The notes under the pieces: model-generated
What the model was told of the DNA's origin: nothing
Seen by the model: the letters and a program-made list of their open reading frames with translations, nothing else
The model's database searches: none
Position numbers and translations under genes: made by a program
DNA from: a virus
Length of the DNA stretch: 26,755 nt
IMG/VR virus record: IMGVR_UViG_3300046777_000499
Coordinates: 1-26,755 of that record
Direction: 5' to 3' (one strand)
In this document: positions 1-26,755 of the stretch, in pieces
Layout of the letters: each line of letters begins with the position of its first letter
Position numbering within the stretch: the first letter of the stretch is position 1

Positions 1-530
1 CCTGCTGCATAGAACAAGGTGCAGACGTGATCTTCAAGCGTATCGCTGCCATGCCAAACCTGAACGCAGCAGCAAAGCAGTATGCAGAAGAGAACGATGC
101 CTTCTTCGTTCCTCTCGGTCTGAAGCACGAGTTCGCCACCGCCGGTATCGTGCACGCAGCATCCATGATTGAAGAGCCTGAAGAAGTGTACGTAGCTGCT
201 TCGACCGGTGTTCTGAGTCGAGCTCTTCAGATCGCATGGCCGAATGCCAAATTCCATAGCGTGGCTGTTGCTCGTAACCTGAAGGCTGGTGAAGCAGGTC
301 GAGTCGAAGAAGTCATCTCTGAACCGCTAGCATTCACTTCTGCTGAAAAACCTGAGAACATGCCACCGTTTCCTTGTATAGATACATACGACGGCAAAGT
401 TTGGAAGTACATTCCCAAGAATACTGGCCGCAATATCCTCTTTTGGAATGTAGGTAAAGAACCTGTCCTGCAGGATCCTACCATCTACGATCGTGTAGAC
501 TCTTATCGTGATTGGGATAAAAATCTATGA
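1..530 (+). CDS. 3' part of an enzyme-like protein, function uncertain (partial)
   Basis: The reading frame is open from the first bases of the window, so the gene starts upstream; the GTG at 27 is probably internal. About 176 residues are visible. Features are a Gly/Ala-rich segment (VYVAASTGVLSRALQ) after a beta strand, a following strand (FHSVAVARNL) and a C-terminal part rich in Pro and aromatics (PPFPCIDTYDGKVWKY). This alternation of strands with a glycine/serine/threonine phosphate-binding-like loop fits the C-terminal half of fold-type II PLP enzymes or a phosphoribosyltransferase-like protein, but no diagnostic motif is visible and neither is claimed. The stop overlaps the next start by 4 bases (ATGA), so the two are probably translated together. 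Confidence 0.7.
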   Translation, partial: CCIEQGADVIFKRIAAMPNLNAAAKQYAEENDAFFVPLGLKHEFATAGIVHAASMIEEPEEVYVAASTGVLSRALQIAWPNAKFHSVAVARNLKAGEAGRVEEVISEPLAFTSAEKPENMPPFPCIDTYDGKVWKYIPKNTGRNILFWNVGKEPVLQDPTIYDRVDSYRDWDKNL

Positions 531-1558
531 GCATTTTGGTAACTTCTCCTTTTACTCCTGTCTCCTCGAACATTCACTCGCATCGTGCAGCTCAAGGCGC
601 AATCTATGCAGAGCAGTTGAGTGTCGAGTATGGCAAGGTTCATCTCGACCGTACAGGTGACATCCATCCAGATCCCGCATCTTTTGATAAGGTGTATGTG
701 TATCATGGAAACGACTGGTTCGGTTCTCTGAACCTCTTCGGCGGCATGAAGAACTATGCCAACATTGGTAACCTGATCCGCTACTCGAAGTTGAAGGCTC
801 CAGTCTATTCTCTATGGATCGATCACCCGAAGTACAGCGAGATGCTGAAGCCTCGTCTCGATGGTGATATCCATCCTGACTGGCATCTCGTAGATTGGGA
901 AAACCTCAAGATCCTTGAAGATACAGCTATCACAGTTCGTGAGATCGAAGCGGTGAATCGTGCAGTTGCAGGCGATAGTCATGCCATCTGCATGTATCGT
1001 CCAGGTTGGTTCGTCAACTCTGTTCCCTTTAAGACTCTACATGGAGCTCTCAAAGAAGGTCTCAGCACGTTCATCGAGCCTCATCATAAGATAGTAGAGT
1101 TCTACTTCGGGAACATCGATGTTCGTCACCATCTCTGTCGCCAACCAGATCCAGAAAAAGCCACTCGCGAGCTGGCAAATCGATACCATGTACAATTATG
1201 CGAGCTTGATGTAGAACAGGTATCTGCATACGAGTTGCTACCTATCGAGAACGAGTCTCGTGTTCTTCCAAAGACTGGTTACTATAAGGGTACTCCGTTC
1301 TATGGTTCATGGGCTCAGCGTAACGAGTGTCGACTCATTTTCAAAGACGAGATGCAAAAGCTATGTGCTAACAGTAGAGTTAACTTCATCGAGTGGACTA
1401 GCCATCTTTTCAATGACAAGGGAGAGCTTGACTTCGAATGCATGGAAAAGCCAAAGTCAGTACACCTTTCGCGTAACTCCTACCCTCACTGGCAAGGTAG
1501 GAAATGGAGTGGATTACCTGAACAAAAGCCAGCAACACTAGAGGATTTCTTCGCATGA
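527..1558 (+). CDS. SGNH/GDSL-hydrolase-like phage protein with clamp-binding-like C-terminus
   Basis: 343 residues. A GDSH motif at residues 149-152 resembles SGNH block I. GNIDVRHH at about 195-202, after a hydrophobic strand, resembles the later SGNH blocks, and an HL near the C-terminus (SVHLSRNSY) could supply the last catalytic His. The fold would make it an esterase or acyl/acetyl-modifying hydrolase; the substrate is unknown. The last residues, ATLEDFFA, closely match the C-terminus of the DNA polymerase in this window (ATLEDWFN), a region that in T4-like polymerases binds the sliding clamp. It overlaps both neighbours by 4 bases (ATGA), so it belongs to one translational unit with the genes either side. 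The SGNH call rests on motif spacing seen by eye. Confidence 0.75.
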   Translation: MSILVTSPFTPVSSNIHSHRAAQGAIYAEQLSVEYGKVHLDRTGDIHPDPASFDKVYVYHGNDWFGSLNLFGGMKNYANIGNLIRYSKLKAPVYSLWIDHPKYSEMLKPRLDGDIHPDWHLVDWENLKILEDTAITVREIEAVNRAVAGDSHAICMYRPGWFVNSVPFKTLHGALKEGLSTFIEPHHKIVEFYFGNIDVRHHLCRQPDPEKATRELANRYHVQLCELDVEQVSAYELLPIENESRVLPKTGYYKGTPFYGSWAQRNECRLIFKDEMQKLCANSRVNFIEWTSHLFNDKGELDFECMEKPKSVHLSRNSYPHWQGRKWSGLPEQKPATLEDFFA

Positions 1559-1950
1559 GCGCATACAAATATTATGATAGGATTGATGAAATGAAAGAAC
1601 AAGAAACGATGGCTACACAGCGAGTAGTAGGACCTCCTCTCTCTACTGTACTAAAAAATGTAAAGTCTCAGGCAATCGATTATAAATACAATGAAGGCAA
1701 ACTCCTTGAAGAGATTACTGCCTACATCAACGCCACTTACGGCGAACACTATTCCCAAAACCAGTATCAGGCCACAGAGTTCATCATCGACGGTGGTCAT
1801 GGTGTAGGTTTCACAGTTGGGAATATCCTCAAGTATGCGCAGCGATACGGTCATAAAGGTACTCCTTCTGACTGGCGCAAGGACCTCATGAAGGTCATCC
1901 ACTATGCAATCATCGCACTCCACGTACACGACCTAGATCATAAGGATTAA
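1555..1950 (+). CDS. DUF3310-like phage protein
   Basis: 131 residues if started at the ATGA overlap; an ATG at 1609 (MATQRV) is an alternative start. The C-terminal half carries the pattern of the phage DUF3310 family: a Tyr/His-rich segment, then ATEFI, GFTVGNILKYAQRYGHKG and a basic DWRKDLMKVIHYA helix. Members are common in phage nucleotide-metabolism or replication regions, and their biochemical role is not settled. Three bases separate it from the next start. The match is by motif recognition only. A TATAAATA string at 1681-1688 lies inside the coding frame and is not called a promoter. Confidence 0.75.
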   Translation: MSAYKYYDRIDEMKEQETMATQRVVGPPLSTVLKNVKSQAIDYKYNEGKLLEEITAYINATYGEHYSQNQYQATEFIIDGGHGVGFTVGNILKYAQRYGHKGTPSDWRKDLMKVIHYAIIALHVHDLDHKD

Positions 1951-1952
1951 TT

Positions 1953-2927
1953 ATGGGTATTGAAATTAATGTTCCAATCGAAGAGCTAAGGAAGCGCAAG
2001 CTCTTCGTCGCCGCACCTATGTACGGCGGGCAATGCGCAGGCATGTTTACTCGATCTATCGCCGACCTTTCGGCTCTCTGCACACACTACGGTATTCAGG
2101 TTCGATTCTACTTTCTGTTCAACGAGTCCCTGATTACTCGAGCACGTAACTACTGCGCTGACGAGTTCATGCGTTCAGGTGATACGCACCTGATGTTCAT
2201 CGACTCAGACATCGGTTTCAATCCTAACGATGTGATCGCTCTGCTTGCTCTTCAGAATCCAGATCCATCAGTAGACAGCTACGACATCATCGCTGGTCCT
2301 TATCCGAAGAAGTGCATCAGCTGGGAAAAGATCAAGCTTGCTGTCGATAAGGGTATGGCTGATGAGAATCCAAACGAGCTGGAAAAGTTCGTAGGCGACT
2401 ACGTCTTCAACCCGACCGGCGATACTCGTGAGATCCCGCTCGGTGAACCGGTAGAAGTACTCGAAGCCGGTACCGGATTCATGATGATCCGTCGTAATAC
2501 CTTCGAGAAGTTCATCGAAGCCTATCCTCAGCAGTACTACAAGCCTGACCACGTTCGTACAGAACACTTCGATGGTAGTCGTGAGATCATGGCATTCTTC
2601 GATACGCCGATCGACCACAAGCGTACGAACATCAATGCTGAACTCAAGGAATTTCTTGATAAGAACCCTGAAGCCACTCCTGATCAGATCTTGACATTCG
2701 TACAGGATCCGAACGGCGGTCTGCTGAAGGACTACTCGAAGCGTTACCTCTCTGAAGACTACATGTTCTGTCAGTGGGTTCGTAATGCTGGCATGCATGT
2801 TTGGTTCTGCCCGTGGATGGAACTGAAGCACGTTGGTTCTTACGTGTTCGGTGGTTCTCTGCCTGACCTCGCTCGAGTAGGTGCTGCTGCAACTGCAGAT
2901 CCGAGTGCGCTGAAAAAGGGCAAATAA
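1953..2927 (+). CDS. GT-A fold glycosyltransferase
   Basis: 324 residues. The N-terminus has a Rossmann-like strand (KLFVAAPMYGG), then SLITRARNYCADEF and a DSD motif (FIDSDIGF, residues 84-86), the DxD-type metal/nucleotide-sugar site of GT-A glycosyltransferases. Further on are GPYPKK, EVLEAGTGFMMIRR and EDYMFCQWVRNAG, typical of GT2-like enzymes that read an acceptor through a late acidic ED. It could transfer a sugar to modified phage DNA, to a virion protein or to a host surface molecule; the sequence does not say which. It follows the DUF3310-like gene by 2 bases. The next gene (clamp) has its own promoter in the 61-base gap, so the glycosyltransferase ends the left operon. Confidence 0.85.
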   Translation: MGIEINVPIEELRKRKLFVAAPMYGGQCAGMFTRSIADLSALCTHYGIQVRFYFLFNESLITRARNYCADEFMRSGDTHLMFIDSDIGFNPNDVIALLALQNPDPSVDSYDIIAGPYPKKCISWEKIKLAVDKGMADENPNELEKFVGDYVFNPTGDTREIPLGEPVEVLEAGTGFMMIRRNTFEKFIEAYPQQYYKPDHVRTEHFDGSREIMAFFDTPIDHKRTNINAELKEFLDKNPEATPDQILTFVQDPNGGLLKDYSKRYLSEDYMFCQWVRNAGMHVWFCPWMELKHVGSYVFGGSLPDLARVGAAATADPSALKKGK

Positions 2928-2930
2928 AGG

Positions 2931-2959
2931 TGTACAATTAATACTACCGTTGATAAGAT
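2931..2959 (+). promoter_or_regulatory. Early-type phage promoter for the clamp/clamp-loader operon
   Basis: TGTACA at 2931-2936, exactly 17 bases, then TAAGAT at 2954-2959. The same layout recurs at eleven other sites in the window. Transcription would begin near 2966, about 23 bases before the clamp start codon. Confidence 0.75.
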
Positions 2960-2988
2960 GAATATTCCGAAACCATGGAGATTTTATT

Positions 2989-3648
2989 ATGAAGTTTGAT
3001 AATGTTACGATGCAAGTGCTCAAGAATTTCTCGGCTATTAACAAGAACATCATGTTCAAGCCGGGTAATCAGATCCGTACTATTTCCAGTACCAAGTCTG
3101 TTCTTGCACGTGCAAAGATTGATCAAGAGTTCGAGAAGGGATTTGCAGTATACGACCTTTCCCGTTTCATCGGTACTCTTTCTTTGTTTAACGAGCCTGA
3201 AGTTGAAGTCAAGGACTCGTACGTGGAGATCAGTGAAGGGTCGAACAAGTTTCAGTACGCTGTTACCGATCCTTCACTGATCATCGTTCCACCCGATCGC
3301 GAGATCGAACTCCCTAACCCTGAAGTCAACTGCCTCATCACTGAAGAAGCACTGAACCGAGTCATGAAGGCTCTCAGCGTTTCTCAGCTACCTGAAATTG
3401 CCATCGTCGGTAAGAACGGCAAGATCCTGCTGCAGGCAGTCGACACTCGTGGCACCAGCAACGACTCGTTCAGCGTAGAGGTTGGTGAGACTGAAGCTCG
3501 CTTCCGTATGGTATTCCGTTCGGACTGCATCAAGCTGATCCCAGGTTCTTACGACGTTTCCATCTCGTCGAAGGGTCTCAGCCATTGGAAGGGTGCTAAC
3601 GTAGAATACTGGATTGCTGTCGAGCAGAATTCTAGCTACGAGGCATAA
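2989..3648 (+). CDS. 45: DNA polymerase sliding clamp (T4 gp45 homolog)
   Basis: 219 residues, close to T4 gp45 (228). The N-terminal VLKNFSAINKNIMFKPG, then FAVYDLSRFIGTLSLF, DPSLIIVPP and the C-terminal LIPGSYDVSISSKG with YWIAVE are in the order of T4 gp45. The protein forms a trimeric ring that tethers gp43 to DNA; in T4 it also activates late transcription through gp55/gp33. It is the first gene of the 45-44-62-regA operon, has its own promoter, and starts after the leader GGAGATTTTATTATG, a candidate RegA target. The later use of TATAAATA promoters in this genome fits a clamp-coupled late transcription system. Confidence 0.97.
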   Translation: MKFDNVTMQVLKNFSAINKNIMFKPGNQIRTISSTKSVLARAKIDQEFEKGFAVYDLSRFIGTLSLFNEPEVEVKDSYVEISEGSNKFQYAVTDPSLIIVPPDREIELPNPEVNCLITEEALNRVMKALSVSQLPEIAIVGKNGKILLQAVDTRGTSNDSFSVEVGETEARFRMVFRSDCIKLIPGSYDVSISSKGLSHWKGANVEYWIAVEQNSSYEA

Positions 3649-3661
3649 ATACATGAAGTCA

Positions 3662-3709
3662 GTGCAGGAAAGCAAAGGAGCGGAGGGCCTGCACCCCGTC
3701 GATGCTCCG
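3662..3709 (+). promoter_or_regulatory. Possible H-type pseudoknot or attenuator between clamp and clamp loader
   Basis: GTGCAGG (3662-3668) pairs with CCTGCAC (3688-3694). CGGAG inside that loop (3681-3685) pairs with CTCCG (3705-3709), giving the crossed pairing of an H-type pseudoknot. An alternative hairpin GGAGC/GCTCC is followed by five Ts and could act as a weak terminator. Either would lower expression of gp44 relative to gp45. A 34-codon frame also starts at 3653 and runs into gene 44. Confidence 0.45.
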
Positions 3710-3732
3710 GTTTTTGATGGTGGAGATATATT

Positions 3733-4668
3733 ATGCTTGAAGACTTTTTGTGGGTAGAGAAGTATCGCCCGAAGACTATCGATGAGACCATCCTTCCTGA
3801 AGAACTGAAGAAGGTTTTTCAGCAGTTCGTCGATCAGAAGAACATCCCCAATCTCATCCTCTCTGGAACCGCAGGTGTCGGTAAGACGACTGTGGCCAAA
3901 GCCATGTGTGAGCAACTCGGGTGTGACTACATCGTCATCAACGGGTCGATGAACGGTAACATCGATACTCTGCGTAACGATATCTCTCAGTTTGCCAGCT
4001 CTGTGTCCCTGATGGGTGGAAGAAAGATGGTTATCCTCGATGAGGCCGACTATCTGAACCCACAGTCCACTCAGCCAGCTCTGCGTAACTTCATGGAGGA
4101 ATTCAGTGCAAATTGTGGATTCATTCTTACTTGTAATTTTGTCGATCGGATTATTGAGCCACTACATTCTCGATGTTCGGTTGTCAAGTTTAAGATTCCT
4201 AAATCAGAACTTCCCGCTCTCGCGAAGCAGTTTCTTCAGAGGGTATGTGGCATCCTCGAAGCTGAATCAGTTTCTTATGAAAAGGCTGTCGTTGCCGAAG
4301 TTATCAAGTCGCACTTTCCTGATTGGCGACGTGTTATCAACGAGCTTCAGAGGTATAGTGCTACTGGCAGCATTGACACTGGGATTCTTAGGAACTTCTC
4401 GGATGCTGCTCTTGCTAAGCTGATCGGTTACATGAAGGATCGCAACTTCACTGCATGTCGTAAGTGGGTTGCCGAGTCTGACATCGAGCCTACTGAGTTC
4501 TTCCGTGCCTTCTTCGATAAAGCTGAAGACTACATCGGTAAAGGCAGTGTACCTCAGTTGGTCCTGCACCTCTCGAAGTACCAGTATCAGAATGCATTCG
4601 CTGCAGATCCTGAGATCAACCTCATGGCGTGTCTGACCGAGATCATGGCCGACTGTGAATTCCTATGA
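3733..4668 (+). CDS. 44: Clamp loader large subunit, AAA+ ATPase (T4 gp44 homolog)
   Basis: 311 residues, near T4 gp44 (319). WVEKYRPKTIDETILP opens the AAA+ domain. Walker A is GTAGVGKTT (45-53), Walker B is ILDEAD (101-106), and the Ser-Arg-Cys trans-acting motif (HSRC, 145-148) is present. With gp62 it forms the 4:1 clamp loader that opens gp45 and loads it at primer-template junctions. The start follows GGAGATATATTATG, identical to the leader at 15431, and lies 84 bases after the clamp stop in a segment able to fold (3662-3709). The stop overlaps the next ATG (ATGA). The first residues, LEDFLW, resemble the acidic-aromatic peptides found elsewhere here, but the segment is part of the normal N-terminus. 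Confidence 0.97.
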   Translation: MLEDFLWVEKYRPKTIDETILPEELKKVFQQFVDQKNIPNLILSGTAGVGKTTVAKAMCEQLGCDYIVINGSMNGNIDTLRNDISQFASSVSLMGGRKMVILDEADYLNPQSTQPALRNFMEEFSANCGFILTCNFVDRIIEPLHSRCSVVKFKIPKSELPALAKQFLQRVCGILEAESVSYEKAVVAEVIKSHFPDWRRVINELQRYSATGSIDTGILRNFSDAALAKLIGYMKDRNFTACRKWVAESDIEPTEFFRAFFDKAEDYIGKGSVPQLVLHLSKYQYQNAFAADPEINLMACLTEIMADCEFL

Positions 4669-4904
4669 TCTGGAAGAAGAGATGTCCCGTCTGCAGAGAT
4701 AAGTATCCTCGTAAGGCAAGGTTTCATGAGCTTCGCCTAGAAACTGCAGACGGGCCTCACTCGTTAGAAATATGTGAAAAGTGTGCCGACTTCTTTGATA
4801 AGTCGGCGGATGTTATTATGAAAGGTCGTAAAGATGAAACCCTTCGACTTCGTGAACTCGATCAACACGACCAAGAAGAACCTGATGAAAGGTACGGAGA
4901 ATGA
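4665..4904 (+). CDS. Small zinc-ribbon-like protein between clamp-loader genes
   Basis: 79 residues. Two CxxC pairs (C7/C10 in CPVC and C37/C40 in CEKC) about 26 residues apart form a likely zinc site; the C-terminus is highly charged. It starts in the ATGA overlap with gene 44 and its last 71 bases overlap gene 62 in another frame, a compact arrangement that implies coupled translation. T4 has no gene between 44 and 62, so this is an insertion into the core operon. Function unknown; a nucleic-acid or clamp-loader-associated role is only a guess from position. Confidence 0.75.
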   Translation: MIWKKRCPVCRDKYPRKARFHELRLETADGPHSLEICEKCADFFDKSADVIMKGRKDETLRLRELDQHDQEEPDERYGE

Positions 4905-5220
4905 TGCTCTTGCCGAAAAGTCTTACAGCCCTTGGTTGACCAATCGATCGCTATCGTACTTCGCTGACACTATCCATGCAGCGAACATGATGAACTGTAA
5001 CCACCATCTGGATAACAAACTTCAATATTCCTTTTTGATAAATATTATTCGGCCCAGTAAACGCTTTGCAAAGTGGGTGAAGAAAGAAAAGGATGGAGAT
5101 CTAGAAGCGGTTGCTGAGTACTACGGCTACAGTCTACGTACTGCTAAAGCTGCCATGGATATCCTCTCCTCTGAACAAATAAACATAATAAAGAAAAAGA
5201 TTCAGAAGGGTGAAACATGA
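4834..5220 (+). CDS. 62: Clamp loader small subunit (T4 gp62 homolog)
   Basis: 128 residues, shorter than T4 gp62 (187). PFDFVNSINTTKKNLM, SYSPWLTNRSLSYFADTIHAANMMN, HHLDNKLQYSFLINIIRPSKRFAKW and EAVAEYYGYS follow the order seen in T4-like gp62. It is the non-ATPase subunit that completes the clamp-loader pentamer with four gp44. It overlaps the zinc-ribbon gene by 71 bases and the regA start by 4. The shorter length mainly reflects the C-terminal part, as in other non-enteric T4-like phages. Confidence 0.92.
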   Translation: MKPFDFVNSINTTKKNLMKGTENDALAEKSYSPWLTNRSLSYFADTIHAANMMNCNHHLDNKLQYSFLINIIRPSKRFAKWVKKEKDGDLEAVAEYYGYSLRTAKAAMDILSSEQINIIKKKIQKGET

Positions 5221-5612
5221 GTGTTTTAGAAAGTTTAATTGAAGTTAGACTGGGCGAAGAAGACGATTTCCTAAAGGTCCGCGAAACTCTTACACGTATC
5301 GGTGTTGCATCTCGTAAAGATAAGACTCTCTATCAGTCGTGTCATATCTTGCATAAGCAAGGCAAGTACTACATCGTTCACTTCAAAGAGCTGTTCGCTT
5401 TGGACGGAAAACCTTCAGACTTCTCGACCGAAGATAAAGGTCGTAGGAATACCATAACCAAACTTCTTTCAGATTGGGGACTGATCGCTGTCGTAGATCC
5501 AGAGAAGATCGACGATCCTCAGACTCCTTTGAATCAGATTAAGATCCTACCGTTCAAGGAAAAGAACGAGTGGAATCTCGTGACTAAGTACAATATAGGA
5601 AGAAAGAAATGA
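5217..5612 (+). CDS. regA: RegA translational repressor
   Basis: 131 residues (T4 RegA 122). The block DFLKVRETLTRIGVASRKDK, then LYQSCHILHKQGKYYIVHFKELF, LLSDWGLI and EWNLVTKYNIG is almost a direct echo of T4 RegA. RegA binds AU-rich ribosome-binding regions around start codons of early mRNAs, including 44, 45 and its own. Here the 45, 44, uvsX, 6957 and 15442 genes share GGAG/GGAA + AT-rich + ATG leaders that would suit it. It lies between 62 and a small gene with 4-base overlaps on both sides. Confidence 0.97.
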   Translation: MSVLESLIEVRLGEEDDFLKVRETLTRIGVASRKDKTLYQSCHILHKQGKYYIVHFKELFALDGKPSDFSTEDKGRRNTITKLLSDWGLIAVVDPEKIDDPQTPLNQIKILPFKEKNEWNLVTKYNIGRKK

Positions 5613-5809
5613 GTGAACCTGTAAGATTCGTGGAATTCATCAATGAGTCAGGTGGCAAGTACCTCGTCAACGTTGCTCATCTTATTGGTGTAGTTGAACA
5701 CCGCGGTAAAGTCATGATCCGCACAGTCGATGATCGTGGACCTGATACCATTCTCGATACGATCGATGAAGTTGTAGCCAAGCTAGCGGCTTTCAACATC
5801 TCCATCTAA
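5609..5809 (+). CDS. Small protein after RegA, unknown function
   Basis: 66 residues, ATGA-coupled to regA and last gene of the clamp operon, followed by a strong terminator. The pattern FINESGGKYLVNVAHLIGVV, then GKVMIRTV and a C-terminal acidic helix DTIDEVVAKLAAF, resembles small all-beta proteins of the FlbD-like type, which have a similar strand order. That resemblance is weak and no function is assigned. Confidence 0.7.
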   Translation: MSEPVRFVEFINESGGKYLVNVAHLIGVVEHRGKVMIRTVDDRGPDTILDTIDEVVAKLAAFNISI

Positions 5810-5825
5810 ACTCCAAAGTTTTTTT

Positions 5826-5864
5826 AAAAAAATACGCTCGGATTAATTTCCGGGCGTATTTTGG
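5826..5864 (+). terminator. Rho-independent terminator after the clamp operon
   Basis: ATACGCTCGG (5832-5841) pairs with CCGGGCGTAT (5850-5859) over ten pairs, with an 8-base loop, an A tract before and a T tract after. The next promoter begins at 5867, so terminator and promoter abut. Confidence 0.88.
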
Positions 5865-5866
5865 CA

Positions 5867-5895
5867 TGTACAATTTATCGAAACTTGGGTAAGGT
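5867..5895 (+). promoter_or_regulatory. Early-type phage promoter
   Basis: TGTACA at 5867-5872, 17 bases, TAAGGT at 5890-5895, directly after the terminator. The predicted RNA start (about 5902) supports the ATG at 5923 as the gene start, since the in-frame ATGs at 5902-5908 would be essentially leaderless. Confidence 0.72.
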
Positions 5896-5922
5896 GGACC
5901 TATGATGATGAAGGAAACAAAT

Positions 5923-6315
5923 ATGCTTACTCTCTCGGACATCAACGCCCTGACCAACAGCCATGATGGCGACATCTACTCGGACCTGTACAAGGACGTG
6001 TACGGTTGCCGTCCTCGCTACGCGCAGTTTGTCTCTGTCGAAGAGTTCGACGAGGACTTCAAGTTTCTCTCGAAGAAGCTCGACGAGCAGATCGAGATAG
6101 ATCGTATCAATCAAGCTCGTAACTTCGAAGACTTCGTGTGCCGTGTTGATGGCATTCAGCAGATGGTTCAGGGATGTGATCGAGAGCGAGCAGTTCGTAT
6201 CATTGCAGATGCCGAAGGCATCAGTGAAGATGAATTCAATTTCTATGGGCTTGAGTGCCTCGAGTACAAGTTCGATCTCAAGTATGGTTCCATCGCCAAG
6301 TGGCTCTCGGAGTAA
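5923..6315 (+). CDS. Hypothetical phage protein with YKDVYG-type motif
   Basis: 130 residues from the ATG at 5923, chosen because AAGGA sits 9 bases before it and the promoter start point is near 5902. Visible features are DLYKDVYGCRPRYAQF, an acidic helical segment (EEFDEDFKFLSKKLDEQIEID) and a C-terminal ISEDEFNFYGLECLEYKF. The 'YKDVYG-RPR' string is common in small phage and plasmid proteins of unknown role. It is acidic, helical and soluble, with no membrane segment. First gene of a small-gene operon running to about 6909. Confidence 0.7.
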   Translation: MLTLSDINALTNSHDGDIYSDLYKDVYGCRPRYAQFVSVEEFDEDFKFLSKKLDEQIEIDRINQARNFEDFVCRVDGIQQMVQGCDRERAVRIIADAEGISEDEFNFYGLECLEYKFDLKYGSIAKWLSE

Positions 6316-6320
6316 TAAGT

Positions 6321-6584
6321 ATGAATCGTGTTATCTATAAGTATGAACTGATGCTCGGCTACAACTCGATCTATCTGCCGGAAGGATACAGGGTTCTGAA
6401 GGTAGGTGAACAGCAAGCTGGCTTTCTGACCATGTGGATCGAACAGGATAATTTAAGGCCTGCACGAAACGTTATCTTCAATGTATACGGAACTGGATAC
6501 AGCATTCCGAATGCATATGCAACTCATGTTGGATCTGAGATCATGGAAAGTGGTCTCGTCTGGCACGTATACGTCGATGGCTAG
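6321..6584 (+). CDS. Small beta-rich phage protein (DUF7352-like)
   Basis: 87 residues, starting at the ATG at 6321 just after the previous stop. IYKYELMLGYNSIYLPEGYRVLKVGEQQAGF followed by MWIEQD and a C-terminal WHVYVDG has the order seen in a widespread small phage family (KYEL, then LP-G..VL.V..Q, then LW). Function unknown. It overlaps the next gene by 8 bases. Family assignment is from memory of the pattern and needs a profile search. Confidence 0.65.
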   Translation: MNRVIYKYELMLGYNSIYLPEGYRVLKVGEQQAGFLTMWIEQDNLRPARNVIFNVYGTGYSIPNAYATHVGSEIMESGLVWHVYVDG

Positions 6585-6909
6585 TCTCGAGGATTTCTTT
6601 GCACCTATCGAGGATCCGATGGTGAATGCAGTGCAGACGCTGTCTGAGAAGATTCGGCAGCGCCGTACTCAGATGCTCGTGCACTCCTATCTGTACTACG
6701 AGATGGACGAGAACGTCATCGACGACCATAAGTGGCAAGAATGGGCTGATGAGTTGGTCGAGCTACAGAAGCAGCGGAAAGATATCGGGTTTTACGATGC
6801 GGCCTTTGCTGACTGGACTGGTGCCTCTGGTGCATTCCTACCGTTCGATGAGTGGGTGAAAAAAAGAGCAAAAGATCTGCTAAATTCGAAAATAAGGGGT
6901 GTACAATAA
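6577..6909 (+). CDS. Small protein with ligase-Ia-like helix and N-terminal clamp-binding-like motif
   Basis: 110 residues from the ATG at 6577, which overlaps the previous gene by 8 bases. The N-terminus is MASLEDFFAPIED, nearly identical to the ATLEDFFA tail at 1534-1555 and the ATLEDWFN tail of gp43, so it may dock on the sliding clamp. The middle, YLYYEMDENVIDDHKWQEW and ADELVELQ, resembles the Ia domain of NAD-dependent DNA ligase (YY..D..ISD..YD.L..EL..LE), which contacts nicotinamide; no nucleotidyltransferase domain follows, so it is not a ligase by itself. The gene end overlaps the next promoter. Confidence 0.7.
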   Translation: MASLEDFFAPIEDPMVNAVQTLSEKIRQRRTQMLVHSYLYYEMDENVIDDHKWQEWADELVELQKQRKDIGFYDAAFADWTGASGAFLPFDEWVKKRAKDLLNSKIRGVQ

Positions 6910-6928
6910 TCCCTAGTTGCAGTAAGAT
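6900..6928 (+). promoter_or_regulatory. Early-type phage promoter
   Basis: TGTACA at 6900-6905, 17 bases, TAAGAT at 6923-6928. The -35 half lies over the stop region of the preceding gene. Serves the gene at 6957. Confidence 0.75.
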
Positions 6929-6956
6929 GATATTATCAATTGAAAGGAAATATATT

Positions 6957-7262
6957 ATGACTCTTACCGTTGCTCAGATCGAATCGACCTACCCTGTGCC
7001 CGCTCATGGAACTAACATGCCGTACCATCCAGTTCGTGCCTATCACGTTCCGATCGAACTGCGTGACGAAGTGCTCGCAGCTTATGCCGCCGCTGGTATC
7101 AAGCCTCGTCTTCGCTATCGTGGTCCTCGTGCACAATCTGTCGGACGTGCGATGCCTCGTCTTGATGGTACTACTTATCCTCGTAACCGTTATCAAGCTC
7201 AGTCTTACTGTCTGCTTGCTGACGCCACTTCTTTCACCGTCTACGACTACACTGGAGCTTAA
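6957..7262 (+). CDS. Hypothetical protein, basic, Tyr/Pro/Arg-rich
   Basis: 101 residues from ATG 6957, preceded by GGAAATATATT, a leader nearly identical to that of gene 44. The N-terminal MTLTVAQIESTYPVPAHG is followed by VPIELRDEVLAAYAAAGIKPRLRYRGPR and a C-terminal half rich in Arg and Tyr. The part around LRDEVLAAYAAAG is helical; the RYRGPR stretch could bind nucleic acid. No family is recognised. Its promoter begins in the tail of the preceding gene, so it opens a new transcript. Confidence 0.7.
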   Translation: MTLTVAQIESTYPVPAHGTNMPYHPVRAYHVPIELRDEVLAAYAAAGIKPRLRYRGPRAQSVGRAMPRLDGTTYPRNRYQAQSYCLLADATSFTVYDYTGA

Positions 7263-7264
7263 TC

Positions 7265-7459
7265 ATGTCCGAATCTAAGAACGTCTCGATCAACTTTCCG
7301 ATCTTTGGTATCCTTGGCCTTATCTTCATTACTCTGAAGCTGACCGGTCATATCACTTGGTCGTGGCTGTGGGTGCTGGCTCCCTTCTGGATGCCGTTGA
7401 CAATCGCTCTGACTATTTTCGTCGTTGTGTTTATTGTAGCGATGATTTTCAACAAGTAA
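7265..7459 (+). CDS. Small two-helix membrane protein (TM Fragile-X-F-like)
   Basis: 64 residues. Two hydrophobic segments (about 11-28 and 38-62) flank WSWLWVLAPFWMP. The pattern IFITLKLTG.I.WSWLWVLAPFW matches the small phage/bacterial 'transmembrane Fragile-X-F' family, which is named for its pattern and has no known function. It would sit in the inner membrane. Two bases separate it from the upstream gene. Confidence 0.78.
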   Translation: MSESKNVSINFPIFGILGLIFITLKLTGHITWSWLWVLAPFWMPLTIALTIFVVVFIVAMIFNK

Positions 7460-7486
7460 GATATATAGTATACTGTGGAGGTGAAC

Positions 7487-7648
7487 ATGAACGTTGAACT
7501 TTTTGAATTTCCGACGATGGAAAATCCGAAGGCAGTTGAAGTAACCTTCTGCGAGTTGCTGAATGCTCAGCGTCGTGGTGAGTCTCTGCCTCTCGAAGCT
7601 CTCGATTGGATGGATACTGCCAATAACTGGCTAATGGAGTCGAAGTAA
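7487..7648 (+). CDS. Small hypothetical protein (53 aa)
   Basis: Start ATG 7487 follows GGAGGTG, a strong ribosome-binding site. The protein begins MNVELFEFPTMENPKAVEV and ends in WMDTANNWLMESK; it is acidic and probably helical. Its stop overlaps the next start (TAATG), a sign of coupled translation. No family recognised. Confidence 0.6.
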   Translation: MNVELFEFPTMENPKAVEVTFCELLNAQRRGESLPLEALDWMDTANNWLMESK

Positions 7649-7821
7649 TGATTAAGGAAGCAAAAGGCGGTACGTTTGCACCGGCAGACATGCCTCTTCT
7701 TAAGAACGCGTTGTTCTTCTATAAGGAACATCTGGTCAAGATGGAAGACAGCGAGCGAAACGTCTCCGAAGAGTTGGCCAAGGTAGCGAGTCTCCTCCAT
7801 AGGATCAACCGAATAGCTTAA
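7648..7821 (+). CDS. Small hypothetical protein (57 aa)
   Basis: Starts in the TAATG overlap with the previous small gene and ends 9 bases before the first tRNA. MIKEAKGGTFAPADMPLLKN is followed by a likely amphipathic helix (EERNVSEELAKVASLLHRI-like region near the C-terminus). Base composition and coupling match neighbouring genes. Function unknown. Confidence 0.58.
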   Translation: MIKEAKGGTFAPADMPLLKNALFFYKEHLVKMEDSERNVSEELAKVASLLHRINRIA

Positions 7822-7830
7822 CAATTAAAT

Positions 7831-7907
7831 GCGCCGTTAGCTCATCTGGATAGAGCGCGAGACTTCTAATCTTGAGGTAGTAGGTTCGAGTCCTACACGG
7901 CGCGCCA
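7831..7907 (+). tRNA. tRNA-Arg (anticodon TCT)
   Basis: Acceptor GCGCCGT/ACGGCGC fully paired, D stem GCTC/GAGC, anticodon stem CGAGA/TCTTG with loop CTTCTAA, T stem GTAGG/CCTAC. CCA is encoded. Reads AGA/AGG. Confidence 0.95.
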
Positions 7908-7908
7908 T

Positions 7909-7984
7909 ACTCTCGTAGCTCAATGGTTAGAGCTGACCGCTCATAACGGTTAGGTTGGGGGTTCGAGTCCCTCCGGGAGTACCA
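7909..7984 (+). tRNA. tRNA with CAT anticodon (Met or Ile2)
   Basis: Acceptor ACTCTCG/CGGGAGT, D stem GCTC/GAGC, anticodon stem GACCG/CGGTT with loop CTCATAA, encoded CCA. CAT could be elongator Met or an Ile tRNA whose C34 is changed to lysidine; a second CAT tRNA lies at 10237, so one of each is plausible. Confidence 0.93.
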
Positions 7985-7985
7985 A

Positions 7986-8063
7986 GGGTCGGTGGCAGAG
8001 TGGTCCATTGCACAGGTCTGCAAAACCTGAAAGCCGCGGGTTCGAATCCCGCCCGGCCCTCCA
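7986..8063 (+). tRNA. tRNA-Cys (anticodon GCA)
   Basis: Acceptor GGGTCGG/CCGGCCC, anticodon stem CAGGT/ACCTG with loop CTGCAAA, T arm with TTCGAAT loop, encoded CCA. Last of the first tRNA trio. Confidence 0.94.
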
Positions 8064-8081
8064 TTTTTTAGAGTAAGTACA

Positions 8082-8525
8082 ATGATTGAAGAAGCAAAGC
8101 AAGCAATCCTTGATTCGAGCAAGGAATCGTCAGTCTACATCGGCTGCGACTCGATTCGTTTCAAGAAGAACAAGCAGTGGTATGCAAAGTACAGCACAGT
8201 CGTGATCGTCCACATGGACTCGAAGCGTGGCTGTAAACTGTTCCATGAGTCAGTCGATATGCCTGACTACGGTAACCTAAAGCAGCGTCTTCTGACTGAA
8301 GTTCAGATGGCTGTTGCTACTGCTACAGAAGTGATCGAGGTTCTTGGTGATCGCCATATGGAGATCCACCTTGACATCAACCCGAACCCGAAGCACAAGT
8401 CGAGTGTTGCCGTCAAGGAAGCACTGGGCTGGGTAAAGGGATCTCTGGGTCTTGATGCCAAGATCAAGCCTTCTTCGTTCGCTGCTACTCATGCTGCAGA
8501 CCACGCAGTTCGTCACTTAAACTGA
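8082..8525 (+). CDS. RNase H-fold protein of the YkuK (DUF458) type
   Basis: 147 residues. VYIGCDS near the N-terminus (D23), the strand STVVIVHMD, EIHLDINPNPKHKSSVAVKEALGWVKG (D98) and KPSSFAATHAADHAV (D140) reproduce the order of the YkuK-like ribonuclease-H fold, with the three Asp as candidate metal ligands. Family members have no firmly established role; an RNA- or DNA-processing activity is inferred from the fold. It sits within the tRNA array, 18 bases after tRNA-Cys, so it may share that transcript; a role in tRNA maturation is a guess from position only. Confidence 0.82.
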   Translation: MIEEAKQAILDSSKESSVYIGCDSIRFKKNKQWYAKYSTVVIVHMDSKRGCKLFHESVDMPDYGNLKQRLLTEVQMAVATATEVIEVLGDRHMEIHLDINPNPKHKSSVAVKEALGWVKGSLGLDAKIKPSSFAATHAADHAVRHLN

Positions 8526-8535
8526 AAAAAATAGG

Positions 8536-8564
8536 TGTACAATTATTCGTGGATCGTGTAGAAG
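8536..8564 (+). promoter_or_regulatory. Early-type phage promoter before second tRNA group (weak -10)
   Basis: TGTACA at 8536-8541, 17 bases, TAGAAG at 8559-8564. The -35 and downstream AT run match the family; the -10 is the poorest of the set. Confidence 0.6.
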
Positions 8565-8566
8565 GG

Positions 8567-8574
8567 TATAAATA
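8567..8574 (+). promoter_or_regulatory. T4-type late promoter box
   Basis: TATAAATA in non-coding DNA, 11 bases before tRNA-Asp and just after an early-type promoter. Dual promoters would keep the tRNAs transcribed late. RNA starting about 13 bases downstream would begin near the mature tRNA 5' end, which makes late use less certain. Confidence 0.5.
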
Positions 8575-8584
8575 AAGGTTCCAT

Positions 8585-8661
8585 GGTCTAGTAGCTCAGC
8601 CGGTTAGAGCACTCGCCTGTCACGCGAGAGGTCGAGGGTTCGAGTCCCTTCTAGATCGCCA
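8585..8661 (+). tRNA. tRNA-Asp (anticodon GTC)
   Basis: Acceptor GGTCTAG/CTAGATC, anticodon stem CTCGC/GCGAG with loop CTGTCAC, T stem GAGGG/CCCTT, encoded CCA. Confidence 0.95.
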
Positions 8662-8667
8662 AATTAC

Positions 8668-8742
8668 GTCGGTGTGTTGTAACGGTAACATGCAGGTCTC
8701 CAAAACCTTGCGATCCGGGTTCGAATCCTGGCACCCTCGCCA
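8668..8742 (+). tRNA. tRNA-Trp (anticodon CCA), imperfect acceptor stem
   Basis: Anticodon loop CTCCAAA gives CCA; T arm CCGGG-TTCGAAT-CCTGG is good and CCA is encoded. The acceptor GTCGGTG/CACCCTC has two mismatches (positions 2 and 3) and the D arm is short, so the exact 5' end is uncertain. Confidence 0.75.
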
Positions 8743-8776
8743 ATTTGTTCTTTCTCATCGTTGGAAACACACACGT

Positions 8777-8852
8777 GCGGGTATAGCTCAGCTGGTAGAG
8801 CAAACGACCGATAATCGTTAGGTCACAGGTTCGATCCCTGTTATCCGCACCA
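8777..8852 (+). tRNA. tRNA-Ile (anticodon GAT)
   Basis: Acceptor GCGGGTA/TATCCGC, D stem GCTC/GAGC, anticodon stem AACGA/TCGTT with loop CCGATAA, encoded CCA. Confidence 0.94.
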
Positions 8853-8857
8853 AATTA

Positions 8858-8947
8858 GGAAGCGTGGCCGAGTGGTTTATGGCCCTGGTCTTGAAAACCA
8901 GTGTACCTTCACGGGTACCGTGGGTTCGAATCCCACCGCTTCCTCCA
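8858..8947 (+). tRNA. tRNA-Ser (anticodon TGA)
   Basis: Acceptor GGAAGCG/CGCTTCC, anticodon stem CTGGT/ACCAG with loop CTTGAAA, long variable arm as expected for Ser, T loop TTCGAAT, encoded CCA. Confidence 0.95.
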
Positions 8948-8953
8948 TATTTT

Positions 8954-9028
8954 GCGGAGGTAGCTCAGAGGTAGAGCTTCTGCTTGCCATGCAGAAGGTC
9001 GCGGGTTCGATCCCCGTTCTCCGCTCCA
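8954..9028 (+). tRNA. tRNA-Gly (anticodon GCC)
   Basis: Acceptor GCGGAGG/TCTCCGC, anticodon stem TCTGC/GCAGA with loop TTGCCAT, T loop TTCGATC, encoded CCA. Confidence 0.95.
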
Positions 9029-9030
9029 TT

Positions 9031-9107
9031 GGCCCCATAGTTTACGTTGGCTAGAATCCAGCTCTTTCACAGCTGAGAACCGGGATCGACACCCGGTGGG
9101 GTCACCA
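9031..9107 (+). tRNA. tRNA-Glu (anticodon TTC)
   Basis: Acceptor GGCCCCA/TGGGGTC, anticodon stem CAGCT/AGCTG with loop CTTTCAC, T stem CCGGG/CCCGG, encoded CCA. D stem is weak. Confidence 0.92.
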
Positions 9108-9114
9108 GTTTCAA

Positions 9115-9201
9115 GGAACGTGGGCAGGACGGTAATGCAGCACCCTGCTAAGGTGTACAACCTTATGGGTTGACTGGGTTCGACTCCCAGACGTTCCGCC
9201 A
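9115..9201 (+). tRNA. tRNA-Ser (anticodon GCT)
   Basis: Acceptor GGAACGT/ACGTTCC, anticodon stem CACC/GGTG with loop CTGCTAA, long variable arm, T arm CTGGG-TTCGACT-CCCAG, encoded CCA. Confidence 0.92.
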
Positions 9202-9202
9202 T

Positions 9203-9278
9203 GGTGGATGTAGCTCAGAGGCAGAGCGGCCGGTTGTGGTCCGGCAGGTCGGGATTTCGAAATTCCTCATTCACCCCA
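9203..9278 (+). tRNA. tRNA-His (anticodon GTG)
   Basis: Acceptor GTGGATG/CATTCAC with an extra 5' G opposite C73, the His identity signature. Anticodon stem GCCGG/CCGGC with loop TTGTGGT. The T stem has one weak pair; CCA is encoded. Confidence 0.93.
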
Positions 9279-9279
9279 T

Positions 9280-9355
9280 GGGGGCATAGTCCAAAGGCAG
9301 AGACAGGGCACTTAAAATGCCTCCAGTGTGAGTTCGAATCTCACTGCCCCTACCA
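9280..9355 (+). tRNA. tRNA with TAA anticodon (Leu by code, but short variable region)
   Basis: Acceptor GGGGGCA/TGCCCCT, anticodon stem GGGCA/TGCCT with loop CTTAAAA (anticodon TAA), T stem GTGAG/CTCAC, encoded CCA. The variable region has only 5 bases, whereas bacterial Leu tRNAs carry a long arm as the one at 11491 does. Confidence 0.85.
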
Positions 9356-9364
9356 TTTTAAGGG

Positions 9365-9393
9365 TGTACATTAATCCCTTTTTGTTGTATATT
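9365..9393 (+). promoter_or_regulatory. Early-type phage promoter within the tRNA array
   Basis: TGTACA at 9365-9370, 17 bases, TATATT at 9388-9393. Drives the small gene at 9421 and the tRNAs after it. Confidence 0.75.
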
Positions 9394-9420
9394 AGGAATA
9401 TAACAAGAAAGGAAAACAAA

Positions 9421-9582
9421 ATGTTCGTTACCTATACTCTGATTATCCGCAACGCCGAGACGAATCGGATCCTTCGGAAGGTAGAGTACACGAACCACAG
9501 CGGTCACGCTATGATGGATGAAAGCTTCTTTTGGAAGCAGTTCTATCGCGAAAAAGGAATTCAGATTACCACTGATTGGTAA
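9421..9582 (+). CDS. Small hypothetical protein inside the tRNA array
   Basis: 53 residues; AAAGGA lies 10 bases before ATG 9421. MFVTYTLIIRNAETNRILRK followed by VEYTNHSGHAMMDESFFWKQFYREKGI suggests a small strand-strand-helix protein. It has its own promoter and ends 6 bases before tRNA-Lys. Similar small frames interleave with tRNAs in many phages. Function unknown. Confidence 0.65.
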   Translation: MFVTYTLIIRNAETNRILRKVEYTNHSGHAMMDESFFWKQFYREKGIQITTDW

Positions 9583-9588
9583 TCGCAT

Positions 9589-9664
9589 GGACCATTAGCT
9601 CAGTTGGTAGAGCGCGGGACTCTTAATCCTTAGGTCGTAGGTTCGAATCCTACATGGTCTACCA
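9589..9664 (+). tRNA. tRNA-Lys (anticodon CTT)
   Basis: Acceptor GGACCAT/ATGGTCT, D stem GCTC/GAGC, loop CTCTTAA giving CTT, T stem GTAGG/CCTAC, encoded CCA. One mismatch at the outer anticodon pair. Confidence 0.92.
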
Positions 9665-9668
9665 TTTC

Positions 9669-9744
9669 GGATCTCTAGCTCAGTAGGTAGAGCAACGGGC
9701 TTTTAACCTGTAGGTCGTGGGTTCGAACCCCACGGGATCCACCA
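9669..9744 (+). tRNA. tRNA-Lys (anticodon TTT)
   Basis: Acceptor GGATCTC/GGGATCC, anticodon stem ACGGG/CCTGT with loop CTTTTAA, T stem GTGGG/CCCAC, encoded CCA. Confidence 0.95.
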
Positions 9745-9749
9745 GTTTC

Positions 9750-9834
9750 GGGTCGGTAAAGCCGGTGGCTCCGGCAGTCAGACTGTAAATCTGATCCGTT
9801 CGCGGGGGAGGATCGATACCTCACTGGCCCACCA
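9750..9834 (+). tRNA. tRNA-Tyr (anticodon GTA)
   Basis: Acceptor GGGTCGG/CTGGCCC, anticodon stem TCAGA/TCTGA with loop CTGTAAA, long variable arm typical of bacterial Tyr, encoded CCA. Confidence 0.93.
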
Positions 9835-9838
9835 AGTT

Positions 9839-9936
9839 TGCAATGTGGTGTAATGGCAGCACAGGAAGTCCGAGACGCCGAAAGGTGGAGTAGGCAATCA
9901 AAATGCCAGGTATGGGTTCGATTCCCAACATTGCAA
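9839..9936 (+). tRNA. Unusual tRNA-like gene with about 30-nt insertion (apparent anticodon CAA)
   Basis: Acceptor TGCAATG/CATTGCA is perfectly paired, D stem GTG/CAC is present, and the T arm TGGG-TTCGATT-CCCA is good. Between the D arm and a GGCA/TGCC hairpin (loop ATCAAAA, anticodon CAA, Leu UUG) lie about 30 extra bases that contain a CGCC-GAAA-GGTG hairpin. CCA is not encoded, unlike nearly all its neighbours. It may be a tRNA needing processing, a decayed tRNA or a tRNA-like RNA. Confidence 0.5.
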
Positions 9937-9945
9937 TAAGTTTAA

Positions 9946-10021
9946 TGCCCCTTGGTGTAATAGGCAACACGTCGGATTTTGATTCCGAAGAGTTCAGGTT
10001 CGATCCCTGAAGGGGCATCCA
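9946..10021 (+). tRNA. tRNA-Gln (anticodon TTG)
   Basis: Acceptor TGCCCCT/AGGGGCA, anticodon stem TCGGA/TCCGA with loop TTTTGAT, T loop TTCGATC, encoded CCA. Confidence 0.94.
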
Positions 10022-10032
10022 AAATTATTTTG

Positions 10033-10061
10033 TGTACATTAATTCAGAATGTATATATAGA
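10033..10061 (+). promoter_or_regulatory. Early-type phage promoter for tRNA-Pro group
   Basis: TGTACA at 10033-10038, 17 bases, TATAGA at 10056-10061, 13 bases before tRNA-Pro. Confidence 0.72.
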
Positions 10062-10073
10062 TAGCAATTGTAA

Positions 10074-10149
10074 CGGGAAGTAGCTCAGGTGGTAGAGCGC
10101 GCGGTTTGGGACCGCGAGGTCGCAGGTTCGATCCCTGTCTTCCCGACCA
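10074..10149 (+). tRNA. tRNA-Pro (anticodon TGG)
   Basis: Acceptor CGGGAAG/CTTCCCG, anticodon stem CGCGG/CCGCG with loop TTTGGGA, encoded CCA. Confidence 0.95.
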
Positions 10150-10154
10150 GTTTC

Positions 10155-10230
10155 GCCGGTTTAGCTCAGTTGGTAGAGCACCTGTTTTGTACTCAGGATG
10201 TCAGGGGTTCGATTCCTCTAGCCGGCACCA
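10155..10230 (+). tRNA. tRNA-Thr (anticodon TGT)
   Basis: Acceptor GCCGGTT/AGCCGGC, D stem GCTC/GAGC, loop TTTGTAC giving TGT, T loop TTCGATT, encoded CCA. Confidence 0.93.
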
Positions 10231-10236
10231 GAATAT

Positions 10237-10311
10237 GTCGCGGTAGCTCAGCGGTAGAGCGGTGGTCTCATAAGCCACTTGTCGGTGGTTCGATTCCATC
10301 CTGCGGCACCA
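10237..10311 (+). tRNA. tRNA with CAT anticodon (Met or Ile2), second copy
   Basis: Acceptor GTCGCGG/CTGCGGC, anticodon stem GTGGT/GCCAC with loop CTCATAA, encoded CCA. No initiator features (no 1-72 mismatch), so elongator Met or lysidine Ile. Confidence 0.92.
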
Positions 10312-10317
10312 GTTAGT

Positions 10318-10393
10318 GGGGGATTAGCTCATCTGGGAGAGCGCCTGCTTTGCAAGCAGGAGGTGATCGGTTCGAGTCCGATATTCTCCACCA
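10318..10393 (+). tRNA. tRNA-Ala (anticodon TGC)
   Basis: Acceptor GGGGGAT/ATTCTCC, anticodon stem CCTGC/GCAGG with loop TTTGCAA, encoded CCA. Confidence 0.95.
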
Positions 10394-10422
10394 TTTATTT
10401 TAGGTAATGTGCGTTTTAAGGG

Positions 10423-10451
10423 TGTACATTATCTAAGTTCTTTGATAGAGT
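10423..10451 (+). promoter_or_regulatory. Early-type phage promoter for the large structured RNA
   Basis: TGTACA at 10423-10428, 17 bases, TAGAGT at 10446-10451. The predicted RNA start near 10458 leads directly into the gene-less structured region. Confidence 0.72.
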
Positions 10452-10457
10452 AAGAAA

Positions 10458-11412
10458 ATAACAAATGGCGGTATAGCGTCATTAGGGTAAGATCCGGTAA
10501 CGGATCCCAAAGCAGTAAAGCCTACGCAGCTGCGCTCGCAAGAGTCCATCTATACAAGCCCAAGTTAGAGTTGACTCGATCTCGGTCGAAAGCAACTCAG
10601 CGTCAGTAGGATGGCGTAAGGCAGTAAGTTGAAGTTGTAGTCCGAAAGGATAGGAACAGAGCCAGTCGGTGAGTTCCAAGAGGCTGTGGTGGCCGAGCTG
10701 CAACACACCAAGTCAACGAATGCTGCATACTAATGGGTAGTTACAGAGTCTGACCTCGCAAGGAAAGGCAATGTAGCAATGCAAGCGAAGAAGGGATAAC
10801 CGGATCCGCGAAGCATGGTTGATTAGGCCGCAAGCCGAAAGACATTAGGCGTGTTGTATTTTGCATCTCAAAAGGATGTGAAGCGACAGGGACAGCACGT
10901 CTTGGTAGGTTACTTTGCAAATAGCTCATCTGGTAGAGCAAGAGTGTATGAAACTTTAGGTAGTTGGTTCGATTCCAACTTTGCAACCCAAAGAAAAACG
11001 CAAAGACTGTCCCGGCATCATGTGAAAGGTGCTTAATACCACAGCGAAAGCAATGTGGTTCATGGAAGCTCGCAAGGCGGAAGTGATTGATTGGATTGAA
11101 GACGTAGGAGGTTAGCGCCTTCGAACAGCTCGCAAGGCTGGCGGAAGATTGATGGTCGAATAGCATGATGTGACACGAGAAACGCCACTCGTTAAAAAAG
11201 GCAGCACTGAGTGATACTCGATGATCCGTGAGGACTCGAGTGGATAACGGATTAACACTCCTCGCAAGGGAGTCGGTACGGTCCAAAGGCACTCATCAGA
11301 AGCTGTAATCTCAGGCTTCATAAGTATCGTTAGATGAGCATTGATCGGAGCCGTAAAGCCCGGACCATGGTGATGTTGCTCGAATTACCGTCAGTGTTCT
11401 TCTAACGATATT
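10458..11412 (+). ncRNA. Candidate giant structured non-coding RNA (about 950 nt) with embedded tRNA
   Basis: No plausible plus-strand gene lies between tRNA-Ala and tRNA-Phe. The stretch has its own promoter and is packed with short perfect hairpins: GATCCG-GTAA-CGGATC (10491-10506), CTC-GCAA-GAG (10535-10544), GAGTTG/CAACTC (10568/10593) enclosing TCGAT/GTCGA, TCC-GAAA-GGA (10641-10650), GGAAC/GTTCC (10653/10673), GGC-CGCAA-GCC (10826-10836), CATC/GATG (10864/10875), CCACA/TGTGG enclosing GC-GAAA-GC (11039-11058), CAGC/GCTG (11126/11137), ATCCGT/ACGGAT (11224/11247), ACTCC/GGAGT (11257/11269) and TATCGTTAGA/TCTAACGATA (11325/11401). GNRA loops recur. A tRNA-like cloverleaf sits inside a GGGACAG/CTGTCCC stem. 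Size, phage context, tRNA neighbours and an internal tRNA recall the GOLLD class, and ROOL more loosely; identity is not proven. The 3' end is set by the last stem. Confidence 0.72.
10915..10990 (+). tRNA. tRNA-like cloverleaf embedded in the structured RNA (apparent anticodon ATG)
   Basis: Acceptor TTGCAAA/TTTGCAA fully paired, D stem GCTC/GAGC, anticodon stem AGAGT/ACTTT with loop GTATGAA, T stem GTTGG/CCAAC with TTCGATT loop, C73 and encoded CCA. Anticodon ATG would read CAT (His) and C73 fits His, but the extra 5' G is absent and an ordinary His tRNA exists at 9203. It lies between GGGACAG (10889-10895) and CTGTCCC (11007-11013). Confidence 0.75.
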
Positions 11413-11413
11413 T

Positions 11414-11489
11414 GCCTTTGTAGCTCAGTTGGTAGAGCAGTGGATTGAAGATCCACGTGTCGGGGGTTCGACTCCCTCCGAAGGCACCA
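11414..11489 (+). tRNA. tRNA-Phe (anticodon GAA)
   Basis: Acceptor GCCTTTG/CGAAGGC, anticodon stem GTGGA/TCCAC with loop TTGAAGA, encoded CCA. Starts 3 bases after the last stem of the structured RNA, so both may be cut from one transcript. Confidence 0.95.
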
Positions 11490-11490
11490 T

Positions 11491-11573
11491 GCGGGTATGG
11501 TGGAATTGGCAGACACACTAGTTTTAGGTACTAGCGCTTCGGCGTGGGGGTTCAAGTCCCTCTACCCGTACCA
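11491..11573 (+). tRNA. tRNA-Leu (anticodon TAG)
   Basis: Acceptor GCGGGTA/TACCCGT, anticodon stem CTAGT/ACTAG with loop TTTAGGT, long variable arm CGCTTCGGCG, encoded CCA. Confidence 0.95.
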
Positions 11574-11580
11574 AGTTTAT

Positions 11581-11692
11581 TGGCCCTAAGTCGGGTGAGA
11601 ATGTGTTCCGCGCGGGATTCTGTAGAGAGGTTCGAAACTCTTAAAGGAATTAAAAAGCACTAAGGTGGGTTCGAGTCCCACGGGTCAGCCAA
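11581..11692 (+). other. tRNA-like element of atypical layout (about 112 nt)
   Basis: The ends pair as TGGCCC/GGGTCA, followed by G and an encoded CCA. A good T arm GTGGG-TTCGAGT-CCCAC precedes the 3' acceptor half. Between them are two hairpins (AGAAT/ATTCT with inner CC/GG, and GAGAG/CTCTT) and an A-rich linker, with no convincing anticodon arm. It may be a tRNA with insertions, a decayed gene or a tRNA mimic. Confidence 0.5.
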
Positions 11693-11699
11693 GTTTAAT

Positions 11700-11774
11700 G
11701 CCGGATTAGCTCAGCGGTAGAGCGTCTCGTTTACACCGAGAGGGTCGGCGGTTCAATCCCGTCATCCGGTACCA
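11700..11774 (+). tRNA. tRNA-Val (anticodon TAC)
   Basis: Acceptor GCCGGAT/ATCCGGT, anticodon stem TCTCG/CGAGA with loop TTTACAC, encoded CCA. Confidence 0.95.
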
Positions 11775-11779
11775 TATTC

Positions 11780-11856
11780 GCCCTCGTAGCTCAACTGGAG
11801 AGAGCACTCGCCTACGAAGCGAGAGGTTGTAGGCTCGAATCCTACCGAGGGCACCA
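11780..11856 (+). tRNA. tRNA-Arg (anticodon ACG)
   Basis: Acceptor GCCCTCG/CGAGGGC, anticodon stem CTCGC/GCGAG with loop CTACGAA, T stem GTAGG/CCTAC, encoded CCA. A34 would need deamination by the host TadA to read all CGU/C/A codons. Confidence 0.94.
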
Positions 11857-11870
11857 GATATATAAGATAT

Positions 11871-11945
11871 GACTCTATAGCACAATGGTCAGTGCAGGCA
11901 ATTCTAAACTGTTTGATGAGGGTTCGACTCCCTCTAGAGTCACCA
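11871..11945 (+). tRNA. tRNA of uncertain identity (CTA amber-suppressor-like, or TCT Arg)
   Basis: Acceptor GACTCTA/TAGAGTC, D stem GCAC/GTGC and T stem GAGGG/CCCTC are perfect; CCA is encoded. The best anticodon stem, GGCAA/CTGTT (two G-T pairs, one mismatch), places loop TTCTAAA with anticodon CTA. Shifting by one gives TCT but almost no stem. Confidence 0.75.
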
Positions 11946-12013
11946 ATTGAAGGAGAAGTCCTATGAAGAATGAAGGTGTAGGCGGCTAGGTCGCCAAATC
12001 TCGTGATCCACCG

Positions 12014-12056
12014 TAATTAACATTAGTACTGTTAAACGCAAACTCAATGTTAATTA
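12014..12056 (+). promoter_or_regulatory. 11-bp inverted repeat before the gene at 12068
   Basis: TAATTAACATT (12014-12024) is repeated inverted as AATGTTAATTA (12046-12056), separated by 21 bases. The 3' arm runs up to the AAGGA ribosome-binding site, so folding could hide it; alternatively the two arms are operator halves. An 8-codon frame with its own AAGGAG lies upstream at 11962. Confidence 0.5.
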
Positions 12057-12067
12057 AGGAATAAATT

Positions 12068-12433
12068 ATGTCTATCGAACTTAAAATCAAATCAAAGCAC
12101 CTCGGCCTAGAAGCCAAGGTTATCAAGCACGAAGAAGCAAAGCTGAAGAGCCAGATCCGTTGGCATGCTAAGGCACAGTCTCCTAATCATAAGCTTGAAT
12201 GGAAACTCAACTCCATCACCAATCACCGCAAGTGGGATGTCCGTAACGAGAACAGATCTACGTTCCTCGCTCGAGCATTCGTTGCAGGTGTTCCATACAA
12301 GACTGTCGAACATAAGGTCAAGGACTATGCTAAGCTGAAGGTCTATATCCTTCCTCGAGTCCTTTCGATGGTCAAGAAGTATCACTCGTACAAGTTAGAG
12401 ATGCCTGACATCGAGGCTTGGATCAACGAGTAA
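12068..12433 (+). CDS. Hypothetical basic phage protein within the tRNA array
   Basis: 121 residues, ribosome-binding site AAGGA 8 bases before ATG. It is basic and helical; the core LNSITNHRKWDVRNENRSTF and LARAFVAGVPYKTVEHKVKD has a conserved look (an HR..DVRNE-RSTFLARAF block), and a C-terminal helix carries KYHSYKLEMPDIEAWI. Basic charge and location suggest nucleic-acid binding but no family is recognised. An 11-bp inverted repeat lies just upstream. Confidence 0.72.
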   Translation: MSIELKIKSKHLGLEAKVIKHEEAKLKSQIRWHAKAQSPNHKLEWKLNSITNHRKWDVRNENRSTFLARAFVAGVPYKTVEHKVKDYAKLKVYILPRVLSMVKKYHSYKLEMPDIEAWINE

Positions 12434-12550
12434 CAAGACCGAAATGTCGGAGATACCGGACGATAGGTAGCGCGCATTCGAGCTGCTCGAGTATAAGACA
12501 GGTTCCAGTTTTTGGGTCGGCGGTTTCTGTAAAAAACTGCGACTTTACTG
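12434..12550 (+). other. Short non-coding stretch with hairpins
   Basis: CCGA/TCGG flank a 4-base loop soon after the stop codon, and CAGTTTTT/AAAAACTG form an 8-bp stem around a 19-base loop at about 12507-12542. It could terminate or protect the upstream mRNA. No T tract follows directly, so it is not called a terminator. Confidence 0.35.
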
Positions 12551-12579
12551 TTTACAATATTTGATATATAGTGTAGATT
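12551..12579 (+). promoter_or_regulatory. Early-type phage promoter for tRNA-Asn and the second structured region
   Basis: TTTACA at 12551-12556, 17 bases, TAGATT at 12574-12579, 20 bases before tRNA-Asn. Confidence 0.7.
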
Positions 12580-12599
12580 CAGAAAATAATGAGTTTCAT

Positions 12600-12674
12600 T
12601 CCTTGATAGCTCAATGGTAGAGCACTCGGCTGTTAACCGGGCGGCTGTAGGTTCGAGTCCTACTCAAGGAGCCA
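12600..12674 (+). tRNA. tRNA-Asn (anticodon GTT)
   Basis: Acceptor TCCTTGA/TCAAGGA, D stem GCTC/GAGC, loop CTGTTAA giving GTT, T stem GTAGG/CCTAC, encoded CCA. Confidence 0.94.
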
Positions 12675-13188
12675 ATTTATACCCTTGCAGCGGATGCATA
12701 CAAAGCAAGGTGAGTAACTAAGCCCGAGAACTAGCAGGCGCTCGGTAGATGATGGGGTAAGAAGCCCAAGTTATGCTAGAGTTTAAGTGGCGGGATATCT
12801 TTACAGGTAATGCTGGTCTCCGTTAGTCCACTCAACCTCGGTACGTTGTCAAACTGCCGGCCATTTTGCTCTTGATCTGGGACACGGTGATCCGTGCATT
12901 TAGACTAAGATCCGGCTCCGAGGCCGGTACGTAGGGGAGGATCCTACAGAGCAAACACCGCCGCCCGTATGGTGTATAACAATCCCGGGCCTAGTTTTAG
13001 ATATCGTTGCCGACGGGTGACGTAAGAAGTGTGGCTGAATAACACCCTCGCCAGTGGGGGTAAGGCAGGCTCGGGGAGTGGTCCTCCCGCTCAACCGGCG
13101 AACGAGTCGTAGACCGAGATTACGATAGGTAATTGGCTGGGTCTTGGAGGTATAGCCAAATCCTCCCACTTCGCATATATAGTATTAC
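12675..13188 (+). ncRNA. Second candidate structured RNA region (about 510 nt) with a tRNA-like domain
   Basis: No convincing gene lies here. Hairpins seen include CCTTGC/GCAAGG near 12684-12712, CCGAG/CTCGG near 12724-12746, CTAGCA/TGCTAG near 12727-12779 (an alternative to the former), ACCCTC/GGGGGT and GGGAG-TGGTC-CTCCC in 13040-13090, and GGAGG/CCTCC near 13147-13166. A segment at 12866-12954 has tRNA-like geometry: TTGCTCT/AGAGCAA closing pairs, a CCGGC/GCCGG long variable-like arm and a GTAGG-(7)-CCTAC T-like arm directly abutting the acceptor strand, but with no TTC in the loop and no paired anticodon arm. It lies between tRNA-Asn and tRNA-Gly on one likely transcript. Confidence 0.5.
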
Positions 13189-13262
13189 GCGGGCATGGCG
13201 TAGAGGTAACGTGGCTGGCTTCCACCCAGCAGTCGAGAGTTCGATTCTCTCTGTCCGCACCA
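13189..13262 (+). tRNA. tRNA-Gly (anticodon TCC)
   Basis: Acceptor GCGGGCA/TGTCCGC, anticodon stem GCTGG/CCAGC with loop CTTCCAC, T loop TTCGATT, encoded CCA. Last tRNA of the array. Confidence 0.94.
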
Positions 13263-13278
13263 TCATACGAGGTATATC

Positions 13279-13869
13279 ATGGCACAAACTATCGCAGTCA
13301 AGCGTTATTGGCATAAGTGGGAAGACGGTAAGATCCAAGAACTACCGGAAGTTATCCCTAACATCCTATTTAAAACCCGCGTCAGAGATGAGTCGATTGA
13401 AGGACCTAATCCTTATCGCTGGGAAGACAAGACATCGTTCGACTACTTTGCAAAGAAGCGAGTAGTGCTCTTCTCACTACCTGGCGCCTTTACTCCAACC
13501 TGCTCGACCTACCAGCTTCCTGGCTTTGAAGAAAACTACAAGGTATTCAAGGAACTCGGTATCGATGATATCCTGTGTGTTTCCGTCAACGATGCTTTCG
13601 TGATGAACTGCTGGGCTAAGCAGCAGAAGATCAAGAAGGTAAAGATGATCCCTGACGGATCAGGTAAGTTTACTCGTGATATGCAGATGGCCGTATCAAA
13701 GGATAACCTTGGCTTCGGCGAACGTTCTTGGCGCTATGCATGCATCGTCAACAACGGTAAGATCGAGAAGTGGTTCATCGAACCTGGATTCGAAGACAAC
13801 GCAGAGACCGATCCTTACGGCGAAACCTCTCCGGAGAATATCCTAGCATGGCTCAGAGAAAACAACTAA
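13279..13869 (+). CDS. Peroxiredoxin (Prx5/AhpC-TSA type)
   Basis: 196 residues. VVLFSLPGAFTPTCSTYQLPGF carries the peroxidatic Cys (C75) in the PGAFTPTC motif of the Prx5 group; Thr73 and a later Arg in ERSWRYA complete the usual active site. The following SVNDAFVMNCWAKQQ and the substrate-lid region match the family. The N-terminal 50 residues are an extension relative to bacterial Prx5. It would reduce peroxides in the infected cell, with electrons from glutathione/glutaredoxin or thioredoxin. It starts 16 bases after tRNA-Gly with GAGGT as ribosome-binding site, and its 3' end overlaps the next gene by 22 bases. Confidence 0.95.
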   Translation: MAQTIAVKRYWHKWEDGKIQELPEVIPNILFKTRVRDESIEGPNPYRWEDKTSFDYFAKKRVVLFSLPGAFTPTCSTYQLPGFEENYKVFKELGIDDILCVSVNDAFVMNCWAKQQKIKKVKMIPDGSGKFTRDMQMAVSKDNLGFGERSWRYACIVNNGKIEKWFIEPGFEDNAETDPYGETSPENILAWLRENN

Positions 13870-14024
13870 TCTCAGCAGCAGTCGGTGCAGTCGTGGTAGG
13901 TGCCTTCGCCTACCTCGGCTACCGTCTCTACAAAGAAGTCGATTCGCTCGATCTAAGTGATATCATCTGGGAAAACATAGATGATGTCTACCATTATAGA
14001 TACCCTAAGAACGATCGTCCATGA
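13848..14024 (+). CDS. Small membrane-anchored protein
   Basis: 58 residues from ATG 13848. MAQRKQLISAAVGAVVVGAF forms a positively charged start followed by one transmembrane helix (about residues 8-26); the rest is acidic with a Tyr-rich end (DDVYHYRYPKNDRP). The upstream in-frame GTG at 13770 would only translate the Prx gene in another frame and is not chosen. It overlaps the Prx gene by 22 bases and the next gene by 4. Function unknown. Confidence 0.68.
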   Translation: MAQRKQLISAAVGAVVVGAFAYLGYRLYKEVDSLDLSDIIWENIDDVYHYRYPKNDRP

Positions 14025-14455
14025 CGACTAGAATGTCTACTACCGTAACTACACGGTATTGTGATGAGTGTACTGCGTGTTGCCAAGGTTGGCATTCGTC
14101 TAACATTCGTGGGCATGACATGTATCCTGGTCGGCCCTGTCACTTCTTTTCAAACAAATGCACCATCTATGACTTTAGACCTGACTCGTGCAAGTCTTAT
14201 AGGTGTGCATGGCTAAACGACGATAGGTCAGAGTTTCCGGAATGGTTTCGACCAGATCTTGCAGGAGTCATCTGCGACTGGAGAAACACTCCTACTGGTA
14301 GATACCTCGAAGTCAGAGAGATGGATAAACCTATCGAAACTCGAGTGTTATCATGGCTGTACGAGTTCGGTGCTCGTAACGGATTGTCTATGAGGATCCA
14401 AGTGAACGGCCAGTGGCATACACACGGATCTGAAGAGTTTGTGAGTGAATTTTAA
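14021..14455 (+). CDS. YkgJ-type cysteine-cluster protein
   Basis: 144 residues. C14, C17, C20, C21 (CDECTACC), then C40, C47, C57 and C62 in RPCHFFSNKCTIYDFRPDSC and YRC follow the YkgJ/UPF0153 pattern, a predicted zinc or iron-sulfur binding family of unsettled role. DFRPDSCKSYRC is the family's characteristic second half. ATGA-linked to the membrane protein, so Prx, membrane protein and this gene form one unit; a redox or metal-related role is plausible but inferred. Confidence 0.88.
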   Translation: MTTRMSTTVTTRYCDECTACCQGWHSSNIRGHDMYPGRPCHFFSNKCTIYDFRPDSCKSYRCAWLNDDRSEFPEWFRPDLAGVICDWRNTPTGRYLEVREMDKPIETRVLSWLYEFGARNGLSMRIQVNGQWHTHGSEEFVSEF

Positions 14456-14517
14456 CTCACGCATGGCTTTGGCGGTTGAGCCTATCAACTGTCGATCAAC
14501 AACAAAAGGTACTAATT

Positions 14518-14988
14518 ATGAAGTCTTTTGCAATCGCAGCTGCAGCTGCTACTCTTGTCGCAACTCCTGCTTTCGCTGGTGATTTTTCTGGTCCTCGACT
14601 GGAAGTTACGGCGGGTGCTGACGATGTTACCAATGGAGTGGATCCTACTGAAGTAACTTACGGAGCCGGTCTTGGCTACGATCTTCAGTTTGGTAAGGTC
14701 GTTGTAGGTGCTGAAGCAACTCTTGACAATGCTTTCGATCGTCGTGATCTCGGTGTTGGTGCACGAGTTGGTTATGTAATCAATGACAACGTACTGGCTT
14801 TTGGTAAGGTTGGCTATGCTAACTGGCGCCAGGTTCGGAACGTAGACACCGAAGGACTTCGTCTCGGTGGTGGTCTTGAAGTAAACCTGGCTGGTCCAGT
14901 TTACGGCAAGGTAGAATACCGTTATACCGACTTTGAAGGCGGTCTCGGTAAGCATGGCGGACTCGTTGGAGTCGGCCTGCGCTTCTAA
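14518..14988 (+). CDS. Secreted beta-barrel outer membrane protein
   Basis: 156 residues from ATG 14518 with an AAAAGGT-like site upstream; the GTG at 14476 would destroy the signal peptide. Residues 1-20 are a clear Sec signal (MKSFAIAAAAATLVATPAFA) with an AxA cleavage site. The mature part is alternating-pattern beta strands (TYGAGLGYDLQFGKVVVGAE, GVGARVGYVINDNVLAFGKV, YGKVEYRYTDF) and ends in VGVGLRF with a terminal Phe, the signal used by BAM. It resembles the small eight-stranded porin-like/Omp25-type barrels of alphaproteobacteria. Phage-encoded outer membrane proteins can block superinfection by changing receptors; that role is inferred. It is followed by a strong terminator. Confidence 0.9.
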   Translation: MKSFAIAAAAATLVATPAFAGDFSGPRLEVTAGADDVTNGVDPTEVTYGAGLGYDLQFGKVVVGAEATLDNAFDRRDLGVGARVGYVINDNVLAFGKVGYANWRQVRNVDTEGLRLGGGLEVNLAGPVYGKVEYRYTDFEGGLGKHGGLVGVGLRF

Positions 14989-15007
14989 GCCATTGGTTTA
15001 AATCAAA

Positions 15008-15047
15008 ATAAAAACGCACTTGGACTCGTTCTGAGTGCGTTTTTTTG
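15008..15047 (+). terminator. Rho-independent terminator after the outer membrane protein gene
   Basis: AAAACGCACT (15011-15020) pairs with AGTGCGTTTT (15034-15043); a T run of seven follows. The next promoter's -35 begins at 15048. Confidence 0.9.
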
Positions 15048-15076
15048 TGTACATAATATCGAAAACAAATTAAGGT
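15048..15076 (+). promoter_or_regulatory. Early-type phage promoter
   Basis: TGTACA at 15048-15053, 17 bases, TAAGGT at 15071-15076, directly after the terminator. A perfect TATAAT at 15082-15087 lies too far from this -35 but could add to strength. Confidence 0.72.
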
Positions 15077-15103
15077 AAACCTATAATCAAGAAGGAAACG
15101 AAG

Positions 15104-15430
15104 ATGATCAAGGTTTACCAAATCCAGCTGACCGACGCCGAAATCGATGCCATCAACCGCGATGAGTCGTTCCCGAAGGCTAAGGCTTACTTTGATCGCA
15201 TGTTCGATACCACCTTTAAGGCTGAGAACTTCGAACACTACACTCACGTTGCCAACGTCTACACCGACGACATGGAAGTTGCTTTCCGCGAGATGAATCT
15301 CTGGGAAGATGTTAACATGGTCGAGACCTTTACTGACCGTAACTGCTCTTCGATGTCGGTCGGTGACATCCTCGAACTCGAAGATGGTAGCCGTCATCGC
15401 GTCGCTTCGTGGGGCTTCACTGCAATCTAA
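15104..15430 (+). CDS. YodL-like small phage protein
   Basis: 108 residues; GAAGGAAAC lies just before ATG. The C-terminal part SMSVGDILELEDGSRHRVASWGF matches the SVGD...GF pattern shared by YodL-type proteins found in plasmids and phages; the N-terminus VYQIQLTDAEIDAINRDE and YTHVANVYTDDMEVAF are also compatible. No activity is established for such proteins. First gene of a three-gene early unit. Confidence 0.72.
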   Translation: MIKVYQIQLTDAEIDAINRDESFPKAKAYFDRMFDTTFKAENFEHYTHVANVYTDDMEVAFREMNLWEDVNMVETFTDRNCSSMSVGDILELEDGSRHRVASWGFTAI

Positions 15431-15441
15431 GGAGATATATT

Positions 15442-15639
15442 ATGGCTGTTGTAAACGTTAAGTATCGCGTGAAGATGATGGAATCGGAACGTGGTTGGGG
15501 TCAAGACTATTGGGATGTCGACTTCGACACTCGAGCAGAGGCAGAAGCCTATATGCATAAGATCAATAGTCAGAACACCGAGCTTCGTGCTCCTGACTAC
15601 TACATGCAAGCTCTTCGTATTGAAATGTTGGAGGCATAA
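15442..15639 (+). CDS. Small hypothetical protein (65 aa)
   Basis: Starts at ATG 15442 after GGAGATATATT, identical to the leader of gene 44. VKYRVKMMESERGWGQDYWD, then VDFDTRAEAEAYMHKINSQN suggests a ferredoxin-like strand-helix unit with a strand-helix repeat. Function unknown. The shared leader hints at common translational control. Confidence 0.68.
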   Translation: MAVVNVKYRVKMMESERGWGQDYWDVDFDTRAEAEAYMHKINSQNTELRAPDYYMQALRIEMLEA

Positions 15640-15765
15640 ATGAACTTTGATAAGAACACTGCACGGCGTATGAGGAATGCACTCGATGCATCAAACCGTG
15701 CACAGAACCCTAAGTTTAAGGAATACTGGAAGAAGGTATTCGATCAACTTTTCTTAGGCATATAA
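15640..15765 (+). CDS. Very small basic protein (41 aa)
   Basis: ATG 15640 directly follows the previous stop (TAAATG), with GGAGG 7 bases before it. The protein is basic and helical (TARRMRNALDASNRAQNPKF, then KEYWKKVFDQLF). Its stop codon lies inside the TATAAATA late promoter of the next gene. Function unknown. Confidence 0.55.
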   Translation: MNFDKNTARRMRNALDASNRAQNPKFKEYWKKVFDQLFLGI

Positions 15766-15768
15766 ATA
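15761..15768 (+). promoter_or_regulatory. T4-type late promoter for the radical SAM cassette
   Basis: TATAAATA, 30 bases before the GTG start of the radical SAM gene; the RNA would begin about 13 bases downstream, leaving room for the GAGGTG ribosome-binding site. Confidence 0.72.
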
Positions 15769-15797
15769 CCTCGCATACTATTTTTGTGAGGTGAATT

Positions 15798-16811
15798 GTG
15801 TCTAATTTCATTCGTTCTAGATTAAAAGCGTATCAGATCCAGCGTTTGGCTATCGACCTTTTTGGGTTCTGTAATGCCAAATGCTGGTATTGTCCTGTCC
15901 GCTACATTCCTCAACCAGAATCTGGCATGAAGCAGATGCCTATTGAGGATGTCGAGAAGATCTTTCGAAAGCTTATCATCGAAAGACAGACTCCGAACGG
16001 TGTAGTACACCCTCAGTTTAATCTGTTCCTGACTACCCATTACAGCGAAGTTCTGCTCTACAAAGACTTTGAGAAGCTTCTCGAGCTCGCTAAACACTAT
16101 GGACTCAAGACGTTCATTCTCTCCAACGGTGTGAACCTAACTCCTGACAAGGTAGACATCATCAACAAGTATGTCCCTTCAGTCATCGAAGAGATCGGTC
16201 TAAACGTTCCTGTAGTCGAGAATGCAGAGCTATGGTCGAAGAGATCGGGATTCCCTGCTAAACGCTTCGACGATCTGATGAAGAACATCGAATACCTACA
16301 TAGCCATGCTGTGACTCGTAAGCTCCAAGGCAGAGTAAAGTTCATCATCAACGGAGTCAATGAAGTATCGTTTAAGACAGGTTCTCTGCAGAAGGGTCCG
16401 AAGTTCGATGATCTGGATATCAACCTCGACCTAGTTTCAGGAGAGCATCAGACTCAGGTCGATCTCGCTACCAAGATGTTCCCTAACTTTGAGATGGAAA
16501 AGTCAGACCTCATCGATCGTACTGGTCTGATAGCTGACTACATCAGCGAAGCCAAGTACATGGAAGATCGAATGAGGGGTCGTAAGGTAATCGGTTGTCA
16601 AAACTGGGGCGATCGGATCTACGACTGGCTCAGCATCAATTCCAACGGAGATGCTATCCTCTGCTGCAACGACTACAACTTCGACTACGTCTTTGGCAAC
16701 GTATTAGAGCAAGAGCTGTCTGAGATGTGGCTGAGTGATAGACACGTAGAGACCATCGATCGAGCCTACAACAATATCTGTACGAAGTGTAGTGCATCGG
16801 TAACAAAATAG
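15798..16811 (+). CDS. Radical SAM enzyme with SPASM-like C-terminus
   Basis: 337 residues, GTG start after GAGGTG. CNAKCWYC (C25, C29, C32) is the CxxxCxxC site for the 4Fe-4S cluster that cleaves S-adenosylmethionine. TFILSNGVNL and RVKFIINGVN are later barrel strands. C267, C289, C290, C328 and C331, with DWLSINSNGDAILCCNDY and FGNVLEQELSEMW, resemble the SPASM/twitch region that binds auxiliary clusters in enzymes acting on peptides or sugars. It starts a late three-gene unit with a sulfotransferase and a dioxygenase; the ends touch by one base. The substrate is unknown. Confidence 0.93.
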   Translation: MSNFIRSRLKAYQIQRLAIDLFGFCNAKCWYCPVRYIPQPESGMKQMPIEDVEKIFRKLIIERQTPNGVVHPQFNLFLTTHYSEVLLYKDFEKLLELAKHYGLKTFILSNGVNLTPDKVDIINKYVPSVIEEIGLNVPVVENAELWSKRSGFPAKRFDDLMKNIEYLHSHAVTRKLQGRVKFIINGVNEVSFKTGSLQKGPKFDDLDINLDLVSGEHQTQVDLATKMFPNFEMEKSDLIDRTGLIADYISEAKYMEDRMRGRKVIGCQNWGDRIYDWLSINSNGDAILCCNDYNFDYVFGNVLEQELSEMWLSDRHVETIDRAYNNICTKCSASVTK

Positions 16812-17371
16812 TGCTTGTACACGATAACGGAAAACTAAACGTTTTATGTGCCAATAAATGCGGGCACGTTGCTATGACTTATTATTTTGGTATGCAACGG
16901 CCTGGATATCCTACATTTGGAGATTGGCTATCGCTGCCTTCTCCTAAAATAGTAGTGATCAGACACCCCGTAGAACGTATGTGGGCAGCTATCAATTGGT
17001 ACAATGGTGTTTTCGATTCAAAGATAAAAGAGTATGAAAGAACTGGAAAAACAGAACATTATTATGATATAAAACCGTTCTTAAATGATCCTTATAACGT
17101 AGAGCGTTATATCTTCGACGAGCATTGCAGACCATATCTAAAGATCATTAAGAATAGAGATTTTAGGATTATTAAATTCGAGGAACTCGGAAAATACATA
17201 CCTAAGATAACGAGGTTTGAAACGAAAACTCGTAACAGAGATATAGAACCGTTTCCTCCCAATAGATACTTCAATAAGACAGATATGCTACATGAGCTGG
17301 AAGCTTACGAAGAGATCATTGCGAATAGAGAAGTTATATCTCCTGAAGAATGGAAAGAACTAACATCATGA
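16811..17371 (+). CDS. Sulfotransferase-family protein
   Basis: 186 residues, GTG start sharing one base with the previous stop (TAGTG). KCGHVAMTYYF near the N-terminus fits the 5' phosphosulfate loop in relaxed form, and KIVVIRHPVERMWAAINWYN is the classic 3' phosphate-binding motif (RxPxxR...S/A) of PAPS-dependent sulfotransferases. It would move sulfate from PAPS to a carbohydrate or tyrosine. The coding sequence is richer in A/T and uses AGA, ATA and AAA more than flanking genes, which suggests separate acquisition. It overlaps the next gene by 4 bases (ATGA). Confidence 0.82.
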   Translation: MLVHDNGKLNVLCANKCGHVAMTYYFGMQRPGYPTFGDWLSLPSPKIVVIRHPVERMWAAINWYNGVFDSKIKEYERTGKTEHYYDIKPFLNDPYNVERYIFDEHCRPYLKIIKNRDFRIIKFEELGKYIPKITRFETKTRNRDIEPFPPNRYFNKTDMLHELEAYEEIIANREVISPEEWKELTS

Positions 17372-17988
17372 AATGCTGGGATCTTCTCAAATACGCCTAC
17401 TATCGGTGGCACTTCAAGAAGTACGGCTTCGTCAAGATCAAGAACGCGCTGTCGCCTGAAGTCATCGAGTTATACAAGGCGTGGATCGATCTGTCTTATA
17501 AACCCGGGCTTCGGGCCGATGATTCGAATGATTACCTTCGTGGACAGATGCATTGTCTGGCCTCTAATCCGTTAGACGATTCCATCCTACTCAACTGTAA
17601 GCACATCATCGAGAAGGTATGGGGAATCGATGATATGGTTCCGTCTTATGCTTACTCACGCGAGTACTTTAAAGGTTCTGAACTGCTCGTTCATCGAGAC
17701 AGAGAAGCGTGTCAGTATTCGATTACCATTACCATGTGCAAGAGAGGAAAAGGAAACTCGTACCTCTGGTTCAGTGAAGAAGAAGATAAACAGAACGCTA
17801 TTCCTGTCGATCTTGATGAAGGCGATGCCATCATCTTCAACGGCGGAACTAACTACAGAGGTAAGTGGCACTGGAGAGATCCGCTTGAACTAGACTCTCT
17901 GTTCCAGCTGTTCTTACACTACGTTCATCCGGACATGCCTGATCTTGCAGATAACTCCTATCCGAAACCTAATTATCGCTCTCGCTGA
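17368..17988 (+). CDS. 2-oxoglutarate/Fe(II)-dependent oxygenase
   Basis: 206 residues from ATG 17368 in the ATGA overlap; the upstream ATG at 17350 is less likely. LLVHRDREACQYSITITM gives the HxD motif (H109, D111), EGDAIIFNGG leads to the jelly-roll strand, and YRGKWHWR supplies a distal His/Arg. This is the layout of prolyl-4-hydroxylase-like oxygenases. In this operon it could hydroxylate the target of the radical SAM and sulfotransferase enzymes. No terminator is obvious; the next promoter begins 10 bases after the stop. Confidence 0.85.
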   Translation: MKCWDLLKYAYYRWHFKKYGFVKIKNALSPEVIELYKAWIDLSYKPGLRADDSNDYLRGQMHCLASNPLDDSILLNCKHIIEKVWGIDDMVPSYAYSREYFKGSELLVHRDREACQYSITITMCKRGKGNSYLWFSEEEDKQNAIPVDLDEGDAIIFNGGTNYRGKWHWRDPLELDSLFQLFLHYVHPDMPDLADNSYPKPNYRSR

Positions 17989-17997
17989 TTTTTAGGG

Positions 17998-18026
17998 TTT
18001 ACAATATATGCTCTGTTTGGTATCCT
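17998..18026 (+). promoter_or_regulatory. Early-type phage promoter overlapping a palindrome
   Basis: TTTACA at 17998-18003, 17 bases, TATCCT at 18021-18026. The -10 lies within a long inverted repeat. Confidence 0.68.
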
Positions 18027-18041
18027 GGTAATACCAAACAG
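18013..18041 (+). promoter_or_regulatory. Perfect 11-bp inverted repeat over the promoter: candidate operator or 5' hairpin
   Basis: CTGTTTGGTAT (18013-18023) and ATACCAAACAG (18031-18041) are exact inverted copies with a 7-base spacer. The repeat covers the -10, the probable RNA start and the edge of the GGAG ribosome-binding site. Confidence 0.6.
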
Positions 18042-18049
18042 GAGTTGTC

Positions 18050-18508
18050 ATGCTGATCAATACCTTCGATTGCGGTCCTCGTAACGCCAAGATCCTCGAA
18101 GAGGCTGCTGAGTTTTTTGCCGCTCAGTTGCTGCATGCTCGTACTGCCAAGTGCATCGAGCTCGATCTTGAAATCGTTGACAAGCTTGACGTTCAGGGCG
18201 AATGCATCAGCGAAGACGACTGCAAGAACCCTCGCTACTTTACCATCCGTCTCCGCAAGCAGAAGCTCGACGAGATGATCAAGACTCTGGGCCACGAGAT
18301 GGTCCATGTCAAGCAGTATGCCAAGAACGAGCTGAGCAAGCAGATGCGCATGACTCGCCGTGGAATCGGTATCGGTTCAAAGTGGCACGGCGAATGGTGG
18401 GATCCGAAGGGTAAAGAAGACGACTACTGGGATTCTCCATGGGAGATCGAAGCGTATGGCCGTGAAGTCGGCCTTCATCACAAGTGGGTAGCACACAAAG
18501 GAAAGTAA
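18050..18508 (+). CDS. SprT-like zinc metallopeptidase
   Basis: 152 residues. TLGHEMVHVKQY has HEMVH (82-86), the HExxH zinc site; SPWEIEAYGREVGL further on fits the third-ligand region. KCIELDLEIVDKL and YFTIRLRKQ are strands before the active helix. SprT/Spartan-type proteases cut DNA-bound or cytosolic proteins; phage copies have no fixed role. Expression appears controlled by the palindromic promoter immediately upstream. Confidence 0.85.
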   Translation: MLINTFDCGPRNAKILEEAAEFFAAQLLHARTAKCIELDLEIVDKLDVQGECISEDDCKNPRYFTIRLRKQKLDEMIKTLGHEMVHVKQYAKNELSKQMRMTRRGIGIGSKWHGEWWDPKGKEDDYWDSPWEIEAYGREVGLHHKWVAHKGK

Positions 18509-18509
18509 G

Positions 18510-18722
18510 ATGAAGTATTGGTTGATCGTATTCCTTTTCGACGTCAACGGCGAGTTTCAGGCCAAGGACATCTACGAAGCAGTTAACCTGCAGCAGTGCG
18601 AGAAGTTTGCTGGAGACTATGCTCGGGCACATATCAACACGAAGATGTCGATGCAGATGCATTGCGTCTCTGACGACCACTATATGGGTCGTTCGAAGGA
18701 TGCAGGAGTAGACTATGACTGA
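18510..18722 (+). CDS. Small hypothetical protein (70 aa)
   Basis: Starts 1 base after the metallopeptidase stop (TAAGATG). MKYWLIVFLFDVNGEFQAKD begins with a hydrophobic strand rather than a clear signal peptide; two Cys (C30, C52 region) could pair. It overlaps the next gene by 8 bases. No family recognised. Confidence 0.65.
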   Translation: MKYWLIVFLFDVNGEFQAKDIYEAVNLQQCEKFAGDYARAHINTKMSMQMHCVSDDHYMGRSKDAGVDYD

Positions 18723-19155
18723 ACGTGTAGGTATCGTAGCGAGTTGCTTTGACCTGTTCCATGCAGGTCATGTACTCATGCTGTATGAAGCCAAGAAGAA
18801 CTGCGACCGCCTCGTGGTAGCTCTTCAGTCAGATCCTACTATCGATCGTCCTGAGAAGAACAAGCCGGTCCAAGGTCTGTTCGAACGTTACATTCAAGTC
18901 GAGTCATGTGAATATGTGGATCAGGTAGTTCCATACGATACTGAAGCAGATCTCTACAATCTACTTGCTGGTTATGACTGGGATGTTCGCTTCCTCGGCG
19001 AGGATTACGTAGGTCGTTACGACTTTACTGGTTCGAGTCTCGATATTCCCATCCACTACTGTTCTCGCAAGCACGGTTATAGCTCGTCAGATCTTCGTGC
19101 TCGTATTGAACAGGCAGGTGCTACACTAGCTAACGAAGGAGCTGTAAAGAAATGA
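18715..19155 (+). CDS. Cytidylyltransferase-like nucleotidyltransferase
   Basis: 146 residues. CFDLFHAGHVLMLYEAK contains the HxGH motif (16-19) of the nucleotidyltransferase superfamily, VVALQSDPTID the substrate strand, PVQGLFERYIQVESCEYVD the R-containing helix, and KHGYSSSDLRARI the (I/Y)SSS/T-type end motif. This is the layout of TagD/RfaE-type enzymes that join CMP or AMP to a phosphorylated alcohol or sugar. Product unknown. It overlaps its neighbours by 8 and 4 bases. Confidence 0.9.
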   Translation: MTERVGIVASCFDLFHAGHVLMLYEAKKNCDRLVVALQSDPTIDRPEKNKPVQGLFERYIQVESCEYVDQVVPYDTEADLYNLLAGYDWDVRFLGEDYVGRYDFTGSSLDIPIHYCSRKHGYSSSDLRARIEQAGATLANEGAVKK

Positions 19156-19595
19156 GTAAGTGGTCTGAACGTTTCCTCGAGTTGGCTGATCATGTAGCTA
19201 CATGGTCCAAGGATCCTCGTACCAAGGTCGGCTGCGTCATCGTAGACAAGCAGAACCGTATCGTCTCTCTCGGCTTCAATGGCTTTCCTCGAGGTGTGAA
19301 GGATCTGGCCGAACGATACAACGATCGCGCTGTCAAGCAGATGTTCGTGGCTCATGCCGAACGTAACGCTCTTGACAACGCTCCTCTGTCTGTAGAAGGT
19401 TGCACTCTCTACAGTCCTCTACTTCCGTGCAACGAATGTGCGAAGAGCATCATTCAGAAGGGCATCAAGAAGGTGATCTCGTATGCACCTGTCGAAGATG
19501 TCCCTCACTTTAATTGGGAAGTCACAAAAAAGATGTTTCAAGAAGCTGACGTCCAACTCTATCTTATAAATAAACCCGTCACGCCTAATGGGTGA
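19152..19595 (+). CDS. cd: dCMP deaminase (T4 cd-like)
   Basis: 147 residues. H68-A69-E70 (HAERNAL) and PCNEC (C93, C96) are the zinc and proton-shuttle site of the deoxycytidylate deaminase family; DPRTKVGCVIVD and GFNGFPRG match dCMP deaminases. It converts dCMP to dUMP to feed thymidylate synthesis during phage replication. ATGA-linked to the nucleotidyltransferase gene. A late promoter box lies inside its 3' end for the next gene. Confidence 0.95.
   Translation: MSKWSERFLELADHVATWSKDPRTKVGCVIVDKQNRIVSLGFNGFPRGVKDLAERYNDRAVKQMFVAHAERNALDNAPLSVEGCTLYSPLLPCNECAKSIIQKGIKKVISYAPVEDVPHFNWEVTKKMFQEADVQLYLINKPVTPNG
19565..19572 (+). promoter_or_regulatory. T4-type late promoter for hsp20
   Basis: TATAAATA within the last codons of the deaminase gene, 56 bases before the hsp20 start. 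Its position just before a new gene with a fresh ribosome-binding site supports function. Confidence 0.6.
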
Positions 19596-19627
19596 CAAAC
19601 TACAACTCGCTTAATAAGGAGAAAACT

Positions 19628-20143
19628 ATGTGGAATCATACCCACTCGTTTAAGGACCTCGATCGTTTCTTTGTTGGATTCGATAAGGTCGCGGAGAAGA
19701 TGGCAACAGTCGCAGATGAAACTGCAAAGCTTGCTGCAAAGTATCCTCCATACAATCTCAAAAAGATCGATGATAACAAGTACACTATCGAAATCGCGGT
19801 TGCTGGTTTCGGTAAGCAAGATCTTGAGATCGAGATCATTGATGATAAACTTATCATCAAGGGCAATGTCCGTAACGGCGAAGAAGCCGAACAAGACTCT
19901 AAGGGCGAATGGACATGGCCTCAAGTTCTCTATCAAGGACTTGCAATGCGCCCGTTCACCCGCACCTTTAGTCTCGCAGATAATGTTGAGATCCGCGGTG
20001 CATCGCTGATCAATGGCATTCTTAAGATCGCTCTCGAAGCTATTATTCCGGAGCACAAGAAGCCAAAGAAGATCGACATTCAAGATGAGGAAACATCTGC
20101 ACCTTCGACTGCAGAGTATCTCGCAGAACGTAAGGCAAAGTAA
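19628..20143 (+). CDS. Small heat shock protein (Hsp20/IbpA-like)
   Basis: 171 residues from ATG 19628, chosen for AAGGAG 7 bases upstream; the GTG at 19592 has no site. YPPYNLKKIDDNKYTIEIAVAGF starts the alpha-crystallin domain, with KLIIKGNVRN, FTRTFSLADNVEIRGASLING and LKIALEAIIP completing it. The acidic C-terminal tail is longer than in IbpA. Hsp20 in T4-like phages is found in cyanophages and others and likely protects assembling proteins; the late promoter agrees. Confidence 0.95.
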   Translation: MWNHTHSFKDLDRFFVGFDKVAEKMATVADETAKLAAKYPPYNLKKIDDNKYTIEIAVAGFGKQDLEIEIIDDKLIIKGNVRNGEEAEQDSKGEWTWPQVLYQGLAMRPFTRTFSLADNVEIRGASLINGILKIALEAIIPEHKKPKKIDIQDEETSAPSTAEYLAERKAK

Positions 20144-20144
20144 G

Positions 20145-20237
20145 ATGGAAAAATATGTAGTGCCCGTTTCTCGGGCTGCGCACATCTGTGTGGCTGCTAT
20201 GTGTGCTATGGTTCTCTATAGCTTGCTAGCAATCTAA
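20145..20237 (+). CDS. 30-residue membrane peptide
   Basis: ATG 20145 lies 1 base after the hsp20 stop. VSRAAHICVAAMCAMVLYSLLAI is a single hydrophobic helix with a short charged start. Its place immediately before a terminator and coupling to hsp20 support a real gene; no similarity is claimed. Confidence 0.5.
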   Translation: MEKYVVPVSRAAHICVAAMCAMVLYSLLAI

Positions 20238-20240
20238 AAA

Positions 20241-20268
20241 GAAGGGGAGGTTTCGGCCTCCCCTTTAT
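20241..20268 (+). terminator. Rho-independent terminator after hsp20
   Basis: AAGGGGAGG (20242-20250) and CCTCCCCTT (20257-20265) form a 9-bp stem with a 6-base loop, A run before and short T-rich tail after. Confidence 0.85.
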
Positions 20269-20280
20269 AGTAAGGTGATT

Positions 20281-20802
20281 ATGGTTCAGGTTGTCAAAAA
20301 CTTTTTAAACGAACATCTATACCAAGATTGTATTAGATCTGCTATGCAGACTTATACTGCTGGAGAGCACGTATTCTTTTCGAATGCAAACTGGCCATAT
20401 GATATTGTAAAGGATAGTTATCCTGTTCTGTGTCATATGATCTATAGCGATTCAGATCTTTTTCGAAACTTAACAGAACAGCTTCGAGAATACGGTTACG
20501 AGCCGTGTACAGATAGAGCTTTGATGTTCTACTATTGGACTACGTTCAGCTATATACCATGGCACGATGATACTGAACAGCAAGATTGCGCTATCACTGT
20601 GTATCTAAACGAAGAGTGGCATAAGGACCACGGAGGATACTTCCTCTACGAAGATGGTCCTGAAATCAAAGCCATTAAACCTGACAGAAACTTAGCAGTA
20701 ATAAACGATACAGGTACCAGCCACAGCACGACTCCAGTTCATCCAGATGGTAAACTAAGAGTCACGCTGCAGATGTTTGTAAATCGTATCAGGCCCAGGT
20801 AG
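20281..20802 (+). CDS. Second 2OG-Fe(II) oxygenase
   Basis: 173 residues from ATG 20281 with AAGGTG before it. YIPWHDD gives H95 and D97, SHSTTPV gives H148, and KLRVTLQMFVNR gives R160, the full HxD...H...R set. AITVYLNEEWHKDHGGYFLYEDG is typical of the small phage oxygenases also found in T4-like cyanophages. The substrate may be a protein or nucleobase. Its 3' end overlaps the convergent endolysin gene by 14 bases. Confidence 0.92.
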   Translation: MVQVVKNFLNEHLYQDCIRSAMQTYTAGEHVFFSNANWPYDIVKDSYPVLCHMIYSDSDLFRNLTEQLREYGYEPCTDRALMFYYWTTFSYIPWHDDTEQQDCAITVYLNEEWHKDHGGYFLYEDGPEIKAIKPDRNLAVINDTGTSHSTTPVHPDGKLRVTLQMFVNRIRPR

Positions 20803-21406
20803 CAAACTTCTTCGTCTTGGCGATTCTATCTTCAAGACCATGTGTACCGCCGTTCACTCTTTTCGAAATCTGAGTGATGATGGCGTCAGTAACACCCTTA
20901 TCGGCGATAGCGAGTAGACCGTTCTTGCTGAAGAACCACAGCGCAGACTCGAATGCCAACTCCCCGGCAACGATGTCTGGATTCGTTAGAACATCTGGAC
21001 GACCGATGTATGCAGCGAATGCGGTGTAGTTGTCTTTACCTGTCAACTGGATTGGACCACGGCCACGAAACTTCCATCCATCACCTGAACTTTCTGGTCC
21101 ATTACCCATGCGACTGGCATAAACCTTGTTAGCGATCTTCTCAGGGTTACGGGCATAGCCTGCAGTCGAAGCTACTGTAGGAAAGTACTTCTTAAAGGTC
21201 TTGGTAAGACCGTCTGCAGAGTAGTTGAGGTTCTCTGAGAATGCTTTGAAGTTTCCTGACTCATGCGCGCACTGACCGAAGAAATGCGCAGCTTGGTTGT
21301 TAGTCAAGTTGAAGTGCTTCTTAGCTGCCTTGTATGTTCCTGGCCCCCATGCACCGTCTGCAGTGGTACCACATTTTGTTTGAAGAGCTTGTAATGGGTT
21401 ACTCAT
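20789..21406 (-). CDS. Endolysin, glycoside hydrolase family 19 (chitinase/lysozyme-like)
   Basis: 205 residues, the only gene on the minus strand. The N-terminus MSNPLQALQTKCGTTADGAW is a short DGxWGPxT peptidoglycan-binding-like repeat. GQCAHESGNFKAFSENLNYS holds the catalytic Glu, and WKFRGRGPIQLTGKDNY is the GH19 signature. It degrades peptidoglycan at lysis; no signal peptide, so a holin or similar is required. AAAAGGT lies 8 bases before its ATG. It faces the 2OG oxygenase gene and diverges from gp43. Confidence 0.95.
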   Translation of the reverse strand: MSNPLQALQTKCGTTADGAWGPGTYKAAKKHFNLTNNQAAHFFGQCAHESGNFKAFSENLNYSADGLTKTFKKYFPTVASTAGYARNPEKIANKVYASRMGNGPESSGDGWKFRGRGPIQLTGKDNYTAFAAYIGRPDVLTNPDIVAGELAFESALWFFSKNGLLAIADKGVTDAIITQISKRVNGGTHGLEDRIAKTKKFATWA

Positions 21407-21423
21407 TTTTCTTACCTTTTCTG

Positions 21424-21452
21424 TTTACTTTAATTCGCGGTAAGGTTATAAC
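21424..21452 (+). promoter_or_regulatory. Early-type phage promoter for DNA polymerase
   Basis: TTTACT at 21424-21429, 17 bases, TATAAC at 21447-21452, in the 73-base gap between the divergent endolysin and gene 43. Confidence 0.7.
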
Positions 21453-21479
21453 TAATAATGAGCCGATACTGGAGATCTC

Positions 21480-23987
21480 ATGAAATTTTATACTAACGTC
21501 ACGCGTCATCGCAATCACATCTTAGTCCGCGGAATATCTGACGGAAAGCCTATCAAATTTTCTACTAAGTACAAACCATATTTATTCGTTCAAGCGAATA
21601 CACGAACTGAATACAAGAACCTGAAGGGTGAGTACGTCGGAAAGATGGAGTTCGACTCTATGTCAGAGACTCGCGAGTTCCTTCAGAAGTACGACAACGT
21701 GGCTGGCATGAACATCTACGGTCTCACCGACTGGCCTTACATGTACATTTATGACAATTACAAGGGAGAGATCAGGTATGATCCCTCTCTTATTTCCGTT
21801 TGCTCGATCGACATCGAGACCTCCATTGAAGGTGGTTTCCCTGACATCGAGCTAGCTAACAATGAAATCACGGCTATTACCATCGGCCGCAATGGTAAGA
21901 AGACAGTCTTTGGTTGCGGTGACTACAAGGAGCATCAAGATAATGTTCAATACTACAAGTGCGCAGACGAAGCTGCACTCCTTCTCGCCTTTCTCGAAGT
22001 CTGGAACGGATCACTCTATTCACCTGACGTTATCACGGGCTGGAACATCGAGTTCTTCGACGTCCCTTACCTCGTCAACCGAATCCGTAGGATCCTTGGT
22101 GGCGATCACGCGGAACGACTTTCACCGTGGAAAATCCTACGTGAGTACAACCTTGAAATCCGTGGACGCAAGTCGACTTGCTACACTCCTGTCGGAGTCG
22201 CTGTCCTTGATTACATCCAGCTCTACAAGAAGTTCACTTACACACAGCAAGAGTCCTATCGCCTAGACTACATCGCTCAGGTAGAACTCGGTGAAGGTAA
22301 GGTAGACTATCGAGACGAAGGTTACGAGAACCTCGACGACCTTCGTTTCAGAAACTTCCAGCGTTACATCGAGTACAACATTCGAGACGTCGAGATCGTT
22401 GAACGCCTCGAAGACAAGATGAAGTTGATTGAGCTCGTCTATGCCATGTCTTACGACGCCAAGGTAAACTATGAAGATACCTTGACGACAGTGAAGCAGT
22501 GGGACGTAATCACTCACAACTACCTGTTGGATAGAAACATCGTCGTTCCTCAGAACGATAAGAACAAGCCGGACCGAGCATTCGTTGGCGGATACGTCAA
22601 GGATCCAAAGATCGGCATGAGTAAATGGGTTGTGTCGTTCGATCTTAACTCCCTTTATCCACACCTTATCATGCAGTACAACATCTCCCCCGAGACTCTT
22701 GTCACTCGCTTGAAAGATAAGGTGTCGATCGACGACCTACTTGTTGGCAGCGCTAGTCAGTTTGGTGACTATCTTAATAAGACGAACTGTACTATCGCTG
22801 CCAACCTTTGTATCTATACGAAGGAAAAGCGTGGCTTCCTGCCGACCATCATGGATCGCATGTACAACGATCGTACGAAGTACAAGAAGCAGATGATCGA
22901 GTGCAAGAAAGAATACGAGAAGACGAAGGATCCTCAGCTCGTCAAGGAAATTGCACGTCTTGATAACATGCAGATGGCCAAGAAGATCCAGCTGAACTCG
23001 GCTTATGGTGCTCTCGGTAACAAGTGGTTCCGTTGGTTCGATGTGAACAACGCCGAAGCCATCACCACCTCTGGTCAGTTGAGCATTCGTTGGATCGAGA
23101 ACAAGATCAACGAGTATCTCAACAAGCTGCTGAAGACAGAGAACTTCGACTACGTGTTGGCTTCTGATACCGACTCGATCTACATCACCATGGAATACCT
23201 CGTCAAGAGCGTGTTCGGTGACAACGAGCCTGAGCCGAAGAAGGTGGTTCAGTACCTCGACAAGATCTGCAAGGAACGTATCGAACCGTACATCGATCGG
23301 TCGTACCAAGAGCTGGCTACCTACATGCATGCCTACGATCAGAAGATGCAGATGAAGCGAGAGAACATCGCAGACAAGGGCATCTGGAAAGCCAAGAAGA
23401 TGTACATCCTCAACGTGTGGAACTCCGAAGGTGTGGAGTACGAGAAGCCAAAGCTGAAGATGATGGGTATCGAAGCGGTTCGTTCTTCCACTCCAACCGC
23501 ATGCCGTGATGCCATTAAGAAGTCTCTTGAGTTGATCATGAGTGGCAACGAGTCTGACCTGCAGAGGTACGTAGCCGACTTCAAGACCAAGTTCAGATCG
23601 TTGGGCTTCGAAGACGTGGCATTCACTCGCGGTGTCAAAGACATCGAGAAGTATTGGGTTGCTGGTAGGTTCCAGAACCAGACGCCTATCCACGTTCGAG
23701 GTTCTGTAGTTTACAACGAGATGCTCAAGAAGCTACGACTGACTAATAAATATGAATCCATAGCCAGCGGCGAGAAGATCAAGTTCGTGTATCTCAAGAA
23801 CCCGAACCCGGCAAGAGACTACGTCATCTCCTGTCCGAACGGATTGCCGAAGGAACTCAAGATGGAAGAATACATCGACTACGATCAGCAGTTCGAGAAA
23901 GGCTACCTCAGCCCGATCGAATCTATCACCAGCACTATGGGTTGGCAAGCTGAGAAGAGAGCAACACTAGAAGATTGGTTCAACTAA
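21480..23987 (+). CDS. 43: Family B DNA polymerase (T4 gp43 homolog)
   Basis: 835 residues, similar to other T4-like gp43 (T4 898). Exonuclease motif I DIE (D111, E113), Exo II TGWNIEFFDVPYLV and Exo III region YIEYNIRDVEIVERL are present. Polymerase motif A is DLNSLYP (D388), motif B KIQLNSAYG (K502) and motif C SDTDS (D563, D565). It is a replicative polymerase with proofreading. The C-terminus RATLEDWFN is the clamp-binding tail, echoed in two other proteins here. Own promoter; the stop overlaps the next ATG. Unlike T4, it does not directly follow regA; about 15.9 kb intervene. Confidence 0.98.
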   Translation: MKFYTNVTRHRNHILVRGISDGKPIKFSTKYKPYLFVQANTRTEYKNLKGEYVGKMEFDSMSETREFLQKYDNVAGMNIYGLTDWPYMYIYDNYKGEIRYDPSLISVCSIDIETSIEGGFPDIELANNEITAITIGRNGKKTVFGCGDYKEHQDNVQYYKCADEAALLLAFLEVWNGSLYSPDVITGWNIEFFDVPYLVNRIRRILGGDHAERLSPWKILREYNLEIRGRKSTCYTPVGVAVLDYIQLYKKFTYTQQESYRLDYIAQVELGEGKVDYRDEGYENLDDLRFRNFQRYIEYNIRDVEIVERLEDKMKLIELVYAMSYDAKVNYEDTLTTVKQWDVITHNYLLDRNIVVPQNDKNKPDRAFVGGYVKDPKIGMSKWVVSFDLNSLYPHLIMQYNISPETLVTRLKDKVSIDDLLVGSASQFGDYLNKTNCTIAANLCIYTKEKRGFLPTIMDRMYNDRTKYKKQMIECKKEYEKTKDPQLVKEIARLDNMQMAKKIQLNSAYGALGNKWFRWFDVNNAEAITTSGQLSIRWIENKINEYLNKLLKTENFDYVLASDTDSIYITMEYLVKSVFGDNEPEPKKVVQYLDKICKERIEPYIDRSYQELATYMHAYDQKMQMKRENIADKGIWKAKKMYILNVWNSEGVEYEKPKLKMMGIEAVRSSTPTACRDAIKKSLELIMSGNESDLQRYVADFKTKFRSLGFEDVAFTRGVKDIEKYWVAGRFQNQTPIHVRGSVVYNEMLKKLRLTNKYESIASGEKIKFVYLKNPNPARDYVISCPNGLPKELKMEEYIDYDQQFEKGYLSPIESITSTMGWQAEKRATLEDWFN

Positions 23988-24217
23988 TGGCACAATTTGA
24001 TATCGACCTAGACTTCGACTTTGGTTTTACTACCACGACAGAAGAAGAGATGAAGCAAGAAGGCAACGATAAGGCTCATATGATGTATGATGCCATCCTT
24101 CCATTGCTAATGAACCTCAAGAAAGATGCAGATAAGAACCCGATCATCAACTGGCCGAATCGTGCCGAGAAGATCGATCAGTTCATTACTAAACTCAATA
24201 AAATATTAGCTAGCTAA
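23987..24217 (+). CDS. Small acidic protein between gp43 and UvsX
   Basis: 76 residues starting in the TAATG overlap with gene 43. The acidic-aromatic N-terminus MAQFDIDLDFDFGFTTTTEE is followed by a helical half (MMYDAILPLLMNLKKDADKN, then a basic C-terminal helix KIDQFITKLNKIL). Position between polymerase and recombinase suggests a replication accessory; small proteins with this position and style occur in other T4-like phages, but no function is known. The stop lies in a TTAGCTAGCTAA palindrome. Confidence 0.75.
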   Translation: MAQFDIDLDFDFGFTTTTEEEMKQEGNDKAHMMYDAILPLLMNLKKDADKNPIINWPNRAEKIDQFITKLNKILAS

Positions 24218-24225
24218 AACAAACA

Positions 24226-24254
24226 TTTACAAATATCCATACATCGGTTATACT
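24226..24254 (+). promoter_or_regulatory. Early-type phage promoter for uvsX-41
   Basis: TTTACA at 24226-24231, 17 bases, TATACT at 24249-24254, 24 bases before the uvsX start. Confidence 0.73.
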
Positions 24255-24277
24255 GGACAATATTGCAAGGAGATTTT

Positions 24278-25345
24278 ATGTCAGACCTACTCAACAAACT
24301 ACGTAAGAATTCGACCGTAAAAGAAACAGATATCCTCGAAGATTCCAAGTTCTTCACAAAGAAGGACATGATTAGTACTACCGTCCCTGCAATCAACATC
24401 GCGCTGTCAGGGCAAATCAACGGTGGCTTTACTCCTGGTCTGACTATTTGGGCAGGTCCTTCGAAGCACTTCAAGACTTCGTTCAGCCTGCTTATGGCGA
24501 AGGCATACATGGACAAGTATCCTGAATCTGTCATCCTGTTCTATGACTCGGAATTCGGTACTCCTCAAGCATACTTCGACTCGTTCGGCATCGACAAGTC
24601 CCGAGTCCTTCATACTCCCATCACCGACGTCGAGCAGCTGAAGTTCGACGTGATGGCTCAGCTCGAGAACATCAATCGTGGTGATCGGGTGATGATGATC
24701 ATCGACTCGGTCGGTAACCTCGCTTCGAAGAAGGAAGTCGAAGACGCACTCAAGCAGAATTCGGCAGCAGACATGACTCGTGCTAAGCAGCTCAAGTCTC
24801 TGTTCCGCATGGTGACACCTCACCTTAATCTCAAGGACATTCCGATGGTTGTGGTCAACCACACCTACATGACAATGGAAATGTTCTCTAAGCCTGTAGT
24901 CTCAGGCGGTACTGGCATCTACTACTCAGCTGACAACATCTACATCCTTGGACGTCAGCAAGAGAAGGAAGGTTCCGAGATCGTCGGCTATAACTTCATC
25001 ATCAACGTAGAAAAGTCTCGTTTCGTCAAGGAAAAGAGCAAGATCCCGATCGAAGTGTCGTGGGAAGAAGGCATCAGCAAGTGGTCTGGCCTCCTCGACC
25101 TTGCTCTCGAATCCGGTCATGTCATCAAGCCTAAAAACGGCTGGTACCAGAAGGTAGACATGGAAACTGGCGAGATCGAAGATAAATCCTATCGCATGAA
25201 CGATACCTACAACTTCAGCTTCTGGCATCCGATCCTATCGTGTCCGAAGTTCGTGAAGTTCATCGAAGACAAGTATCGTGTTGCCAACGGTAACATCATG
25301 CAAGAAGATACAGTCGAAGACGTCTACGAGATGGAGGATGAATGA
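24278..25345 (+). CDS. uvsX: UvsX recombinase (RecA-like)
   Basis: 355 residues (T4 UvsX 391) from ATG 24278, chosen for GGAG 7 bases before it. Walker A GPSKHFKT (60-67) has the phage-type variant, Walker B RVMMIIDSVG (about 137-146), and LFRMVTPHLNLKDIPMVVVN with the following H is the switch region of the family. It forms filaments on single-stranded DNA for recombination-dependent replication. Its C-terminus is acidic (EDTVEDVYEMEDE). ATGA overlap with gene 41. Transcribed from its own promoter. Confidence 0.97.
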   Translation: MSDLLNKLRKNSTVKETDILEDSKFFTKKDMISTTVPAINIALSGQINGGFTPGLTIWAGPSKHFKTSFSLLMAKAYMDKYPESVILFYDSEFGTPQAYFDSFGIDKSRVLHTPITDVEQLKFDVMAQLENINRGDRVMMIIDSVGNLASKKEVEDALKQNSAADMTRAKQLKSLFRMVTPHLNLKDIPMVVVNHTYMTMEMFSKPVVSGGTGIYYSADNIYILGRQQEKEGSEIVGYNFIINVEKSRFVKEKSKIPIEVSWEEGISKWSGLLDLALESGHVIKPKNGWYQKVDMETGEIEDKSYRMNDTYNFSFWHPILSCPKFVKFIEDKYRVANGNIMQEDTVEDVYEMEDE

Positions 25346-26755
25346 GAATTGAACATGTCATTTTTGGAAACCTTATCGAAAACGAGGACTATGGGCGTAA
25401 GGTAATCCCGTTCCTCAAGGAAGAGTACTTTACTGATACCGTAGAACGCAAGATCTTTTCTATCATCAGTGACTACGTAGGGAAGTACAACAACTTCCCT
25501 ACCAAGTCTGCTGTGGAGATCGATCTTAACGAGGTAAGCGGTCTGTCTGACGACCAGTTCAAGGCAGCTAAGGACCTTGTCTCTGGTCTATCGAAGTCTG
25601 AAGATCGTGACATCGGTTGGCTGATCGACAACACTGAAAAGTTCTGTAAAGACAAGGCGCTTTACAATGCCTTGATGAAGTCGATTCAGATCGTAGACGA
25701 CAGCAAGAAGGATAGCATCAGCGTCGGTGCTATCCCTCAGATCCTGACTGATGCACTCGGTGTCTCGTTCGACACTCACATCGGTCACGACTTCCTTGAT
25801 GATACGGCCGAACGTTATGAATTCTACCATCGTAAGGAAGTCCGCATCGGGTTCGACCTTGACTTCTTTAACAAGATCACTCAAGGCGGTCTGCCTCGTA
25901 AGACTCTGAACATTGCCCTTGCCGGTACTGGTGTTGGTAAGTCTTTGTTCATGTGTCACTGCGCGGCTAACAACCTAATGTCTGGTCAGAACGTGCTGTA
26001 CATCACCATGGAAATGGCTGAAGAACGTATCGCTGAACGTATCGATGCCAACCTCCTCGGTGTTACTCTCGATGATTTGAAGGAACTTCCACAAGCCATC
26101 TACTACAAGTTGGTAGGTAAAGTGAAAGAGCGAGCCAAAGGTAAGCTCATTGTCAAGGAATACCCAACAGCATGCGCAGGCTCAGCAAACTTCAGGCATC
26201 TCTTGAACGAGTTGAAGATCAAGAAGAACTTCGTTCCGGATATCATCTACATCGACTACCTCAACATCTGCGCCTCGTCTCGGATCAAACCGGGTTCGAA
26301 CGTGAACTCGTACACCTACATCAAGGCGATCGCAGAAGAGCTCCGTGGCTTGGCCGTCGAGTTCAACGTACCCATCATATCGGCTACTCAGACTAATCGT
26401 TCGGGTTACAGTAACTCTGACGTAGGTCTCGAGGATACCTCTGAATCGTTCGGTCTGCCTGCAACAGCAGACTTCATGTTTGCCTTGATCACGAGCGACG
26501 AGCTTCGTCAACTCAACCAGATCATGGTCAAGCAGTTGAAGAACCGATACGGCGACCCGTCTATCCATAAACGGTTCGTCATCGGTGTAGACTATTCCAA
26601 GATGAGACTGTACAACGTAGAGTTGTCCGCTCAAGAGGATATCATGGACGATGAGGATCGACCAGTGTTTGACACCACTGGATCCGGTAGTAGGCTAGAC
26701 GAAGAGTCGAAGCCAGTGAATAAGTTCAATCGTAACAAGTTTGAAGGGTTTAAGT
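25342..26755 (+). CDS. 41: Replicative DNA helicase (T4 gp41, DnaB family), 3' end outside window
   Basis: At least 471 codons; the frame is open to the end of the window. Walker A AGTGVGKS (194-201), Walker B PDIIYIDYLN (about 299-308), an arginine finger region in KMRLYNVEL, and SATQTNRSGY with EDTSESFGLPATADFM (the DnaB-type sensor) are all seen. T4 gp41 is 475 residues and the visible protein is already of similar length, so few residues are missing. It unwinds DNA ahead of gp43 and pairs with primase gp61. ATGA overlap with uvsX. Confidence 0.97.
   Translation, partial: MRIEHVIFGNLIENEDYGRKVIPFLKEEYFTDTVERKIFSIISDYVGKYNNFPTKSAVEIDLNEVSGLSDDQFKAAKDLVSGLSKSEDRDIGWLIDNTEKFCKDKALYNALMKSIQIVDDSKKDSISVGAIPQILTDALGVSFDTHIGHDFLDDTAERYEFYHRKEVRIGFDLDFFNKITQGGLPRKTLNIALAGTGVGKSLFMCHCAANNLMSGQNVLYITMEMAEERIAERIDANLLGVTLDDLKELPQAIYYKLVGKVKERAKGKLIVKEYPTACAGSANFRHLLNELKIKKNFVPDIIYIDYLNICASSRIKPGSNVNSYTYIKAIAEELRGLAVEFNVPIISATQTNRSGYSNSDVGLEDTSESFGLPATADFMFALITSDELRQLNQIMVKQLKNRYGDPSIHKRFVIGVDYSKMRLYNVELSAQEDIMDDEDRPVFDTTGSGSRLDEESKPVNKFNRNKFEGFK

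Follow-up and report, generated by a model that had tools for sequence, protein, structure and literature searches.

A tract of about 950 nucleotides between two tRNA genes of a virus raises two questions: which kind of RNA it encodes, and why this RNA should hold a tRNA cloverleaf. The window, i.e., the whole stretch of DNA analysed here (26,755 nucleotides, IMG/VR record IMGVR_UViG_3300046777_000499), is a 26.8-kb virus contig that encodes a T4-type clamp loader, UvsX and DNA polymerase, and that carries a large tRNA array in which 27 tRNA genes are identified by ARAGORN. The tract is located 3' of tRNA-Ala (10318-10393) and 5' of tRNA-Phe (11414-11489) and is without a credible gene. A first-pass annotation had described it as a gene-less, highly structured stretch with an internal tRNA, either a divergent GOLLD RNA or a new class in a T4-like phage; the gene-less interval and the tRNA inside it, at 10915-10990, are confirmed.

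The function of GOLLD RNAs has, to our knowledge, been an open question since 2009. Structures determined using cryo-EM revealed that GOLLD forms a hollow, 14-meric cage with the linker inside (Kretsch et al. 2025, PMC12286853), which sharpens the question of what the cage is for. In the solved RNA the linker is short and disordered (nt 497-538), and phage-encoded tRNAs sometimes sit in the GOLLD linker (Kretsch 2025, PMC12286853); a mycobacterial GOLLD found in a tRNA array contains a "pseudo tRNA" (PMC6582537, PMC9569102). Both the cage (Kretsch 2025) and the presence of a tRNA inside GOLLD (Kretsch 2025 and the mycobacterial case) are already known. What looks new, as judged from the comparison of sequences presented here, is a maintained fold with an eroded acceptor, a hypervariable anticodon loop and a circularly permuted version. 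No description of the hypervariable loop or the permuted version was found in the literature on GOLLD together with tRNA-like elements or anticodons, a set outside which the founding papers (Weinberg 2009, Morgado 2020) lie, so that this constitutes weak evidence of novelty. The comparison separates the parts of GOLLD into a kept tRNA fold, a decaying aminoacylation end and an anticodon loop that changes fastest, and in this way the statement that tRNAs are sometimes found inside GOLLD becomes a testable claim.

Identity and structure of the GOLLD RNA

The Rfam model for GOLLD (RF02032), which spans the 3' domain only, matches the window over its entire length (model positions 1-416 of 416) at 10846-11317, with 179.2 bits and E = 4.2e-49 (cmscan), as compared with a curated cut-off, i.e., gathering score, of 150 bits. 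ROOL yields no Rfam match at the gathering score anywhere in the window. This comparison with the two Rfam models, proposed in the first-pass annotation, bears out a divergent GOLLD in a phage with T4-type replication genes, in agreement also with the noted size and degree of structure, and speaks against a new class. The stretch is a GOLLD RNA, a divergent member of the known family in a T4-like phage, and we regard this assignment as practically certain. Open reading frames of 61-183 aa do overlap the stretch on both strands, but a coding region, or an RNA class other than GOLLD, is extremely improbable given the full-length Rfam match, the covariation seen in both domains and the many indels that separate the relatives.

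The window shares with known GOLLDs not only the end-to-end match above the cut-off, but also a separate, less conserved 5' domain next to the conserved 3' domain, a location within a phage tRNA array and a variable linker at the same place in the 3' domain; as in some known members, a tRNA is found in this linker, where it forms an insertion opposite the AU-rich linker of the model (Rfam scan). The sequence is far from that of the lake-type GOLLDs, which reach 270-322 bits with RF02032, whereas the clade of the window scores about 160-220 bits (179 for the window); relatives also exceed the cut-off (Rfam scan). The window differs from known GOLLDs in that its linker is a cloverleaf enclosed by a pseudoknot (helix H2 below) and in a covarying terminal helix past the end of the Rfam model. 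ROOL RNA is similar in size, in its phage and tRNA-array context and in forming cages, but is not matched in the window. The features, all on the plus strand, are:

10399-10451 (+): putative GOLLD transcript start region, with an imperfect hairpin (10399-10437) and a weak sigma-70-like site, TGTACA-17-TAGAGT
10466-10845 (+): GOLLD 5' domain, shared with full-length homologs (nhmmer); by homology, it corresponds to the half-shell's cap in the solved GOLLD cage
10846-11317 (+): GOLLD 3' domain (cmscan, RF02032, 179.2 bits)
10847-10853 (+): 5' strand of helix H1, AGGCGTG, pairing with 10896-10902; 99.2% of cells paired in 52 relatives
10889-10895 (+): 5' strand of helix H2, GGGACAG, in a pseudoknot with H1 that closes the linker
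10896-10902 (+): 3' strand of helix H1, CACGTCT, pairing with 10847-10853
10915-10990 (+): tRNA-like structure in the linker (tRNA-His AUG in ARAGORN; Rfam tRNA, 55.3 bits)
10915-10921/10980-10986 (+): acceptor of this structure (7 bp), followed by C 10987 and CCA 10988-10990
10946-10952 (+): its anticodon loop, GTATGAA, with anticodon ATG at 10948-10950; the hypervariable spot of the family
11007-11013 (+): 3' strand of helix H2, CTGTCCC, pairing with 10889-10895
11318-11412 (+): 3' tail beyond the Rfam model, with a covarying terminal helix (11325-11334/11401-11410)

Folded alone, the sequence surpasses its dinucleotide shuffles by a modest margin only (z = -2.3), and it is therefore covariation that proves the structure. 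The consensus fold of the 5' domain contains 60 pairs, of which 56 display two-sided changes (RNAalifold, 48 relatives). In a plain MAFFT alignment of 52 relatives, on which pairs were counted, 94.7% of cells are paired and the covariation score is 0.593, compared with 0.172 for shuffles and at most 0.108 for slid alignments; both domains thus covary, as the first-pass annotation had proposed to check. The 7-bp stem GGGACAG/CTGTCCC, which that annotation placed around the internal tRNA, is helix H2, with 99.2% of cells paired and two-sided changes at 6 of 7 pairs in the 52 relatives. Its 5' strand lies inside helix H1, and H2 is therefore a pseudoknot that closes the linker.

The perfect 10-bp stem near the 3' end (11325-11334 with 11401-11410) is also present as described earlier, and in many relatives another complementary stem is found at this site, e.g., ACTTATTAGA/TCTAATAAGT, ACTGTTTAGA/TCTAAACAGT or ACTATTTTGA/TCAAAATAGT; the longest stem is on average 8.8 bp, compared with 6.4 bp in shuffles (n=51). 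Other structural claims fared less well. Hairpins capped by GNRA loops are enriched, i.e., four with at least three Watson-Crick pairs are found, compared with 0.65 in shuffles, but they are not "many". The joining of the two ends by GGCGGTA and TACCGTC is not upheld, as one of its pairs would have to be G-U, 39 relatives show no exact equivalent, and a local hairpin that covaries competes for the same bases. Below the tRNA-like element, a "base helix" (CTTTGC/GCAAAG in the window; many relatives have TTCGC/GCGAA) appears to covary when inspected by eye, but the register of the alignment shifts here, and the helix is not claimed.

A promoter of the phage's own type had been placed at 10423-10451. 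The site does have one partial twin, at 10032 (3 mismatches), but as a sigma-70 promoter it scores 8/12, which equals the mean of its own shuffles, and it was rejected in that capacity. Just upstream of GOLLD in 14 of 52 relatives there are sigma-70 promoters scoring 10-12/12, which makes independent transcription of GOLLD plausible for the family.

The tRNA-like element in the linker

A sample of 77 distinct GOLLDs of the window's clade, each with both linker flanks, was assembled from earlier loci and from pattern scans of viral contigs (two, both complete) and genome contigs (one); the Vibrio phage matches H26-H54, which match the tRNA part only, were excluded. A fixed parser that requires at least 4/5 pairs in each of the anticodon and T arms finds a cloverleaf in the linker of 59 of these 77, to which inspection by eye adds three with irregular loops (L356, L358, L388) and two that are permuted (L347, L055). 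No cloverleaf is recognisable in the linkers of 13 of the 77, and some members have unrelated linkers of 29-56 nt. Because these 13 occur within the clade and an internal tRNA is found in none of 13 lake-type GOLLDs (Rfam scan), the tRNA-like module is optional.

As a control, 298 distinct tRNAs encoded in the arrays of these contigs were analysed with the same parser as the 54 internal elements compared here. On average, the D, anticodon and T arms of the internal elements hold 13.87 of 14 pairs (13.58 in the array tRNAs), while the acceptor holds 5.2 of 7 (6.59) and CCA is found in 3 of 54 (284 of 298). The three elements bearing CCA are those of the window and of L337 and L342, which share one element, and a fully paired acceptor (7/7) is found only in the window. 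Counted on the plain alignment, 99.0, 95.4 and 99.6% of cells are paired in the D, anticodon and T arms, respectively, with many two-sided changes; the six outer acceptor pairs are paired in 66.4% of cells, and the two outermost fail in most sequences that have letters at these positions. The anticodon loop is mostly 7 nt long, 9 of the 54 elements having loops of 6, 8 or 9 nt, and U33 is retained in 49 of 54.

As a family, the internal elements lack what characterizes a functional tRNA, i.e., a 7-bp acceptor, CCA and an anticodon tied to the body. Because the arms are kept, the acceptor and CCA are eroded and the anticodon loop is replaced (see below), the element of the family is very probably a maintained tRNA-like structure and not a decoding tRNA. 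The copy in the window, with its cloverleaf, 7-bp acceptor and CCA, could itself function as a tRNA, so that the earlier wording, an intact tRNA cloverleaf, fits the window sequence but is misleading for its relatives with their eroded acceptors and replaced anticodon loops.

YrlA and other bacterial Y RNAs carry a tRNA-mimicking module. They resemble GOLLD, by description, as larger non-coding RNAs with a tRNA-like module, but variation of the anticodon loop is specific to the elements described here. The mycobacterial GOLLD likewise lies inside a tRNA array and holds a degenerate tRNA; there, a single element was judged to be a pseudogene, whereas here the arms are maintained, the acceptor is eroded and the loops are replaced in many lineages.

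Two lineages hold the tRNA in a different connection. In L347 (7570-7700) and L055 (4740-4850; copy L380), loci that exceed the GOLLD cut-off and in which no tRNA is called, the linker contains a circularly permuted tRNA with a 7-bp acceptor and CCA, in the order T arm, acceptor 3' strand, CCA, short loop, acceptor 5' strand, D arm and anticodon arm. ARAGORN finds no tRNA in the L347 and L055 linkers in their native order; once the parts are rearranged to the normal order, it reports Ile GAT for L347 and either Lys CTT or Ser TGA for L055, depending on the joining point. From the permuted order it follows that the fold is joined to the RNA via the variable region and not via the acceptor, and because two lineages hold this version, the fold is conserved despite the changed connection.

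The 7-bp acceptor and CCA of both permuted versions, the seven acceptor pairs, encoded CCA and C73 of the window (C73 being found in many tRNA-His), and the term phage-encoded tRNAs used by Kretsch 2025 (PMC12286853) would all suit an ordinary decoding tRNA that is freed by RNase P and 3' processing while the GOLLD halves are held together by H2. As an account of the internal element this is nevertheless improbable, considering that only the window has a 7/7 acceptor, that only 3 of 54 elements have CCA, that 9 of them have a loop length other than 7 nt (6, 8 or 9 nt in these 54), and that varied anticodons on near-identical bodies misfit a fixed aminoacylation identity. Furthermore, the array of the window already contains a tRNA-His GTG, and in mycobacteria the related copy was described as a pseudo tRNA whose expression went undetected (PMC6582537).

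Replacement of the anticodon loop and its possible purpose

Judged by comparison of close relatives, the anticodon loop has been replaced repeatedly, by point change, by change of loop length or by exchange of the whole element. When pairs whose bodies diverge by no more than 5% are compared, different anticodons are seen in 16 of the 18 internal pairs, which derive from few lineages and are non-independent, and in 0 of 30 array pairs. Near-identical bodies bear Lys, Gly, Arg, Ser or Glu anticodons, and when anticodon classes are mapped on a tree built from the GOLLD cores without their linkers, at least 35 changes are needed among 54 rows, where the changes, as the pairs, are non-independent events. 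The loops are also often unchanged between relatives (L244/L002, L332/L371, L337/L342).

The cultured Caulobacter phages CcrMagneto and phiCbK offer a natural experiment, i.e., two GOLLDs that are near-identical outside the loop and differ within it: three differences are found in the 8-column loop stretch (CTCTTAA vs CGTCCTA) and two in the other ~890 bases. Each of six more cultured Caulobacter phages has either the CcrMagneto or the phiCbK loop. In a separate lineage, the near-identical GOLLDs of L392 and L369 similarly have three differences in the loop stretch and three elsewhere (850 or more bases). Relative to a uniform rate, the binomial p for the excess in the loop is about 1e-6; padding the rate raises it to between 1e-5 and 2e-5. 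An intramolecular partner of the loop is unlikely, as the CcrMagneto and phiCbK loops change at three positions while only two other bases differ, and for this reason a partner of the anticodon loop would act in trans. Kissing between identical loops was also considered and rejected, the loops not being self-complementary (by eye).

GOLLD cores that are 97% identical may hold internal elements that are only 56-67% identical, from which it follows that whole elements are exchanged. Such swaps, the location of GOLLD within tRNA arrays and the unrelated 29-56 nt linkers of some members are what would be expected if the linker were a tolerated insertion site, into which tRNA sequences enter by recombination within tRNA arrays and then drift neutrally. 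We consider this scenario unlikely. Neutral drift would break the arms and U33 too, but the arms remain 95-99.6% paired through abundant two-sided changes, on a par with the array tRNAs, and the internal elements draw on a sequence pool of their own, with the nearest sequence being another internal element, and not an array tRNA, in 48 of 54.

A tRNA look-alike with a replaced loop is a clue to a possible role of the cage. The best explanation as a whole, which we put forward tentatively, is that of a GOLLD cage with a tRNA-like specificity module that serves as bait. By homology to the solved member, the GOLLD of the window would assemble into a hollow cage with the linker facing the lumen, and the cloverleaf would, by analogy, be located inside the cage also in the window's clade. 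Selection keeps the D, anticodon and T arms and mostly not the acceptor end, as the comparison shows, and the element would display the elbow of a tRNA, together with a chosen anticodon stem-loop, to tRNA-recognizing proteins of the host. The likeliest targets would be the anticodon nucleases of anti-phage defence, and up to 14 baits per cage could bind or occupy the target proteins during infection.

Phage tRNAs counter host anticodon nucleases (eLife 2023, Nat Commun 2024; PMC10264068, PMC11555353), and the phage's own tRNA array may counter the same proteins. These anti-nuclease tRNAs are similar to the GOLLD element in being phage-borne tRNA folds with anticodon loops that are apparently shaped by host nucleases, but they work in translation, while the GOLLD element is mostly without an acceptor end and CCA. 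The narrower statement that the element is bait for host proteins that read the anticodon is doubtful. A little more doubtful still is its extension to cages as programmable tRNA-mimic traps with ~14 baits each, in which the exchangeable loop could be re-specified quickly to the tRNA-reading defence of the current host and in which two lineages would display a permuted bait with a free CCA.

The same retained U33 (49 of 54) and the loops of mostly 7 nt would suit binding at a decoding site, and pull-downs cited by Kretsch 2025 (PMC12286853) indicate that ribosomes bind GOLLD. The element may thus anchor GOLLD at the ribosomal A, P or E site or to translation factors, such that the cage sequesters or stalls host ribosomes. 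There is a small probability that this is so: ribosome binding is reported for GOLLD generally, while many GOLLDs are without the element, and the replacement of the anticodon would be left without a clear reason.

The locus in relatives and neighbouring RNA elements

In close relatives of the window (80-94% identity of a flanking protein), the interval between tRNA-Ala and tRNA-Phe is without GOLLD, which shows that GOLLD is dispensable for the lineage. Instead, the place of GOLLD is occupied in these close relatives by another conserved RNA-like element of ~120-145 nt. This element is found 3' of tRNA-Ala in relatives (L257:11096-11242, also L260, L268, L276, L277, L280, L283, L306, L309, L315, L318, L325, L327 and L330). 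It has a closing stem, GACCACCT/AGGTGGTC, and the inner motifs GCTGAACCC, GGGAAGAT and CGTCCGGA (L257 and others). The copy in L257, the one that was scanned, has no Rfam match at the gathering score, and the element is possibly an undescribed RNA family.

A different rearrangement is seen in L086 (6467-6922; L120 is the same), where the GOLLD 5' domain continues directly into the final 60 nt of its 3' domain, the remainder of which is absent. Permuted or alphaproteobacterial tmRNA genes are found within a few kb of GOLLD in L002, L244, L004, L246, L247 and L055, and in a 121-kb virus contig a Pistol ribozyme (L438:2960-3027, 47.4 bits) is located just downstream of a match to the GOLLD 3'-end pattern.

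Two tRNA-like genes of the window itself, at 9839-9936 and 11578-11695 (98 and about 115 nt, respectively), have inserts or arms of unusual length, and neither is called by ARAGORN; the Rfam tRNA model identifies the one at 9839-9936 with 38.8 bits. The array tRNA at 11871-11945 has the anticodon CTA (tRNA-Pyl in ARAGORN) and is a possible amber suppressor. A manA RNA motif (RF01745, 59.3 bits) at 13005-13176 adjoins tRNA-Gly, and a manA motif is also found in L257.
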